Of a DNA stretch of 64,000 bases, positions 1-64,000 are shown piece after piece (positions within the stretch are counted from its first letter, which is position 1; each line of letters begins with the position of its first letter). The stretch is from the NCBI GenBank assembly GCA_027307235.1, contig DAHUXH010000007.1, positions 62,001 through 126,000 on the forward strand, read 5' to 3'. The notes beneath the pieces were generated by a model, which was not told where the DNA came from, searched no databases, and saw only the letters and a list, made by a program, of their open reading frames with translations. The translations under genes were made by a program, and so were the position numbers. This DNA comes from Vulcanimicrobiota bacterium (GTDB lineage Bacteria > Vulcanimicrobiota > Vulcanimicrobiia > Vulcanimicrobiales > Vulcanimicrobiaceae).

Positions 1-603
1 CTCTCGCCGACGCTCGCGCTCGTGATGATCGGCGATATCAGCGGCAAGGGGATCGCTGCGGCGGTCTTGACGGCGTTCGTCAAATTTACCATGCGCGGCA
101 TCGCGCTGCGCCGCCGCGATCCGGGCGCGATGCTCTTCGAATTCAACACCGCGTTCATGGAGGCGGTCGAGAACCCGTCTCTGTTCGTTTCGATGTTCGT
201 CGGCGTGCTCGACACGGAGCGCATGATCTTGCAATACGCGAGCGCCGGGCACGACTCAGCGTTCATTCGCCGTTCCGACGGCGTCCAGCAACTGTCGGTC
301 ACGGGGCCGGTGATCGGCGTGATGGTGGAACCGTACGCCACCAACGTCGCCCATCTCATGGACGGCGACACCCTGGTGCTCGCGACCGACGGATTGACCG
401 ACGCGCGCGACCGGACCGGTGAGCCCTTGGGCGATACGCGCGCGATGGCGCTCATCGATCGCGCAAGCGCCGAACCTCAGTTGCTCGCGGACGAGGTGGT
501 GGCCTACGTCCGCGCGCTGGGCGCCCGCGCACTGCGCGACGACATCGCCGTGCTCGCCATCACCGTGCACGAGCCCGTATCGGAAGCGCAATCGTTTTCA
601 TAA
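1..603 (+). CDS. PP2C/SpoIIE-family serine phosphatase, C-terminal part
   Basis: The frame is open from the first base, so the gene begins upstream of the window; about 200 codons are visible. The motif GDISGKGIAAAV near the start matches the metal-binding block of SpoIIE/RsbU phosphatases (GDVSGKG type), and LVLATDGLTDARD plus LRDDIAVLAI match the later PP2C blocks that carry conserved aspartates. Proteins of this family dephosphorylate an anti-sigma antagonist or act as the output of a sensor domain. The missing N-terminus would hold that sensor, so the stimulus is unknown. The next gene follows after 63 bases with no clear terminator between them. Family assignment is firm; the biological partner is not known. 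Confidence 0.88.
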   Translation, partial: LSPTLALVMIGDISGKGIAAAVLTAFVKFTMRGIALRRRDPGAMLFEFNTAFMEAVENPSLFVSMFVGVLDTERMILQYASAGHDSAFIRRSDGVQQLSVTGPVIGVMVEPYATNVAHLMDGDTLVLATDGLTDARDRTGEPLGDTRAMALIDRASAEPQLLADEVVAYVRALGARALRDDIAVLAITVHEPVSEAQSFS

Positions 604-666
604 TGTGGGAATAACCGGAGCTTAACGTTCAGATCCTACGCTTGGCGGAGTTCCATTCCCGCACTC

Positions 667-3501
667 GTGAGGAAAGACGATTTGAGAATTCGATTAGCCA
701 GGACGCTCGCGGTCGCAAGCGTTCTATTCTTTTTTATCTGCGGCGTATTCAGCCAGGCGGCCTTGGCCCAAAGCAGCGATGCTGCAGCCGGCATCGGCAC
801 CGTCACCGGCATCGTCGCGGACCAGATCAACGGCTTGCCGGTAGCCGGCGCCACGGTCACGTTGTTTGAGGGTGATACTCAGATCAATCAAACGACCACT
901 GACAACGGCGGCAGCTTCACGTTCACCAGCGTGCGTCCCGGCATCTATCAGTTGGTCATCACCGCAGCCGGCTATGGCCTGGCGCGTACGAGCGACATCG
1001 CGGTCGTTCCCGGCGAGACCGTGAAAGCCAGTACGATCTTGTCGAAAACCAACGCGGCGAATGGTCTCAAGACCATCGCGACGGTGCGCGGAACCGGCAA
1101 CGCGCTCACGCAGACGACGACGATCACCCGTTCCCTCGATCCCGCGATTCTGCAAAACGAAAACTTTCTGCGTGCGGGCGATGCGCTGCGCACGCTCCCG
1201 GGCGTCAATCTCTCAGGGCTCTCGTCGTCGGCTGGCGACGATCTCACGATCGATGTCCGCGGCCTGGGCTCGTCGGAAGTGCAAACGCTGCTGGACGGGC
1301 ACCCGGTCGGACCTCAAGGCGTCTACGGCTTCAACGCCGGCGGCGGCGTCTTCCCAGGCGCGTTCAACTTCGCCGATTCCCCGTTCTTTGCGCTGGACAA
1401 GGTTCAGGTTACGTTCGGCTCGGGTGCGGGCGGGCTGTACGGCGTCGACAAGACCGGCGGTTCGATCGACATGGAAACGCTCAACCCGACTGCCAAACCC
1501 CAATTCGCATTGATGCAAGGCATCGGCAACCAAGGAAAATCGCAGACCGCCGTGCGCTACACCGGCACCACCGGTCGTTTCGGCTTCGTCGCGGTCGGCT
1601 CGGTGCAGGGTGAGTACGGCGAGTTCGCGCCGCAGCAGATCGCCCAGACCGGACGTCCGAACAATAATGCGAATTTGAACAACGGCGGTGCTTGCACGGC
1701 CTCTAACGACCTCACGACCTGCAATCTTCAGCTCAACACCTATCAGGTCAGTCAGAACACCAACATTCGCAGCGCGCTCCTGAAGGCTGAGTACCAGCTA
1801 TCCAGCAACACGACGGCGACCGGAACATGGTTCGGGTCGGGTCAATGGGCTGATTCGACCGGCAACGGCGACAACGACAACATTCCGTTCGATACGCGTC
1901 TCGCCCAGATTCAAAACAACTCGACGCCGAACTGCGCGCTGCCGACCGACCCGGCCGGAACGACCTCGGGCTACACCGTTATCACCGACTCGAATCCCAA
2001 CGCTTGCTACTCGGCCGCGCAGTGGGCGGCCGCGTCGTCGGGACCGCTCGGCGGCGGCGCCGGTCGCGCTCGCGGCACGAGCACGTTCGACTACCATGCG
2101 CGCCTGCGCTCGGTGGCCGGACACAGCACGTATACAGCCGACACGTTCTTCAATCACTACAAGTTCTTCAAGACATCGCAAGACGCGGCCGGCCTCGATC
2201 CGACCGGAACGTTCTTCTCAGGCAACGTGTTCTCGCAGTTCCTGAACACGACCGGGTTGCTGCTCTCGGACGACATCGCCGGGACGAAGGGCGAACTCGG
2301 CTTCGGCTATTTCACCGATAGTCAGCTCGCGACGCGCCTGAATTTCAATAACACGCCCGACGGCTTCACCTATGCGACGCCTGCGCAGCTCAACTACAAC
2401 AGCGGCTTCGTCCGCGGCGACTTGGAACTCAACTCGATGTTTTCGATCTTCGCCAACGGTTGGTTGAAGCACTCAAGCGTGACGAATCAAACCAACTTCG
2501 ATCCGCGCGTCTCGTTCGTGTTCCGCCCCTCGTCGCATCGCGACGTGTTGCGCTTCACCTACGGTCGCACCAGCGGCGATCCGGCAGCCGAACTCAAGGC
2601 GAGCGGCCCCCCGCAGCTTACCGGCAATGCGAGCAGTCTCACCAATCCGAACTGTCCCGGACCGAACTCGTCGGGTATCAACACGATCGCTTCCGGCGGC
2701 AATCCGAACCTCAATCCGGAGGAGGCTACGGATTTCGAACTCGGGTACGCGCACAGCTTCGGCGGTGATTCGTCGGTGCAGTTGAACCTCTACACGACCA
2801 ATGTTACCAATCAGTTGTTCTCGGCATCTGAGAGCCTCGCGCAGTTCGGCTCGTCGTTCCTCGATCCCAACGTCCTGGCGCAGTTCGCCACCAAGATCGC
2901 GGGACCGTGTGGCCTGCCCGCATTGGTCACCAATCCCAGTTTGGCGATTCCGCTCCTGGGCGTCAGCACGACGTTCAATGCCGAGCAAGGCCAGTTCCGC
3001 GGCGTGGAGCTGAGCGGACGTCAGCGGCTGAACTCGCGCTTCTACGTTGACTACGCTTACGATATCCAATCGGCCGTCGAGAACGGCATCGGGCCCGACA
3101 TCTTGAAATCCAACCCGTTCCTGATCAACGGAGCGCAAGTTCAAGGTATCCCGGTGCACAACTATACGCTCGGGTTCGACTACTCGACGCCGTCGGGCTT
3201 CGAGGCTCGTCTCGATGCGTTCCACACCGGCGACAACAATGCGTCGAACCGTCCGGCATACACGCTCATGAACGGCTTCGTGTCACAGCCGCTCAACAGC
3301 AAGTTATCGGTAACGCTCGGCGCGACCAACTTGTTCAACAACGCGGTGCAGAACTACGGGTATATCGGGCATCAACTCTTCATCCCCGAGAACCAGTTCT
3401 TCCACGATCCTAACTCGATCCAAGAGGCGCTCAACGCCGGCGGTGAAGAGTTTGGCGTGCCGCCCCGCGCGGTTCTTCTCCAACTTACCGAGAAGCTCTG
3501 A
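667..3501 (+). CDS. TonB-dependent receptor with N-terminal carboxypeptidase-regulatory-like domain
   Basis: This 944-residue outer-membrane receptor would import a large ligand using TonB energy. A signal peptide with a long hydrophobic stretch ends near AALAQ (about residue 36). A carboxypeptidase-regulatory-like Ig domain follows (about 44-122, GTVTGIVAD to the GYGLA region). The plug domain spans about 150-270 (ALRTLPGVNL, DVRGLGSSEVQTLLDG), then a long beta-barrel rich in aromatic/Asn strands. The GTG at 667 is the longest start, but a TTG at 682 sits 7 bases behind AGGAAA and gives a cleaner signal peptide. The final codons and the stop lie inside the left arm of a large palindrome, so the C-terminus (LTEKL) lacks the usual terminal aromatic. 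The substrate cannot be told; no neighbouring transporter points to one. Confidence 0.9.
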   Translation: MRKDDLRIRLARTLAVASVLFFFICGVFSQAALAQSSDAAAGIGTVTGIVADQINGLPVAGATVTLFEGDTQINQTTTDNGGSFTFTSVRPGIYQLVITAAGYGLARTSDIAVVPGETVKASTILSKTNAANGLKTIATVRGTGNALTQTTTITRSLDPAILQNENFLRAGDALRTLPGVNLSGLSSSAGDDLTIDVRGLGSSEVQTLLDGHPVGPQGVYGFNAGGGVFPGAFNFADSPFFALDKVQVTFGSGAGGLYGVDKTGGSIDMETLNPTAKPQFALMQGIGNQGKSQTAVRYTGTTGRFGFVAVGSVQGEYGEFAPQQIAQTGRPNNNANLNNGGACTASNDLTTCNLQLNTYQVSQNTNIRSALLKAEYQLSSNTTATGTWFGSGQWADSTGNGDNDNIPFDTRLAQIQNNSTPNCALPTDPAGTTSGYTVITDSNPNACYSAAQWAAASSGPLGGGAGRARGTSTFDYHARLRSVAGHSTYTADTFFNHYKFFKTSQDAAGLDPTGTFFSGNVFSQFLNTTGLLLSDDIAGTKGELGFGYFTDSQLATRLNFNNTPDGFTYATPAQLNYNSGFVRGDLELNSMFSIFANGWLKHSSVTNQTNFDPRVSFVFRPSSHRDVLRFTYGRTSGDPAAELKASGPPQLTGNASSLTNPNCPGPNSSGINTIASGGNPNLNPEEATDFELGYAHSFGGDSSVQLNLYTTNVTNQLFSASESLAQFGSSFLDPNVLAQFATKIAGPCGLPALVTNPSLAIPLLGVSTTFNAEQGQFRGVELSGRQRLNSRFYVDYAYDIQSAVENGIGPDILKSNPFLINGAQVQGIPVHNYTLGFDYSTPSGFEARLDAFHTGDNNASNRPAYTLMNGFVSQPLNSKLSVTLGATNLFNNAVQNYGYIGHQLFIPENQFFHDPNSIQEALNAGGEEFGVPPRAVLLQLTEKL

Positions 3502-3593
3502 TTTCCGCCAGGCCTTCGTTGCGGGGAGGCTCGTGTACCTTAGTACACTTCGCCTCCCCGCGCCTCGGCCTGACGAAAATCAGCGCTTCTCGG
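3488..3593. repeat. Long imperfect palindrome at the 3' end of the TonB receptor gene (family copy 1)
   Basis: Nested inverted repeats are visible. Outer arms: CCGAGAAGCTCTGATTT at 3488-3504 pairs with 3577-3593 with one mismatch. Next arms: CGCCAGGCC at 3506-3514 with GGCCTGACG at 3567-3575. Inner arms: GGGGAGGC at 3523-3530 with GCCTCCCC at 3552-3559. Apical arms: GTGTAC at 3533-3538 with GTACAC at 3543-3548, loop CTTA. The left arm contains the receptor's last codons and its stop. Related copies lie at 28366-28473 and 28496-28587, where the core is nearly identical but the outer and inner arms differ and remain complementary. It is not an open reading frame with any recognisable product. 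Confidence 0.85.
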
Positions 3594-3611
3594 GAGCGAG
3601 AGCGGAGTATG

Positions 3612-3651
3612 AGAACAGGCCTGCACGCTGCGCGCGCAGGCTGTTCTTTTT
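3612..3651 (+). terminator. Intrinsic terminator, first copy
   Basis: The stem AGAACAGGCCTGC pairs with GCAGGCTGTTCT (one bulged base) and runs into six T residues (3646-3651). It is a Rho-independent terminator for the TonB receptor transcript. Confidence 0.82.
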
Positions 3652-3696
3652 CCTGACGAAAATCAGCGCTTCTCGGGAGCGATAGCGGAGGCTTGA

Positions 3697-3740
3697 GAAC
3701 AGGCCTGTGCGCTGCGGCGTGCGGGCTGTTCTGTTTTTTT
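3697..3740 (+). terminator. Intrinsic terminator, second copy
   Basis: GAACAG at 3697-3702 pairs with CTGTTC at 3726-3731 around a GC-rich imperfect inner stem, followed by seven T residues at 3734-3740. It is the diverged duplicate of the terminator 83 bases upstream and isolates the pseudopilin gene from readthrough. Confidence 0.8.
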
Positions 3741-3786
3741 GGGGTGCGATGTCGTTGGTAGGCGTGGGGTGGGCATAGGGTAGGGA

Positions 3787-4506
3787 ATGCGTTGTGGCGG
3801 GGATCGATCGGAGTGCGGGTTTACTGTTATTGAAGTTTTGGTTGGGGCGGCGATCGCGGCGACGGTTACGCTGGCGCTGGTGGTGATGGTGACTGCGTTC
3901 GTGCGCTGGTCCAAGCATGCAGCCGCTGCTGTTGCGGCGCAGGATAGCGTCGAGCATCTCGCCGATCGTTTGCGCAGCGAGAGCAGCGGCGCGTGGGCGG
4001 TCTTTCGGCCCGCCGCCGACGTGCTTGGTGCCGACAATAGTGACGGTCACGAAATCGATCTCTTCACGGAAGACGCCTTACGGCGCCGCTATTATTGGGC
4101 GTACCGCTTCGATCGAGAGACGCAGAGCGTGACACGCTACGTCTACGCATCGCCGGGCGCAGGTGCGACGCGCACGAGCGACGTGTATTCCGGCATCACC
4201 GGGTTCTCGGTCGCGCAAGGCGCCGCCGATCAACTCGCGCTCGCCGGAAGTCCCGTGTACGATCCGCTCTTTGCGGCCTCGACGATCGCGGATGCAAGCG
4301 TGACGTTCGATGGAACGACACCGGGTGGAAACGCGGTGAGCGTGGTGACGATCGCAGCGTCGTATCAGGCACGGCGTGTGGCGCTGACGGCCGGCACCGC
4401 GCCGGCGGCCTTCACGCTCGTGCTCGACTACACGCCGAGCCCGCCGCCGCCGCAGCAGCTCTGCGGCAACGGCCTGGGCGGCGATCCGTCGAGCGGAGGG
4501 TGCTAA
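3787..4506 (+). CDS. Type IV pilin-like (pseudopilin) protein
   Basis: The 239-residue product carries a class III signal peptide: a short charged leader ends in G, followed by FTVIEVLVGAAIAATV (about residues 12-27), the prepilin peptidase/N-methylation motif with Glu at mature position 5. One transmembrane helix follows, then a periplasmic domain typical of larger GspJ/PilW-like minor pseudopilins. The tail is rich in proline and glycine, with two cysteines (LCGNG and the final GC). No other type IV pilus or type II secretion genes are visible nearby. The gene converges with the B12 ABC gene, overlapping its 3' end by 4 bases. Fold class is confident; the machine it serves is unknown. Confidence 0.8.
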   Translation: MRCGGDRSECGFTVIEVLVGAAIAATVTLALVVMVTAFVRWSKHAAAAVAAQDSVEHLADRLRSESSGAWAVFRPAADVLGADNSDGHEIDLFTEDALRRRYYWAYRFDRETQSVTRYVYASPGAGATRTSDVYSGITGFSVAQGAADQLALAGSPVYDPLFAASTIADASVTFDGTTPGGNAVSVVTIAASYQARRVALTAGTAPAAFTLVLDYTPSPPPPQQLCGNGLGGDPSSGGC

Positions 4507-5267
4507 CCGGCCGGAAAGATGCGGATGCCGCGGGCGGTTTCGACGCTCTCCATCGCGATGCCGTAGGCTTCTTCGACGAGCGTTCCGCGCAAGACGTCGC
4601 GCGGCGCTCCGAACGCGAGCAGCCGTCCGCACCCCAAAAGCGCGATGCGGTCGGCGTAGGCCGCCGCGTCGTTGAGATCGTGCAGTACGCAGACGATCGT
4701 CTTGCCGTCGCGCGCGAGTTCGCGCAGCAGCGAGAGTACGTCGTGCGCGACGCGCACGTCGAGATGGCTGGTCGGCTCGTCGAGCAGCAGCACGGGCGTG
4801 GCTTGAGCGAGTCCAAGCGCAATCCACGTGCGTTGACGCTCGCCGCTGGAGAGCGTCGAAAATAGCCGCTCGCCGTAGGATTCCAAGCGTACGGCCGCGA
4901 GCGCGCGCTCGACCGCGTCCTCGTCGCTTGCGGTCTCGTTCCACTGCCACCAGCGATGGTGCGCAAAACGGCCGATGGCGACCACGTCGCGCACGCGCAA
5001 TGCGTCGGTGAACTCTTCGTCAGCGGTAACCAGCGCGACCCGGCGCGCGCGTTCGCGCGCCGGCAGCGCGTGGATTGCGTCGCCGCCCACCGCGATGGCG
5101 CCGTGCGCCGGCGCGTGCCATCCGTTCATCGCGCGCAGCAGCGTTGTCTTGCCGACGCCGTTCCGACCGAGGATTGCTATGAATTCGCCGCCGCCGATGC
5201 ACGCATCGACGTCGCGCAGCAGCTCGCGCCCGGCGACGTTGAGCCGTACGTCGCGCAGGTCGATCAC
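4503..5267 (-). CDS. btuD: ABC transporter ATPase, cobalamin/siderophore type (BtuD-like)
   Basis: This 254-residue cytoplasmic ATPase would drive vitamin B12 import. Walker A is GRNGVGKTTLL, the signature is LSSGERQ, Walker B is VLLLDEPTSHLD, and the switch histidine lies in CVLHDLNDAAAYADR; all are intact. The frame is open further upstream, but GTG at 5267 starts exactly where homology begins (VIDLRDVRL) and overlaps the permease stop as GTGA, typical of translational coupling. It is the last gene of the leftward btuB-btuC-btuD unit under the cobalamin riboswitch. The family also serves heme and iron-siderophore import; the riboswitch is what points to B12. Confidence 0.88.
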   Translation of the reverse strand: MIDLRDVRLNVAGRELLRDVDACIGGGEFIAILGRNGVGKTTLLRAMNGWHAPAHGAIAVGGDAIHALPARERARRVALVTADEEFTDALRVRDVVAIGRFAHHRWWQWNETASDEDAVERALAAVRLESYGERLFSTLSSGERQRTWIALGLAQATPVLLLDEPTSHLDVRVAHDVLSLLRELARDGKTIVCVLHDLNDAAAYADRIALLGCGRLLAFGAPRDVLRGTLVEEAYGIAMESVETARGIRIFPAG

Positions 5268-6244
5268 GCGCGCAATCCCCGGTGAAAATAGAGATACAGA
5301 AATGCCGGTACGCCGATGAACGCGAGCAGCACCCCGATCGGCACCTCTGACGGCGCCGCGATCGTGCGGCTGACGGCATCGGCGGCGATGGTGAGCGCGG
5401 CGCCGGTGAAGATGCAGGCCACCAGCAATGCGCGCGCGTCCGAACCGACGACGCGGCGCGCGATGTGCGGAACGATCAAGCCGACGAAACCGACGAGCCC
5501 GGCGAGCGCGACGCTGCTCGCCGCGAGTAACGATGATGCGGCCAGGATGAGCCATTGCGCGCGACCGACGTCGAGGCCGACGGTGCGTGCGCGCAGATCG
5601 CCGATGCGCAGCGCATTGAGCCCGGGAATCGCGACTGCTGCGAGCAGCGCGCCGGCGCTTGCGTAGGGCAGCACGAGCAGCAGATCGTGCCAGCCGCGTC
5701 CGGCCATCGACCCCGCCAGCCACGCGAGAATCTGCTGCGCGGCGTCCGGCGAACGCGCACGCACGACCGCGAGCGCGACGATCGCGGAGAAGAAGGCCGA
5801 GAGCGAGACGCCCGCGAGGATCAAACGGTTGGCATCGATGCCGCCGCCGCGCCGCGCCAGCGCCGCGACCACCACGGCGGTGCCCAGTCCGGCGGCAAAG
5901 CCGATTCCCGGTGCGAGCGGAGCTGCGACGCCGGCGAGAATCGCCAGCGCGATAGCGGCGGCAGCGCCGGCGCTGACGCCGGTAAGATACGGATCGACCA
6001 GCGGATTGCGCAGCATGCCTTGCAGCAGCACGCCGGCGATCGCAAGCTCTGCGCCTACAGCCGCTGCCACGCAGATACGCGGCATCCGCAACTGCCAGAC
6101 GATGGTCGCGACGTCGCCGCCCGACACCGGATGGAGCAGCGCCGATACAATGTCGTGCGGCGTCAGCGGCGTGCCGCCGACGAACAGGCTCGCGCCCGCC
6201 GCGAGGATCGCGGCCGACGCGAGCGCCGCCAATCGTAGCAGCAC
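5264..6244 (-). CDS. btuC: FecCD/BtuC-family permease, probable cobalamin importer
   Basis: The 326-residue membrane protein has the length and hydrophobic pattern of BtuC/FecCD permeases, with about ten helices. Recognisable family blocks are QLRMPRICVAAAVGAELAIAG (part of the conserved N-terminal block), NPLVDPYLTGVSAGAA, and GLVGFVGLIVPHIARRVVG, the coupling-helix region near the C-terminus. GTG at 6244 starts one base after the receptor stop and gives a normal N-terminal helix (LLRLAALASAAILAAG). A dimer would pair with the ATPase downstream and the periplasmic B12-binding protein encoded divergently. Confidence 0.9.
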   Translation of the reverse strand: MLLRLAALASAAILAAGASLFVGGTPLTPHDIVSALLHPVSGGDVATIVWQLRMPRICVAAAVGAELAIAGVLLQGMLRNPLVDPYLTGVSAGAAAAIALAILAGVAAPLAPGIGFAAGLGTAVVVAALARRGGGIDANRLILAGVSLSAFFSAIVALAVVRARSPDAAQQILAWLAGSMAGRGWHDLLLVLPYASAGALLAAVAIPGLNALRIGDLRARTVGLDVGRAQWLILAASSLLAASSVALAGLVGFVGLIVPHIARRVVGSDARALLVACIFTGAALTIAADAVSRTIAAPSEVPIGVLLAFIGVPAFLYLYFHRGLRA

Positions 6245-6245
6245 G

Positions 6246-8174
6246 TTACCTCGTGCGCAGCTCCAGCGTGAACGATCGTCCCGGCAGCGGGAACCCGCCG
6301 ACCTCGGCATAGCGTTCGTTGCCGAGATCGCGTGCGCGCACGGTGAGCACCGCGTGCGGCGCGACACGATACCCGAGATATGCATCGACGCGCGTGTACG
6401 CCGCCGGTTGATCGAAGAGCGGTCGCGTCGGATCGACCGCGCCTTGAGCGCCTTTGCTCGTCGCCGAGATGCCGAAGCCGTCGAAACGCGTTGACGCCGG
6501 CGCCGCGTAGTCGAGGCCCAACGTGGATTGCAGCACCGGACCGCGCCCGGGCAAGCGCACCTGCGCGTCGAGATCCTGCGCGCGATAGAGATCGGTCACG
6601 TTGAGCGATGCGCTCACGCCGCGCTCGCGGCGGGTGCGCGCGTTCAGCGTGACGCCTTCGATCGACGCATGGCCGACGTTCTCCGGGATGAAATTCGGCG
6701 GATTGGAAATGAAGAGGTTGGAGCCGGCGGTCGAAAACCACCCGAGCGTCATGCCGCCGAGAACCGACGGCGCGACCAGCGCGACGTCGGCGACGCGCAA
6801 GCGCTCCGGCTGCAGATTCGGATTAGCGAAGCCCGGAAAGTACAACAGCGTGGCGCTCGGCGCGTCGAACGCGGTCGCGGCGTTGGCGCGTACGAAGAGC
6901 GCGTCTGACAGATGAACGGCGCCGCCCAGCGATGGCGAGAACGCTCCGCCCTGCGCGCCGTCGCGCTCCGCGCGCAACCCGGCGTAGAAACGATTGCCGT
7001 TCGCGAACCCCCACTGCGACTGCGCGTAGGCGGCCGCTTGCGCATACGCATAGACGCTGAAGGGATCGGTGCCGTCGCTCAGCGTTCCCGGGTCGATGCG
7101 CGTATCGCCGCGCGCGAGATCGACACCGTAGATGAGGCGATGATGCTCGTCGCCGACGACGTCGTTGATGCTCGCCATCGCACGCTGATCGTCGGTGAAG
7201 GCCGCGTACGGCGGAGCGGGCGGCGGCGGTGTTCCGCCCGGTGTGGGAAACGGAGCATTGAAGCACGTCGCGTCGACTGGTGTGTCGCAGGTGAACAGCA
7301 AGTGCTGCGCCGATTCGCCCACCTGCAACGAGAGCGTCGAACGTGCTTTCTGCTGTGAGAGCGTGATGCGAACGTCGCGATCGACGGTGAACTGACGCGA
7401 TGTCGCGGAGAAGAACGTGTCGCTGCCCGGAGCGCCGACGTGCTGATCGCTCAGATCGGCGGAGAACGCGGCGGTGATCTCGCCGAGGTGATGCGTGAAG
7501 CCCGTGCGTACCGACGTAAGCGCGCCGTCGGAGTTGGTGCGCGTCGTGCCGTCCGGCAGGTTGTAGCCGTTGGCCGCGTACGTGCGCGAGAACGACAGGA
7601 ACGGCGTTTCGAGCGAGAGTGTCCGCTCTCCGAACGAGCCGGTGCTGACCGAAGCGCCGGTGTGCGCCGCATGCGACGTGATGATGTTGACGATGCCGCC
7701 GACCGAGCCTGAACCGTAGAGCGTCGATCCGCCGCCTTCGACGACTTCGATGCGCTCGACACCGGCGGTTGCGTATTGGCCCAGATCGATGCTCCCGATC
7801 TGCGCGCCCGCAATCGGAAGCCCGTCGACGAGCACGAGCGCTTGCGCGCTGGTGCCGCCGCGTATCGACAACGCCGTCATCGCACCAAAGGCGCCGACGC
7901 GATTCACCGTGACGCCGGGCACCGACGCGAGTGCGTCGGAGACCGTGGTGTAGCCGTTGCGCGCGATGTCGCCGGCGGTGACGACGAAGGTGGTGCGCGT
8001 CGCATTGGCGAGCGATTCGTCGGCGCGATCGCTCGATACGACGTGCGCGATCACCGGAATCGGTGACGGCGTCGCCGTTGGAGAGGGTGTGGGATCGGCG
8101 AGTGCGGGAACGGCCGAACCGGCAAGAAAGAGCGCCGCGGCGCCGAGCGCGCGCAGCGAAACCAGGGGGGTCAT
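6246..8174 (-). CDS. btuB: TonB-dependent vitamin B12 receptor (BtuB-like)
   Basis: A 642-residue outer-membrane receptor. The signal peptide ends near PALAD. A proline/threonine-rich linker precedes the plug (about 55-180: VSDALASVPGVTV, LSIRGGTSAQALVLVDGLP, GGSTLYGSGSVGGIVNIIT). The remainder is a beta-barrel ending in a strand with terminal LELRTR. The ATG at 8174 has a purine-rich AAGGAAAGGA segment upstream that can pair with a CTTCCT segment, which would let the leader hairpin hide the ribosome site. It is the first gene downstream of a cobalamin riboswitch and is followed by matching permease and ATPase genes, which is the main reason for the B12 assignment. Confidence 0.88.
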   Translation of the reverse strand: MTPLVSLRALGAAALFLAGSAVPALADPTPSPTATPSPIPVIAHVVSSDRADESLANATRTTFVVTAGDIARNGYTTVSDALASVPGVTVNRVGAFGAMTALSIRGGTSAQALVLVDGLPIAGAQIGSIDLGQYATAGVERIEVVEGGGSTLYGSGSVGGIVNIITSHAAHTGASVSTGSFGERTLSLETPFLSFSRTYAANGYNLPDGTTRTNSDGALTSVRTGFTHHLGEITAAFSADLSDQHVGAPGSDTFFSATSRQFTVDRDVRITLSQQKARSTLSLQVGESAQHLLFTCDTPVDATCFNAPFPTPGGTPPPPAPPYAAFTDDQRAMASINDVVGDEHHRLIYGVDLARGDTRIDPGTLSDGTDPFSVYAYAQAAAYAQSQWGFANGNRFYAGLRAERDGAQGGAFSPSLGGAVHLSDALFVRANAATAFDAPSATLLYFPGFANPNLQPERLRVADVALVAPSVLGGMTLGWFSTAGSNLFISNPPNFIPENVGHASIEGVTLNARTRRERGVSASLNVTDLYRAQDLDAQVRLPGRGPVLQSTLGLDYAAPASTRFDGFGISATSKGAQGAVDPTRPLFDQPAAYTRVDAYLGYRVAPHAVLTVRARDLGNERYAEVGGFPLPGRSFTLELRTR

Positions 8175-8210
8175 CGCGAGTCCTTTCCTTGACGCGAGGA
8201 AGTTGTCTGT

Positions 8211-8357
8211 CCGCGGTTTGCGACGATGTCCTGACTCGCGGATCGGTGCCGTGTGCCCATGCCTTCCCGCTCCGACGAGCAGTGACGTGTGGGCGGCTCC
8301 CCGCTTACAGTGGCGCGACCGTGCCGGCATCTCACCGGCTTCCCGCGCAAACCTGAG
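8211..8357 (-). promoter_or_regulatory. Cobalamin (AdoCbl-type) riboswitch
   Basis: Read on the minus strand, the leader holds GAAGCCGGTGAGATGCCGGC, the B12-box GCCACTGT (8314-8307), and a later AGTCAGGA segment. The closing helix P1 pairs GGTTTGCG (8353-8346) with CGCAAACC (8222-8215). These are hallmarks of cobalamin riboswitches. Between the aptamer and the btuB start, CTTCCT (8202-8197) can pair with AAGGAA next to the start codon, suggesting translational control. The 232 bases between btuB and btuF hold this element and presumably both promoters. Confidence 0.93.
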
Positions 8358-8406
8358 CGCCAGATTAGCAGAGGCGGCGGACGACCCCTGCTGGAAACCC
8401 GCGGCC

Positions 8407-9276
8407 GTGCGTGTTCACCTCATACGGGTTGGGCCATCCGTGCTGCGCGTGGCGCTCGCGGCGGCAGTCGTTGCGCTTGCGGTGTGCGCACCGGCGCGGG
8501 CCGATCACAGTGTCGCGCTTGCGCACCGGCGCATCGTCACGCTGGTGCCGTCGTTCGCCGAGGATCTGTTTGCGATCGGAGCGGCCTCGCGCGTCGTCGG
8601 CGTCTCGCAGTTCACCGATGTCGCGGCGGCACGTGGATTGCCGCGCGTCGCCGACGTCACCGGCGTGAACACCGAAGCCATCGTCGCGCTCCATCCGGAC
8701 CTGGTCGTCGGCATTCCGTCGCAGGAACGCTTGATCGCGCCGCTGCGGCGCGCCGGCATCACCGTGCGCTTGCTCGACGACGACAGCTATGACGAGATTT
8801 TCACGGACATCGCCGCGCTCGGCGACATGACGGGCCGCCGTGACGCGGCGCGCGCCGAGATTGCGCGGCTGCACGCGGCGACGGCTGCACTGCAAGCTCG
8901 CGCACGGGTGTTGCGCCGTCCTCCAAGCGTCTTCGTCGCGCTTGGAACCGGACCGATCTGGACCGCCGGTTCGTCATCGTACATCGCCACGCTCATCCGG
9001 CTTGCGGGCGGACGCGACGCCGCTTCGGATTTGAAGGTCGCGTGGGGTCAGTACAGCGCCGAAGCGTTGCTGCGCGCCCAGCCCGACGTGATCGTCACCG
9101 GCAACGACACACGTCTAGGCGACGTGCTCGATCGCGAACCGTGGCGCAGCTTGCACGCGGTCGCCGCGCATCACGTCTACGTCATCTCCAACGACGATCT
9201 GCTCTACCGGCCGGGGCCGCGCTATGTTGAAGGGCTGCGTTGGCTCGTCGAGCGATTGACGGCCAGCGCGTCGTAG
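8407..9276 (+). CDS. btuF: Periplasmic cobalamin-binding protein (BtuF-like)
   Basis: The roughly 290-residue product is a cluster A-II substrate-binding protein. It has a signal peptide ending near APARAD, the family opening RIVTLVPSFAEDLFAIGA, GVSQFTD, PDLVVG, then a long linking helix and a second lobe (YSAEALLRAQPDVIVTG, WRSLHAVAAHHVYVI). It would hand B12 to the BtuC/BtuD importer. Two GTG starts are possible, 8407 and 8440; both leave a signal peptide and neither has a convincing ribosome site. The gene is divergent from btuB, so its own transcript does not carry the riboswitch. It overlaps hflX by 37 bases. Confidence 0.87.
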   Translation: MRVHLIRVGPSVLRVALAAAVVALAVCAPARADHSVALAHRRIVTLVPSFAEDLFAIGAASRVVGVSQFTDVAAARGLPRVADVTGVNTEAIVALHPDLVVGIPSQERLIAPLRRAGITVRLLDDDSYDEIFTDIAALGDMTGRRDAARAEIARLHAATAALQARARVLRRPPSVFVALGTGPIWTAGSSSYIATLIRLAGGRDAASDLKVAWGQYSAEALLRAQPDVIVTGNDTRLGDVLDREPWRSLHAVAAHHVYVISNDDLLYRPGPRYVEGLRWLVERLTASAS

Positions 9277-10331
9277 GCGCGCCCGCGCAGCGCGGCATCG
9301 TCGTCGCGGTCGATCTCGACGACGAACGCCGTCCGATCGAGCCCGAACTCGTCGAATTCGAAGCGCTGATCGAGGCTGCGGGCGCGAGCGTCGTCGATCG
9401 CATCGTGCAGCGGCGGCCTGCTGTCGATGCGGCGACGCTGGTCGGCAGCGGCAAGGCGCGCGAGATCGCCGATCGCGCGGCGGAACTCGACGCGAACGTG
9501 ATCTTCGTCCTCAACGATCTGCGGCCGCGTCAGCGCAAGAATCTCGAGAAGATCGTGCCGATCGCGATCGTCGACCGGACGATGCTGATTCTCGACGTCT
9601 TCGCACGCCACGCGCGCAGCCGCGAGGGCAAATTGCAGGTGGAGCTTGCGCAACTGCGCTATCGGCAGTCGAACCTGATCGGCGCGGGCGCGGATCTCTC
9701 GCGTCTGGGCGGCGGCGTCGGCACGCGCGGTCCCGGTGAAACCAAACTCGAAGTCGATCGCCGCCGCATTCAACAGCGTATCACACTGCTCACTCGGCAA
9801 CTCGACGACGTCAAACGTCAGCGTGAAACGCGGCGTTCGTCACCGCGCCACGAACCGTTGGCCGCGCTCGTCGGGTACACCAACGTCGGCAAGTCGTCGC
9901 TTCTCAACGCGCTCGCGCGTTCCGACGTGTTCGTCGCCGATCAGCCGTTCGCGACGCTCGATCCGACGATGCGGCGCGTCTATCTCGGGCCCGGCCGGTA
10001 CGCGCGTGTCGTCGACACCGTCGGTTTCATCACCGATCTGCCGAAGGACTTGGTCGCCACCTTTCGTGCGACACTCGAAGAACTCGCGCAAGCCGATCTG
10101 CTGGTGAACGTCATCGATGCGAGCAATCCGGATTGGCCGCGTCAGCGTGTCGCCGTCAACGACCTCTTGCACGAACTCGACTTGGACGCAAAATCGCGCC
10201 TGACCGTCTTCAACAAAGCCGACGCTGTCGCGGGCGAGGTGCCCCGCGAGCCCGGCTCGCTTGCGGTGAGCGCGAAGACCGGCGCGGGGCTCGACGTGTT
10301 GCGCGCGGAACTCCTTGCTCGTCTGCCATGA
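9240..10331 (+). CDS. hflX: GTPase HflX, ribosome-splitting/rescue factor
   Basis: The 363-residue protein has the HflX N-terminal nucleotide-binding-like domain (TLVGSGKAREIADRA, then the conserved ARSREGKLQVELAQLRYR and GPGETKLE blocks) and a TrmE/Era-like G domain: G1 GYTNVGKSSLLNAL, G2 region FATLDPTMRR, G3 DTVGF, G4 NKAD, G5 VSAKTG. HflX binds the 50S subunit and splits stalled ribosomes. The longest start is TTG at 9240, inside the end of btuF; a slightly later start is possible because the conserved part begins near GIVVAVDLD. The stop overlaps the next start as ATGA. Confidence 0.95.
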   Translation: MARRAIDGQRVVGAPAQRGIVVAVDLDDERRPIEPELVEFEALIEAAGASVVDRIVQRRPAVDAATLVGSGKAREIADRAAELDANVIFVLNDLRPRQRKNLEKIVPIAIVDRTMLILDVFARHARSREGKLQVELAQLRYRQSNLIGAGADLSRLGGGVGTRGPGETKLEVDRRRIQQRITLLTRQLDDVKRQRETRRSSPRHEPLAALVGYTNVGKSSLLNALARSDVFVADQPFATLDPTMRRVYLGPGRYARVVDTVGFITDLPKDLVATFRATLEELAQADLLVNVIDASNPDWPRQRVAVNDLLHELDLDAKSRLTVFNKADAVAGEVPREPGSLAVSAKTGAGLDVLRAELLARLP

Positions 10332-11032
10332 AACATGCACGCGGCGCCGCCGCACTTTTCGGATGCTTGATGCTCGCAAGCTGCGCGTACCCGCGCCAAG
10401 AGGATGACGCCTTTGTCGCGTCCGTGCGTTCGATCGAACCGTCGGTCGTCTTTCTCACGATGCGCGTGCCGCCGCAAGATCGGAAAGACCGCTTCGACGA
10501 CGCGTATGGAACCGGAATCGTCGTCGCATCGGGCGATTGGGGGAGCGACATCCTCACCGCGCAGCATGTGATCGAGGGCGCGTGGGACCTTCACGTCACG
10601 CTCTCGACGCATCAAAAAGTTCCGGCGACGGTGATCGCCTACGACGAGACCACCGACGTTGCGCTGGTGCGGACGAGCCGCGCGCATCTGCCGGTTGCGA
10701 AGCTGGGATCGTCGGCGCATCTGCGCGATGCGATCGGGCGCGTCGTCGGTTTGGTGGGGTACCCGATTCCCGATGAATTTGACGACGAACGACTCGGTTT
10801 GGCCGCATCGCTTGCGTCGGGGAGGTTGTCATCGGTTCGCAATGACGCCCTCGAGATCACGATTCCGATTGTCCCGGGTGAGAGCGGCGGACCGGTCTTC
10901 ATCGCCGACACCGGCGAGATCATCGGCCTGACGAACTCTCGTTTCGACGACGAGAAGTCGATCGGCTTCGCAACCCCGATCGACGACGCAAAGGCATTTC
11001 TCAACAAGCACGACGCCGAACACGGATTTTGA
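10328..11032 (+). CDS. Trypsin-like serine protease, lipoprotein
   Basis: A 234-residue secreted protein with a lipobox (LMLASC, cysteine near residue 20), so probably anchored to a membrane by lipid. The catalytic triad of the S1 family is visible: His in LTAQHVIEG, Asp in TTDVALVR, Ser in PGESGGPVF. No PDZ domain follows, which makes it shorter than DegP/HtrA proteases. A role in envelope protein quality control is an inference. It is translationally coupled to hflX by an ATGA overlap. Confidence 0.85.
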   Translation: MKHARGAAALFGCLMLASCAYPRQEDDAFVASVRSIEPSVVFLTMRVPPQDRKDRFDDAYGTGIVVASGDWGSDILTAQHVIEGAWDLHVTLSTHQKVPATVIAYDETTDVALVRTSRAHLPVAKLGSSAHLRDAIGRVVGLVGYPIPDEFDDERLGLAASLASGRLSSVRNDALEITIPIVPGESGGPVFIADTGEIIGLTNSRFDDEKSIGFATPIDDAKAFLNKHDAEHGF

Positions 11033-11035
11033 TCT

Positions 11036-12130
11036 CTATGCCGGGTGGCGTTCGATCGTGTGAACCGGCGCGGCGATGAGCGAACGATCGCCGATCCATT
11101 GGACGGGCGGAATTTCGAGCCAGCGCGCGATGGCGTTGAGCGGCGCCGCGTAGGTCGAGCGCAACGCCGAGAATTTCTCCCACGCCTCGTCACGCCGGCA
11201 GAGTTGAAAGCCGGCCGCTTCGAGCCGGTCGCAGGCTTCTTCAAACTCCGAACGGATGATGCCCGGACCGCTGCCGAGCGCCGGAATGCCGAAGTAATGG
11301 GTGATGTCGTGCGCGGCGTGACGGCCGATGGCAAACGTGATGCTCGCTTCGCCGTCGCCCTCGTCGCCGCCGTCGATCGTCGTCATCAGCAGCGCGCTTG
11401 CGTCCATGAGCGTTCCGAGCGTTGCCACCCACGACTCGTCGTCGTGACTCGAACGGAAATACACCAGAATCGGGTAGGCGAGATGGCTCTCCATGACCTC
11501 GGCGATCCATGATTGCGCCGAGCGCAGCACCGGCGCGAGGCTCGCCCGCAGCCGCGCGTGTCCGGCGACCGTCAACAGCCCGACACCGCTCGGAGCGGAT
11601 CCCGAGCGAGCGCCGATGACGACCACCTGCGCTTCACGCCGTTGAAACGAACCGAAGACGGCGAACAAGAACGCGGTCACGACCGCGACCACGCTCAAAC
11701 CCGATGCACCGGCGGCGAGCGTGACCAGTCGCGCGAGACCCGCGCGGCCGACGATGTCGCCGAATCCGATGGTGAGAAGCGACGTTCCCGCGAGATAAAG
11801 GGCGCTTGGGAACGACACGTCGGCTGGACGCAGTTGCGCGCGCAGCGCGAAAAGGACGCACCCGAATCCGACGACCAGCATCACGACCCACATGGCGAGC
11901 GACGCGACAAGGTTGAACGGCGCGAACGTGCTCAAGAAATTCTCGCGACGAACCCCATCGGAGATCGTCCGTGCGAGAGCGCGCCACACCCTCCACGCCG
12001 CACGCGTGAGATGCGCAGCCGCCCGCCAGCGGCGATTGACAGCGCGCGGCACGATCACGGATTGAAAGACGTCGTACAGCGCCAGCCACACCAGCGCCAG
12101 TCCAACAACGGCGACAGCCGCGTTCACCAT
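11036..12130 (-). CDS. Two-TM pore-loop ion channel with large cytoplasmic domain
   Basis: The 364-residue protein begins with one hydrophobic helix (about 5-25), then a basic stretch, a second helix (about 73-95), a pore loop and a final helix (about 130-155). The pore-loop sequence SLLTIGFGDIV resembles the potassium selectivity filter T-x-G-Y/F-G-D. The remaining 200 residues are soluble and do not look like an RCK/TrkA domain. The sequence supports a potassium-channel-like fold; ion specificity and gating are not determined. It converges with the protease gene and stops 3 bases from its end. Confidence 0.75.
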   Translation of the reverse strand: MVNAAVAVVGLALVWLALYDVFQSVIVPRAVNRRWRAAAHLTRAAWRVWRALARTISDGVRRENFLSTFAPFNLVASLAMWVVMLVVGFGCVLFALRAQLRPADVSFPSALYLAGTSLLTIGFGDIVGRAGLARLVTLAAGASGLSVVAVVTAFLFAVFGSFQRREAQVVVIGARSGSAPSGVGLLTVAGHARLRASLAPVLRSAQSWIAEVMESHLAYPILVYFRSSHDDESWVATLGTLMDASALLMTTIDGGDEGDGEASITFAIGRHAAHDITHYFGIPALGSGPGIIRSEFEEACDRLEAAGFQLCRRDEAWEKFSALRSTYAAPLNAIARWLEIPPVQWIGDRSLIAAPVHTIERHPA

Positions 12131-12176
12131 GAGCGTGAGCTTCGTCGCCGCACCGGTCGTTCCGGGAAGGTGCCCG

Positions 12177-12650
12177 CTAGCCGGACGGTGTGGGGGACGG
12201 GGATGCGGAGGCCGAGGGCGAGGCCGAGGGTGTCGGCGAGGGGGTTGGTTCGGGCGCCTGGGTGGGCGAGGGGAGCGAGCCCGGTCCGGTGAGCGGACGC
12301 AGCTTGAGCAGGTCGGCGGCGACCGTTTGGTTCTTGGTGACGGTGACCGTCACGCTGGCGGTCGCATAGCCGGGCGAGCGGGCCGTCACCGATTGCTGGC
12401 CGACCGGCACGCGCGGGAGCGTGAATACCCCTTGGGTGTCGGCCGACGCGGTGAACAGCTCGCCGACCGAGACGAGGGCGCTCGGGATCGGCTGGTTGTT
12501 CGAGCTGTCGATCACGCGGCCGGTGATCGATCCGTAGTCCTGTACGCCGACGATGTTGGTGGTTCCACAGCCGCCGCCTTGGGCTCCGAGCACGAAGAGC
12601 AGGACGGCCGGCAGCAGCGCAATGCGCAAAACGTTCACAATGGCACCCAT
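12177..12650 (-). CDS. Small secreted protein with carboxypeptidase-regulatory-like (Ig) domain
   Basis: A 157-residue product from ATG at 12650; the frame extends further upstream, but residues there have no membrane or family character. A hydrophobic N-terminus ends near GGGC, possibly a weak lipobox. One Ig-like domain follows (about 38-110: GSITGRVIDSSNNQPIPSAL, GVFTLPRVPVGQQSVTARSP). The tail is a low-complexity Pro/Ser/Ala/Thr stretch that may cross or anchor in the envelope. Its function is unknown. It is divergent from the nuo operon. Confidence 0.7.
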   Translation of the reverse strand: MGAIVNVLRIALLPAVLLFVLGAQGGGCGTTNIVGVQDYGSITGRVIDSSNNQPIPSALVSVGELFTASADTQGVFTLPRVPVGQQSVTARSPGYATASVTVTVTKNQTVAADLLKLRPLTGPGSLPSPTQAPEPTPSPTPSASPSASASPSPTPSG

Positions 12651-12736
12651 GAGATGACGAGAAATCTTCAGATCAGGAGTCTTTTGACCAGGCAAGGGTA
12701 ATCCTATCGAGCCGGGGTGAGGAGTATTGCCTGACT

Positions 12737-12754
12737 TTGTGAAACTTTTCACAA
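12737..12754. promoter_or_regulatory. Rex-type redox operator in front of nuoA
   Basis: The 18 bases read TTGTGAAACTTTTCACAA, a perfect match to the Rex consensus TTGTGAANNNNTTCACAA with fully complementary arms. Rex represses respiratory genes when NADH is low and releases DNA when NADH/NAD+ rises; control of nuo by Rex is established in actinobacteria. The site ends 4 bases before the nuoA ATG, leaving no room for a Shine-Dalgarno sequence. No rex gene is in the window, so regulation is inferred from the site. Confidence 0.8.
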
Positions 12755-12758
12755 GCCT

Positions 12759-13112
12759 ATGAACCCGTATGGTCCTGTTGCGATCTACCTGTGCGTCGCG
12801 CTCGCGGCCGCCCTGCTGTTCACATTCTTGCCGGGATTGCTCGGTCGTGGAAAACCCAATCCGCAAAAACAAGAAGCGTATGAGTGCGGCGTCGAGCCGA
12901 CGTCAGCGGTTGCCGGCCGCTTCCCGGTGCGTTTCTATTTGATCGCGATGCTCTTCGTCGTGTTCGACGTCGAGGCTGCGTCGCTGTATCCGTGGGCCGT
13001 GCAGATGCACGCGCTGCGCGCCTTCGGGTTGATCGAGATGGTCGTCTTCGTCATCGTCATCGCGATCGGGTATGCCTACGTTTGGAAAAAAGGCGGATTG
13101 GAATGGAGATAG
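12759..13112 (+). CDS. nuoA: NADH-quinone oxidoreductase subunit A
   Basis: The 117-residue membrane subunit has three predicted helices and the family block [24 protein letters not shown] followed by [12 protein letters not shown] (shown here in shorter pieces: YECGVEP, FDVEA). It sits at the junction of the membrane and peripheral arms of complex I. It is the first gene of a complete 14-gene operon and overlaps nuoB by 10 bases. The start at 12759 lies directly behind the Rex-type site. Confidence 0.96.
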
Positions 13113-13582
13113 GACCCGGACAGTTCTTCCTCGCGAAGCTGGACGACGTGGCCCGCTGGGCGCAAAGTTCGTCGGTGTGGCCGCTGACGATGGGCTTGGC
13201 GTGTTGCGCGATCGAGATGATGAGCGTCACCGCGCCGGAGTACGACATCGCACGCTTGGGCGCCGAAGTGTTTCGCAGTTCACCGCGCCAGGCCGACTTG
13301 ATGATCGTCTCCGGGCGCGTGTCGTGGAAGATGGCGCCGGTCGTGAAGCGCCTGTACGACCAGATGGCCGATCCCAAATGGGTCATCTCGATGGGCGCGT
13401 GCGCGAGTTCGGGCGGTATCTTCGACAACTACGCGATCGTGCAGGGCGTGGACACGATCATCCCGGTGGACGTCTACGTGCCGGGGTGCCCGCCGACGCC
13501 CGACGGTCTGCTCTACGCCGTCAACCTCATTCAAAAAGAGATCCGCGAAGGCGGTCGCGGCGGAATACTCGCGCGCGCCTAA
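13103..13582 (+). CDS. nuoB: NADH-quinone oxidoreductase subunit B
   Basis: The 159-residue subunit holds cluster N2, the last iron-sulfur centre before quinone. Its ligands are visible in [10 protein letters not shown] (tandem cysteines), GACASSGG and [11 protein letters not shown]. The ATG at 13103 lies within the end of nuoA, indicating coupling. The tandem-Cys motif and its spacing are normal for the family. Confidence 0.97.
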
Positions 13583-13615
13583 CACTCGCTCACCAGAAAT
13601 ACGAGAACGATCACG

Positions 13616-14224
13616 ATGCCGAGTACGCAACAACCGCCGATTGCCGGAGCGGCGATCGACCCGACGAGCCTGCGCGCACCGTCGCTCGACGATGCGCGCG
13701 TCGAGCGCGTCGCACCGGCGCATCTGCGCGAGCGCCTGGAACAGCTCAAGAATGACGGCTTTTCGATGCTCCTCGACCTCGGTGCGGCCGACTACTTGCA
13801 GCGCGTGCCGCGCTTCGACGTGATCTACCATCTGCTCAAGATGCCGATGGCGCCGGCACCCGTGACCGCGCTCTCGCCGCAGCGTCTGCGTGTGCTGTGC
13901 GGCGTCGACGGCACGAGTCCGCACCTTCCGACGGTGACCGATCTGTGGAAGTCGGCCGACTGGGCCGAGCGAGAAGTGTTCGACTTGTTCGGCATCGTCT
14001 TCGACGGTCACCCCGAACTGCGGCGCATTCAGATGCCGCGCGACTGGGAAGGTCATCCGCTGCGCAAGGACTACCCGTTGCGCGGACCGGCGCGCGAGCG
14101 CTCGCCACGACCGCCGTTCGCCCTCAAGAGCAACGTCGCGGCCGGCACGCCGCCGTCCGGTCAGACGCTCGAAGCCTTGCAAGAACAAGTCAAGCGCGCC
14201 GCGGAAGGACGCTCCACATCATGA
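13616..14224 (+). CDS. nuoC: NADH-quinone oxidoreductase subunit C
   Basis: The 202-residue peripheral-arm subunit carries the 30-kDa subunit signature WKSADWAEREVFDLFGIVF followed by the HPELRRI and DWEGHPLRKDYPL blocks. It helps form the quinone-proximal module with NuoB and NuoD. Here nuoC and nuoD are separate genes, unlike the fused form of enterobacteria. Its stop overlaps the nuoD start as ATGA. Confidence 0.96.
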   Translation: MPSTQQPPIAGAAIDPTSLRAPSLDDARVERVAPAHLRERLEQLKNDGFSMLLDLGAADYLQRVPRFDVIYHLLKMPMAPAPVTALSPQRLRVLCGVDGTSPHLPTVTDLWKSADWAEREVFDLFGIVFDGHPELRRIQMPRDWEGHPLRKDYPLRGPARERSPRPPFALKSNVAAGTPPSGQTLEALQEQVKRAAEGRSTS

Positions 14225-15438
14225 CGATGACCACGCCGCTCACGCCGGAGATCGTGTCGCACGAGGGCAACTCGATGGTGCTGTCGATGGGGCCGCAACA
14301 TCCCTCGACGCACGGCGTCTTACAGTTGATGCTCGAGATCGAAGGCGAGACGGTCGCGAAGATCGATGCCGAGATCGGCTATCTGCACACCGGCATCGAA
14401 AAATCGGCCGAGAATCTGTTTTGGTCGCAGGCGCAGACGGTGATCGAGCGCATGGACTACCTCGCGCCCGAATCCAACGCGCTCTGCTATGTGCTCGCGT
14501 GCGAGAAGCTGCTCGGCATCACCGGCGAGATTCCCGAGCGGGCCAATCAGATTCGCGTGCTCTTCGGCGAATTGACGCGCCTTGCGTCGCACTGCGTGTG
14601 GCTGGGCACGCACGCCATCGACATCGGCGCAATCACCGTGTTCTTCCACTGCTTCGATTTGCGCGAGAACATACTCGATCTGCAAGAAGCCGCCGGTGGT
14701 GCGCGCATGCATCCCAATTACATGCGCATCGGCGGCGTCAACGGCGACCTTCCGGCGGGCTTTCTCGACAAGCTCGACGCGCTCATTGAGAAATTTCCCA
14801 AACTAATGCGCGATCTGCGTGGCTTGCTGCAGGCCAACCCGATCTTCCAGGACCGCACCATCGACGTCGGCATTCTGCCGGCGGAAGAAGCGGTGCGCTG
14901 GAGCGTCACCGGGCCGGCGCTGCGTGCGAGCGGCATCGCCTATGACGTGCGCAAAGCATTTCCGTATTGCGGGTACGACCAGTACACCTTCGACGTGCCG
15001 ACGCGCACCGAAGGCGATGCGTACGCCCGCTTCTTGGTCCGGCTCGACGAGATGGAAGAGTCGATGCGCATCGTCGCGCAGGTTCGCAAGCGGCTCGACG
15101 TGCCCGGGCCGGTGATGACGAGCAATCCTAAAGTCGCCGCACCGCCCAAAGAGACGATCGCGTTGTCGATGGAGGCGCTCATCCATCATTTCAAAATCGT
15201 CAGCGAAGGCTTTCGCGTTCCGCCCGGCGACGTCTACCACGCGGTCGAGTCCCCGCGCGGCGAACTCGGGTACTACATCGTCAGCGACGGCGGGAACCGG
15301 CCGTATCGCGTGCGCACGCGTCCACCGAGCCTCTACAATTTGCAAGCGCTGCGGGGCATCGCGCCGGGTAATTTCATCGCCGACCTGGTGGTGATGATCG
15401 GCTCGCTCGACCCCGTCTTCGGCGAGGTGGACCGCTGA
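14221..15438 (+). CDS. nuoD: NADH-quinone oxidoreductase subunit D
   Basis: The 405-residue 49-kDa subunit lines the quinone cavity with NuoB. Family blocks include GPQHPSTHGVLQLML (with the quinone-contacting histidine), EIGYLHTGIEKSAE, the ARMHPNYMRIGGV region, and the C-terminal PPSLYNLQAL and SLDPVFGEVDR. Length is normal. Start at 14221 overlaps nuoC; nuoE follows immediately with no gap. Confidence 0.97.
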   Translation: MTMTTPLTPEIVSHEGNSMVLSMGPQHPSTHGVLQLMLEIEGETVAKIDAEIGYLHTGIEKSAENLFWSQAQTVIERMDYLAPESNALCYVLACEKLLGITGEIPERANQIRVLFGELTRLASHCVWLGTHAIDIGAITVFFHCFDLRENILDLQEAAGGARMHPNYMRIGGVNGDLPAGFLDKLDALIEKFPKLMRDLRGLLQANPIFQDRTIDVGILPAEEAVRWSVTGPALRASGIAYDVRKAFPYCGYDQYTFDVPTRTEGDAYARFLVRLDEMEESMRIVAQVRKRLDVPGPVMTSNPKVAAPPKETIALSMEALIHHFKIVSEGFRVPPGDVYHAVESPRGELGYYIVSDGGNRPYRVRTRPPSLYNLQALRGIAPGNFIADLVVMIGSLDPVFGEVDR

Positions 15439-16212
15439 ATGCACGCCAATGGTGAAGTGACGCAACGCGAACGGGACTTTCCGGCGTTGCTCCAACGATT
15501 GCGCCCGGAATGCGAGCGCATCATCGGCCGCTACGAGAACTCGCGGTCGGCGCTCTTGCCGATCATGCATCTCTTTCAAGAGCATGAAGGCTTCGTCAGC
15601 CATGAAGCGATGCGGGCCGCCGCGCAGATGCTGAATCTCACGCCGGCGGTCGTCGAATCGACGGTATCGTTCTACACGCTGTTCTTTCGCAAACCGGTCG
15701 GCAAGTACGTGCTGCAGGTCTGTCGCGGTCTGTCGTGCACGATCAACGGCGCTGAAGAGATCATGGCGTATGTCCGCGAGAAGCTCGGCATCGGGCACCT
15801 GCAGACCACCGAAGACGGCCTGTTCTCGTATGAAGAGGTCGAGTGTCTGGCGGCATGCGATCGCGCCACCTGCATGCAAGTCAATTTGGAATTCGTCTAC
15901 GACCTGACGCCGCAGGTGATCGACGAAATGATCGAGACCATGCGCGCGGGCGCCTACGCCGTTAAACCGATGGCGCAGACGCAGGCGCCGGGGCGCACGT
16001 GGACGGTCGCGCAAGACACCCAAGTCTCGCACGGGTCGAAGTCGGCGGGCGCGAGCGGCGTCAGCAATCCGAACAACGCGGGCGGCGTGGGCGATGCGAG
16101 CGGCGTCATCATGCTCGATCGTTTCGTCAACAAAGACATCTCGTTCACAGGCCGCACGCAGGAGCGTTTCGCGCGCGACGCGTCCGCCGTGCGCCAAGCG
16201 GTGGAAGAATAA
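15439..16212 (+). CDS. nuoE: NADH-quinone oxidoreductase subunit E with C-terminal extension
   Basis: The 24-kDa subunit carries the 2Fe-2S cluster N1a in a thioredoxin-like domain. The ligands are in VCRGLSCTINGA and ECLAACDRATCMQ (C-x4-C and a C-x3-C pair). At 257 residues it is about 90 longer than the typical 160-170; after about residue 175 a low-complexity tail rich in Gly, Ser, Ala and Asn follows (SKSAGASGVSNPNNAGGVGD) and ends in a charged segment. That tail has no known counterpart that I recognise. The stop overlaps nuoF by one base. Confidence 0.93.
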   Translation: MHANGEVTQRERDFPALLQRLRPECERIIGRYENSRSALLPIMHLFQEHEGFVSHEAMRAAAQMLNLTPAVVESTVSFYTLFFRKPVGKYVLQVCRGLSCTINGAEEIMAYVREKLGIGHLQTTEDGLFSYEEVECLAACDRATCMQVNLEFVYDLTPQVIDEMIETMRAGAYAVKPMAQTQAPGRTWTVAQDTQVSHGSKSAGASGVSNPNNAGGVGDASGVIMLDRFVNKDISFTGRTQERFARDASAVRQAVEE

Positions 16213-17471
16213 TGCCGGTCGTCAAAGTGCTTACCGACGGAATCGGAGAGGTCGATCTGCGCAGCATCGACGTCTATCGCAGTCGCGGCGGCTACGTGCA
16301 ATGGGAGCGCGCGGTGCGCGATCTCACGCCCGCCGCCGTGCTCGAGTATGCCGACAAATCGGGACTGCGCGGCCGCGGCGGCGCAGGCTTCCCGACCGGC
16401 AAGAAGTGGAGCTTCCTGCCGGGCAACGACAAGCCGCGCTATCTCGTCTGCAATTGCGACGAGGCCGAACCCGGCACATTCAAAGACCACATGCTGCTCG
16501 AATTCACGCCGCATCTCGTGCTGGAAGGCATCTTGCTCGGCGCCTACGGCATCGGCTCGCATCATGCGTTCATCTACATCCGCGGCGAGTTCAAAGAAGG
16601 CTATCGTATCTTCACGCAGGCGCTCGAAGCGGCGCGCGCCGCCGGTTTTGTCGGCAAGAACATCTTTGGCAGCGGATACGATCTCGAAGTCACGGTGCAC
16701 CGCGGCGCGGGTGCGTACATCTGTGGCGAGGAAACCGCGCTGCTCAATTCGCTGGAAGGAAAGCGCGGCGAGCCCCGCCTGAAGCCGCCGTTTCCGGCGG
16801 TCGCTGGCTTGTACGGCATGCCCACCGTCGTCAACAACGTCGAAACACTCGCCTATCTGGTTCCGATTCTCAAGAACGGTTGGGAGTGGTTCGCGGCGGT
16901 CGGCACGGAACGCAGCAAAGGATACAAGGTCGTGTCGATCTCCGGTCACGTGCAGCGGCCCGGCAACTACGAAGTTCCGGTCGGAACGCCGGTGCGGGAG
17001 CTGATCGAGATCGCGGGCGGCTTGCGGCCCGGCCGCACGTTCAAAGCCGTTCAGCCGGGCGGTGGTTCGTCGGCGTGCATCTTCGATGAACATCTCGATC
17101 TGCCGTACGACTATGAATCGATGGCCAAGGCCGGTTCGATGATGGGATCGGGAGCCTTCGTCGTCTTCGACGACACCACCGACTTCGTGAAAGCGGCGTA
17201 CAACTTGGTGCGCTTCTTTGCGCACGAATCGTGCGGGCAGTGCACGCCCTGCCGTGAAGGCGGCCATTGGCTCGAAGCCGTGCTCGAACGCTTCGTGCAC
17301 GGCCGCGGTCTGCGCAGCGATCTCGACATGCTCAAGCGCGTGAGCAGCACGATCACCGGGCTCAACCTGTGCGCGCTCGGCGATTCGATCGAACCGTTCC
17401 TCAAGTCGGTGATCAATCGCTTTCCCGAACAGTTCGAAGGCAAGCTCATCAAAGAAACGGTGACGGCATAA
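16212..17471 (+). CDS. nuoF: NADH-quinone oxidoreductase subunit F
   Basis: The 419-residue 51-kDa subunit binds FMN and NADH and carries the 4Fe-4S cluster N3. The glycine-rich site GLRGRGGAGFPTGKKW, the NCDEAEPGTFKD block and the GAYICGEETALL block are intact. The cluster ligands are in ESCGQCTPCREG with a fourth cysteine in GLNLCALGDS. Length and order are normal. Together with NuoE and NuoG it forms the NADH-oxidising module. Confidence 0.97.
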   Translation: MPVVKVLTDGIGEVDLRSIDVYRSRGGYVQWERAVRDLTPAAVLEYADKSGLRGRGGAGFPTGKKWSFLPGNDKPRYLVCNCDEAEPGTFKDHMLLEFTPHLVLEGILLGAYGIGSHHAFIYIRGEFKEGYRIFTQALEAARAAGFVGKNIFGSGYDLEVTVHRGAGAYICGEETALLNSLEGKRGEPRLKPPFPAVAGLYGMPTVVNNVETLAYLVPILKNGWEWFAAVGTERSKGYKVVSISGHVQRPGNYEVPVGTPVRELIEIAGGLRPGRTFKAVQPGGGSSACIFDEHLDLPYDYESMAKAGSMMGSGAFVVFDDTTDFVKAAYNLVRFFAHESCGQCTPCREGGHWLEAVLERFVHGRGLRSDLDMLKRVSSTITGLNLCALGDSIEPFLKSVINRFPEQFEGKLIKETVTA

Positions 17472-19754
17472 ATGGCGGACAACGCGGCTGAACTGGTCAG
17501 CCTCACCATCGACGGCGTTCCCCTGAAAGTGCCCAAGGGCACGCTCCTGGTCGAAGCGGCCAAGCAGATCAAGCAAGAGATTCCCGTCTACTGCTACCAC
17601 ACCAAACTCGGTCCGGCCGGGCTGTGCCGCGTGTGTCTGGTCGAGATCGAAGGCACGCCCAAGCTGCAGATCGCCTGCAACACGCCGGTGGCCGACGGCA
17701 TGGTCGTGCGCACGCAGAACGCGAAGGTCGACGCCGGGCGCGCCATGATCCTCGAACTGCTGCTCGTGAATCATCCGCTGGATTGTCCGGTGTGCGACAA
17801 GGGCGGCGAATGCGATCTGCAGGATTACGCGATGGCGTATGCGCGCGGAACATCCGATCTCGCCGACCCGAAGACGAGCAAGCCGAAGGGCGTCGATCTC
17901 GGGCCGACCATCGTGCTCGACGAGGAACGCTGTGTCGTCTGTCAGCGCTGCGTGCGTTTCGACGACATCATCGTGGGCGATCCGCAACTGGTGCTCAAGG
18001 ATCGCGGCGTCCGCGACATGATCGCGACCGCGTCCGGCGACCCGTATCGCCACAACTTCACCGGCAATGTGACCGAGCTGTGCCCCGTCGGAGCGCTGAC
18101 CTCTAAGACGTACCGCTTCAAATCGCGTCCGTGGGACTTGGATCGCACGCAGACGACGTGCACGCAGTGCAGCGTCGGGTGCCAGATGTTCAGCGATGTG
18201 CGCTTTGGCGTTCCGTTGCGCACGATGTCGGTTGAACACGACGATGCCATCTCCGACGGATGGCTGTGCGATCGCGGGCGCTACAACATCGGTTTCTACG
18301 ATGCCAAGGAGCGCATCACGCAGCCGCTCTACAAACGCGGCGACACCTTCATGCAGATCAGCTGGGATGACGCCTTCGCCTTGTGGGCGCGCGCCATCAC
18401 CGATGCGATCCATCTGTCCGGACCGCAGAGCGTCGGGACGATCGGCGGCGGGCGCTTGACCAATGAAGAAGCTTACGTCGCGCAGTACCTGTTCCGCGCA
18501 CTCGGCGTCAACAATCTCGACTGGCGCGCCGGGCGGCAGCGTCAAGCCACACCCGGATCGCGCGGCGGAACGCTCGCCGATCTCGAACGGGCAAACGCGA
18601 TCGTCGTGCTCGGCGATTCGCCGGCCGATCGTGCTCCGGTGCTCGATCTGCGCATCCGCAAGGCCGTCAAGCGCGCAAACGCCACGCTCGTTCGCGTCGC
18701 TCCGCTCGACGTGTCGCCGGTGCCGTCCATCGACGTCGTCGACGTCGCTCAAGCGGCGGCCGCGCTGCCCGCGACCGCGTCATCGATTGCCGTTGTGTGG
18801 GATGGCATCGACGCTGCGGCGGTGGAGCGGCTGCTCGATGCTCTTCCCGAGAACGTGACGGTGCGAACCTACATCACGAGCGAGCAAGGCAACGCGCGCG
18901 GTGCGGAGACGATGGGCATGCACCCGCGCTTCGCGCCGGGATTCGCAGCTGCGGAAAACGGCCTCGACACCGAGGCGATGCTAGCCGCGGCAAGCGATGG
19001 TGCGCTCGCGGTACTTTCGATCTTCGGCGCCAATCCGGCGTTGCGCCATCCGAACGGACCGCTGGTGCGGGCGGCGCTCGCGAAAACGCCGTTCGTCGTG
19101 GTGAGCGAACTCTTCATGACGGAGTCGGCCAAGCTGGCGACGCTCGTGCTTCCCGCCAAAGGCGCATTCGAAAAGAACGGCACGACGCTCAACGCAACCG
19201 GCGATGCGCTTCCGGTCAACGCGTCACTGCAGGCGCCCGAAGGTGTGCTCAGCGACCTTGAAATGCTCGTCGGCCTGGCCGAACAACTCGGTGTGAATCT
19301 GCCGGCGCAGGAAGCGGTGCACGCGGCGGTGATCGAGGCGATCGCACAAGCGCCGGCGTTCGATCTCGGCGACCATGCGTTTCGCACGCGCGCCGCGCAA
19401 GCGGCGACGATACCGGCCGACGGCCTGCGCGTCGCGGTCCATTCCAACGTCTTTGCCGGTGACGGCACGTCCGCGCACGACGAGCGCATCGTCGCGTTAC
19501 GTCCGCTTGCCGAAGCCTTGCTTTCCACCGACGATGCGAAAGTCTACGGCGTGTCCTCCGGGGATCGCATCGATCTTGAAGCCGGAGGGCTGACGTTGCA
19601 CAATCTTTCGGTTGCGGTGCGCGCGGGGATCGCGCGCGGCACGCTGGTATTGGTCGACGGGCTGGCCACCGCTCCCGCCAACTCGTTCGCTCCCGGTGCA
19701 GTCGTTCGCGTCGTGCACGTGCGCAAAGGCGACAGTACGCTGGTGGAGGCATAA
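17472..19754 (+). CDS. nuoG: NADH-quinone oxidoreductase subunit G
   Basis: The 760-residue subunit carries several iron-sulfur centres. The N-terminal 2Fe-2S site is seen in YCYHTKLGPAGLCRVCLVE with a later cysteine in IACNTP. The His/Cys 4Fe-4S site is in HPLDCPVCDKGGECDLQD. A further 4Fe-4S site is in RCVVCQRCVRF and ELCPVGALT. A CTQCSVGC segment with a later cysteine in GWLCDRGR matches the extra N7 cluster found in some bacteria. The C-terminal part is a molybdopterin-oxidoreductase-like domain that is catalytically inactive in complex I. It starts 1 base pair after the nuoF stop. Confidence 0.95.
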   Translation: MADNAAELVSLTIDGVPLKVPKGTLLVEAAKQIKQEIPVYCYHTKLGPAGLCRVCLVEIEGTPKLQIACNTPVADGMVVRTQNAKVDAGRAMILELLLVNHPLDCPVCDKGGECDLQDYAMAYARGTSDLADPKTSKPKGVDLGPTIVLDEERCVVCQRCVRFDDIIVGDPQLVLKDRGVRDMIATASGDPYRHNFTGNVTELCPVGALTSKTYRFKSRPWDLDRTQTTCTQCSVGCQMFSDVRFGVPLRTMSVEHDDAISDGWLCDRGRYNIGFYDAKERITQPLYKRGDTFMQISWDDAFALWARAITDAIHLSGPQSVGTIGGGRLTNEEAYVAQYLFRALGVNNLDWRAGRQRQATPGSRGGTLADLERANAIVVLGDSPADRAPVLDLRIRKAVKRANATLVRVAPLDVSPVPSIDVVDVAQAAAALPATASSIAVVWDGIDAAAVERLLDALPENVTVRTYITSEQGNARGAETMGMHPRFAPGFAAAENGLDTEAMLAAASDGALAVLSIFGANPALRHPNGPLVRAALAKTPFVVVSELFMTESAKLATLVLPAKGAFEKNGTTLNATGDALPVNASLQAPEGVLSDLEMLVGLAEQLGVNLPAQEAVHAAVIEAIAQAPAFDLGDHAFRTRAAQAATIPADGLRVAVHSNVFAGDGTSAHDERIVALRPLAEALLSTDDAKVYGVSSGDRIDLEAGGLTLHNLSVAVRAGIARGTLVLVDGLATAPANSFAPGAVVRVVHVRKGDSTLVEA

Positions 19755-19759
19755 TCGCG

Positions 19760-20764
19760 ATGGATGCTGTCATGAATGCCGCACCGCTGTGGGTGGTGAT
19801 CCTGGTCAAATCGGCGGTTCTGCTGCTGGTCGTGGTCACGACGTTCGCCTATGCGATGCTCTTCGAGCGCAAAATCTTGGCCTGGATGCAGTTGCGTCCC
19901 GGACCGAATCGCGTCGGGCCGTGGGGACTGCTGCAGCCCGCCGCCGACGCCGCCAAGCTGATCTTGAAAGAAGATCTCACGCCGAAGACGGCCGATCCGC
20001 TGATCTACCGCTTGGCACCGTTCATCTCGCTGCTCACTGCGTTTTCGGTCTACGCGATCATCCCGTTCGGCGCATCGGCCGACGGAAGCGCGTGGGCGAT
20101 CGGCAATGTCAACGCCGGCATCTTGTTCGTCATGGCAATCGCGTCGCTCGGCATCTACGGCATCTCGCTCGGCGGCTGGGCATCGGGTTCGAAGTTCCCC
20201 CTGCTCGGAAGCGTGCGGTCTACCGCGCAGATGATCTCCTATGAACTGTCGATGTCGCTCTCGTTCGTCGGCGTGCTGATCCTGGCCGGCACGACCTCGC
20301 TCGACGGGATCGTCAACGCACAACAACGCTGGTGGTTCCTGTTGCCGCAGTTCGTCGGCTTCGTCATCTACGTGATCACCGCCGTGGCCGAGACCAATCG
20401 CACGCCGTTCGATCTCGTCGAAGCCGAGACCGAACTCGTCGGCGGATTCCACACCGAGTATTCGGGCCTGCGCTTTGGCCTGTTCTTCATTGCCGAGTAC
20501 GTCAACATGCTCACGGTTGCGTGCATCGCGACGCTGCTCTTCCTGGGCGGATGGAACGCACCGTTTGGCCTGGGCATGGTGCCCGGCATCGTCTGGTTCA
20601 TCGCCAAAGTCGCCTGCTTCATGTTTTTCTACATATGGCTGCGCGGAACGCTGCCGCGCTTTCGGTACGACCGCTTGATGGCGTTCGGCTGGAAGGTGCT
20701 GCTCCCGATTGCGACGCTCAACTTGATCGCGACGGCCGTTTGGGTCGCGTACTGGGGTAAATGA
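19760..20764 (+). CDS. nuoH: NADH-quinone oxidoreductase subunit H
   Basis: The 334-residue membrane subunit forms the entry of the quinone channel. Family blocks are [35 protein letters not shown], and [20 protein letters not shown] (the acidic loop near the quinone site). About eight helices are apparent. Its end overlaps nuoI by 4 bases. Confidence 0.97.
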
Positions 20765-21360
20765 TGCGAAAACGCCTGTATAACATCGGCGCGATTCTTC
20801 AAGGATTGGGCATCACGTTCAAATTCATGTTTCGCCGTCAGCCGACGGTGCCGTATCCGTCGGTGATGAAGCAGCACGCGCCGCGTTTTCACGGTTTGCA
20901 CGAACTGCGCCGCTATGCCGACGGGAAGGAACGCTGCATCGGCTGTGAGTTGTGTTCGAGCGCCTGCCCGGCCAACGCCATTACCGTGATCGGAGCGGAG
21001 AACGCGCCGGAGGATCGCCGCTCGCCGGGAGAGCGGTATGCCGCGCGCTACGAGATCGACGAACTGCGCTGCATTTTTTGCGGATTGTGTGAAGAGGCGT
21101 GTCCGACCGACGCGATCGTGCTGACGCCGCGCTTCGAGATGTCGGATTACCGCCGCGGCTCGTTCATCTATAGCAAGGACCGGCTGCTGGTGCCGCCGGA
21201 GGCCGGTGTCGGAACGCCGCCCGACGAGCGACCCAACGGCATCCCCGCCGACCTCGGCCGCGTCGCCGAGGTCAAGTCGACGGTCGACATCGCCGCGGGT
21301 TACTCGGCCACCAATCGCGGCGAGGTGTTGAAGACGCATCGGCGAGGGCTGGCCGGATGA
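20761..21360 (+). CDS. nuoI: NADH-quinone oxidoreductase subunit I
   Basis: The 199-residue ferredoxin-like subunit carries clusters N6a and N6b that feed electrons to NuoB. Two 4Fe-4S motifs are present: CIGCELCSSACP and CIFCGLCEEACP. An amphipathic N-terminal segment probably docks on the membrane arm. The stop overlaps nuoJ by 4 bases. Confidence 0.97.
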   Translation: MMRKRLYNIGAILQGLGITFKFMFRRQPTVPYPSVMKQHAPRFHGLHELRRYADGKERCIGCELCSSACPANAITVIGAENAPEDRRSPGERYAARYEIDELRCIFCGLCEEACPTDAIVLTPRFEMSDYRRGSFIYSKDRLLVPPEAGVGTPPDERPNGIPADLGRVAEVKSTVDIAAGYSATNRGEVLKTHRRGLAG

Positions 21361-21962
21361 TCGCATTTTGGGTGATCTCGATCGTGATGGTCGCAAGCGC
21401 GGTCGCAACCGTGACCGCGAAGAAGCCAGTCTACAGCGTCGTCGCGCTGCTCTTGAATTTCGCGGCGCTGGCCGCGCTGTACATCACGCTCTCGGCAGAG
21501 TTCTTGGCGGTGATGCAGATCATCGTCTACTCCGGCGCGATCTTGATGCTGTTCCTGTTCGTGATCGCGCTGCTTTCGAGCGGGGTCTCCTCGTTCAACG
21601 TCGGTCCCGACCGCATGCCCAAAGCTGCGATCCCGGCGGCGCTCGTCATCGCGATTGCGCTCGGCTTCGTCGTCTACGGGCTCTCGAATGCGAGCATCGC
21701 GACGCCTGCCGCGCCGAGCGGCTCGGCGCTCGGACCGGTCGGCTCCGCCGACGTATTCGGCAGCGTGAGCGATTTCGGCAAGGCGCTGTTCACGACGCAT
21801 CTCTTGCCGTTTGAAATCACCGCGCTGATCTTGATGGTCGCGGTGGTGGGCGTCGTGCTGCTGGCCGGCGACAAGACACCGTTCGTCGGCACGCGCGAAC
21901 GGGCGCGTGAGGTGCGACGCGAGATGCGCGAAGCAATCTTGCGTGAAGGAGGCGTGCAATGA
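21357..21962 (+). CDS. nuoJ: NADH-quinone oxidoreductase subunit J
   Basis: The 201-residue membrane subunit has five predicted helices. The block VMQIIVYSGAILMLFLFVI matches the pi-bulge helix that NuoJ uses in coupling. A basic C-terminal tail (RERAREVRREMREA) is probably cytoplasmic. ATGA overlaps link it to nuoI and nuoK. Confidence 0.95.
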   Translation: MIAFWVISIVMVASAVATVTAKKPVYSVVALLLNFAALAALYITLSAEFLAVMQIIVYSGAILMLFLFVIALLSSGVSSFNVGPDRMPKAAIPAALVIAIALGFVVYGLSNASIATPAAPSGSALGPVGSADVFGSVSDFGKALFTTHLLPFEITALILMVAVVGVVLLAGDKTPFVGTRERAREVRREMREAILREGGVQ

Positions 21963-22273
21963 GCGCTCTTCCGGTCTCGCTCGCAAGCTACATCGGCCTC
22001 TCGGCGGTGATGTTTTTCGTGGGGGTCGCGGGTGTCGTCTTGCGGCGCAACCCGCTCGTGATGCTGATGTCGATCGAGTTGATGTTCAACGCGGCCAACA
22101 TCGTGTTCGTGGCGTTCGCGCGTGCATGGATGCACAACGCCGGGCACATCTTCGCGTTCTTGGTCATCACCGTCGCGGCCGCCGAGGCGGCGATCGGTCT
22201 TGCGATCGTGGTGGCGGTCTTCCGTTCGGCGAAGAACGTCGACGTCGATGAAGTGGCATTGCTGAAGGGATGA
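21959..22273 (+). CDS. nuoK: NADH-quinone oxidoreductase subunit K
   Basis: The 104-residue, three-helix antiporter-like subunit has the conserved membrane glutamates in MLMSIELMFNAANI and VAAAEAAIGLAI, which belong to the central proton pathway. Length is typical. It overlaps both neighbours by 4 bases. Confidence 0.96.
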   Translation: MSALPVSLASYIGLSAVMFFVGVAGVVLRRNPLVMLMSIELMFNAANIVFVAFARAWMHNAGHIFAFLVITVAAAEAAIGLAIVVAVFRSAKNVDVDEVALLKG

Positions 22274-24261
22274 GTGCGGTCGGAATGATTCATCATGTCA
22301 TGGGCGTCAACGGCTTCTATCCGTTGTTGATGACGCTGTGGCTGCTGCCGCTGGCGGGAGCCGTGCTCTGCTGGACCTTCGGTCCGCAACTCAAGCAGTT
22401 GGCCGGCTGGCTCGGCGCTGCGACGCTGGGCACGTCGTTCGTGCTCACGCTGCTCTCGTGGAGCGCCGCAACGCAGAACTCCGGCGGCGCGCTCGGCGCG
22501 CACCAGTCGCTGCTGTCATGGATTCCCGGATTCGATTTCGGCTTGCTGCTCGATCCGCTTTCGCTGATCTGGACGTTCATCATCACCGGCGTCGGGTTTT
22601 TGATTCACTTCTACTCGATCGGCTACATGCACGGTGACAAGGCATTCGCGCGGTTCTTCGCCTATATGAATTTCTTCGTGTTCGCGATGCTCACGCTGGT
22701 GCTCTCCGACAACTTCGTCGGGTTGCTGGTCGGCTGGGGCCTGGTCGGACTCGCCTCGTATTTCCTGATCGGTTTCTGGTTCGAGCGGCCCTCGGCGGTC
22801 GCGGCGGCGCGCAAGGCCTTCGTGATCAACGTGGTCGGCGACGTCGCCATCATGTTCGCGATCTTCGTGATCTTCACGAAAGTCGGCGCGCTCGGCTTCG
22901 GCGACGTCTTCGCCAACGCAAGTCAGCTCGGCGACTGGGTCTTCGTGGTCTGCGTCGGACTGTTCATCGGCGCGGCCGCGAAATCGGCGCAACTGCCGCT
23001 GCACACCTGGTTGCCCGATGCGATGGAAGGCCCAACTCCCGTCTCGGCGCTTATCCACGCCGCGACCATGGTGACCGCGGGCGTTTACCTGATCGCGCGG
23101 TGCGCTCCGCTGTGGAGCGTGTCGAGCGACGCGCAGATGCTGGTCGGGACGATCGGTGCGTTGACGGCGCTCGTCGGCGCGATCTTGGGCACCGCGCAGT
23201 GGGACATCAAACGCATCCTCGCCTATTCGACGATGTCGCAGATCGGTTACATGATCATGGGCGTCGGCGTCGGCGCCTTCGAGGGCGGCGTCGCGCACTT
23301 CTTCACGCATGCGTTCTTCAAAGCGCAGCTCTTCTTGGGCTCGGGCCTGATCATCCACGCGCTGGCGAACGAGCAAGACGTTCGGCGCATGGGCGGATTG
23401 ATGAAGAAGATGCCGTTCGCGTTCGTGGCGATGCTGACCGGCGTGCTTGCGATCTGCGGCATCCCCGGTTTTAGCGGCGCGTTCAGCAAGGATGCGGTCA
23501 TCTACGGCGCGCTTGCGCACGGCCATCCGTGGCTGTATGCGATCGGCTTGATCACGGCGGGCATCACCGCGTACTACATGTTCCGCATGATCTTTCTGAC
23601 GTTCTTCGGCTCCTATCGTGGCGACGTCGACCCCTCCGAGTTGGGCATTCGTCATCCTGAACTGGCCGGCACGCCGGCGCACGACGAACATGAACCGCAC
23701 GAGCACGATCATGCGCCCGCGTGGATCATGGCGGTTCCGGTCGGCTTGCTGATCGTGCCGACCGTCTTCGCCGGTTGGCTGATGTTCGGCGAGCATTCGT
23801 GGTGGTCGCAGTTCTTCAGCGCACAGTTCGCGCCGGAACACACGGTCGCGACGCCGGTCTCCGACGTCATGACGACGGTGTTCGCGGTGGCCGCCGTGCT
23901 GGCCGGATTCGCCATCGCCTATCTGCGCTACGGCGCGCCCGCTGCGATGGAACACGCGATCGAGCGGTTGCGCACCGAGACGGTGCGTATGCCGGGCGCG
24001 CTCGCCAACGCGCTCTACTTCGACGCGGCGCTCGATGCGCTGTTCGTGCGCACCTCGCAACTGCTCGGCACGCTGTTCGGACGCTTGATCGATCCGCTCG
24101 TGATCGACGGCGGCGTGCGCGAAGTGGCGCTCTCGGCGCGCTGGCTGGGAACGCTGGTGCGATCGTTTCAGACCGGCTTGGTTCGCGCGTATGCGTTGAT
24201 TCTGGTCATCGGCGTCGCGTGTTTCGTGGCTTACTATGCGATTGCCGGAGGCGTCCACTGA
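22270..24261 (+). CDS. nuoL: NADH-quinone oxidoreductase subunit L
   Basis: The 663-residue antiporter-like subunit is the distal proton pump and carries the long lateral helix at its C-terminus. Blocks include GWGLVGLASYFLIGFW, KSAQLPLHTWLPDAMEGPTP (key lysine and histidine), LIHAATMVTAGVYLI and KRILAYSTMSQIGYM. A histidine/glutamate-rich loop (HDEHEPHEHDHAPA) interrupts the region before the last helices and could bind metal by chance. Length is normal. Confidence 0.96.
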   Translation: MSAVGMIHHVMGVNGFYPLLMTLWLLPLAGAVLCWTFGPQLKQLAGWLGAATLGTSFVLTLLSWSAATQNSGGALGAHQSLLSWIPGFDFGLLLDPLSLIWTFIITGVGFLIHFYSIGYMHGDKAFARFFAYMNFFVFAMLTLVLSDNFVGLLVGWGLVGLASYFLIGFWFERPSAVAAARKAFVINVVGDVAIMFAIFVIFTKVGALGFGDVFANASQLGDWVFVVCVGLFIGAAAKSAQLPLHTWLPDAMEGPTPVSALIHAATMVTAGVYLIARCAPLWSVSSDAQMLVGTIGALTALVGAILGTAQWDIKRILAYSTMSQIGYMIMGVGVGAFEGGVAHFFTHAFFKAQLFLGSGLIIHALANEQDVRRMGGLMKKMPFAFVAMLTGVLAICGIPGFSGAFSKDAVIYGALAHGHPWLYAIGLITAGITAYYMFRMIFLTFFGSYRGDVDPSELGIRHPELAGTPAHDEHEPHEHDHAPAWIMAVPVGLLIVPTVFAGWLMFGEHSWWSQFFSAQFAPEHTVATPVSDVMTTVFAVAAVLAGFAIAYLRYGAPAAMEHAIERLRTETVRMPGALANALYFDAALDALFVRTSQLLGTLFGRLIDPLVIDGGVREVALSARWLGTLVRSFQTGLVRAYALILVIGVACFVAYYAIAGGVH

Positions 24262-25688
24262 TGCTCTTTGCTCTCATCGTCCTCCCAATCGTCGCGGGCT
24301 TCGCGCTCTTCGCGCTCCCGAAAACAGACACGCGCGCGTGCAAGGCGATCGGCGTCGCCGTCGCGCTCGCCACCATCGCCATGACGCTTGCGGCTCGCAA
24401 CAGCGAGCAGTCGGTGCGCTGGCTCTCGCGTCCGTTCACGGCCGCTTTCCACGTCGGCGACTCCGGCATCGGATTTTGGATAGCACTGCTGCTGACGCTG
24501 TGCACGCTGTGCGCGATCCTGGCGTCGAATGTTCCGCGGCTGCGCACCTTCATCGCGATGCTGCTGTGGCTCGAAGGCACCATGCTCGGCGTCTTTCTCG
24601 CGCGTGATCTCGTCTTGTTCGCGCTGTTCTGGGACCTGATGTTGATCCCGGTCTTTCTCACGCTGGTCAACTGGGGCGAACATCCGGCGACCGCGTGGCG
24701 CTATTTCCTGTACAATTTCGCCGGCGGTTTGACGCTGCTGCTTGCCACCGCCGCATACGGCATCCTCGCCGGGACGACCGACGTCATCGGCGCGAGCGGG
24801 CCGCACGTGGTGGGCGGCTGGGTGCCGTGGATCTTCGCCGGGTTCGCGTTTGCCTTCTTGGTGAAAACACCGGTCTTTCCGTTCCACACCTGGATGCCGA
24901 TCACGTACCGTGACACGCCGCCGCCGATGGTCGCCGTGGTCGGCGCCGTGCAGTCGAAGGCGGGGCTCTACGGGTTGATCGTCGTCGCCATGGCGTTGCT
25001 GCCCGACTATCTTCACGCATACGCCAACGTGTTCATCGTGCTCGGTGTGATCTCGATGCTCTACGGAGCGTTTGTCGCATTGGTTCAGAGCGACGTCAAG
25101 CGTATCGTCGCGTATTCGTCGCTCTCGCATCTCGGTCTGATCGTCGTCGCGATCGCGACCTTCAACGCGGTGGCGCTGCAGGGCGCGGTCCTCTACATCA
25201 TCGCGCATGGACTGTTCACGGCCGCGATCTTTCTGACGCTCGGTTACGTCGAGGAACGCGAAGAGACACGCTCGCTCGTGCGCCTGGGCGGTTTAGGAGC
25301 GAAGAATCCGCGCATGGCGGGTGCGCTCTGCATCGCCGCGCTGGCGGCGCTGGGCTTGCCGGGACTAGCCGGCTTTGCCGGTGAGCTGATCATCATCAGC
25401 GGCATCTTCCAGAGCGGATTGATCTGGGTGTCGATCGTCGCGCTGATTCCGATCGTGCTCGCGGCGGCCTACATGCTGCGCTTGTACCAAGGCGTGATGA
25501 ACGGACCGGAAGTCGCCGATCTCCCCGAGCGACGCGATCTCACCTGGATCGAGGGGCTCGCGGTGGCGCCGCTGATTGCAGCGCTGGTTGCGGTCGGCGT
25601 CGCTCCCGCGGCGATCCTGTCGTTTGACACGAGCGCATACAACGTCACCGTTCCCGCACTCCACACCGCACAGGTCGAGAGCAAATGA
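24261..25688 (+). CDS. nuoM: NADH-quinone oxidoreductase subunit M
   Basis: The 475-residue antiporter-like proton-pumping subunit shows LFWDLMLIPVFLT with the conserved membrane glutamate equivalent region, KTPVFPFHTWMP, VGAVQSKAGLYGL and KRIVAYSSLSHLGLI. The ATG at 24261 shares its A with the nuoL stop (TGATG), and the end overlaps nuoN by 4 bases. The frame is open far upstream of the ATG, but those residues belong to nuoL in another frame. Confidence 0.95.
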   Translation: MLFALIVLPIVAGFALFALPKTDTRACKAIGVAVALATIAMTLAARNSEQSVRWLSRPFTAAFHVGDSGIGFWIALLLTLCTLCAILASNVPRLRTFIAMLLWLEGTMLGVFLARDLVLFALFWDLMLIPVFLTLVNWGEHPATAWRYFLYNFAGGLTLLLATAAYGILAGTTDVIGASGPHVVGGWVPWIFAGFAFAFLVKTPVFPFHTWMPITYRDTPPPMVAVVGAVQSKAGLYGLIVVAMALLPDYLHAYANVFIVLGVISMLYGAFVALVQSDVKRIVAYSSLSHLGLIVVAIATFNAVALQGAVLYIIAHGLFTAAIFLTLGYVEEREETRSLVRLGGLGAKNPRMAGALCIAALAALGLPGLAGFAGELIIISGIFQSGLIWVSIVALIPIVLAAAYMLRLYQGVMNGPEVADLPERRDLTWIEGLAVAPLIAALVAVGVAPAAILSFDTSAYNVTVPALHTAQVESK

Positions 25689-27127
25689 CCAACGTCATCG
25701 CCAACCCGTACACCTCCGCTGACTGGAACGTATTGTATCCGCTCGGCATCGTCGCGCTCGGCGCGCTCGCCGTGCTGTTCGTCGACCTGGTGTCGAAGAA
25801 ACATGCACCCAAGTGGTTGACGCTCGCGCTAGCCGGACTTTCGGTGATCGGCGCGGGTGTCGTTTGCGCGCAGCAATACGGTCAGAACTATGACGCCTTC
25901 GGAGGCGGCTTCTTGCTCGGCGGTTTCGCGGTCGTGATGCAAGAACTCGTCCTCGTGGCAGCACTTGGGACGCTGGCGCTCTATGCAACGCTCGGAGACG
26001 AAGAACGCATGGCCGGTACGATCGCGCTGCTGCTGTGGAGCACGTGCGGCGCGATGCTGATGGCCGGTGCCGCCAACTTGATGACGATCTTCCTCGGCTT
26101 GGAGCTGCTCTCGCTAGCGCTTTACTGCCTGTGCGGCTTGCGCGAGAACGCGATCGCGCGCGAGGCAGCGTTGAAATACTTGATCCTCTCGTCGACCGCC
26201 TCCGGGTTTCTGCTGTACGGGATGGCGCTGCTCTTCGGCTCGACCGGAAGCGTGGCGCTGGCCGCGATCGCGCAAGCACCGGTTGCGGGCAACCCGATGC
26301 TCTGGATCGGCTGCGCGCTCTTCCTCGTCGGGCTGGCGTTCAAGTTGAGCCTCGTGCCGTTCCACGCGTGGTCGCCCGACGTGTACGAAGGCGCGCCGTT
26401 GCCGGTGACCGCGTTCATGAGCGTGGCCACCAAGGTCGGCGCGCTCGCGGTCCTCGCGCGCTTCGTCGACGCCGCCGTGCCGAGCGCAGGTGCGGAGAAA
26501 CTCTTGCTCCCGCTGTGGATCATCGCCGGCATCTCGATGGTAGCCGGCAATCTTGGCATGCTCGCGCAACACGATCTCAAACGGTTGCTGGCGTTCTCGG
26601 GCATCGCGCAAGTCGGCTACATCGTCGCGGCGCTCGCGGGCGGCGGCGCGCTCGGCCTGCGGTATGCGCTCTTCTACTTGATTGCCTACACGTTCATGAA
26701 TCTGGGCGCGTTCGCGGTGGCGACCGCCATCTCGACCCAAGCCGAGGAAGGCTCGCGTTTGGCCAACTATCACGGGCTCGCGCAGCGGCGTCCGTTCCTC
26801 GCGGCCGCCATGACGTTCTTCATGCTGGCGCTCGCGGGGATGCCGCCGACCGCCGGCTTCGTTGGGAAGATTCTGATCCTCTCCGCCAACGTCGGCGCCG
26901 GATATGCGTGGCTCGCGGGGCTGCTGATCCTCGGAACGGCGATCTCGCTCTACGCCTACGCGAAGATCATCCGCGCCATGTACGTCCGCGACGAACACGC
27001 GCACGCACGCGAAGCGCATCCGGTCTCGCCGCTTGCCTGGGCAAGCGCTGCAGTATGCGCGGCAGTGCTGCTGGTTCTGACTTTCTATCCCCTGGCCCCG
27101 AGCAACGTCATCCCGCTCGTTCGGTAG
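25685..27127 (+). CDS. nuoN: NADH-quinone oxidoreductase subunit N
   Basis: The 480-residue antiporter-like subunit completes the membrane arm. Family blocks are FLGLELLSLALYCLCG, KYLILSSTASGFLLYGMAL, KLSLVPFHAWSPDVYEGAP (key lysine/histidine) and KRLLAFSGIAQVGYI. It is the last of the 14 nuo genes. No terminator is visible in the 62 bases before the TPR gene, so readthrough is likely. Confidence 0.95.
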   Translation: MTNVIANPYTSADWNVLYPLGIVALGALAVLFVDLVSKKHAPKWLTLALAGLSVIGAGVVCAQQYGQNYDAFGGGFLLGGFAVVMQELVLVAALGTLALYATLGDEERMAGTIALLLWSTCGAMLMAGAANLMTIFLGLELLSLALYCLCGLRENAIAREAALKYLILSSTASGFLLYGMALLFGSTGSVALAAIAQAPVAGNPMLWIGCALFLVGLAFKLSLVPFHAWSPDVYEGAPLPVTAFMSVATKVGALAVLARFVDAAVPSAGAEKLLLPLWIIAGISMVAGNLGMLAQHDLKRLLAFSGIAQVGYIVAALAGGGALGLRYALFYLIAYTFMNLGAFAVATAISTQAEEGSRLANYHGLAQRRPFLAAAMTFFMLALAGMPPTAGFVGKILILSANVGAGYAWLAGLLILGTAISLYAYAKIIRAMYVRDEHAHAREAHPVSPLAWASAAVCAAVLLVLTFYPLAPSNVIPLVR

Positions 27128-27189
27128 CACTCAGACGCAGGACTGCGGCGAATGCGGGAAAAGTCATACCGTCAGGAGGGCCGTACATC

Positions 27190-28365
27190 ATGCGTCACAC
27201 ATTCGTTCTCGCGCTTGCTGCGGTCATCGCCCTTCTGACGGCGGCGTCAGCCCAAGCTGCAGCGCCGTCGCCCGCGCCGCCCGTGGCGCAGCAGCCGGCG
27301 AGCGCGCAGCAGCTTGCCATCGAGCATGCGCGCGAGCAGATCGCCGCAGGCGACTTGCCTTCTGCTATTACCGGACTCGAAACGTTCGTTCACGTGAATC
27401 CGACTGCCGCCGACGCGCTGCGTTTTCTCGGCGATCTCTATTACCGGGCCGGGCGCTTGAGCGAAGCCGAATCGATGTATCGCGCCGTGCTCGCCTTGAA
27501 TTCGTCCGATCGTGAGACGCACAATCGGCTCGGCAACGTCTACGCCTCCGAGCATCGCCTCAACGACGCGATCGTCGAGTACGAGCGTAGTCTTCCCGAC
27601 GTCGACGCCGCCGCCAATCTTGTGCCGCTCTTGCTGCATCAAGGCTCACTGTCAGCGTTCATGCACAACGTTCAGCAGGATCTCGATCTGCATCCGTTCG
27701 ATCCCTATTTTCTCACCGAGATGGCGCAGCTCGAAGAAGCCAATCACGATCCGTCGAGCGCGTACGAACTGATGCAACGTGCCGTGACCGTCGATCCGAA
27801 CGATTTCGGCGTCATGAACACCATGGGGCTCGTTCTGTTGGATCTGCATCGCACGAATGACGCGGTCGCGCAGTTCACGCGGTGTCTGCAGCGCAACGCC
27901 AATGACTACGAGTGTTTGACCAACATCGGCGCCGCGTATTTGACGCTCAAGCGGGACGACGACGCGCAGATCGTTCTGGAAAAAGCGCGCCGGCTGGCGC
28001 CCGAACGTCACGAGGCGTTCGTCGACCTCGGATACATGGAAGACGATCGCGGAAACTGGAAGGCGGCCGTGACCGACTACGTGCAGGCGCTCGCGATCTT
28101 CCCCTATGCGCGTGAAGCCTACGTTGATCTCGGATTGGAATATTTGCAGCGGCAGATGTATCCGCTCGCCGAATCCGTGCTCACCAAAGGCGTGTCGATC
28201 TATCCCAACGACGGGGCGCTGCGCGTTCTGCTCGGCCAAGTCTATCAAAGCGAGGGGCACCGCGACTTGGCACTCGCCCAGTTCCGCGTTGCTGTCTACT
28301 CTGACGACCCCGAAGCCGCCAGTATCGCGCGGACGGATGTCACCGCCCTCCAATCCGGCCACTAG
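27190..28365 (+). CDS. Secreted tetratricopeptide-repeat (TPR) protein
   Basis: The 391-residue protein begins with a signal peptide (ends near SAQAA) behind a strong AGGAGGG ribosome site. At least seven TPR-like helical repeats follow from about residue 40 to the end, for example ADALRFLGDLYYRAGRLSEA and HEAFVDLGYMEDDRGNWKAA. Such proteins act as periplasmic scaffolds; no catalytic motif is seen. It may be co-transcribed with nuo and could relate to envelope or respiratory assembly, though that is only inferred from position. Its TAG stop is directly followed by the left arm of a long palindrome. Confidence 0.85.
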   Translation: MRHTFVLALAAVIALLTAASAQAAAPSPAPPVAQQPASAQQLAIEHAREQIAAGDLPSAITGLETFVHVNPTAADALRFLGDLYYRAGRLSEAESMYRAVLALNSSDRETHNRLGNVYASEHRLNDAIVEYERSLPDVDAAANLVPLLLHQGSLSAFMHNVQQDLDLHPFDPYFLTEMAQLEEANHDPSSAYELMQRAVTVDPNDFGVMNTMGLVLLDLHRTNDAVAQFTRCLQRNANDYECLTNIGAAYLTLKRDDDAQIVLEKARRLAPERHEAFVDLGYMEDDRGNWKAAVTDYVQALAIFPYAREAYVDLGLEYLQRQMYPLAESVLTKGVSIYPNDGALRVLLGQVYQSEGHRDLALAQFRVAVYSDDPEAASIARTDVTALQSGH

Positions 28366-28473
28366 GGGGAAACGCTTTCTTTTTCGCCAGGCCTTCGTTG
28401 CGAAGAGGCTCGTGTACCTTAGTACACTTCGCCTCTTCGCGCCTCGGCCTGACGAAAAATAAAGCGTTTCCCC
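28366..28473. repeat. Long palindrome at the 3' end of the TPR gene (family copy 2)
   Basis: Outer arms GGGGAAACGCTTT (28366-28378) and AAAGCGTTTCCCC (28461-28473) pair perfectly. Next arms TTTTTCGCCAGGCC (28380-28393) and GGCCTGACGAAAAA (28446-28459) pair with one mismatch. Inner arms CGAAGAGGC (28401-28409) and GCCTCTTCG (28431-28439) pair perfectly. The apical GTGTAC/GTACAC with loop CTTA is identical to the copy at 3488-3593, while the inner and outer stems differ in sequence but stay complementary. Confidence 0.87.
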
Positions 28474-28495
28474 GGCTAAGCTGTGCTCGCGGCGT

Positions 28496-28587
28496 CGCCG
28501 GGGTCTTTGGTTGCGAAGAGGGCTCGTGTACCGTAGTACACTTCGCCTCTTCGCGCCTTGGCCTGACGAAAAATAAAGCGTTTCCCC
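28496..28587. repeat. Degenerate tandem palindrome (family copy 3)
   Basis: A second core lies about 114 bases after the first: CGAAGAG (28514-28520), GTGTAC (28526-28531), loop CGTA, GTACAC (28536-28541), GCCTCTTCG (28545-28553), and the same right flank ending AAAGCGTTTCCCC (28575-28587). Its left arm is diverged and has one extra G, and the matching left outer arm is missing. It looks like a tandem duplicate that has decayed on one side. The 255 bases from 28366 to 28620 contain only these repeats and a terminator. Confidence 0.82.
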
Positions 28588-28602
28588 GGCGACGCTGTAC
28601 TC

Positions 28603-28622
28603 GCGGCGGCGCCGCTTTTTTT
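28603..28622 (+). terminator. Intrinsic terminator after the TPR gene
   Basis: GCGGC (28603-28607) pairs with GCCGC (28611-28615), followed by seven T residues (28616-28622). It would end the rightward nuo/TPR transcript right at the convergent RidA stop codon. A related but weaker GC-rich hairpin with TCTTT precedes copy 3 of the palindrome. Confidence 0.72.
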
Positions 28623-28995
28623 AGCGGTGGGCTATGGCGTCGATTTCTACTTGGGCGCCTTTGGGTAGGGCTTTGACGGCGACCGTGGTTCGGGCGGGTT
28701 TGGCGGCGGCGAAGTAGCGCTCGTAGACGGCGTTCACGCGGGGAAAATCGGCCATGTCGATGAGGAAGACGGTGGTCTTCACCACGTTGGCGTAATCGAC
28801 GCCGGCGGCGCGCAAGACCGCGCCGAGATTGCGCAAGACCCGTTCGGTCTGCACCTCGATGTCGCCGTCGACGAGATTGCCGGTCGCCGGATCGATCGGC
28901 GTCTGGCCGCTGCAAAACACGTGGCCGCCGCTCGATATCGCTTGGCTGTAGGGTCCGATCGGCGCGGGCGCGTCGGGTGTGAGGATCGCTTCCAT
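28621..28995 (-). CDS. ridA: RidA-family imine/enamine deaminase
   Basis: The 124-residue protein matches the YjgF/YER057c/UK114 family: PIGPYSQAISSGGHVFCSGQ (opening block), the LRNLGAVLRAAGVDYANVVK helix, and ARTTVAVKALPKGAQVEIDA with the conserved arginine that binds the substrate carboxylate. RidA hydrolyses reactive 2-aminoacrylate-type intermediates released by PLP enzymes. A PLP-dependent decarboxylase and an aldo/keto reductase lie next to it, which fits amine or amino acid metabolism. It stops 1 base after the aldo/keto reductase begins its own transcript direction, sharing an operon with it. Confidence 0.93.
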   Translation of the reverse strand: MEAILTPDAPAPIGPYSQAISSGGHVFCSGQTPIDPATGNLVDGDIEVQTERVLRNLGAVLRAAGVDYANVVKTTVFLIDMADFPRVNAVYERYFAAAKPARTTVAVKALPKGAQVEIDAIAHR

Positions 28996-28996
28996 G

Positions 28997-30028
28997 TTAT
29001 GCGCGCACCTCGTCGCGGCTCATCGTCCCTTTGAATGTCATCGCTTCGCGTTCCATACCGAAGTTATCGGCGTACAGTTCTTCGATGCGGCGCAGGTCAT
29101 CGGCGCTCAAGGCCGGCGCGTCGGGTGCGGCGGCGAATTCGATCAGTTGGTCACGATCGTAAATGTTCGGCAGTACCGACATGGTGCGGTCCTCGGCGAG
29201 AAGCCATTGGATCGACGCTTGGCCGAGCGTGCGATCCGGCCGCTCGAGAAACCGCAGGTGCTCGATCTTCTTGACGCCGTTGAGGAGCCATGAGCGTGGG
29301 CGATGGCGGCGATGGTCGTTTTCCGGGAAGACGGTCTCGGCCGTGTAGTGGCCTTCGAGCAAACCGCTGGAATGCGGCACGCGAATCATGTATCCGGTAT
29401 CGGCGCCGGCATCGTAGGCGGCTTGAATCTGCTCGTTTCCGGGATATTGTTCGAGCATGTTCCAGATGATCTGCAGGCTCGGCACGTTGCGTTTCTTCAC
29501 CGCGTCGACGCCTTCGTAGAGCCACCCGATCGCCGGACCGAGCGCGATGCCGTACATGCGAATCTTGCCCTCATGCTTGAGGTCTTCGAGCAGGGCGAAC
29601 AGGGTGTCGTCGTCAACCTGCGCCATGCGCGCGTTGTGCATCTGGTAGATGTCGACATAGTCGGTGTCCAGCCGGCGGAGCGATGCTTCGAGCGCGCGGC
29701 GAACGAATGCCGGCGAGAAATCTTGCGGAAGCTCGGATTGGCCCCGGCGCGCTTGCGCGTCAGCAGAGAAGTCATATCCGAACTTGGTCGCGTAGATGAC
29801 CTCGGCGCGGCGGGAACGGAATGCTTTGGCGAGTTGTTCCTCGCTGCGGCCGTTGCCGTACGTGTCGGCGGCGTCGAAGAGCGTGATGCCGAGATCGCGC
29901 GCTTCGTGCAGCATGCCGACCGCGTCGTCATCGGTCTTTTCGCCCCACCAGCCGGTCGAGGTCGTCCACAAACCGAAACCGACCTCACTGACCGTCAAAT
30001 CGCTCTTCGGATACGTCCGGTATTTCAT
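28997..30028 (-). CDS. Aldo/keto reductase
   Basis: The 343-residue protein is a TIM-barrel NAD(P)H oxidoreductase. The catalytic tetrad is visible: Asp and Tyr in LFDAADTYGNGRSE, Lys in YATKFG, His in YQMHNAR. The opening LTVSEVGFGLWT is typical of the YajO/Tas-like subfamily. It would reduce an aldehyde or ketone; the substrate cannot be assigned. The ATG at 30028 is divergent from the decarboxylase start with 39 bases between, so the two may share a control region. RidA lies immediately downstream. Confidence 0.9.
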   Translation of the reverse strand: MKYRTYPKSDLTVSEVGFGLWTTSTGWWGEKTDDDAVGMLHEARDLGITLFDAADTYGNGRSEEQLAKAFRSRRAEVIYATKFGYDFSADAQARRGQSELPQDFSPAFVRRALEASLRRLDTDYVDIYQMHNARMAQVDDDTLFALLEDLKHEGKIRMYGIALGPAIGWLYEGVDAVKKRNVPSLQIIWNMLEQYPGNEQIQAAYDAGADTGYMIRVPHSSGLLEGHYTAETVFPENDHRRHRPRSWLLNGVKKIEHLRFLERPDRTLGQASIQWLLAEDRTMSVLPNIYDRDQLIEFAAAPDAPALSADDLRRIEELYADNFGMEREAMTFKGTMSRDEVRA

Positions 30029-30067
30029 CGCAGGTTGTTGCACTCCGTACAGACTACTTGGGGTATT

Positions 30068-31471
30068 GTGGATCAGGCAAACGGACTCGAACACGACTTT
30101 GAGCGGGTCGCCGCTTGGATCGCGCAGTACTTCGCGCATCCCGAGCGGTTCCGCGTCTTCCCGGACGTGGCGCCCGGCGAGGTGGCCGCCCAGCTTCCCG
30201 AGCATGCGCCCCGTACCGGCGAGCCGTTCGAACGCATTCTCGCCGACTTCGACCGGATCATCGCTCCGGCGAGCACGCATTGGAACCACCCGCGCTTCTT
30301 CGCCTACTTCGCCACCAGCGCCGCCCCGGTGGCGGTCCTCGCCGAAGCACTCGCCGCCACCCTCGACGTCAAGGCCATGCTGTGGCGCACCTCGCCGGCG
30401 GCGACCGAACTCGAAGAGGTCGTTCTGCGCTGGCTTGGCCGCTTGATCGGCGTCCCGGACGATTGGACCGGCATCATCTACGACACCGCCTCGATCGCAG
30501 GCTTTACGGCGCTCGCCGCCGCGCGCGACCGTATCGATCCGGCGATTCGCGATCGCGGTATGCAGGGAGCGCCGCTTCGCGTGTACGTCACCGATCACAC
30601 CCACTCGCACGTCGAGAAAGCCGCGATCGCGCTCGGCATTGGGCGCGCCAACGTCGTGCGCGTCGCGTGCGACCGGCGCTTCGCGATGATTCCGCACCAG
30701 TTGGCGGCCTGCATCGAATCCGATTTGCGTGCGGGTTTGCGCCCCATGTGCGTGGTGGCGACGGCCGGCACCACCTCGACGACGTCGGTGGACCCGCTCG
30801 AACCGATCGCGCGCATCACGCAACGGTTCGGCGTGTGGCTGCATGTCGACGCGGCCTACGCCGGGATCGCCGCGATCGTGCCGGAGTTCCACGATCTCCT
30901 GGCCGGGCTCGACGCAGCCGACTCGCTGGTCGTGAACCCGCACAAATGGCTCTTCGTACCGATGGATCTCTCGGCACTGTATATCAAAGATGAAGCGCAG
31001 CTGCGCCGCGCGTTCAGCCTCGTGCCCGAGTACCTTGCGACCAGCGACGCCGGCGTGCGCAACTACATGGACTACGGTCTTCAGCTCGGCCGTCGCTTTC
31101 GCGCGCTCAAACTCTGGTTCGTGCTGCGTCATTTCGGCGTCGATGGGATCGTCGAGCGGCTGCGCGCGCACATCGCGCTCGCGCAGGAGTTTGCGTCATG
31201 GGTCGAAGCCGACCCTGACTGGGAGGTGTTGGCGCCGCATCCGTTCTCGGTGGTGTGTTTTCGCCATCGTCCCGCGTCGATCGCGCCGGCCGATCTCGAA
31301 GCGCACAATGCGCGCATCTTGGCTGCCGTCAACGATTCGGGCGAGGCCTTCCTCTCGCATACGAAGCTGGACGGCGTCTATGCCTTACGCGCCGCCATCG
31401 GGAATCTGCGCACCACGCGCGACGACGTCCAAGCCCTGTGGCGGGCCTTGAAGCAGCGGGCGACGGCTTGA
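30068..31471 (+). CDS. Aromatic-L-amino-acid decarboxylase-like PLP enzyme
   Basis: The 467-residue group II decarboxylase matches the DDC family: THWNHPRFFAYFATS, the WRTSPAATELEEVV block, HVDAAYAG (Asp that pairs with the PLP nitrogen) and NPHKWLF, where Lys forms the Schiff base. Family members convert tryptophan, DOPA, phenylalanine or tyrosine to their amines, but the exact substrate is not readable. The frame is open upstream, yet GTG at 30068 starts just before homology. Neighbouring RidA and aldo/keto reductase genes could handle imine or aldehyde products of amine breakdown. Confidence 0.9.
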   Translation: MDQANGLEHDFERVAAWIAQYFAHPERFRVFPDVAPGEVAAQLPEHAPRTGEPFERILADFDRIIAPASTHWNHPRFFAYFATSAAPVAVLAEALAATLDVKAMLWRTSPAATELEEVVLRWLGRLIGVPDDWTGIIYDTASIAGFTALAAARDRIDPAIRDRGMQGAPLRVYVTDHTHSHVEKAAIALGIGRANVVRVACDRRFAMIPHQLAACIESDLRAGLRPMCVVATAGTTSTTSVDPLEPIARITQRFGVWLHVDAAYAGIAAIVPEFHDLLAGLDAADSLVVNPHKWLFVPMDLSALYIKDEAQLRRAFSLVPEYLATSDAGVRNYMDYGLQLGRRFRALKLWFVLRHFGVDGIVERLRAHIALAQEFASWVEADPDWEVLAPHPFSVVCFRHRPASIAPADLEAHNARILAAVNDSGEAFLSHTKLDGVYALRAAIGNLRTTRDDVQALWRALKQRATA

Positions 31472-31640
31472 TCGCCCTCCCGTACAATAGGAGAAGGGAA
31501 AGCACGTCTTTTACCATATCTTTACACAAAACTACCCGAGGCCCACGTATGATCGCTACCCGCCGCATCGAGCTCCCATGCTCATCGACCTGAGCCCCTC
31601 CGTCGCGTTGCCTATCGGCAGCGTCGACTAGGCGTTTTCC
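31472..31640. other. Intergenic region, no recognisable gene
   Basis: These 169 bases separate the decarboxylase from the hybrid kinase. The AT-rich block around 31507-31532 (CTTTTACCATATCTTTACAC) is the likeliest promoter segment. Short frames of 14 and 17 codons begin at 31549 and 31578, without family support. Confidence 0.4.
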
Positions 31641-33104
31641 ATGCGGGTGCTGGTCGTGGAGGACAATGCCGCCGAATCGGCGCTGGTGCGGGCGTTCATG
31701 CGTGACGGCGATGCCGCCTCCGCCGAGGTCGCTACCAGTCTTGCCGAAGCGCTCGCGGCGATCGACCGCAGCAGCTTCGACGTCGCCATCATCGACGTGT
31801 CGCTTCCCGACGCCGAAGGCATCGACGTCGTGCGCCGCGTACGCGAACATGCGCCGCGTCTTCCGGTCGTCGTGCTCAGCGGGCGCCAGGACGACGAGTT
31901 CGCGGCGCTCGCAGTTGCCGCCGGCGCTCAAGAATTTTTGTTCAAGGGAGCTATCGGCGACGTGGTGCTGCGGCGCGCTCTGCGCCATGCCATCGAGCGT
32001 CAGCAGCTCATCGACCGGCTTGCGGCCAGCGTCGACGAGTTGCAGCGCCAGCGTGCTAGCGTCATCGAGCTCAACGATCTGAAGAACGACCTGATCGCGG
32101 TGCTTGCGCACGATTTCAAGGGACCGCTGACGACGGTGATGGGCTTCGCCGAATTGTTGGAGAGCGGCGCGCTGGAAGAAGCCGATGCCCGCGAGGCCGC
32201 CGGCACGATTCGGGCGAGCGCTGCGCGTCTGGCCGCGCTCGCCAACGACGTGCTTGCGCTGTCGCGGGCCGAGCACGGCGAGCTCGAGATTCGTGACGAG
32301 CGCGTCGATCTCGTGTCGATCCTGCGTGACGTCACCGACGAGGTGCGCCACGATCGCGATGTGCGCATCGACGTGCGGACGGAAGACCCCTTCATCGACG
32401 CGGACGGCGAGCGCATCCGGCAGATCATCGACAACCTGGTTCGCAATGCGATCAAGTATTCACCGGATGGACAGTTGGTGGACGTGGTGATCGGCGACGA
32501 GGGCGAATACACGCGCATCGACGTGATCGATCGCGGTATCGGCATCCCGCGTGAGGAGATTCCCACGCTCTTCCGGCGTTTCGCGCGCGCGTCCAATGCG
32601 AAGAAGGCTCGTATCAAGGGCACCGGCATCGGGCTGTTCTTGGTCAAGTTGCTCGTCGATCGTCACGCCGGCCGTATCGCGATCGAGAGCCGCGAGAACG
32701 AAGGGACCACATTTACCGTCTTGCTGCCGCGGACGTCGGCGACGCGCGACCGCGTGCGTCCGCGTGTCGCGATTCTCACCGCCGATGAACACCTGCGTTC
32801 CTATCTCGCCTACGAACTGCGCAGCCGCGAGGTGCGTGTCGGCAGCTACGCGTCAGCCGAAACGTTTGCCGCGCAAGCCGACGGCCATGCGTTTGTCGCC
32901 GTCTTTGTCGATCGCAATCTGCGCGTCGACGCCGCGCACGTGCGCTCGATGTTCGCGAATGGATCGGTGCCGAAGGTGATCGGTATCGGCGCTTCCGCGA
33001 ACGCCGGATACGATGCCGTGTTGCCGGAGCCGTTCTTGGCTGCCGAACTCTACAACGTCCTCGACAGGACCGGCGTGACCGCACAGACCGCGCTCTTGCG
33101 CTAA
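31641..33104 (+). CDS. Hybrid response regulator / histidine kinase with second receiver-like domain
   Basis: The 487-residue cytoplasmic protein has three parts. A receiver domain (about 1-120) carries VVEDNA, the phospho-acceptor in IIDVSLPD and a lysine in FLFKGA. A kinase core follows: HisKA with LAHDFKGPLTTVMGF (about 152-166), then NLVRNAIKYSPDG, DRGIGIP and GTGIGLFLVKLL of the ATPase domain. A final receiver-like domain (about 370-480) has TADE and VFVDRN, but the usual Lys-Pro is replaced by LPEPF. No transmembrane segment is present, so the signal arrives through phosphorylation or a partner. Its end overlaps the convergent glutamine synthetase by 4 bases. Confidence 0.88.
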   Translation: MRVLVVEDNAAESALVRAFMRDGDAASAEVATSLAEALAAIDRSSFDVAIIDVSLPDAEGIDVVRRVREHAPRLPVVVLSGRQDDEFAALAVAAGAQEFLFKGAIGDVVLRRALRHAIERQQLIDRLAASVDELQRQRASVIELNDLKNDLIAVLAHDFKGPLTTVMGFAELLESGALEEADAREAAGTIRASAARLAALANDVLALSRAEHGELEIRDERVDLVSILRDVTDEVRHDRDVRIDVRTEDPFIDADGERIRQIIDNLVRNAIKYSPDGQLVDVVIGDEGEYTRIDVIDRGIGIPREEIPTLFRRFARASNAKKARIKGTGIGLFLVKLLVDRHAGRIAIESRENEGTTFTVLLPRTSATRDRVRPRVAILTADEHLRSYLAYELRSREVRVGSYASAETFAAQADGHAFVAVFVDRNLRVDAAHVRSMFANGSVPKVIGIGASANAGYDAVLPEPFLAAELYNVLDRTGVTAQTALLR

Positions 33105-34399
33105 TACAATCTCAGATAGGCGCGGTGCTCCCATGCGTGCACCGCGCGCCGGTAGCGTTCGTATTCGGCGAGCTTGGCGTCGCGGAACGCATGATAGAGA
33201 TGATCGCCGAGCGATGCGCTGACCACGGCATCACCATCGAGTTCGACGATTGCTTGGCGCAGCGATTTGGGCAGCGTGCCGATGCCGCGCTCACGGCGAT
33301 CGCGTTCGGTCAGGTCGTAGGTGGAACCGACGAGCGCGTCACCGGGCAGCAACTGGCGCGCGACGCCGTCGGCAGCGGCGCCCAGCAGGGCCGCGAATGC
33401 CAAGTACGGATTGCACGACGGATCGGGGCTGCGTACTTCGATGCGCTTGGGCGACTGATTGGGAGGGACGCGAACGAGCGCGTTGGCACTGCGTTCCGAC
33501 CACACGGTGTAGATCGGCGCGTCCCACGCCGCAACCAGACGTTTGTACGAATTCACCGTCGGATTGCAGACGGCCGCCAGCGCCGGAGCGTGCGCAAGGA
33601 GGCCGCCGACCGTGTAGAGCACGAGATCGTCGTCTGCGCGCGCATCCAAGCGCAGATCGACGTGCAGGCCGCTGCCGGCGCACGTTTCGAGCGGTTTCGG
33701 CATGAATGTTGCCTCGAGTCCGAACCGTGACGCGACGTGTTTGGCCAGGCTTCGCAGTGTCAGCAACATGTCGGCGGCTTCGAGCGGATCGGTGTGCGAG
33801 AAGTCGATCTCGTGCTGACCCGGTCCGTGTTCGTGATGGGCGCCGGCGACACGCGCACCCATCGACTGCATCGCGGCGACAATCGCATTGCGCGCGTCCT
33901 CACCGCGATCGTTGGCGGAAAAATCGAAATACGAGCCGACGTCGGTTGTGCTGGTCGAACCGAATTCCGAGGCGCGTGCCTCAAAGACGAAAAATTCGAC
34001 TTCGAGGCCGAACTGCATCGCGGTGAACTGTGCGCGTGCCGATTCGATCGCGCGGCGCAACGTCGTGCGCGGGCAGCCTTCGAACGGCGTTCCGTCGGGC
34101 ATCGCGACGTCGCAGATCACGCGCGCTTCCTGTCCGTCGGCCGTGCTCCACGGATAGAGCGCGAACGTCGATGGATCGGGAACAAGCACCATGTCCAGTT
34201 CTTCACCGCGCACGAACCCGTCGATCGATCCGCCGTCGAAGGTCACTCGGCCATCGAGCGCCTCGCCGAGGGCATCGACCGGGATCGAAACATTCTTGCC
34301 GACCCCGAGCACGTCGGCGAACACCAGCCGGACGAAACGTACGTTGCGTTCGCGCGCGATCTTGACGACGTCGCGCTTGGAACTAGGAGTGGAGTGCAT
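33101..34399 (-). CDS. glnA: Glutamine synthetase, type I
   Basis: The 432-residue enzyme, which joins ammonia to glutamate using ATP, matches short (GSI-alpha-like) glutamine synthetases. Visible blocks are DGGSIDGF, FGLEVEFFVFE (metal-binding glutamates), AHHEHGPGQHEID, GSGLHVDLRL, NSYKRLVA and EVRSPDPSCNPYLAFAALLG. I do not see the adenylylation-loop tyrosine motif of the GSI-beta type. Related enzymes act on gamma-glutamyl-polyamines, so a catabolic role remains possible. ATG at 34399 overlaps the upstream PucR-type regulator by 17 bases, suggesting that the pair is co-expressed. Confidence 0.88.
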   Translation of the reverse strand: MHSTPSSKRDVVKIARERNVRFVRLVFADVLGVGKNVSIPVDALGEALDGRVTFDGGSIDGFVRGEELDMVLVPDPSTFALYPWSTADGQEARVICDVAMPDGTPFEGCPRTTLRRAIESARAQFTAMQFGLEVEFFVFEARASEFGSTSTTDVGSYFDFSANDRGEDARNAIVAAMQSMGARVAGAHHEHGPGQHEIDFSHTDPLEAADMLLTLRSLAKHVASRFGLEATFMPKPLETCAGSGLHVDLRLDARADDDLVLYTVGGLLAHAPALAAVCNPTVNSYKRLVAAWDAPIYTVWSERSANALVRVPPNQSPKRIEVRSPDPSCNPYLAFAALLGAAADGVARQLLPGDALVGSTYDLTERDRRERGIGTLPKSLRQAIVELDGDAVVSASLGDHLYHAFRDAKLAEYERYRRAVHAWEHRAYLRLY

Positions 34400-35498
34400 C
34401 GATTGCCACCGCCATTCGCAGAGTGAGTTGATCGTGCGGACTTTCGAGCCGGCATCCGCAGAGTTCGCCGATCTGACGCAACCGGTAGAAGACCGTGTGC
34501 CGGTGGACATGCAGAGCCTGGGCCGCGCTCTTCACGTTTTGACCGAGATCGAAGTAGAGGCGCAAGGTCTTTTCCAACTCGGTCTGATGTTTCTCGTCGT
34601 ATGCGCGCAGCGGCGCGAGCGTGCGCGCGGCAAAGTCGCGCAGCGCATCGGTGGCTGCACCGCGGTAGAGCAGCGCGTACGCTCCGAGTTCGTCGTACAC
34701 GGCAACCTTGCCGCTGCCGAAGAGCCGGCGCGCGATAACGAGGGCTGCGTCGGCGCGGGCAAGCGCCTGCGGGACATCGATTGGGACCGCCGGCTCGCTC
34801 ACGCCGCCGCTCACGCAGATGTCGGGCACGCGCTTGGCAAGCGAGCGCGGAAGCATGGTCGCCGCCGTCCGCGCTTTGCTTGCGTCTATAGCGCGCGCGG
34901 CGGGTATGCAGACAACGTACGCGGCCGCGCGCTCGATCAACTCGATCTGCGCGCTGGTCGGTTTGAACGCTTCACGGATGGCCGAGCGTATCACGGCGCG
35001 GTCGCTGGCGCACCCATCCGCAGCCGTGCATTCCAGCACCGCGACGACGTAGTGCGGCGCGAGCCCGATGCCGCGCGCGGCGGCTTCGTCGCGAGCGGTG
35101 ATCGCATCGGTGAATCTTCCGGCGATCAGGTGCTCCCAAAACGACGTTCTGCTCGCGCCTTCGCCGGCGGACGCACGGGCGAGGTCGATGGCGAGGGAAC
35201 TTGCGGCGAGCCGCGCGGCATGGGCGAAGTCCTGGGCGTCCTCGCCGAACAGGCAGATGCGCCCGAGGAGCGTCTGGCCGGTCGCGATCGGGGTGACGAA
35301 GGGTGGTGTGTCCTCCCCGCCTGACGCCGCTGCGTCGGGCGCTCCGGCTCGCGCCAGCGGGTGGTGCGACGCGTCTTCGATCAGCACGCCCGAACCGGTC
35401 GCCTCGGCGAGCCGGCGGGCGACGGCAGCCGAACCGCCGCCGTCCGCGATGACGCGCGCAACGTCCTGTGCGAGCGCAACGAGTTCCTCGGCAGTCAT
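34383..35498 (-). CDS. PucR/CdaR-family transcriptional regulator
   Basis: The 371-residue protein has a GAF-like N-terminal sensing region (about 15-120), a central GGDEF-like/CdaR region and a C-terminal helix-turn-helix of the PucR type: LYFDLGQNVKSAAQALHVHR then HTVFYRLRQIGEL (about 312-345). Such regulators control use of purines, sugar acids, amines or amino acids. It is directly upstream of, and overlaps, a glutamine synthetase gene, so nitrogen or amine control is plausible. The chosen ATG at 35498 has GAAGAG upstream; the frame could extend further. It is divergent from the GGDEF gene. Confidence 0.85.
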   Translation of the reverse strand: MTAEELVALAQDVARVIADGGGSAAVARRLAEATGSGVLIEDASHHPLARAGAPDAAASGGEDTPPFVTPIATGQTLLGRICLFGEDAQDFAHAARLAASSLAIDLARASAGEGASRTSFWEHLIAGRFTDAITARDEAAARGIGLAPHYVVAVLECTAADGCASDRAVIRSAIREAFKPTSAQIELIERAAAYVVCIPAARAIDASKARTAATMLPRSLAKRVPDICVSGGVSEPAVPIDVPQALARADAALVIARRLFGSGKVAVYDELGAYALLYRGAATDALRDFAARTLAPLRAYDEKHQTELEKTLRLYFDLGQNVKSAAQALHVHRHTVFYRLRQIGELCGCRLESPHDQLTLRMAVAIDALHS

Positions 35499-35539
35499 AC
35501 GCTGCTCTTCGGCGAAGACTGCACTCTCTCTTGGAGCGT

Positions 35540-37318
35540 ATGAACGAGAACCTTCGCGACCTTGCCGAGTCGCTCTTCGACGCAAGCCCCGATGCGATCG
35601 TGCTGTTCGATCGCGAGGGGGTCGTATGCGCGATCAACGATGCCGCCTGCGAACTCGTCGGGTACTCGCGCGAGGAGGTCCTCGGCGTTCATGTCGTCGA
35701 GATGGTCCGCCGCAGCGACGGCCCGCGCGTTTCGCTGGCGCGCGAAGCGGCGCTCGCCGGAGGCACCGAACATTTCGAGACGACGGCGCGGCATCGCGAC
35801 GGAACGATCATCCCGATCGAGTGCGCCATCTACCCCGCGCGCCGCGACGGCAAGATCGTCGGTGTGTACGCGCAGGTGCGCGATGCCGTGGCGCTGCGCG
35901 AGATCGAAGCGACGCTGCAGCGCAGCCAACAGCGTGCGCGATCGCTTTTCGAGTTTCATCCCGACGGCATCATGGAGCTCAAAGCCGGCGGAACCATCTC
36001 GCGCGTCAACGTTGCGCTCGAGAGCGAGACCGGCTATTTCGGCGAGCACATCGTCGGCCGGCCGTGGACCGAACTGATCGCGCCGGAATGCCGGGAGCAA
36101 GCCGGCGAGGCCTTTCGTGCGAGCGCACGCGGCGAGGCGACCGAGATCGACTCGCTGCTGCTCGATCGGCTGGGCAATCGTTTGGACATTCAACTCAAGC
36201 TGGTGCCGCTCGCCTCTGAAGGTGAGATCACCGGTGCGTACGCGATCGCCAAGAACATCACCGCGCAGAAGACCGCCGAACGCGCGATGGCGGTGCAGAG
36301 CGAACGCATCCGCGAACTGTATTTGGTCGCTGCCGCGCGTGGCGAAACGCTCACGCGGCAGATCGAGGCGACGCTGGCGCTCGGCTGCCGCTTGTTCGAC
36401 TTCGACTACTCCTACGTCGTGCGGTTCGATGACCGCCAGCTCACGATCGAATATCTCGCTGAAAAAGAACCGCTGTTCTCCCGCGGCGTCTCGTTCGCCC
36501 TTGACCGCACCTTTGCGCGGCACGTCGCCGAGAGCGGAACCACAGTGATGGTTCCGGATCTCGGCACGCCGCCCTGGTGCCACGATCTCGCCTACAAAAT
36601 TTTGCCGTGGCGTTCGTATTTCGGGACGCCGCTGGCTGTGGGAGGCCAATCCTACGGCGCGCTCGTTTTCGCCGGACGCAAGCCGATGGCGCATCCGATG
36701 CTGGACTCCGATCGCGATCTCGTCGCGCTGATGACGCTCTTCGTCGCAGCCGCGATCGAACGCGCGCGGCATGAAGAGCGCATCGAACAATTGGCGTTTA
36801 ACGACCTGCTGACGGGTCTGCCCAATCGCGTGCTGCTCGACGATCGCCTCCGCCAGACGCTGGCCACCGCCAAGCGCTACAATCGCGGGTTTTCGATCTT
36901 TTTTCTCGATCTCGACAACTTTAAGGAAGTCAATGATACCTTTGGGCACGGCGCCGGCGACGCGGTGCTGGTCGCGGTCGCGGGCCGGTTGCGTGACGTC
37001 TTGCGCGAGAGCGACACGGTCGCGCGCATCGGCGGAGACGAGTTCGTGATCCTTCAGCCGGTCGTCGACGGGCCCAACGATGCCGCCGATCTCGCGCACA
37101 AGCTGACGAATGCGATGCAGCAGCCGATCGTGATCGACGGACGCGAGCATGCCGTGCATGCGAGCATCGGGATCGCGATGTACCCCGACGACGGCACGGA
37201 CACGGAAACCTTGATGCGGCAAGCCGATCAAGCGCTCTACCGAGCCAAGGGCGCGGGCCGCAATCGCTGGTTCTTTGCCAATGAAGAGCGCGTGCGCCGT
37301 GCGATGAACCGGCGCTGA
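35540..37318 (+). CDS. PAS-PAS-GAF-GGDEF diguanylate cyclase
   Basis: The 592-residue soluble protein has PAS domains at about 10-130 and 135-255, a GAF domain at about 275-420, and a GGDEF domain at about 425-590. The active-site motif IGGDEFVIL is intact, and RESD lies five residues before it, the position of the inhibitory I-site (RxxD), so feedback inhibition by c-di-GMP is expected. It would make c-di-GMP in response to a small ligand, redox state or light. No EAL domain is attached. A surface-fibre operon lies about 3 kb away, a natural c-di-GMP target, but linkage is inference. Confidence 0.92.
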   Translation: MNENLRDLAESLFDASPDAIVLFDREGVVCAINDAACELVGYSREEVLGVHVVEMVRRSDGPRVSLAREAALAGGTEHFETTARHRDGTIIPIECAIYPARRDGKIVGVYAQVRDAVALREIEATLQRSQQRARSLFEFHPDGIMELKAGGTISRVNVALESETGYFGEHIVGRPWTELIAPECREQAGEAFRASARGEATEIDSLLLDRLGNRLDIQLKLVPLASEGEITGAYAIAKNITAQKTAERAMAVQSERIRELYLVAAARGETLTRQIEATLALGCRLFDFDYSYVVRFDDRQLTIEYLAEKEPLFSRGVSFALDRTFARHVAESGTTVMVPDLGTPPWCHDLAYKILPWRSYFGTPLAVGGQSYGALVFAGRKPMAHPMLDSDRDLVALMTLFVAAAIERARHEERIEQLAFNDLLTGLPNRVLLDDRLRQTLATAKRYNRGFSIFFLDLDNFKEVNDTFGHGAGDAVLVAVAGRLRDVLRESDTVARIGGDEFVILQPVVDGPNDAADLAHKLTNAMQQPIVIDGREHAVHASIGIAMYPDDGTDTETLMRQADQALYRAKGAGRNRWFFANEERVRRAMNRR

Positions 37319-37325
37319 CCGGACG

Positions 37326-38621
37326 TTACACCTCGCGTGCAGTGGCGCGGTCGTGATGCTTGGTGAAGCGCGGAAGTTTTTTGACCAGATCGTTCGGGAT
37401 GATCGCGTCGATCGCGTCGTCAACGGTGACGATTCCCAGCAGCTTGCCGGCCTCGTTGACGACCGGCAGCGCCAGCAGATCGTAGCGAGCGATGGTTGCG
37501 GCGACCTCCTCCGCATCGGTGCGCGGCAAAACGCTCACAACGTCGGAATCCATGATCTTTTCGATCGTGGCGTGCGGGTCCGCGAGCAACAGCGTGCGCA
37601 GCGAAATCACCCCGAGCAGCGTATCGGACTGGTCGACGACGTAGAGGTAGTAGATGAACTCCGAGGTTGGCGCGATCTCGCGAATTTTGCGAATCGTGGC
37701 CTCGACCGTGCGATGCGGAAAGATCCAGGTGAAGTCGGTCGTCATCAATCCGCCCGCGGAATCTTCGGCGTATTTCACCAGCTCGCGCAACTCGCCGGCC
37801 GTGTACTCGTTCATCTCCGCGAGAATTTGCGAGCGGTCCTCTTCGGGAAGTTCGCCGAGGAGGTCGGCGGCGTCGTCGGAATCCATCTCTTCGATGATGT
37901 CGGCCGCGCGTTCGTGTCCCAAATCGTCGATGAGCGACTTTTGCGTTTCGGCATCGAGATGTTCGAATGCATCGGCGGCGGTTTCGTCGTCGAGCTGCTG
38001 CACGACAGCGGCGGCTTCACGCAACGAGAGATCGCTGATGATGTCGGCTAATTCAGACGGATGCAAGCGCGCGAGCTTGCTCTCGGTAACGGACAGGCGC
38101 ACTTGCGTTGGACTCGTCTCGCGAATCGGGGCGGCCGAATCCCACGCAATCATCGAGCGCGGAACGCGGCGGTAAATGAAGGGCGCAAAGCGTTTTCCGA
38201 ACGAGCGCAAACCCAAACGGCGCAATAGCCCGGCGACCCCGACGTCGGCTGCGACGACACGCAAGCGACCGCCCGTATACGCAAGTTCGATGTCGTTGAT
38301 ACGCACGACTTTGCGTCCGTCGACATCGACGATCTGCTTGTCGAGCAGGTCGGCGACGAGATAGAGTGCGTCGGCTTGAGGCGGCGGAGGAAATGCAGGC
38401 GCCAGGGTCAGCGCGACGGTGCCATGGCGATCGACGTCGTCGATCGTGTCGATGGGCGCGAAACGCATACCTTGCGTCGTCTTGATGACAAAGCCGTCGA
38501 TTTGCGGAAAGGTCGCGTCGGGCGCGTTGACGAGAAAATCCGTGACCTTGCCGATCGGCAGGTCATTGATCGTCGCCGAGCGGCCGACAAGTTCGGAGAT
38601 ATATCCTTCGGCGAACGCCAT
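37326..38621 (-). CDS. PRC-barrel / MgtE_N / tandem CBS protein lacking a channel domain
   Basis: The 431-residue protein has an N-terminal PRC-barrel-like part (about 5-130), an MgtE N-terminal helical domain (about 180-285: LHPSELADIISDLSLREAAA and LDDETAADAFEHLD repeats), and two CBS domains (about 293-350 and 355-415, ending LPVVNEAGKLLGIVTVDDAI). In true MgtE magnesium channels a membrane domain follows; here the protein stops. The form occurs in other bacteria as a stand-alone sensor near metal transporters, but no transporter is adjacent here. It probably senses Mg2+ or nucleotides. Confidence 0.85.
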   Translation of the reverse strand: MAFAEGYISELVGRSATINDLPIGKVTDFLVNAPDATFPQIDGFVIKTTQGMRFAPIDTIDDVDRHGTVALTLAPAFPPPPQADALYLVADLLDKQIVDVDGRKVVRINDIELAYTGGRLRVVAADVGVAGLLRRLGLRSFGKRFAPFIYRRVPRSMIAWDSAAPIRETSPTQVRLSVTESKLARLHPSELADIISDLSLREAAAVVQQLDDETAADAFEHLDAETQKSLIDDLGHERAADIIEEMDSDDAADLLGELPEEDRSQILAEMNEYTAGELRELVKYAEDSAGGLMTTDFTWIFPHRTVEATIRKIREIAPTSEFIYYLYVVDQSDTLLGVISLRTLLLADPHATIEKIMDSDVVSVLPRTDAEEVAATIARYDLLALPVVNEAGKLLGIVTVDDAIDAIIPNDLVKKLPRFTKHHDRATAREV

Positions 38622-38724
38622 CGCATCGCACCTCTAGCCGGAACCGGGATACACGCCGCACCGCCGGCGAGTCCTATCCCAGTATAGGCCGCCGCGTCAA
38701 CCTGGCCGCCGTTGGGGAAGGTCG

Positions 38725-40062
38725 TTAGAGAATGGTGGTGCTGCCGCCGCTCAGGGCTTCGATGATCAATCGGGTGGCGAGCAAGGCTGAGACTTGCAAT
38801 TGCGCGACCACCGACGTTCCGACTTGCGCGAGGATCTGATCCTTCGTGAACTGCGAGGTGGCTTGTCCGACGTTGATGTCGCGAATGTTGCTGTTCGCAG
38901 CCGTGAGGTTCTGAACGCTGATCGCGCCGTTGTTCGCATCTTCGCTCAGGGAGACGACCTGCGCGCCGACTTGCGCGCGCACCGCGCTGATCGCTTGCAA
39001 AGCGTCGTCGACGCGCGCTTGGGCGTCCTTCGCGGCGAAGTTGTTGCTCGAACTGACGCCGATCGACGTATTGCTCGTCGGGTCGACCGTGGTTGGATCG
39101 AGCACGCTGATGCCCGCGATTTGCAGGGCATTGGTACTGACCGACGGCAGATTGATCGAAACGAGATCGCCTTCGTTTGCTCCGCTGCTGACCTGTAACG
39201 CATGACCGCCCGAGGCCTGCTTGGCCGCGAACTCGATGAAGGTCACCGATGCGCCGACATCTTGCGGCGTGATGTTGCTCAGGCTGTCGGCGACAAACAA
39301 GATGTTGCCGCTCGGGGAGTTGTCGGTGATGCCCGGTATTTGGCCAGCATTGACGGGCACTTGAAAGATCGCGGTGGCTTGCTGTCCGTTGCCGAACGAC
39401 GGATCGTTGCTGAAGTCGGTCTCTTGAACGTCGACTTGTCCGGTCGCCGCGTTGAAGTCGATAATGTGAATCTCTTCCAGGCCCGCGACTTGCGTTTGGC
39501 CGCTCGAACCGACGTGCGGATTGTTGAAGATCGGCCCGGGATTGCCCGCGCCGTCGGCGTTGACGACCGTGTTGGCTCCGGTGGTGCCGTCCGGGTTCGG
39601 ATCGGAGGCGATGATCTCCAAGCGTGCCGGGGTGCCTTGCGAACTGTCGAGCGATCCGTCCAAGAGCGATCGGCCGTTGAAATTCGTGTTTTGAGCGACG
39701 GAGTTGATCTCGACCAGCAACTGATCGATCTCGGTTTGAATGTTTTGCAGCTGTCCTTCGGAGTTGATGTCGGAGCGCGCCTGAACGGTGAGGCTGCGAA
39801 TGCGCTGGAGAATCAGCTGTACCGTCTGCAGCGCGCCGTCGGCGACGGTCAGCGCGTTCTGTGCGGTCTGCACGTTTTGGATGGCGTGCTGTGTGCCGCT
39901 GATCTGCGCGATCAGATTCTCGGAGATGGCGAGGCCGCTCGGGTCATCGGCAGCACTTTGCACGCGTAGGCCAGTGGCCAGCGCGCGCACAAGTTTACTC
40001 TCGTCTCCTAGCGTGTTGGACAAGTGCAAAAGCACCTGGCCGACGCTACCTAGCACATCCAT
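38725..40062 (-). CDS. fliC: Flagellin (orphan copy)
   Basis: The 445-residue protein has the conserved flagellin N-terminal coiled domain: ALATGLRVQSAADDPSGLAI, then QNVQTAQNALTVADGALQTV and LTVQARSDINSEGQLQNIQT. The central part (about 140-330) is variable. The C-terminal helix is recognisable (LQAISAVRAQVGAQVVSL) but ends in an unusual ALLATRLIIEALSGGSTTIL rather than the standard short terminus. The extreme N-terminus (MDVLGSVGQVLLHLS) is also atypical. AGGAGG lies 13 bases before the ATG. No other flagellar gene is in the window. It may be a secondary filament subunit or a flagellin-like surface protein. Confidence 0.85.
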   Translation of the reverse strand: MDVLGSVGQVLLHLSNTLGDESKLVRALATGLRVQSAADDPSGLAISENLIAQISGTQHAIQNVQTAQNALTVADGALQTVQLILQRIRSLTVQARSDINSEGQLQNIQTEIDQLLVEINSVAQNTNFNGRSLLDGSLDSSQGTPARLEIIASDPNPDGTTGANTVVNADGAGNPGPIFNNPHVGSSGQTQVAGLEEIHIIDFNAATGQVDVQETDFSNDPSFGNGQQATAIFQVPVNAGQIPGITDNSPSGNILFVADSLSNITPQDVGASVTFIEFAAKQASGGHALQVSSGANEGDLVSINLPSVSTNALQIAGISVLDPTTVDPTSNTSIGVSSSNNFAAKDAQARVDDALQAISAVRAQVGAQVVSLSEDANNGAISVQNLTAANSNIRDINVGQATSQFTKDQILAQVGTSVVAQLQVSALLATRLIIEALSGGSTTIL

Positions 40063-40171
40063 GAAGGACGGGTTTCCTCCTTGAAACTTCCGTGTATCAG
40101 CTAATATCGACAGCAGGCTGAAAAACCTCTGCCGCCGCAGAGTGCGGTTTCGGTAAATTCCACATTATGGT
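40063..40171. promoter_or_regulatory. Divergent control region between flagellin and the fibre operon
   Basis: These 109 bases must contain both promoters. A hairpin CTCTGC-CGCC-GCAGAG is visible near 40126-40143, and AGGAGG on the minus strand serves the flagellin. A minus-strand GTCGATAT is weakly like a sigma-28 -10 element, but no matching TAAA -35 is clear. Coordinated or opposing regulation of the two surface structures is possible. Confidence 0.45.
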
Positions 40172-43100
40172 GTGTGGGGTGCCGCAGGCGGCGTGCCGAT
40201 GACCATGGATGGGATGACGACACGGATGAGGCATCGGGTGGGGAGGGTGAGCGCGGGGCGGACGCTTCAGGGCGCCGGCCTGATGTGCATGGGCCTGGCT
40301 CTGCTCGGCGCTTCCTTTAAGGAAGCGCGCGCGGCCGTCCAGTTCGTTGCGCGGATCGCCGCCAGCCCCGCTCCGGCCCCGACGCCCGCCGCGACCGCCA
40401 CTCCAGCTCCGGCTGCGACGCCGGCGGTGCGCTATCGCAATGGCGGACGTTTGGATTTCGCGCTGACCGGGAGCGCCGGGCTCGGGACGCACGCGACCCA
40501 GTTCACGCAAGCGGCGCAACCGCCGTCGCAACCCGGAGCGGCGGCTGCCCCGGGGTTCAGCAGCTCGACAAACTCGACCAACGAGAACCTCGGGCTGATG
40601 GCGGAACTGACACGCCGCACCGCGACCACCACCACCGATTTCCGTTTTCCGTTCGGTTTCTCGAATAACGGGACCACGCTCGGCACGTCGGTCTTCACCT
40701 ACGGCACGCCGAAGTACCAGCTCGGCTACGGCTCGGAGACGATGTCGGCGTTCGGCCAAATCGTCGTCGGCGGATCGCTGCGCGGTCCGTCGATGATCCT
40801 GCCGTTCGGAAACGGCGATATCACCGTTTTCGAAGGCCCAACCTTTGGCGTGAACCTCGAAACGATTCGGACGACCGCCGTGCGCGCGCGCCGTCTCGTT
40901 GGAAGAAACTTGCTCGAAGGCGGCCTCGAGGTGGGCTCGTCCGGGCAGCAGACCGGATCGTCGGCGACCGCGCTGCTGGGTCTTGGTACCTCGCGCGGCC
41001 ATTCGTCGTTCGTCGGCGAGGCGGCGTTTCAGCGCCGCGCCGCTCCCGACGAGAACCTCGCGGGAACGGCGTTCCAAGGCCGCTTCGATCAGGGACTCGG
41101 GAACTCGGGGTTCACGCTCGCGGTACGCCACCTGCCGCAACGGTTCATGACGTACGGCGGCGGCGAGACATTCGGCGATTCGTTCCTGGATGCAAACCTG
41201 CGCCGGGCGATTCACGGCAGCGGACAACTGACTCTCGACAACTCTCTCGAGCGTTCCGACTTTGAAGGTGAACAGACGGTCTCGCAGCGTTCGACGTTCG
41301 GGTTGAGCGGCGAGGTTCGTCACGTCAGCCTCGGGCTGACGTTCCAATCACAGCGGCTGGGCGGCAGCGCTCCCTCGCAGTGGGCAGGGAGCGGGGGACT
41401 GCAAGTGGGCTTCGCCTCGCGCCACGGATTCAATCTCGTGAGCGCGCAGTTGTCGCGTTCCACGCAGCAGTTGGGAAACAGCGTGGGCGCGCTCTCGCTG
41501 ACTGCGCAACTGCAGCGTCAACTCGGGCCGTTCGTCGCACAGGTGACCGGCCAATCGTTGCGGCAGTCCGGCGGTGCGTTGGGTGTGACGTCGCAGATCG
41601 CACAAAGCGCGTCGCTCTCGCGGCTCTTCGGGAAGACCTCGGTGGGGTTCACCTACGGCGCGACGCGCACGCTCTCGCCGGTGAGCCACGCGCTCCAGCG
41701 GACGCCGCTGTTGACGGTGTCGCGGCAGATATCGCCGGTCATCCAAGCCCAGGCATCATACGGAACGCAGGCGCTCCTCGATCCGCTCAATCCCGGCTCG
41801 AACGGACACTCGCGCATCTTCAGCGTGACGCTCAACGCGCCATTCGCATTCGGCAACGGGGTCGTCCAAGGACGCGCCGATCCGAGACTGCCTGCGATCA
41901 TTCGCGGACAGGTCATCACCGACATCGGCGATCAATCCGCGCAGATCGGGCTCGCCACCGGCGGCGTCGGCAACGTCGTCGTCGTTCTCGACGGCCGTGA
42001 CGCGCAGCGCACCGATCTGGCCGGTAACTTCCAGTTTTCATTCGTGACGCCGGGACAGCACGCGGTCACGATCGAGACCACGTCGATCCCGCATGGCCTC
42101 ACCGTCGATCAGCCGGTCGCGAGCGTGACGGTGCAGGGAGGGCAATCCGCGCAAGTGCTCTTCCGCGTCGGAACTTTTGGGGCGGTCTACGGGCATCTGT
42201 ACGGAACCAACCCCGGCGGCGGACAACTGCCGTTGCCCAACGTCGTCTTGCGCGTCGACAGCGGCGCGTTTGCCAAGACCGACCAGCAAGGCGCTTATGG
42301 TTTCGGTCGCCTCGCGCCCGGAACGCATACGATTACGGTCGAGCCGGAGACGGTCCCCGCGTTCGCCAACTTCGCCGCGGACAAGCTGAAGGCGACCGCC
42401 GTGGTTCGCAACGGTGCGATCACCACGCTCGATTTCATCGCACAACCGTTGGGTTCGATCGCCGGCAAGCTCTTCTATGACGCTTCGCTGGCGCCCGACT
42501 ATGCGGGGCCGGTGACCAATGCGTACGTGGTCGCCGAACCCGGCGAGCACGCTGCCATCACCGATGAGGACGGGTCGTTCATCATCGACAATCTGCCGCC
42601 GGGAACGTACACGGTCGCCGTCGACGAAGAGACGGTGCCCGATCAAACCGGTCCGCTCGACCCGCCGTTCACCGTCGACCTCACGCCGCAAGAGCATTAC
42701 GAAGGCTTAGCATTTCGCATCGGACACAAGATCAAGAAGGTCGTCTTCACCTTCCAACAACAGGGTTCGACCACCGAGCAAAGCTCGTCGATCGAACTCT
42801 CGGAGTCGCGTCTGCCGCCTTTGGGAACCACCGACGTGCGCGTCGATGCTCCCAATGCCAAGGGCGTTGCGATCGATGCGTTCGGTAAACCGGCCGCAAC
42901 GCATTACGATCAGCGCCGCAAGCAGTGGGTCGCGACGATCGAGGTTCCACCGGGTACGAAAGCCGGGAAGTTCACGGTGGTCGCCAGCATCGAAGGCGAC
43001 ACGCCGTCGTCGAAGAGCGCCACGCTGACGGTCGATCCGAACGTACCGATCGCGATTTTGCAGGCCACGCCTGCAAATGCCCTCGCCGGTCAGTACGTCG

Positions 43101-43288
43101 TCGTTCGGGCGCGTTTTCTCGTCGATGCCCGCGAAGGCGACAAGATTCAATGGCAGGACGGGAGTACGACCGTGCTCGGAAAGCCGCTCGCCGGGCGAGT
43201 CTTTACGTTTGGCCTGCGTCTTTCTTTACGGCCTCTGCACGGATTACTGCTAACTCACACCTCGCGGCTGCCGATACATCTTCTGTGA
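40172..43288 (+). CDS. Usher-like outer-membrane barrel protein with Ig/carboxypeptidase-regulatory domains
   Basis: About 1030 residues; the longest start is GTG 40172, but ATG 40199 or later gives a better signal peptide (ends near EARAA). A Pro/Ala/Thr linker (about 68-90) leads to a long region of alternating short strands rich in Gly, Ser and Thr (about 95-610), as expected for a large beta-barrel. Three Ig-like domains follow (about 615-705, 706-795, 797-890), each with the D-x-x-G-x-F/Y and P-G-T/Q-H/Y pattern such as TDEDGSFIIDNLPPGTYTVA. A last domain of about 140 residues ends the protein. No textbook PapC/FimD motif stands out, but the size, layout and neighbours fit an alternative usher. 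It heads a six-gene operon. Confidence 0.65.
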   Translation: MWGAAGGVPMTMDGMTTRMRHRVGRVSAGRTLQGAGLMCMGLALLGASFKEARAAVQFVARIAASPAPAPTPAATATPAPAATPAVRYRNGGRLDFALTGSAGLGTHATQFTQAAQPPSQPGAAAAPGFSSSTNSTNENLGLMAELTRRTATTTTDFRFPFGFSNNGTTLGTSVFTYGTPKYQLGYGSETMSAFGQIVVGGSLRGPSMILPFGNGDITVFEGPTFGVNLETIRTTAVRARRLVGRNLLEGGLEVGSSGQQTGSSATALLGLGTSRGHSSFVGEAAFQRRAAPDENLAGTAFQGRFDQGLGNSGFTLAVRHLPQRFMTYGGGETFGDSFLDANLRRAIHGSGQLTLDNSLERSDFEGEQTVSQRSTFGLSGEVRHVSLGLTFQSQRLGGSAPSQWAGSGGLQVGFASRHGFNLVSAQLSRSTQQLGNSVGALSLTAQLQRQLGPFVAQVTGQSLRQSGGALGVTSQIAQSASLSRLFGKTSVGFTYGATRTLSPVSHALQRTPLLTVSRQISPVIQAQASYGTQALLDPLNPGSNGHSRIFSVTLNAPFAFGNGVVQGRADPRLPAIIRGQVITDIGDQSAQIGLATGGVGNVVVVLDGRDAQRTDLAGNFQFSFVTPGQHAVTIETTSIPHGLTVDQPVASVTVQGGQSAQVLFRVGTFGAVYGHLYGTNPGGGQLPLPNVVLRVDSGAFAKTDQQGAYGFGRLAPGTHTITVEPETVPAFANFAADKLKATAVVRNGAITTLDFIAQPLGSIAGKLFYDASLAPDYAGPVTNAYVVAEPGEHAAITDEDGSFIIDNLPPGTYTVAVDEETVPDQTGPLDPPFTVDLTPQEHYEGLAFRIGHKIKKVVFTFQQQGSTTEQSSSIELSESRLPPLGTTDVRVDAPNAKGVAIDAFGKPAATHYDQRRKQWVATIEVPPGTKAGKFTVVASIEGDTPSSKSATLTVDPNVPIAILQATPANALAGQYVVVRARFLVDAREGDKIQWQDGSTTVLGKPLAGRVFTFGLRLSLRPLHGLLLTHTSRLPIHLL

Positions 43289-43335
43289 GAGGCTTTCCCA
43301 ACACTTGCCACGGACGGCACAAGGCTGAAAGGACG

Positions 43336-44034
43336 ATGAAAATTAAGAAACTTGCAGTGCTCGCGGCGATCGCGACGCTTACCCTCCCGGCGGTCCCGGC
43401 GTTTGCAGTCACCACCCAAACCGGCACGGTGACGGTGAAATGGAACACGCAGGCTATCGCCACGATCACCCTCAACACCGATTACACGGCAGCCGGAGCT
43501 CAAGGCGCGACGGTGCCGACGTTCTTGACGAACCAGAACGGTGGTGCCACCGGTGCATGCGGCGGTACCGCCGCGGCTGAGAGCCCCGGCGTGGTGAACT
43601 TCTTCAACGTGACCCCGGACTCGACGAAGTTCACGGACTGCTTGTACGAGAACGCCGTCAACGCGCAGGTCGTGACCAACTCGACCAACTGGGCGGTCTC
43701 GGAAGCCGCGACGGCCGGTCTTCCGGCGGCGAACTACTCGCTGTGCGCGCTTCCCAACGGCGGCGGCGGCACGTTCCCCTTCACGGTCGCGGCAGCGCTT
43801 CCGGCGACGCAAACCGCCCGCGCCGCAGCTCCGGCAATCGTCTCGAATGCGACCTGCCCGGCCGGTGACGTCGACGTCAATGCCGCCGGCGGCAACTTGA
43901 TCACCGGCGAGTCCACCGCGTTCTCGAGCGCAGCGCCGGCGAACATCGGTGAAGACCTCGAACTCGTCATCGCGCCGAACGCGCCGACGGGTGCTCAGAG
44001 CGTCACCGTCACCTACACGCTGACCGCCAACTAA
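43336..44034 (+). CDS. Secreted pilin-like subunit 1
   Basis: The 232-residue protein has a classic signal peptide ending at PAFAV, behind AAAGGA. The mature N-terminus, TGTVTVKWNTQAIATITL, is shared in pattern with the subunit at 44936 (VxVKWxxQAIxxxTLxxxY). The body is a predicted beta-sandwich with cysteines that could pair, and the C-terminus QSVTVTYTLTAN is an alternating hydrophobic strand like that of chaperone-usher and spore-coat-U-type subunits. Position directly after the usher-like gene and before a strong hairpin suggests it is the major fibre subunit. No database family can be named from sequence alone. Confidence 0.65.
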   Translation: MKIKKLAVLAAIATLTLPAVPAFAVTTQTGTVTVKWNTQAIATITLNTDYTAAGAQGATVPTFLTNQNGGATGACGGTAAAESPGVVNFFNVTPDSTKFTDCLYENAVNAQVVTNSTNWAVSEAATAGLPAANYSLCALPNGGGGTFPFTVAAALPATQTARAAAPAIVSNATCPAGDVDVNAAGGNLITGESTAFSSAAPANIGEDLELVIAPNAPTGAQSVTVTYTLTAN

Positions 44035-44044
44035 GACCCCGAAC

Positions 44045-44086
44045 CATCTTCACCGCGGGGCGAGTCCTCGCTCCGCGGCGAAGGTG
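44045..44086 (+). promoter_or_regulatory. Intercistronic stem-loop after the first pilin gene
   Basis: CTTCACCGCGGGGCGAG (44048-44064) pairs with CTCGCTCCGCGGCGAAG (44067-44083) with one mismatch and one G-U; three more flanking pairs extend the stem. No T-run follows, so it is not a standard intrinsic terminator. Such hairpins protect the upstream mRNA or limit readthrough, raising subunit output relative to chaperone and adhesin. Confidence 0.75.
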
Positions 44087-44093
44087 ACCGGTC

Positions 44094-44891
44094 ATGATGC
44101 AGATTCGACATATCGTTTTCGTCGCGGCGCTCGCGGCTGCCATCTTCCTCCCGCCCGTCATGGCCGACTCTGTCGGGCTCGGGCTCGACGTCTCACCGGC
44201 GAAACTCGAAATCGCCATCCCGTCGGGTCAGAGCTACAACATCCCGGTCACCGTGCACAACTCCAGCGGCAGCCTGACCACCGTTCAAGCATCGCTGGTC
44301 GATTTCGGAGTCGCGCAGAACGGCAGCTACGAGTACGACCGGGTTGGTACGAGATCGAATTCCCTTATGAGATGGGCGACGATCAACCCGCGTCAGTTCG
44401 ACCTTCCGGCCGATACGACGCAGCAAGTGCAACTGACGATCACGGTGCCGAACGACGTGCATCTGTCCGGCGAGTACGCGGGGATCGCGTTCTTCCAGAC
44501 GCGGCCGGTTCGCGGCAAAGGTGGGACGATCGCGTTCTCGGCGCGCGTTGCATCGAAGATCTACGAAACGATACCCGGCACAGTCACCACCGCCGGTGCG
44601 ATCGTCAAAATGAATAGCATTTCGAGTCCGTTGGGTCAGACGTATCGCGTGCTGTTCCATAACTCGGGAAACGTGCACGTCTACCTCAACGGTCAAATCG
44701 ACGTCCAGCAGAACGGCAAGAGCGCTGACCGGATCACGATTCAGAATTCGTTGCTGGTCGAGCGCGGCGGCGACCGTCTCATCGAAGTGCAGGGCAAGAA
44801 ACTACCGCCGGGGTCGTATCAAGCGATCGCGACCATCGACTACGGCGGCAAAACGGAGACCGGCGGCGCCATTCAGTTCGACGTACGTTGA
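44094..44891 (+). CDS. PapD-like periplasmic chaperone candidate
   Basis: The 265-residue secreted protein (signal ends near PVMAD) has two Ig-like halves. The first begins LGLDVSPAKLEIAIPSGQSY and carries VTVHNSSGS and LPADTTQQVQLTITVPND, the pattern of PapD/FimC and DUF916-type first domains, where the opening strand binds a subunit's groove. The second half contains YRVLFHNSGNVHVYLNGQID and LPPGSYQAIATIDYGG. A chaperone for the flanking pilin-like subunits is the best reading. An alternative is a structural Ig protein of the fibre. It follows the intercistronic hairpin and starts 60 bases after the pilin stop. Confidence 0.65.
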   Translation: MMQIRHIVFVAALAAAIFLPPVMADSVGLGLDVSPAKLEIAIPSGQSYNIPVTVHNSSGSLTTVQASLVDFGVAQNGSYEYDRVGTRSNSLMRWATINPRQFDLPADTTQQVQLTITVPNDVHLSGEYAGIAFFQTRPVRGKGGTIAFSARVASKIYETIPGTVTTAGAIVKMNSISSPLGQTYRVLFHNSGNVHVYLNGQIDVQQNGKSADRITIQNSLLVERGGDRLIEVQGKKLPPGSYQAIATIDYGGKTETGGAIQFDVR

Positions 44892-44935
44892 CTGCATAGG
44901 AGCGAGCGGGAACAAGGATCGTGGGGTTAGGCTTT

Positions 44936-45604
44936 ATGAGGAAGAGTGTCGGGTGGATCGTCACGGCAGCAATGCTCGCGATGACATTCGCCCCGGCATC
45001 GGCTCAAACGAACGTACCGGGCGCGGTCCACGTCAAGTGGTTCGCACAGGCGATCGTGAAGGTGACCCTCACACCCAACTACTTCACGGGATTCGGTGCC
45101 GTGAAGGCGACCTTCGGCGCGCAGCCCACGCCCACGCACGGTCCCGACGCCGGCCCCGGTGTCGGCCAAGGCAGCATCGACTTCGGCAACGTGCTCTCCG
45201 GCACGGACTATCTCTACAAGTACGCGGCGCACTTGCAGGTCACCACGAATTCCACGACGGGATTCAATCTGTACGGCGAAGGTGCGGCCGATTTCGTCAA
45301 TCAGAGCGGCGGTTCGGAGCCGATCTCCTCGACCGTGTTCTATCTCAACTCCACGAGCGGCAGCCCGCCCGACACGAACACCGGATTCTCCGGCGCGTTG
45401 CCGTTTCAGCGGACGGCCGGCACACCGTCGAGCACGTCCTTTGGACTTCCGCCGACGATCGCGTACACCGGTTTCCCGGCGCCGATCGCGGTGAGCCCGA
45501 CACCCACCGCGGATTTCTTCTACGACTATGAATTGAAAGTGCCGCCGAGCGCAACGGGCGGAAACTACTTCGTCTGGATCGTCTACACGGTGGTGCCTCA
45601 ATGA
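44936..45604 (+). CDS. Secreted pilin-like subunit 2
   Basis: The 222-residue product has a signal peptide ending at ASAQT and a mature N-terminus GAVHVKWFAQAIVKVTLTPN that parallels subunit 1. A GSIDFGNVLSGTDYLYKYA block resembles the IDFGNVL block at the C-terminus of the large protein encoded at 46329. The C-terminal strand is GGNYFVWIVYTVVPQ. The ATG at 44936 is chosen; a GTG at 44921 would add five residues. The stop overlaps the next start as ATGA. It is probably a minor or adaptor subunit. Confidence 0.62.
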   Translation: MRKSVGWIVTAAMLAMTFAPASAQTNVPGAVHVKWFAQAIVKVTLTPNYFTGFGAVKATFGAQPTPTHGPDAGPGVGQGSIDFGNVLSGTDYLYKYAAHLQVTTNSTTGFNLYGEGAADFVNQSGGSEPISSTVFYLNSTSGSPPDTNTGFSGALPFQRTAGTPSSTSFGLPPTIAYTGFPAPIAVSPTPTADFFYDYELKVPPSATGGNYFVWIVYTVVPQ

Positions 45605-46329
45605 AGAGCCGGCGCATTGTTTCGTGGTTCCTGTTCGCGCTGATCGCGTTGACCGCCGCCATGGTGGCGACGACCGAGAAGTCGTCGGCGATCGTGCAGC
45701 AGCAGCGATCGCAGATCGCGATTCCGATCATCATCAACGTGACGCCGTCGCCACTCGCGTTCGCACCCGCGAACGCGAGTGCGAACGCGATCGTGGCGTC
45801 GTTCGTGCGCTCGGCTGGCGCACCGGCGCACTACGTCGATCCGGTCGCGGCGCTGTTCGCCGGGGCGCGCGTAGTCGTCGCACAGACCAACCAGCAAGCG
45901 GTGCGCGTGGAAGCTGAAGTGACGCCGAACCCCAATGCGACGTTGCTGACCGCCAACAACTTCTCTGGTCCGATCCCCGGCGAGGTCGTTTTCACCGGCT
46001 TCTCCGGCGCGAAGCTGACGCAGAGCTGCGCCTATCAAGTGAAAGTCCAGACCACGACGGTCGGGTGGAACTTGGAGCAAGGCCTCTCCAACGATTTCTC
46101 ATCGGGCTTTCCGGGCGGCGATCTCGCGAACAATACGTATCTGATTGCCGCGACGCCGCAGCCGGTGGCGACGCCGTTCATCGTCTTTCCGGACAACAAC
46201 AATGCGTTTACCGAAATGGCCAAGAACGGCGGTACGCAGACCTATTGCGTCGATCTCACGATCACCATTCCCCAAGGTCTCGCTGGAGGATCGTACGGCA
46301 CCAATGCGATCTACACGTTGTTCTTCTGA
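45601..46329 (+). CDS. Secreted pilin-like subunit 3
   Basis: The 242-residue protein starts with a basic signal segment and hydrophobic helix ending near SSAIV. It lacks the VKW motif of subunits 1 and 2, but has two cysteines (QSCAYQV and TYCVDLT) that could form a disulfide, and ends in GGSYGTNAIYTLFF, again a terminal amphipathic strand typical of fibre subunits. It overlaps both neighbours (ATGA upstream, TGATG downstream), so production is tightly coupled. The likely role is an adaptor between shaft and tip. Confidence 0.58.
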   Translation: MKSRRIVSWFLFALIALTAAMVATTEKSSAIVQQQRSQIAIPIIINVTPSPLAFAPANASANAIVASFVRSAGAPAHYVDPVAALFAGARVVVAQTNQQAVRVEAEVTPNPNATLLTANNFSGPIPGEVVFTGFSGAKLTQSCAYQVKVQTTTVGWNLEQGLSNDFSSGFPGGDLANNTYLIAATPQPVATPFIVFPDNNNAFTEMAKNGGTQTYCVDLTITIPQGLAGGSYGTNAIYTLFF

Positions 46330-49300
46330 TGCGTAACATGTTGCGGCAACAGGTTTCCCTCATCGCGATGGCGCTGTTCGCGGTGATGTCACTCGCGACG
46401 GTCGCGTTCGCGCAGGTGCACGGGCCGGCCGGTCATCCGATCGCCACGCCGCGCCCGATCGTTCTCTCGCCCGCGCCAAGGGCGGTTGTGCCGCCGCGCG
46501 TCGTTCCGGTTCTGAACGGCGGACATTTCACCGGGGCCCTGCCCGGAACGAAGGTGCCGCTGTCGATGCTGCCGCCTTTGCCTTTGCGCACGTCAGCGAA
46601 CAGCTTTCGACCAAGAGACATGGGCCATCGGCGTATTCTCTCCGCCGACGGGGGGACCATCAACGTGGCAGCCGGCGGCGGGTGCGGCGGGACGGTCGGC
46701 GACCTCTTTAACGTCGGTTGCCAAGTCTCGTGGCAGTCGAACGGCCTGCCCAACGCGGATACGAAACAAGATTTCGTCGTGCTCTCCAACAACGGCAACG
46801 AGTCGACCGCATCGGCCACGGCCACCGGCGGGACATACGGCGGAACCGCCGGCAACACGCACTTTCTCACGCTGAACACGCCGGGCACCTACATCTTCGG
46901 TACGTTTGACACGACCCGCGGCGTGTGGTTGACGGTGGTGTACATCGACGCCGGAAGCGCGTCCACGATCAAGGTGTTCCAAGATGCGTTTCACACGCAG
47001 GAACAGTATCAGTTCGACGCAGCGAGCAACGGCAACGCGTTCATCTTGGCCAACGACCTGCCGACGACCGACCAATACGTCGTCTACGTCGAGAACGAGT
47101 CGATCCACCCGTCCTGCATCTTTGTTGCGCCTGCCGCCGTCCCGGCCGCCGGTGCGGGGCAGCTCTGTACTCCGAATAATTCGCCAGGCCAACCGGCACC
47201 GAGCGGTTCGCTTGCCGTTAGCTGGCCGATCACTTCGGCGACGCCGGGCGGCTCGTTTGCGGTGGTGCTCTACGACAAGACGATCTCGCAGCGGCTAGGC
47301 CAAGTGCAGGTCTCGGTCACGCCGGCCTTCGGCTTGGTCCTGACCGCCGTACCAGATAACGCCATCGCAGCGGGGTCGACCAATCCTTCACCGCAGCCGG
47401 CGCCGATCGCGACACCGTCGGCAACGCTTGCGTGGGATGATTTTACCGAGCAGTCCACCGACGGCGTCAAGGTCACGATCGCGACGACGCTCGCGCACAA
47501 CTTCTTGTGGACGCTGAGCGACCCGACCGGAACCGTGGTGTCGCAGGCCGCGGCGACCGGCGGATCGTCGCTCAGCCAATTGTTCACCTTCGCCGGAAAC
47601 GTGCAATCGCCGGGAGATTATCCCTCACCGGTCTTCACCGTCAACCTCCTCGACACGACGCAAAACACGATCCAAGCGTCGCAGGCGATCAAATTGGTCG
47701 GATACCACACTACGACCGCGTTTCACACAGTGAGCGATGCCGCGTCGCTCTCGATCGTGCCGGGCGCCAGTTCGACCGCCGCGATCATCTTCAGGAACGA
47801 CAGCGACACGTTCTTCGGTGTCAATAGTGCCGACAGCATGTCGGGCTTCGCGATCACGTCCGGCAATGATTTCACCGCCAACGACGCAACCGGAAACGGC
47901 ATCGAGATGGCGCTCAACGGCAAGACGCTGGCGGCATGCACGCCGTCCTGCTCGGGTACCGCCACCGATTCGAACGGCAACACCTGGACGGTCACGGATC
48001 ACTGCAGCGCGGCCGCGATCGGTCCGAACTCGGAGTGCTGGCTCGAAGCCCATCCGCCGAACGGTCAAACCTCCGTTCCGCCGGGTGGGACGCTGACGGT
48101 TCCCACGCTGACCTTCTTCAACGCCAACGGCAGCGCGTGCGGAAATTCGTGTGAGGGGTTCATCTCCATGCTGCCGACGCACGGTGTGCAGTGGTCGGAT
48201 CCGCTGCCCGGCGGCTCGGTGACCGCGTTCGCGCCGGTGTTCTTCACCGACGGGTCGACGACACATACCGCATTGGCGCATATCGCGCTGGTCGGCGCCC
48301 AAACGCCCGCTAGAAACGCATTGAACGGCAATCCGCCGGTTGCGCCGTTCCCCGAAACACACCTGTATCCGACGCGTTTCCAGCAGGCCCTCTACGATCA
48401 GCCGACGCCCTACAACACGACGCAGGCGTATATCGACGCCTACGGACTGACCATTCATAACACCGGCACGTCATCGATCACCTCCGTTGCGCTGGAGATG
48501 CCGGGACCGTTCGCAGCCAACAACACGCTGATCAATTTTCAGATAGACGGGCGCAGTGCGGGCAACTGGAATCTCGTGATTCCCTGTCCGGGGGGCAACG
48601 TCAGCGCGGCGTTCAGTTGCTTCGTCGCGCGCGGCGGGCACCGGATCAATGCGGGAGGAACCGAGACCATCTTCTTCGACGCCAACTCGATCCCGACGAG
48701 CGTCCCCTATCAAGATCTGATCGTCGAGTCGGCGGCGCCGTTTCAGTTCTTCATCTCGCCGGACAACCCGGCGGTCCAGGTTCCGGTGGGTCCGGTGCCC
48801 GGATTTACCGTCGATTCCCTCGCGCTTTCACTGTATTCCCTCGACAGTTCGCTGATGTCGACGGCACTCAATCCTTCGAGCGTCGGTGCGGGCAGCACGC
48901 CGTCGGAGAACATCGTCATCACCAACACGACGACGGCCGCCGATCCTGCGCCGGAGCCGGTGGATCTCGTCATCGTCAACGTCCCGAGCGCCAACGTCAG
49001 CGGCGTGCCGACCGCCAACACTCCGGGATGGAGCCTGATCGGCACCCAAACCGTCGGCGCGACCAAGGAGTTTTGGTTCGGTCTGTGCGCGGCGCAGTTC
49101 GTCGTTGCCGACGGGCCGCCCGCGGCGACGCCGAACACGAATGTTCAGCCTGGCGTACCAACGTGCACCGTGGCCCAAGAACAAAACAGCTCGTTGCAGC
49201 CCGGCGGGTCGCTCAGCGTCAATATGAACCTGCAGAATTTGGTGGCCGGCACGCCGGTGAACTTCACCATGTTCGCGCACGGCGCCGACGTCAACGGCTG

Positions 49301-50303
49301 GTCATCACCGCGAGCGTTTGCGCTGGACGTCACGTCAACATCGGCGAGCGCGGGTTTTTCCACCATCAACGGCAGCGCCGTTCCGGTGAACACCGAGCCA
49401 TCGATCGGCGGTTCGCCCAACACGTACGTCTACCAGATCAAGAACACGAGTTCGGCGGGGAACAACCTCACGAGCATGTCGATCTCGATTCCGAGTAAGG
49501 ACGTGAACGGGAACAACGCCACTGATACCCAAGGCGTGACGTGGACGCTGCAAGGCGCGCCGACCTTGAGCGGAAACGTCGATGGATGCGCGATCACCGG
49601 AACCCAGAATGCGAACACCAGCGGCGCGCCCAACGGCTTCATCAACATCGGCGGCGCCGGCTGCAGGCTCTTGCCGGGCGACACGATCACGGTGACGTTC
49701 ACCGCCATCTCTCCCTCGACGCAAAACGGCGAATATCAGTTCGTGACCACGGTCAATCCCGGCAACAATGTCGCGGGTGAGACCTGGCTCGGCGATACCC
49801 GCATCCGCGTCTCGCTGAACATCGGTCTCGATCTCGTCGTCGGACCGACCAATCCGGGACCGGGCGGCTCGGCGCCGTCGGTGAGTTGCACGTCGTGTAC
49901 GTTCGCCGGCAACACCATCGACTTCGGCAACGTGTTGAACAACACGTCGCAGGCCTTTGGCGACGTCGTGCGCGCGAGCGTCACCGTCGTCTCCGGTTCG
50001 CCGGTGAATTGGAACCTCTCGGTGCAGACCAACGTCAATCCGGCGAACAGCACCGGGGCGCCGACCAACGAACTGCTCACCGCAGTGGACGGGGGAGCAT
50101 CGTCACCGGGCGCCGGCATCACCGTCGATCAGGCGGCCTTCGGCGTCGTGCCGACTGCATCGTCACTGCTGCTCGCCAACGGAACGAGCATCGTCGGTCG
50201 GGCGAAACCGTACGACGTGATTCAGAGCTTCAAAATCTCCATGGGTGCGGAACCGCCGGCCCCGACGATCTCAACGATTACCTACACGCTCGTCGCCAAC
50301 TGA
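46329..50303 (+). CDS. Giant secreted protein with C-terminal pilin-like domain, probable fibre tip adhesin
   Basis: The 1324-residue protein has a signal peptide ending at VAFAQ and a Pro-rich segment (about 30-100). Several successive beta-rich domains follow, with many Thr, Ser, Asn and Gly residues and scattered cysteine pairs (GGCGGTVGDLFNVGC, CTPSCSG, CGNSC, SCTSC). Repeats of the form PGGSLSVNM or PGDTITVTF suggest Ig-like modules. The last 150 residues contain IDFGNVLNNTSQAFGDVV and end ISTITYTLVAN, matching the subunits encoded upstream. A lectin- or adhesin-like N-terminal region fused to a pilin domain is how two-domain tip adhesins are built. It is the last gene of the fibre operon; the phosphatase gene begins 7 bases later. 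Confidence 0.62.
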   Translation: MRNMLRQQVSLIAMALFAVMSLATVAFAQVHGPAGHPIATPRPIVLSPAPRAVVPPRVVPVLNGGHFTGALPGTKVPLSMLPPLPLRTSANSFRPRDMGHRRILSADGGTINVAAGGGCGGTVGDLFNVGCQVSWQSNGLPNADTKQDFVVLSNNGNESTASATATGGTYGGTAGNTHFLTLNTPGTYIFGTFDTTRGVWLTVVYIDAGSASTIKVFQDAFHTQEQYQFDAASNGNAFILANDLPTTDQYVVYVENESIHPSCIFVAPAAVPAAGAGQLCTPNNSPGQPAPSGSLAVSWPITSATPGGSFAVVLYDKTISQRLGQVQVSVTPAFGLVLTAVPDNAIAAGSTNPSPQPAPIATPSATLAWDDFTEQSTDGVKVTIATTLAHNFLWTLSDPTGTVVSQAAATGGSSLSQLFTFAGNVQSPGDYPSPVFTVNLLDTTQNTIQASQAIKLVGYHTTTAFHTVSDAASLSIVPGASSTAAIIFRNDSDTFFGVNSADSMSGFAITSGNDFTANDATGNGIEMALNGKTLAACTPSCSGTATDSNGNTWTVTDHCSAAAIGPNSECWLEAHPPNGQTSVPPGGTLTVPTLTFFNANGSACGNSCEGFISMLPTHGVQWSDPLPGGSVTAFAPVFFTDGSTTHTALAHIALVGAQTPARNALNGNPPVAPFPETHLYPTRFQQALYDQPTPYNTTQAYIDAYGLTIHNTGTSSITSVALEMPGPFAANNTLINFQIDGRSAGNWNLVIPCPGGNVSAAFSCFVARGGHRINAGGTETIFFDANSIPTSVPYQDLIVESAAPFQFFISPDNPAVQVPVGPVPGFTVDSLALSLYSLDSSLMSTALNPSSVGAGSTPSENIVITNTTTAADPAPEPVDLVIVNVPSANVSGVPTANTPGWSLIGTQTVGATKEFWFGLCAAQFVVADGPPAATPNTNVQPGVPTCTVAQEQNSSLQPGGSLSVNMNLQNLVAGTPVNFTMFAHGADVNGWSSPRAFALDVTSTSASAGFSTINGSAVPVNTEPSIGGSPNTYVYQIKNTSSAGNNLTSMSISIPSKDVNGNNATDTQGVTWTLQGAPTLSGNVDGCAITGTQNANTSGAPNGFINIGGAGCRLLPGDTITVTFTAISPSTQNGEYQFVTTVNPGNNVAGETWLGDTRIRVSLNIGLDLVVGPTNPGPGGSAPSVSCTSCTFAGNTIDFGNVLNNTSQAFGDVVRASVTVVSGSPVNWNLSVQTNVNPANSTGAPTNELLTAVDGGASSPGAGITVDQAAFGVVPTASSLLLANGTSIVGRAKPYDVIQSFKISMGAEPPAPTISTITYTLVAN

Positions 50304-50310
50304 GGATCCT

Positions 50311-51111
50311 GTGATCGATCCGCTCGAGGTGGCGGTCGCGGCGGCTCGCGAGGCGGGAGCGGTGCTGCTCGCGTGCAGTGTGGCGCCGCGTGAGATTCAC
50401 GAGAAATCGCAGCGCGCGGATATCGTTACCGACGCGGATCGCGCGAGCGAAACGGCGATCATCGCGCGCCTGCGTGCCGCGACGCCGCTGGCGACGATCC
50501 TCACCGAGGAGACGGGGCTTCATGCCGGCTCGAACGACGAGCGCTGGATCGTCGATCCGCTCGACGGAACAACGAATTTCGCGCACGGGTATCCGCTGTA
50601 TTGTGTGTCGATCGCGTACGAACGCGCCGGCGAACTGGTCGCAGCTGCGATCTTCGCACCGGCCATGAATGAACTGTTCGCAGCGGAGCGCGGAGCCGGA
50701 GCGACGCGTAACGGGACGGCCATCTCGGTCTCGGCGCTCGAACGCGTGGCTGACGCGCTGACCTGCACCGGATTTCATCCCAACGATTTCGAGCGCAACG
50801 GCCCGTATTTTCGCGCGATGTCATACCACGCGCAAGCGGTTCGCCGAGACGGCTCGGCCGCGCTCGATTTGGCGTTCGTCGCCTGCGGGCGATTCGATGG
50901 GTTCTGGGAATTCGATTTGCACGCGTGGGACGTCGCGGCGGGGACGCTGCTGGTGCGCGAAGCGGGTGGACGGGTGAGCGCCGTCGATGGCTCCGAGGCA
51001 CGAGTGGACGGCCGCTCCATCCTGGCGACCAACGGGCGCGTGCACGCCCGTATGCTTGAGATTCTCGCGTCGGCGCAGCCCGCCGCAGGCGAGCGCGGAC
51101 GGGACGGATAA
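50311..51111 (+). CDS. Inositol monophosphatase-family phosphatase
   Basis: The 266-residue enzyme has the metal-binding motifs of the family: glutamate in LTEETG, DPLDGTTNFAHG, and WD in HAWDVAAGTLL. Family members hydrolyse inositol phosphate, fructose 1,6-bisphosphate, histidinol phosphate or PAP; the substrate is not readable here. The start is GTG at 50311, seven bases after the adhesin stop, so it may be expressed with the fibre operon by readthrough. Confidence 0.92.
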   Translation: MIDPLEVAVAAAREAGAVLLACSVAPREIHEKSQRADIVTDADRASETAIIARLRAATPLATILTEETGLHAGSNDERWIVDPLDGTTNFAHGYPLYCVSIAYERAGELVAAAIFAPAMNELFAAERGAGATRNGTAISVSALERVADALTCTGFHPNDFERNGPYFRAMSYHAQAVRRDGSAALDLAFVACGRFDGFWEFDLHAWDVAAGTLLVREAGGRVSAVDGSEARVDGRSILATNGRVHARMLEILASAQPAAGERGRDG

Positions 51112-51121
51112 GCCGTCGCCC

Positions 51122-51568
51122 ATGCGACTGACGCTTGCGGCACGTGTCCTGGGAGCGGTCTTCATCGTTGCGGCGATCGCTGGTGTCGTCCCGGCGATCT
51201 CATCGCCGGCTCCGTTCGATGCGCCGTTCTTGCAGTGGGACGCCGGCTATCGCTTCGTGCTCGGCATCGTTCCTGTGAACTACGTCCACGACGGCGTGCA
51301 TCTGTTCTTTGGCTTGTGGGGAGTGCTTGCGTTCACGCGCAACGCGGCGCGACTGTTTTTACGGGCGGTGGCGATCGTCTATGCGGTGCTCGTCGTGGTC
51401 GCGATGCTCCCGGCAATGGGAACGCTCTTCGGCGCGATCCCGCTCTACGGCTGGGATGCGGTGTTGCACGGCGCGATCGCGCTGTACGCGGTTATCTTCG
51501 CGGTGCTGATACGCGAACCGCGCGACGAAACCGCTTTACCCGAGCGCGAGAGCTTCGTCGGCCGCTAA
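51122..51568 (+). CDS. Small four-helix membrane protein, DUF4383-like
   Basis: The 148-residue protein has four hydrophobic helices (about 5-27, 48-70, 76-97 and 107-130) with LGIVPVNYVHDGVHLFFGLW between the first two, resembling DUF4383 proteins of unknown function. The ATG at 51122 follows the phosphatase after 10 bases. Its 3' end overlaps the convergent MATE gene by 33 bases. Confidence 0.7.
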   Translation: MRLTLAARVLGAVFIVAAIAGVVPAISSPAPFDAPFLQWDAGYRFVLGIVPVNYVHDGVHLFFGLWGVLAFTRNAARLFLRAVAIVYAVLVVVAMLPAMGTLFGAIPLYGWDAVLHGAIALYAVIFAVLIREPRDETALPERESFVGR

Positions 51569-52897
51569 CCACGCGCCGGTGCGGAACTTCCATTCCGTGG
51601 CCGCGCCGCGCAGCGTCCATGCGATCACCCACGCGAGCGGAACCGCGAAGAGCGCGAGGTGCAGTCGCGTGATGCCCAGCCACACCAGCGGCACGACCAA
51701 GACGCTGGAGAGAATCCCCATCAGCATCGAAAAGCGCGTGTCGCCGGCGGCGCGAATCGGTGCGAGCGTCACCATCGCCCACGCTTTGATCGGGAGCGCC
51801 AGCACATGAATCACGAGCGGCCATGCGGCGATCGACGCCAATTCGCTTGAGAGCGTGAAGACGTAGGCGAGCGGCCACGATAGCACCGCCGCCAAGATGC
51901 CGAATCCGAGCGCCACGCGCACCGCGATGCCGCGTGCGCGCCCCACGAACCACGCGGCGCCGTCGTGATCGCGCGCGCCGATGCGCTGTCCGACGACGGT
52001 TTGCGTCGCGCCTTGCAGCGGAACGGGAACGATGAAGGTTGCATCGGAGACGATGGTGAGCGCGCGAAAGGCGGCGACGATCTTGGTTCCGAGCGGCGCC
52101 AGCAATGAGACGCAGAACGCGTCGGGGAGCATGAGCAGCATCAGGAACGTCGCTTCGGGCGTTCCAAGCTGCGCGCAGCGCAGCGCCAGCCGAAGATCGA
52201 TGGTGCGGCTTGCGAAGATGCGATACATGGGACGCCGCGCAACGTAGACGATCGCGTAGATGGACGCGACGATTTCGGAGATGAGCGACGAGACGCCGGC
52301 GCCCACCATGCCGTAGGGATGGTGGGTGAACCAGCCCAGCGCGAGCACGCACACCAACGGAATGTGCACGATGTTGACGACCGCCAAGATGTACATGCCG
52401 AGGCGGCGATTGCCGGCCGCTCCGAGCGCGACGATCAAGACCGACGAGATCGTGATCGGAACGAGCGAGATGCAGCGCAACGTGAAGTACGTCGCACCGT
52501 CGCGTGCGCCGGGCGCATCGCCGAGCATGGCGTGAATGATCGGCTGCGCGCAGAAGAGGCTCGCGATCGCGCACAGGACCGAGACGATCAGCGGAATCAC
52601 GGCGCCGGCGCGTACGGTGCGTGCATAACCGTTCATGTCGTTGGCGCCGATGCGTTGCGATGCGATGATGCCGAACCCGGCCGCGATGCCGAACAGGCCC
52701 GAGACCAGCGCCAGAAAGACGGCGATCGCCGAGGTCGCGCCGGCCAGAGCCGCGGCGCCGAACGTGCCGATGGCGATGGTGTCGACGATGCCGAGCAATT
52801 GGTCGGCGAGGCTTTGCACGGCAATAGGAATCGAAAGGCGCCGGAATGCGGCGCCCACGTTGCGGTGATCGACGATTAAGTGAGCGGAATCGCTCAT
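51536..52897 (-). CDS. MATE-family efflux transporter
   Basis: The 453-residue membrane protein has about twelve helices and two related halves, as in MATE exporters (SIPIAVQSLADQLLGIVDTI, then FGIIASQRIGAND, and TVVGQRIGARDHDGA in the second half). MATE proteins use Na+ or H+ gradients to expel cationic drugs or metabolites. Its ATG overlaps the kynureninase-like stop as ATGA, so it is the last gene of the tryptophan operon. Export of a kynurenine-pathway product is an inference from this coupling. Confidence 0.9.
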   Translation of the reverse strand: MSDSAHLIVDHRNVGAAFRRLSIPIAVQSLADQLLGIVDTIAIGTFGAAALAGATSAIAVFLALVSGLFGIAAGFGIIASQRIGANDMNGYARTVRAGAVIPLIVSVLCAIASLFCAQPIIHAMLGDAPGARDGATYFTLRCISLVPITISSVLIVALGAAGNRRLGMYILAVVNIVHIPLVCVLALGWFTHHPYGMVGAGVSSLISEIVASIYAIVYVARRPMYRIFASRTIDLRLALRCAQLGTPEATFLMLLMLPDAFCVSLLAPLGTKIVAAFRALTIVSDATFIVPVPLQGATQTVVGQRIGARDHDGAAWFVGRARGIAVRVALGFGILAAVLSWPLAYVFTLSSELASIAAWPLVIHVLALPIKAWAMVTLAPIRAAGDTRFSMLMGILSSVLVVPLVWLGITRLHLALFAVPLAWVIAWTLRGAATEWKFRTGAWLAADEALALG

Positions 52898-54051
52898 CGC
52901 TTGCGCACGCGGTCGAGGACGGAGAAGAAGCGGTCGATCTCGTCGTCGCTCGTGTAGAAATGCGGCCCAACGCGCAGGCCGCATCCCGGGCGGTAGTCGA
53001 CGAAGATGCGCTCGGCAATAAGCGCATGGTAGGCCGGTTCCGAGCCGTCGAAGTCGATTCCGATCCAGCCCGTGCGCTGCTCCGCGTCGAGCGGTGTGTT
53101 CACGCTCAGACCGCGTTCGAGCGCGAGATGCGCGATGCGCGTCGTCAGCCGGATGTTGTGCTCGCGAATGCGCGCGACGCCGATCTGCCGGATCGCGGCA
53201 TGTCCGGGCTGTGCCGCGATGTAGCCGGGTATCGTCGGGGTGCCGGTTCCGAACCGGTACATGTCGTGCGCGTACCGCATCGGCGGCGGCTCGAACGCGA
53301 AGGGCGATGCGTGCGCCATCCATCCCGTCACGATCGGGCGAAAGCGTTCGCGCAAGCCCGGCTTGACATACATCCACCCGCAGCCGGGACCGCCGCACAA
53401 CCATTTGTGCGAGCCGCCGCACACGACGTCCAAATCCCATTGCGTCACGTCGTAAGGATAGACGCCGGTCGTTTGATAGGCGTCGACCACCAGCAGCGCT
53501 CCGACCTCGCGGCAGCGCGCTTGAATCGTACGGATGTCGACGATCGCGCCGGAGACGTAGTAGGCGTGCGTGATCACGGCGATCGCGGTCTTTTCGGTGA
53601 TCGCCTCGACGATGCGCTCGGTCGGGATCGAACGCCCGTCATCCGAGGCAACCGTTCGCAGCCGCGCGCCCAGGCGTTCCCACTCGCTCCAGATGTAGAG
53701 CAGTGACGGGAACTGCAACGACTCGACAACGATCTCGTTGCGCGCACCGCGCAGATCGAATGACGAGGCGATCGCCGCTTGCAACAGCGTGACGTTGGGC
53801 GCCAGGCACACGCTGCCGGGCACCGCGCCGACGATTGCGCCGATGCCGTCGGCGATCGCGGCGATGCGCGGCAGCCAGCGATCCCACGCCTCGGGGCCGT
53901 GAGCGGTCCATTCGTCGACGTACGCGGCCAGCGCCGCTTTCGTTTCCACCGGAGCCGCGCCCATCGAGTGACTGACCAGGTACGTCGAGTCGGCGAGCGT
54001 CGGAAAATGCTCGCGCAGGAGCGGCGCGGTCGTGGCGACGGCCTCAGGCAT
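52894..54051 (-). CDS. Kynureninase-like PLP-dependent enzyme
   Basis: The 385-residue class V fold protein resembles kynureninase: DVVCGGSHKWLCGGPGCGWM contains the PLP lysine in the HKW context and the glycine-rich GGPG, followed by GWMAHASPFAF, like the GWFGH-x-x-PF block of kynureninase. Kynureninase cleaves kynurenine to anthranilate and alanine. The frame extends to 54120, but MPEAV at 54051 starts at the conserved region and overlaps the dioxygenase stop by 8 bases. Its place directly behind tryptophan dioxygenase supports the role; a related class V enzyme is the alternative. Confidence 0.78.
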   Translation of the reverse strand: MPEAVATTAPLLREHFPTLADSTYLVSHSMGAAPVETKAALAAYVDEWTAHGPEAWDRWLPRIAAIADGIGAIVGAVPGSVCLAPNVTLLQAAIASSFDLRGARNEIVVESLQFPSLLYIWSEWERLGARLRTVASDDGRSIPTERIVEAITEKTAIAVITHAYYVSGAIVDIRTIQARCREVGALLVVDAYQTTGVYPYDVTQWDLDVVCGGSHKWLCGGPGCGWMYVKPGLRERFRPIVTGWMAHASPFAFEPPPMRYAHDMYRFGTGTPTIPGYIAAQPGHAAIRQIGVARIREHNIRLTTRIAHLALERGLSVNTPLDAEQRTGWIGIDFDGSEPAYHALIAERIFVDYRPGCGLRVGPHFYTSDDEIDRFFSVLDRVRKR

Positions 54052-54820
54052 AGGTTCCCTTTCCAAGCAAGGTGCGCACCTGCCAGAGTTCAGGAAAGAA
54101 CTTCTGATCCAGGGTGGCATTGAGGTAGTCGACGCCCGACGTGCCGCCGGTTCCGCGCATCTGCCCGATCATGCGTTCGACCATGCGCACGTGGCGTGCG
54201 CGCCACAACAAGAAGCGCTCGTCGAATTCGATCATGTCCTCTAACAACGTGTACAGATCGGTCGCGGTTGCTTCATGCGCGTAGATGTCGCGGTAGGTCT
54301 CGATCAGCTGCGCCGGCGTCTGCGTGTCATAACCGCGGCGCGTCAGCAGCGATCTGACGTGGTCATAGAGCGACGGGTCGGAGGCGCGGCGCTCCAAGCG
54401 CGCGCGTTCGGCGTCGTTGATGTCGAGCCGGGTCAGGATGCCGGTGTTCCGCAGCCCGCAGGTGAATTCGAGTTCGCGAAACTGCACCGATTGCAAACCG
54501 CTCGCGGGGTTGAGGTTGTCGCGAAATTGGTTGAATTCTTGGGGCGGCATCGTTTCGAGCACATCGACCTGTTCCACCAGGACGCGCTCGATGGTATGCA
54601 TGCGGCGAAAGCGCCGGGATGCGCGCGGTACTTCGTTGCAATCGAGAGCGGCGATGGCCGAATCTATTTCGTGCAGCAGTTGCTTGAACCACAGCTCATA
54701 CACTTGATGGATGACGATGAAGAGCAGCTCGTCGTGATGCTCGGGCTTGGACAGCGGATGCTGCAACGCGAGCAATCCGTCGATCTTCAGATACGACCCG
54801 TAGGTCTGCCGGTCGCTCAT
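54044..54820 (-). CDS. kynA: Tryptophan 2,3-dioxygenase
   Basis: The 258-residue heme enzyme opens the indole ring of tryptophan to N-formylkynurenine. The distal-pocket histidine lies in VIHQVYELWFKQLLHEID (His38) and the heme-ligand histidine in LLWRARHVRMVERMIG (His210), followed by GTGGTSGVDYL. Length is close to the usual 260-290. The start at 54820 follows the Mpo1-like stop by 3 bases. A kynurenine formamidase is not visible in the window. Confidence 0.96.
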   Translation of the reverse strand: MSDRQTYGSYLKIDGLLALQHPLSKPEHHDELLFIVIHQVYELWFKQLLHEIDSAIAALDCNEVPRASRRFRRMHTIERVLVEQVDVLETMPPQEFNQFRDNLNPASGLQSVQFRELEFTCGLRNTGILTRLDINDAERARLERRASDPSLYDHVRSLLTRRGYDTQTPAQLIETYRDIYAHEATATDLYTLLEDMIEFDERFLLWRARHVRMVERMIGQMRGTGGTSGVDYLNATLDQKFFPELWQVRTLLGKGTYA

Positions 54821-54823
54821 CGG

Positions 54824-55144
54824 TTATCCGGCGGCGATGCGCGCGTACTCGTCGTCGATCGTGCCGCGCAGCACGTGCCAAGCCATCCGGTAGTCGGCGG
54901 CGAGCGACGCGAGCGGTGCGCGCAGCGTTTCCGGGCGGTTCTTCTCAATGAAGAAGTGAGACGCCCAGGCCGGGCCGTACCCGGCGGCGAGCCCCGCGAG
55001 CGCGAGCCATGGCGTGCGCGTGGCGGCGGCCGCGAGGACGAGCGCGCTCCCGGCCAGCGTGCCCGCGACGTGCATCGCACGGGTGCGCGGATCGCGATGG
55101 GCCGCGAGATATCGAGGCCAAAACTCTTCGAAACGCATCCGCAT
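54824..55144 (-). CDS. Mpo1-like (DUF962) membrane protein
   Basis: The 106-residue protein begins RFEEFWPRYLAAHRDPRTRA with the conserved histidines, then two hydrophobic helices and ASHFFIEKNRPETL, the DUF962 signature. The yeast relative Mpo1 is an iron-dependent dioxygenase in 2-hydroxy fatty acid oxidation. It is the first gene of the leftward operon with tryptophan dioxygenase, kynureninase-like enzyme and MATE. The link to tryptophan is by position only. Confidence 0.85.
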   Translation of the reverse strand: MRMRFEEFWPRYLAAHRDPRTRAMHVAGTLAGSALVLAAAATRTPWLALAGLAAGYGPAWASHFFIEKNRPETLRAPLASLAADYRMAWHVLRGTIDDEYARIAAG

Positions 55145-55187
55145 GCCTTACGGGGCGCCGCGACCTTCTCCTCGAATCATCGGCCCC

Positions 55188-55877
55188 ATGACCAGGTCCG
55201 CTGCCGCCGTCCCGGTATGCATTGCCGCGCTGCTCTGCGCATGTTCGAGCGCGACGCAGTCGGGCGGGAGCCCGCGCAGCCCGGCTGCTTCGCCACAGGT
55301 CTCGAGCGCGCTCGCCGGCTTCCCGCTCTATCCGAACAGCACGACGGAAAGCTCTCAGCCCTGGACGCAGACGGTCTCCTCGGGCACCACGGCGCTCGCA
55401 TCGCAAGGAAGCGGGACCTATACGGGACATCGGGTGATCGTATCGACCAACGCGTCGTTCAACGAACTACAATCCTGGATCGACGGCCTGGACAAGAACC
55501 CGCCGAGCGGGTTTGCGAGCATGAGCGGGCAAGCCAAGACCGCGCAGGTTCATTCGACGCTGGATCGCTACGGCATCGACTTCGCCGCGTTCGAGAAGAC
55601 GGAGAACGGCAAACGCGTCGGCGTCTTCGTCCTCGCCATCGATCCGGCCACGCTCACCACCCACCTGGGCGCGGGGATCGACCTCATCGAGAAGTACCGT
55701 TCGCTGCCGGAGTTTCTTCGCAAGCCGCTCGACGATCAGATCCAAGCGCGCTACGGATTCACCGGCACGCAGGCGCTCGATCCGTCGTCGCCGATCGGCG
55801 GTGCGCTCGCCGCCTACGACACGGTAAAAACAAAGAACGAACGCGCCGTCGTGCTCGTGGACGCGACGAAGGAGTAG
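55188..55877 (+). CDS. Lipoprotein of unknown function
   Basis: The 229-residue protein has a lipobox (LLCAC near residue 17) and a Ser/Pro-rich linker. The soluble part is mixed alpha/beta (GFPLYPNSTTESSQPW, GVFVLAIDPATLTTHLGAG) without a family I recognise. The frame extends upstream of ATG 55188, but that residue starts a clean signal. It is one base apart from the next gene and divergent from the tryptophan operon. Confidence 0.65.
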   Translation: MTRSAAAVPVCIAALLCACSSATQSGGSPRSPAASPQVSSALAGFPLYPNSTTESSQPWTQTVSSGTTALASQGSGTYTGHRVIVSTNASFNELQSWIDGLDKNPPSGFASMSGQAKTAQVHSTLDRYGIDFAAFEKTENGKRVGVFVLAIDPATLTTHLGAGIDLIEKYRSLPEFLRKPLDDQIQARYGFTGTQALDPSSPIGGALAAYDTVKTKNERAVVLVDATKE

Positions 55878-55878
55878 C

Positions 55879-56598
55879 GTGCGCCGCATTGTCGTGCTGA
55901 CGCTCGCGATCCTCTGTGCCGCGAGCGCCGGCGCATCGGCCGATGACCGATCGTATATCGGCGCGCAAGCGCTGATCGTGACCGGTGTGCACAAAGATGT
56001 CGCCGGCGCGCAATACGGGATCGGTGCCGGAGCGTTCGCTGAAGCGCTGCTCGTCTATAAGCAGTGGCAGTTGCACATCGAGGGTATTCCCGTGGTGTCG
56101 ATTCCGCAACGAGCGAGCGTCGCGTACGGGCAAGCGACCCCGGCGATCGGCATCGTCGACACGGCGTTTCGCACAACCTTGGATCGCCGCATGCACCTCT
56201 TCGCGGGCATCGGAGCGGTGGTGATCAATCAGCACACGCCGCTGCCGAACATCTCGCAAGTCGTGTCGTCGCGCTTAGCCGGGGTGCGATACGAAGTGCG
56301 CTATCGCGCGGTGGCGCGCAACGGACGCATCGTCGAAGCGTTGATCGCCGCAGCGCCGCGTTTGTTCGGCAGCGATCACTTCGTGTACAGCAACGGACTT
56401 CTGCCGGTCAACAAGCCGGAAGTCGCGGCTGAAGAGGACATCGGGCTCTCGCTCGGCATTCCGCAGCGCCGGGGAGAGATGCTGTTCGGCATTCGTTCGA
56501 TCAACTTCGCGGCGAAGTTCGTCAACACCGGAGAGGCGGGCGATCGCAACAACGGGTTCGGCGCGTCGTTCGAATTGCGCCGGTTTATCGGCCGCTAA
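55879..56598 (+). CDS. Predicted outer-membrane or periplasmic beta-rich protein
   Basis: The 239-residue protein starts with GTG, has a signal peptide ending at GASAD, and consists of alternating amphipathic strands (QWQLHIEGIPVVSI, LAGVRYEVRYRAVARNG, GFGASFELRRFIGR), as in small barrels. The last strand ends near an aromatic residue. No family is recognised. It likely forms a pair with the lipoprotein encoded one base upstream. Its 3' end overlaps the convergent ATL gene by 4 bases. Confidence 0.6.
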   Translation: MRRIVVLTLAILCAASAGASADDRSYIGAQALIVTGVHKDVAGAQYGIGAGAFAEALLVYKQWQLHIEGIPVVSIPQRASVAYGQATPAIGIVDTAFRTTLDRRMHLFAGIGAVVINQHTPLPNISQVVSSRLAGVRYEVRYRAVARNGRIVEALIAAAPRLFGSDHFVYSNGLLPVNKPEVAAEEDIGLSLGIPQRRGEMLFGIRSINFAAKFVNTGEAGDRNNGFGASFELRRFIGR

Positions 56599-57062
56599 CG
56601 GCGATAGCCTTCAAAGGCGAGTAGCCGGCGGCGCATCGAATCGGCGCCGGCACCCTTGACGCGCCCATCGGCGCCGATCACGCGATGCGCCGGAATGAAG
56701 AGCGCGAGCGGTGTCTTGCCCATCGCCATGGCGACGCCGCGGTGCGAGAGCGGATGCGCGATCGCACGCGCGATGTCGGCATACGAGACCACCTCGCCGA
56801 ATTCCAGGCGCGTCACGCACTCCCAGACCGCGCACTGAAACGGCGTGCCGGTGAAGCCGAGCGGAAGCTCGAAGCGCCGCAGCGTTCGCGCGAGATAGGC
56901 GGCCACTTGCCGCTCGGTCTCGTGCAGCAGCGCGTCTGGGGTGCGCATGACAACACTTCTCGTGCGCGAGCGTGCATGAAATGTGCTTGCCACGATGCGC
57001 TCGCCGTCGCTTTCGACGACGAGGTCGCGCCCGAACGGTGTCGCGATACGCAGCGTGGCCAT
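56595..57062 (-). CDS. Alkyltransferase-like protein (ATL), catalytic cysteine replaced by alanine
   Basis: The 155-residue protein has the O6-alkylguanine DNA alkyltransferase fold: FTGTPFQCAVWE, GEVVSYADIARAI, HRGVAMAMGKTP with the arginine finger, and FIPAHRVIGADGRVKGAG. The active site of real alkyltransferases is PCHRV; here residue 125 is alanine (PAHRV, codon GCG read on the minus strand). ATL proteins bind O6-alkylguanine without repairing it and flag the lesion for nucleotide excision repair; one from Thermus also has alanine at this site. It is the last gene behind the efflux operon, 21 bases after the HlyD stop. Confidence 0.88.
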   Translation of the reverse strand: MATLRIATPFGRDLVVESDGERIVASTFHARSRTRSVVMRTPDALLHETERQVAAYLARTLRRFELPLGFTGTPFQCAVWECVTRLEFGEVVSYADIARAIAHPLSHRGVAMAMGKTPLALFIPAHRVIGADGRVKGAGADSMRRRLLAFEGYRR

Positions 57063-57083
57063 TATCGGGAAGCGCGGCAGCGA

Positions 57084-58235
57084 TTACTGCGGTGCGAGCA
57101 ATTCGATGGCGCCGCGCGCGGCGAAGCGATCGCCGGCGCGCAGGCCGCCCGCAACGCGCACCTGGCCGTCGCCTTCGGCGTCAATCGTCACTCTGCGCGC
57201 GTCGAAGTGGAGATTTCCGTCCTTGTCCTTGCTCTGCACGAAGACGAGCGTGTCGCCCGATTCGGGGTCCTGCACGATGGCGCTGGCGGGGATCACCAGC
57301 CCGTCAGCGTGTCCGGTCACGATCTGCGCATCGATCGGGGTCCCGGCCGCAACTGAAGCAGGCACGCCGTCGACCGTGACAAGCGCGAGACCGGTTGCCG
57401 GATCGACGACCGGCGCGATGCCGACGACGCGGCTCTCCCAGGTCGTCGCACCCGCGCGCAGATGCACGACGGCACCGGTGCTGACGTTGGTGACGTCGCC
57501 GACGGGAACGTCGAGCGTCGCCGTTCGCGCCGTGAACGGTGCGATAGCCGCGACCGGGACCGTCGGATCGACAGTCGCGCCGGGGCGCGCGTAGACGGCG
57601 ACGACCACGCCGTCGCTCGGCGCGCGCAGCGTACCGCGCGACACGTCGGTTTGCGCGAGAGCGGCACGCGCGCTCGCGGAACGCGCTTGCGCTCGCGCCG
57701 CATCGAGATTCGCCTGCGCGGTGGCGGCGTCGGCGCGATCGGCGGCGAGCGTCGCCTGCGCGGCTTCGACGTCCTTGCGGGCGGCGACACCGGCATCGAA
57801 GAGCCGCTGCTCGCGATTGAGTTGCGCGAGATCGACGTGCAGACGTGCCGAGACGCGATCGACGCGTGCGGATGCCACGTTCGCATCGGCGGCACGCAGA
57901 TCGGCGTTGGCGGCGCCGGCGGCGAGCTGCTGGGACGTGGCGTCCAACTGCGCGATCGTTTGCCCGGCGCTCACGTGTTGTCCGATGGAAACGTCCACGC
58001 TAGCGAGCACGCCGCTGATCGCGAATGCGAGCTTCGTCTGCAGACCGGCGGGAGAGCCCACGCGTCCGGTGGCCCGCAGCGAGCGTTCGAGGCTTCCATC
58101 TTGTGCGACTAGGGTTGGAACGGCCGGCGTCGCCGTGGCGGCCGCTTCCTGTGGCGCGCGGCGCGTCAGCATCCACCATGTGCTCGTCGCGGCGATGGCG
58201 ACGACGGCGACGATCGCAAACCAGCGGCGATTCAC
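57084..58235 (-). CDS. RND periplasmic adaptor (HlyD/MFP family)
   Basis: The 383-residue protein has one N-terminal helix, a lipoyl half (GVLASVDVSIGQHVSAGQTI), a long alpha-hairpin (about 115-215, Ala/Arg/Asp-rich coiled coil), the second lipoyl half (LRAPSDGVVVAVYARPGATV), then beta-barrel and membrane-proximal domains (LVIPASAIVQDP). It would bridge the RND pump and the TolC-like channel across the periplasm. It overlaps the TolC-like gene by 4 bases. Confidence 0.92.
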   Translation of the reverse strand: MNRRWFAIVAVVAIAATSTWWMLTRRAPQEAAATATPAVPTLVAQDGSLERSLRATGRVGSPAGLQTKLAFAISGVLASVDVSIGQHVSAGQTIAQLDATSQQLAAGAANADLRAADANVASARVDRVSARLHVDLAQLNREQRLFDAGVAARKDVEAAQATLAADRADAATAQANLDAARAQARSASARAALAQTDVSRGTLRAPSDGVVVAVYARPGATVDPTVPVAAIAPFTARTATLDVPVGDVTNVSTGAVVHLRAGATTWESRVVGIAPVVDPATGLALVTVDGVPASVAAGTPIDAQIVTGHADGLVIPASAIVQDPESGDTLVFVQSKDKDGNLHFDARRVTIDAEGDGQVRVAGGLRAGDRFAARGAIELLAPQ

Positions 58236-59425
58236 GGAACGATGACCTCCTCGAGAGCGTGCGCTTGCGCACGGGCGTAATCAGCGCCGAGCGCCGAGAG
58301 TGATGCCGCAATGAACGTGCGCCGTGCGTCGGTAACGTCGAGACTGGAACTAGCGCCTTCGCGATACCCGACCGCGACCGCGTTCAATTCGTCGGCGGCC
58401 TCGAGGCGTGCTTGTTGGGCCGCCGTATCGGCATCGTCGGCGGCTTGCGCGTCGCGCACGGAGGCGGATGCGATCAGCGCGAGCGTGCGCTGAAGATCGG
58501 CGAGTTGCGCACGTAGTTCGTCCAATCGCGCGCGCTCGACGTCGATGGTGCTTGCAGAGAGATTGCCGATGGGCAGGTCGAGATGCACGGTGACAGCCGA
58601 TCCGTTGACCGGAATGCCGGTGTCGGTCCCATGTTGCGCGGCGACGTTGGCGGTGACGCTCGGAAGCAATCGGCGTGCTGCCGCGTCGATCGCGGCGTGC
58701 TGCGCGTCGATGGCCGCCAGCAACGAGCGCGCTTCGGGGCGCAACGCTGCCGCGCGCTTGGCCGCCTCCTCGGGGGTAGAGCCGGCGGCGGCCGGGACGC
58801 TCGGGGCCTCGGCGACCTGATCGAGTTGGTGCGGATCGACGGCGGCCTCGACCGCGAGCGCGTCGAGGGCGTCGGCTTGCACGGCACGGGCTCCGGCGAG
58901 ATCGGCGCGCGCCTGCGCGAGTGCCACCGCCGCGCGCAGCAGATCCAGACGAGGCGCATCTCCGTTCTTGACGCGCGTCGCCGCTCCGTTGTAATCGTCG
59001 GTCGCAGTCGCGAGCGCCTTCGTGCGGAAATCCGTCACCGCGCGCGCTTGCAGAGCAGCAAAGTAGAGCCGGATCGTCTGCTCGCGCTCGGCGCGAACGG
59101 CGGCGTCGAAGCTGCGCTCGGCGCCGAGCAGGCTGGCCGAGGCTGCGCGTACTGCTGGCGACGTGGCGAGAATGTCGTCGAGCGAGATGGCGATGCCGAC
59201 TGTTGAGAATTTTTGCTCGATCGACGTGTTCGTGTTGCTCGCCTGCACGGATTGCGAGTAGTCGCCGAAGAGATGCGGCAGCGGCGTGTGGCGCGCGAGG
59301 CTCAGTTCAGCCAGGCGTTCGCGCACGAGCGCGCGCGCTCCCGAAACGGCGGGACTGTTCTCGACAGCCCGCGTCTGCGCGTCGTTGAGCGAGAGCGCAA
59401 CGAAGGTCAGTGTCGCGAACATCAT
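58232..59425 (-). CDS. TolC-family outer-membrane efflux protein
   Basis: The 397-residue protein has a short signal-like N-terminus and two long heptad-rich helical regions typical of TolC halves (AVENSPAVSGARALVRERLA, and later LDELRAQLADLQRTLALIAS and GYREGASSSLDVTDARR). It forms the outer-membrane tunnel of a tripartite pump. ATGA overlaps join it to the pump gene upstream and the adaptor gene downstream. Confidence 0.88.
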   Translation of the reverse strand: MMFATLTFVALSLNDAQTRAVENSPAVSGARALVRERLAELSLARHTPLPHLFGDYSQSVQASNTNTSIEQKFSTVGIAISLDDILATSPAVRAASASLLGAERSFDAAVRAEREQTIRLYFAALQARAVTDFRTKALATATDDYNGAATRVKNGDAPRLDLLRAAVALAQARADLAGARAVQADALDALAVEAAVDPHQLDQVAEAPSVPAAAGSTPEEAAKRAAALRPEARSLLAAIDAQHAAIDAAARRLLPSVTANVAAQHGTDTGIPVNGSAVTVHLDLPIGNLSASTIDVERARLDELRAQLADLQRTLALIASASVRDAQAADDADTAAQQARLEAADELNAVAVGYREGASSSLDVTDARRTFIAASLSALGADYARAQAHALEEVIVP

Positions 59426-62400
59426 GCGGAATGCACCTCGTGGCGAGGAGCCAAGGCTCCGTACAGCACCGGGATCAAGATGAGCGTGAATGCCGTTGCG
59501 GTCGAGAGTCCGCCGATGACGGCTATGGCGAGCGGCCGTTCCATCGCGGCGCCGGAACCCTGCCCGAAGGCCAGCGGCAGCAGGCCGCCGATCGCGGCAA
59601 ACGTCGTCATCAAGATCGGACGCAGACGTTCGTGCGCCGCGCCGACCAGCGCGTCGGTCGTGCGCTCGCCTTGCGACGAGCGCCGGTTCGCGGCGTCAAT
59701 CAGCAAGATGCCGTTCTTCACGACGATGCCGACGAGCAGCAGCAGACCCATGAACGACGAGACGTTGAACGGCGTGCGCGTGATCGTGAGAGCGAGCGCG
59801 ACGCCGATGAGCGCGAGCGGGACAGCGGCGAGCACGACGACCGGCAAACGATACGAACGAAACGCCACCAGCATCACGAAGAAGACGAAGAGGACGGCGA
59901 TGGCGATCACCGAGAGAAATTCGCGGAACGAATCCTGTTGCTGACGATACGCGCCGCCGATCTCGGTGCGATACCCGGGTGGCATCGCGATCCCCGCGAG
60001 TTCGCGGTTGAGTCCGTCGATGGCCGACGACAGGCTGCCCGCGAGATTGGCGGTCACGATCACTTCGCGCTGACCGTTGAGTTCGGTGATGTCGGTCGAG
60101 GTGCGATCGACTGAGGTGGTCGCTAGCAGACTGAGCGGCAGATCGGCGCCATGAAACGGCACGTCCGCGGGTGTCCCGCCCTGCGCCCCGGTGACGCCGA
60201 TGCGCACCGGAACCAGCATCGTCGGCTCGGCGAGTTGGGTCGCGACCGTGCCTTGCGTCGCGGCCGAGAGCGCGCTCACGAGCGATCCCGTGTCGATACC
60301 GCTGCGCGCGAGCTGTGCAAATGACGGCGAGACGCGCGTGGTCGGATCGTCCTGAACCACACCGGAGAACGCATCGGTGATGCTCGGAATCTTGCTCATC
60401 CCATCGGAGATCTTGGTCGCAAGGCCGTTGAGCACGGTCTGATCTGGACCGGTAACGGCCACTTGAATCGGTTGCGGCGCGCCTGAGAGGTCGTTGATCA
60501 AATCCTCGATGATCTGGTGGATGTCGAGTTGGGCTGCCGGAACGGCGTTCCCGAGCGCGTCGCGCAACCGCTCGCTGATGACGTCGTAGGACGCGCGCTC
60601 GTTCAGCGGTTTGAGTTTGACGCGAATCGTTCCGTTGCGCACCGGCGTCGGCGAGAATCCGTTGGTGTCGATACCGGTGAAGCGGCCTTCGGCAACGACG
60701 GCCGGGTCGGCTTTGACGATGCGTTCCATCTTCGCCGCCGCCGCGTCGCTCTCGGCGATCGTCGTTCCGACCGGCATGACGTAGGCGATCTCGAACTGGC
60801 CTTCGTCCAACTGCGGCAAGAAATCGCTGGGCAAGATCTTCAGCAGGATGACCGTGACGATCAGCACGAGCGCGGAAAGACCGTAGACGGCGATGCGATG
60901 ATTCAGCGCCCAGCGCAGGATCGGATCGTAGCGGCGCAGCGCGCGCGTAATCGACGACGGCTCGTCGTGCGGCGTGTGCGTGCGTAGCGCAAGACGCGCC
61001 AACACCGGCGTGAAGCCGACGGCGAGCGCGAGCGACACGATTAAGGCCGAAGCGAGCGTCAGTGCGAGCGAACGGAAGAATGCGCCGCTGACTCCGCTCA
61101 GAAGCGTCAACGGCAAGAAGACGACGACCGTCGCGAGCGTCGAGGCCGTCATCGGGCCGACCAGCTTACGTACGGTGGCTTCGACGACTTCGCGAATCGG
61201 CATCTCCGGCTGATCGTGCAGCGTTCGTGCGATGCCTTCCACCACGACGATCGCGTCGTCGATAATGAGTCCGACCGCGATCGCGAGACCGCCGACGCTC
61301 ATGATGTTAAGCGTCTGCCCGAAGGTGTGCAACGCGAAGATCGCGATGGCGAGCGCGGCCGGGATGACGATGGCCGAGACCAGCGTGATGCGAAGATTGC
61401 GCAAGAAGAAGAAGATGACGCCGACCGCCAGCGCCGCGCCAAGCAGGATGGCGTCGCGCAAGCTGCGCTGTGAATCGACGACGAGGTCGTTCGCATCCCA
61501 GTATTGATGCAAGACGATGCCGCTCGGCAGCCGGCGCGCCAGGGCAGCCAGGCGCGACTTGACGCCCTCGCCCATACTCACTTGATCGGCGCCGGCCAGG
61601 GCGTAGAAATTCATGGCGACCCCGTGCTCGCCCGCGTATCCAAACTGTTGTGTCACCGGTGCCGTCGCGAGTTCGACCGATCCCAGCGAGGAGAGCGGTA
61701 TTCCCCTGCCCTGCGCGTTGGGCACGACGATGTCGCGCAACTGTGCGGCGGTGCGTAACTGCGCGTCGACGACAAGCGCCGAGCGCTGCGAGAAGTGCTC
61801 GGCGATGCCGACGGCTTCGACGTCGTTGGCTTGTGCGACCGCATCGCCGACGTCTTTTGCGGAGATTCCGGCGGCGGCAAGCGCCGAAGGATCGAGCGTG
61901 ACGTGATACTCGCGCGTGGGGCCGCCGACCAGCAGCATGCGTCCGAGGCCGGGGACGCCGTACAGCGCCGGAATGATGTTCAGTTGCGCGTACTCGCGCA
62001 GCAACGTCTGCGACACGGTCTGTGATGTCAAGGCGAACGACACAATCGGTTCGCTCTGCGGCTGCACGACGTTGGCGTCAACGTTGGTGCCGGGCGGGAG
62101 CTGCGCGCGTTCGCGAGAGATCGCTTGGTCGACGTACTGGAGATCGACCTGCGGGTCGGTCTTGGGATCGAATTCGACCACCCATTCCGCGCTGCCGAGC
62201 GCGGAGGTCGTCCGCACGCTTTGCGCGGATGGAAGACCGAGGAATTCGCGTTCCAGCGGCATGGTGACGGCGACGCGCACTTGCTCCGGCGGAAGATTGC
62301 CGACGTCGGCAACCACGTCGATGCGCGAGAATTTCATCTCCGGGAAAATGCTTGCCGGAGTCTGCGTATACGACGCAAGCCCCAGGACGACAAGCACGGC

Positions 62401-62454
62401 CACAAGGAAAATGATGGCTCGCTCGTGGCGAGTCGCGAAGGAAGCGAAATCCAC
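59422..62454 (-). CDS. RND efflux pump inner-membrane permease
   Basis: The 1010-residue protein is of AcrB/CzcA size with twelve helices and two large periplasmic loops. Helix 4 carries GLIIDDAIVVVEGIAR with the paired aspartates of proton-relay, and the second half has GLLLLVGIVVKNGILLID. The N-terminal FPEMKFSRIDVVAD region is typical of the family. It uses the proton gradient to expel drugs, metals or metabolites; the substrate is not clear. It is the central gene of a kinase-PepSY-RND-TolC-HlyD operon. Confidence 0.95.
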   Translation of the reverse strand: MDFASFATRHERAIIFLVAVLVVLGLASYTQTPASIFPEMKFSRIDVVADVGNLPPEQVRVAVTMPLEREFLGLPSAQSVRTTSALGSAEWVVEFDPKTDPQVDLQYVDQAISRERAQLPPGTNVDANVVQPQSEPIVSFALTSQTVSQTLLREYAQLNIIPALYGVPGLGRMLLVGGPTREYHVTLDPSALAAAGISAKDVGDAVAQANDVEAVGIAEHFSQRSALVVDAQLRTAAQLRDIVVPNAQGRGIPLSSLGSVELATAPVTQQFGYAGEHGVAMNFYALAGADQVSMGEGVKSRLAALARRLPSGIVLHQYWDANDLVVDSQRSLRDAILLGAALAVGVIFFFLRNLRITLVSAIVIPAALAIAIFALHTFGQTLNIMSVGGLAIAVGLIIDDAIVVVEGIARTLHDQPEMPIREVVEATVRKLVGPMTASTLATVVVFLPLTLLSGVSGAFFRSLALTLASALIVSLALAVGFTPVLARLALRTHTPHDEPSSITRALRRYDPILRWALNHRIAVYGLSALVLIVTVILLKILPSDFLPQLDEGQFEIAYVMPVGTTIAESDAAAAKMERIVKADPAVVAEGRFTGIDTNGFSPTPVRNGTIRVKLKPLNERASYDVISERLRDALGNAVPAAQLDIHQIIEDLINDLSGAPQPIQVAVTGPDQTVLNGLATKISDGMSKIPSITDAFSGVVQDDPTTRVSPSFAQLARSGIDTGSLVSALSAATQGTVATQLAEPTMLVPVRIGVTGAQGGTPADVPFHGADLPLSLLATTSVDRTSTDITELNGQREVIVTANLAGSLSSAIDGLNRELAGIAMPPGYRTEIGGAYRQQQDSFREFLSVIAIAVLFVFFVMLVAFRSYRLPVVVLAAVPLALIGVALALTITRTPFNVSSFMGLLLLVGIVVKNGILLIDAANRRSSQGERTTDALVGAAHERLRPILMTTFAAIGGLLPLAFGQGSGAAMERPLAIAVIGGLSTATAFTLILIPVLYGALAPRHEVHSA

Positions 62455-62464
62455 GGTTTGCTAG

Positions 62465-62794
62465 TTAGTTCTTGTCGCTGTCGGCGCCCTGTTCAAGGCC
62501 GTTCTCGAGCACTTTTCCCGTTACCGCATCGACGCCGACTTCATGCTTGACGTTCTTGACGATCATGTCGAACGAGAAACGATACCCGCTGCCGCCTTTC
62601 TCCTGCTCGAGTTCTTCGGCGACGATCCTTGCGCCGGGAAGCGCTTTGAGCGCTATCGCGCGAGCCTGCGAGATCGTGACCTTTGCGTGCGACGCGAGGT
62701 TCATCCCCGTGTAGTGATCGGTCGCGAGTGCCGCCGAGGTCATGGAGGCGGTCAAGACCAGTGCCGCCAGCGCGTGCCTTTTGAGATTCATCAT
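62465..62794 (-). CDS. PepSY-domain periplasmic protein
   Basis: The 109-residue protein has a signal peptide ending at SAALA, then a PepSY-like domain: VTISQARAIALKALPGARIV and a strand pair ending in VDAVTGKVLENG. PepSY domains often inhibit peptidases or modulate sensor kinases. It lies between the sensor kinase (47 bases upstream) and the RND pump (10 bases downstream), a frequent arrangement in metal- or envelope-responsive efflux loci. Confidence 0.85.
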   Translation of the reverse strand: MMNLKRHALAALVLTASMTSAALATDHYTGMNLASHAKVTISQARAIALKALPGARIVAEELEQEKGGSGYRFSFDMIVKNVKHEVGVDAVTGKVLENGLEQGADSDKN

Positions 62795-62841
62795 GGGGTT
62801 GATCCTAGGAAGCCAGGATGACTCTCAAATGAACTCCAGCG

Positions 62842-64000
62842 CTACGCTGCGGGAAGGGTGCAGGTCACCACCGCGCCATGCTCGTCGTTGGCGAGGGTGA
62901 CGGCGCCGCCGGCACTTTCGACGACCGCCCGCCCGATGGCAAGTCCGAGGCCCGTTCCCGACCCCGGAGAGCGGGCCGCGTCATCTCGCCAGAACCGCTC
63001 GAAGCCGTGGAGCAGGGCGTCCGGCGTGAATCCGGCGCCGTCGTCGGAGATGTCGATGCGAATGCGATCGCCGACGCGCTCGGCCCTGCAGGTAACCGCG
63101 GTGCGCGCGAACTTCACCGCGTTGTGAACGATCGCGTTGAAGGCGCGCGTCAGTTCCTCGCCGTCGGCTCGCGTGAGCAGAGCGGGCTCGATCGCGGTGA
63201 CGAGCTGCACGGAAGCGGCGGAGGCCAGCGGGACGAATCGATGCACCACCGCATTGAGCAACGACGACACGTCGGTCGTCGGCTCAAGCGAGACCGGCTT
63301 GGACTCGGCGCGAGCGGCTGCCAGCAGATCGGCGACCAAGGCTTCGATGCGATCGGCCTCGCCCAACACCGTTTTTAGCGCTGCTTGGTACTCGTGCGGC
63401 GAGCGCTGCCGCTGCAACGCGAACTCCGACTCGGCGCGCAGTACCGCCAGCGGAACGCGCAGTTCGTGCGATGCGTCGGCGGTAAAACGGCGCTGACGTT
63501 CAAAGGCGTCTTCGAGCGCGCGCTCGGCGATACGCGATCCGGCGATCATGGCGATCGCGCAGAGCACCAGCGCGGCGATCGCAAATGCGATCAGCAGGTT
63601 GCGATCGAAGAGCGCGACCCAGTTGTTGGGCCGCCACACGACGACGCTGCCGACGACGGCGTGGTCGCGCACCACCGGGACGCTGACGATTCGCACCGAT
63701 CCATCGCCGGTGCCGGCATCACGAAAACGGACGTCTCGTTCATTACCTACGCCGAGAACGCCGGGTGGGATGTTCGCTTCCGACGAAAGCGCGTCGGCGC
63801 CGCGCGCGTCGAGAACCGCGCCGGACGTATTCACACCGAGCACGCTCAAGAACTGCCGGCGGTCGTCACCGTCGATGCGGATCGCGCCGTCCTTCACGTC
63901 GACGAACGCAGTTGCGGCATTGGCGGATGCGACCAAGCTAGTGTCGAGTCCGGTACGCTGCACGTGATCGATCGCAACGATCGAGGCAGCCGCGAAGACC
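62842..64000 (-). CDS. Sensor histidine kinase, N-terminus beyond the window
   Basis: The frame is open to the window end, so the start lies outside; about 386 residues are visible. A sensor region precedes one membrane helix (NLLIAFAIAALVLCAIAMIA), then the HisKA box DASHELRVPLAVLRAE, the N box HNAVKFA, and SDDGAGFTPDA plus GSGTGLGLAIGRAV of the ATPase domain. All kinase boxes are intact. The missing response regulator is expected just upstream. It heads the PepSY/RND/TolC/HlyD operon and probably regulates it. Confidence 0.92.
   Translation of the reverse strand, partial: VFAAASIVAIDHVQRTGLDTSLVASANAATAFVDVKDGAIRIDGDDRRQFLSVLGVNTSGAVLDARGADALSSEANIPPGVLGVGNERDVRFRDAGTGDGSVRIVSVPVVRDHAVVGSVVVWRPNNWVALFDRNLLIAFAIAALVLCAIAMIAGSRIAERALEDAFERQRRFTADASHELRVPLAVLRAESEFALQRQRSPHEYQAALKTVLGEADRIEALVADLLAAARAESKPVSLEPTTDVSSLLNAVVHRFVPLASAASVQLVTAIEPALLTRADGEELTRAFNAIVHNAVKFARTAVTCRAERVGDRIRIDISDDGAGFTPDALLHGFERFWRDDAARSPGSGTGLGLAIGRAVVESAGGAVTLANDEHGAVVTCTLPAA

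Follow-up and report, generated by a model that had tools for sequence, protein, structure and literature searches.

The window, that is the whole stretch of DNA analysed, comprises 64,000 nucleotides from a member of the Vulcanimicrobiota (formerly Ca. Eremiobacterota), a soil-bacterium lineage. Between positions 40172 and 50303 it carries six co-directional ORFs in the order usher-sized protein, subunit 1, two-Ig protein, subunit 2, subunit 3 and large protein; both the number of genes and their order are as described in the initial annotation. The first ORF (40172..43288, plus strand, as are all six) encodes an usher-like outer-membrane protein of 1038 aa if read from a GTG codon; this start at 40172 is probably too early and the ATG at 40199 the likelier one. 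It is followed by the small secreted subunit 1 (43336..44034; 232 aa), the chaperone-like two-Ig periplasmic protein (44097..44891; 264 aa), subunit 2 (44936..45604; 222 aa), subunit 3 (45601..46329; 242 aa) and the large secreted protein (46329..50303; 1324 aa). The three subunits and the large protein were characterized by alignment, in addition to a WxL profile for subunit 1 and a profile match to subunit 1 for subunit 2. Subunit 2 overlaps subunit 3 by 4 nt, and subunit 3 overlaps the large protein by 1 nt; the remaining gaps measure 44–62 nt. All six proteins open with a signal-peptide-like hydrophobic segment, in line with the earlier description of the small proteins and of the 1324-residue protein as secreted. 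Upstream lies a flagellin gene (38725-40062, minus strand) that is transcribed divergently from the operon, and the gene downstream resembles, by eye, an inositol-phosphatase-type gene. TonB-dependent receptors are encoded in the same window, and the cell is therefore diderm, with an outer membrane.

Single-protein Pfam and NCBIfam scans of the window proteins returned only CarboxypepD and a sub-threshold WxLIP match. None of the Pfam usher, chaperone and pilin families was matched by the operon proteins, which bears out the earlier remark that no component gives a textbook FimD/PapD/FimA match.

We surveyed about 148 genomes of the phylum for co-occurrence of the components. The full-length barrel protein was found in 41 genomes, subunit 1 in 39 and subunit 3 in 37; all 39 genomes with subunit 1 and 36 of the 37 with subunit 3 are among the 41 with the barrel. 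For barrel and subunit 1 this corresponds to a hypergeometric p of ∼1e-33, a value that ignores the kinship of the genomes. The operon occurs in only two families of one order. In ten other loci the gene set is collinear or nearly so: L016-L019, L021 and L029 contain the conserved six-gene block, L023 and L030 carry the same six genes in permuted order, and L020 and L022 hold a partial set, these loci being incomplete or cut by contig ends. Because of this collinearity and the strict co-occurrence of barrel and subunit 1, the gene set cannot be put down to chance; all six are genuine genes and form a conserved set.

Predicted fold of the usher-like protein

The usher-like protein consists of a signal peptide, a Pro/Ala-rich linker, a wide beta-barrel and about five C-terminal Ig-like modules according to its AF2 model (mean pLDDT 74, pTM 0.48). 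In the Pro/Ala-rich stretch of residues 55-93 the pLDDT is mostly <50, and a folded N-terminal periplasmic domain is absent from the model. In FimD, the N-terminal domain recruits chaperone-subunit complexes. The predicted barrel begins at residue 94 and extends to residue 561 (40451..41854), with ∼23-24 long strands as counted manually from the DSSP assignment of the model; short strands at residues 165-212 mark a position that might hold a plug or constriction. The Ig-like/transthyretin-like modules occupy residues 575-1038 (41894..43285), as delineated from AF2 strands and a profile match. Three such modules had been proposed originally, a number that has to be corrected: Pfam recognizes three CarboxypepD-type modules and the AF2 model shows about five after the barrel. 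CarboxypepD_reg is present in 11 of 11 orthologues.

A Foldseek search of the PDB with the model yielded FimD/PapC ushers as the best 10 of 1025 matches (E-values of 2e-16 to 5e-13), with porins ranking below them (E ∼1e-5 to 1e-6). TM-scores to the ushers are modest, ∼0.20-0.28 normalized by query and 0.32-0.49 by target. The usher-sized wide barrel postulated at the outset, for which this check had been set in advance, is thus recovered with moderate confidence in strand number and nearest fold, and an usher-type barrel is supported by the predicted fold. At the sequence level, PF00577 (Usher) was found neither in the 11 barrel orthologues nor elsewhere in the window's genome; the same model does detect ushers in 23 of the phylum's genomes. 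Comparison of the barrel with archaic ushers by sequence profile gave no relation, 16 of 30 decoys scoring equally high. The Ig modules, in contrast, match the region behind the barrel of archaic ushers from the same phylum with 88% profile probability over 155 columns, compared with only 13% for a generic CarboxypepD domain of TonB receptors as control.

Kinship of the two-Ig protein with WxLIP and archaic pilus chaperones

The closest Pfam family of the chaperone-like protein is WxLIP_PGBD, which is matched by 14 of 16 family members. The protein of the window itself scores 25.7 bits, just under the cut-off of 27.3; matches above the Pfam cut-off occur in four genomes of the phylum, and in three of these the match is an orthologue of the operon's protein. 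PF00345 is not matched by the chaperone-like protein. In profile-profile comparisons the protein reaches 98.6% against WxLIP (DUF916/DUF3324) over 226 columns, 92.6% against a WxLIP profile restricted to Bacillota and 95.4% against archaic pilus chaperones of the same phylum over 202 columns, far above 30 of 30 decoys. The matches to WxLIP and to the archaic chaperones are collinear over both domains and include the N[SD]GNVH stretch. We used the archaic chaperones of the phylum as control because FimC alone performed poorly as a profile: archaic chaperones themselves reach no more than 11% against it. The WxLIP and archaic chaperone profiles also match one another, at 89% and above 30 of 30 decoys, a value that falls to 22% with Bacillota sequences only. 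By profile comparison the two-Ig protein is shown to be homologous to both WxLIP and archaic pilus chaperones; its earlier designation as a two-domain Ig chaperone-like protein holds on the latter count.

The predicted structure points in the same direction. The orthologue from genome G019 was modelled mostly at pLDDT >90, and its best matches in the PDB are E. faecium WxLIP (9i1y, 9i25), followed by CfaA, CsuC, YadV and Caf1M. A profile sequence search of the PDB found no informative relative, so that WxLIP 9i1y surfaced only by fold. Lys36 and Lys154 are invariant in 11 of 11 close orthologues, and they may plausibly correspond to the pair of basic residues in the cleft of PapD. The protein of the window stops at the second Ig domain and has no C-terminal transmembrane helix.

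Small subunits and the large secreted protein

The initial annotation had pointed to a motif VxVKWxxQAIxxxTL common to subunits 1 and 2, and we find it exactly at the N-terminus of both (VTVKWNTQAIATITL in subunit 1, 43429..43473; VHVKWFAQAIVKVTL in subunit 2, 45026..45070). These segments are candidate donor strands, a role that we infer from sequence; both N-terminal strands are conserved in orthologue alignments. Profile-profile comparison (99.9%) identifies subunits 1 and 2 as paralogues. The N-terminus of subunit 3 differs from theirs and is rich in alternating hydrophobic residues. The alignments further reveal four invariant cysteines in subunit 1 and two in subunit 3.

The large protein contains no Pfam family above cut-off within its 1324 residues. 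Its C-terminal subunit-like domain (49776..50300) matches the subunit 1 profile at 88%; the match starts at residue ∼61 of subunit 1, and the domain thus lacks the N-terminal strand. The domain bears a WxL-type motif, NWNL, and the terminal sequence ITYTLVAN. The large protein is a probable adhesin.

WxL (PF13731) does not match the subunits of the window in Pfam scans. Profile-profile probabilities to WxL are 22% for subunit 1, 3% for subunit 2, 34-60% for subunit 3 depending on profile depth and 40% for the C-terminal domain of the large protein, in each case above 40 of 40 shuffled decoys; for subunit 3 it is the best outside match. In these alignments the terminal Y-T-L motif of the subunits and of the large protein's C-terminus is in register, as is the W-x-L motif of the latter. 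WxL-like motifs in subunit 1 are W120 and YTL228 (P0002 numbering, with one extra leading residue), and the spacing from proximal to distal motif is 107-108 residues in subunits 1 and 2, compared with ∼106 reported for small WxL proteins. Against Fim pilins the subunits and the large C-terminus remain at <1% and against SCPU at 0.1-6%; SCPU (PF05229) was not found in the window's genome. The computed profiles show that the subunits share a domain with one another and have weak similarity to WxL domains, which is suggestive of a relationship between WxL domains and both the small subunits and the C-terminus of the large protein.

The G019 chaperone was modelled as one half of a fused chaperone-subunit query, for which we joined two genes that lie side by side in the same frame, translating TAG and TGA as Ser. 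Its MAFFT alignment comprised the sequence subsets that aligned correctly; in the rows of the subunit, some 19 residues at the N-terminus were misplaced. The chaperone half is confident. We looked for an incomplete Ig fold in the subunit half, which has mostly pLDDT <80 and large parts <50; because of this low confidence, strand complementation is not seen in the model.

Proposed assembly and its alternatives

WxL clusters consist of small WxL, WxLIP and large WxL proteins (Hassan and Williamson; PMC9772566, PMC10599100). The clusters of Bacillota such as E. faecium and L. plantarum (WxL/WxLIP, DUF916-DUF3324) share with the operon a two-Ig WxLIP-type protein, small WxL-like proteins and a single large multidomain protein with a C-terminal WxL-like domain, all of them secreted and encoded in one cluster. 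In contrast to these clusters, the host here is diderm, an outer-membrane barrel is added, the WxLIP-type protein has no transmembrane helix and the distal motif is YxL instead of WxL, with Pfam WxL missing the subunits. Archaic and alternative chaperone-usher pili (Csu, CupE; CfaA for class 5) share a PapD-like two-Ig chaperone with detected homology, a wide barrel (predicted here) with C-terminal Ig modules, and several small subunits next to a large one that ends in a subunit-like domain. They differ in that the barrel of the operon is not Pfam Usher, shows no sequence relation that could be detected and lacks a folded N-terminal domain, the Ig modules number about five and the subunits are not SCPU. 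The classical type 1 and P pili provide the nearest PDB folds for the predicted barrel (FimD/PapC), but no component showed detectable sequence similarity to them in the searches made. With WxLIP_PGBD as closest family, WxLIP as best fold and WxL-like subunits, the operon sits between the chaperone-usher and WxL/WxLIP systems. The chaperone-usher pilus first proposed is partly supported: the usher-like barrel and the archaic-type chaperone homology agree with it, whereas the subunits are nearer to WxL than to Fim or SCPU pilins.

On balance, the six genes probably specify a system for export and assembly that is chaperone-usher-like but divergent and is composed of WxL-type parts. In such a system Sec would deliver the subunits to the periplasm, where the two-Ig protein would cap each of them by lending a G1-like strand (residues ∼143-160, VAFSxRVASKIYxTIP). 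The barrel's periplasmic Ig modules might then serve as docking site for the chaperone-subunit complex. The large protein, with a subunit-like domain at its C-terminus only, would exit first as tip adhesin; subunits 1-3 would follow, their N-terminal strands (VxVKWxxQAI...) displacing the strand of the chaperone, and the product may be a short fibre or stalk. Donor-strand exchange, export order and fibre formation are what we infer from the combination of these parts. Several observations weigh against this reading: the barrel sequence compares no better with archaic ushers than decoys do, the folded N-terminal domain is missing, TM-scores and pTM of the barrel model are modest, the WxL probabilities of the subunits are low, and the modelled subunit is too uncertain to display strand complementation. 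Insertion of a DUF916 strand into WxL has been predicted (Hassan and Williamson; PMC10599100), and a solved WxLIP-WxL complex exists (PDB 9i25).

Alternatively, the same proteins could build no fibre but a single-copy WxL-type complex on the surface of the diderm cell: the large adhesin would be escorted or held by the WxLIP-like protein and the small WxL-like ones, with the barrel as export pore and anchor. The gene content mirrors that of monoderm WxL clusters, with one or two small plus one large WxL (PMC9772566, PMC10599100), and the set of small WxL, WxLIP and large WxL is also seen in L058; the motif spacing close to that of small WxL and the presence of three small subunits in place of one dominant pilin fit as well. 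However, an usher-like barrel combined with an N-terminal strand that is conserved in both paralogous subunits exceeds what a simple anchor needs, and the WxLIP-type protein here lacks the C-terminal transmembrane helix; we regard this arrangement as unlikely, if deserving of attention. An ordinary archaic chaperone-usher system that has merely drifted would account for the 95% and 88% matches of chaperone and C-terminal Ig modules to their archaic counterparts in the phylum. Yet true archaic systems are present there in their own right: Pfam Usher occurs in 23 and SCPU in 22 of 148 genomes, neither in the window's genome, and nine genomes carry both the window-type barrel and Pfam Usher. As the subunits also match WxL better than SCPU and the barrel has no sequence relation, we disfavour this origin strongly. 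Unrelated surface proteins beside a porin-like or receptor-like barrel, with no joint assembly, are the least probable of all: porins do appear in the Foldseek list, but ushers outrank them by about ten orders of magnitude, Pfam found no TonB plug domain, and the co-occurrence is strict and the operon conserved.

Returning to the chaperone-usher-like system of WxL-type parts, the suggestion of an undescribed chaperone-usher branch outside the Proteobacteria stands as far as the host is concerned, the orthologous locus L030 belonging to a MAG named Candidatus Eremiobacterota; the operon is not simply another branch, however, as the kinship to WxL/WxLIP had been missed. In our search of the open-access literature we found no paper linking WxL proteins and ushers. 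More tentatively, the WxL/WxLIP proteins of monoderms and the chaperone-usher pili of diderms might be two branches of one ancient strand-complementation system, the operon family being a surviving intermediate that combines a WxLIP-type chaperone with an usher-like barrel. The operon joins two textbook surface systems and suggests that WxLIP is a PapD-like chaperone and WxL domains are strand-accepting subunits, which opens the role that WxL clusters play in gut bacteria and enterococci to direct testing. A poorly cultivated phylum moreover gains a candidate adhesive organelle, and studies of usher origin gain an out-group.

Related operons were observed elsewhere. Deinococcus plasmids (L055, L056) carry a reduced version, a small-chaperone-small-large operon; like L024-L028 of the same phylum as the window, they place a chaperone homologue beside small secreted proteins, and with L028 they share a large CarboxypepD-bearing protein. 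These loci differ from the operon by other subunits and high divergence and have no solved function; the literature on DR_A0283 gave no informative lead. Closer in content, and in favour of a system made of WxL-type parts, is L038, from another family of the phylum. One operon there encodes a WxLIP-type protein, five small WxL-type proteins, three of them above the Pfam cut-off, and a barrel candidate of 926 residues that bears CarboxypepD-like modules. L041 likewise combines a WxLIP-type protein and a barrel candidate with three small WxL-like proteins, the one scanned matching WxL below cut-off.

WxL-type operons with a barrel candidate, and a further chaperone-linked gene group

The cleanest case of WxL plus barrel is the operon at comparison locus L038 (6764-13911). 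There, a WxLIP-type protein (a relative of the two-Ig chaperone) and a barrel candidate are encoded together with five small proteins of WxL type and one more small protein. Its barrel candidate bears CarboxypepD-like modules and its host is a diderm; this operon is perhaps a better object for study than the one in the window. A gene set from another family of the phylum (L041, 3256-8999, minus strand) comprises a WxLIP-type protein, a barrel candidate, here split into two overlapping frames, and three small WxL-like proteins, with N bases inside one small gene. At L025 (6777-10786, minus strand) three secreted paralogues of ∼187 residues each, of the ATTFTVAATVNTIATINIST type, adjoin a chaperone homologue; they possibly represent yet another subunit family. 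Also next to them is a protein of 796 residues that weakly matches copper-amine-oxidase N1.

Relatives outside the phylum

Plasmid operons of Deinococcus (L055, 6880-12626; L056, 6863-12548) encode two small proteins, a chaperone homologue and a large CarboxypepD-bearing protein of ∼1060-1090 aa, all annotated as hypothetical or by domain name only. Among the control genomes, Thermotoga maritima gave a WxLIP_PGBD match above the Pfam cut-off; it is another diderm-like, envelope-rich lineage.

Archaic ushers and isolated post-barrel modules

Bona fide archaic chaperone-usher ushers were found in Vulcanimicrobiota (L136-L141), and SCPU subunits lie near some archaic ushers of the phylum (L124-L135). 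Of the usher-like protein's post-barrel modules, two secreted proteins of ∼720-730 residues (L142, 2775-4961, minus strand; L143, 1088-3274, plus strand) contain the first alone; their genes share contigs with the operon in genomes G019 and G006.

Other surface-related genes in the window

A flagellin gene (38725-40062, minus strand; Flagellin_N and Flagellin_C) is divergent from the operon and lies ∼110 bp upstream of its GTG start. A possible type IV pseudopilin-like gene (3784-4503, plus strand), whose weak N-terminal methylation motif falls below the cut-off, adjoins a TonB-dependent receptor.
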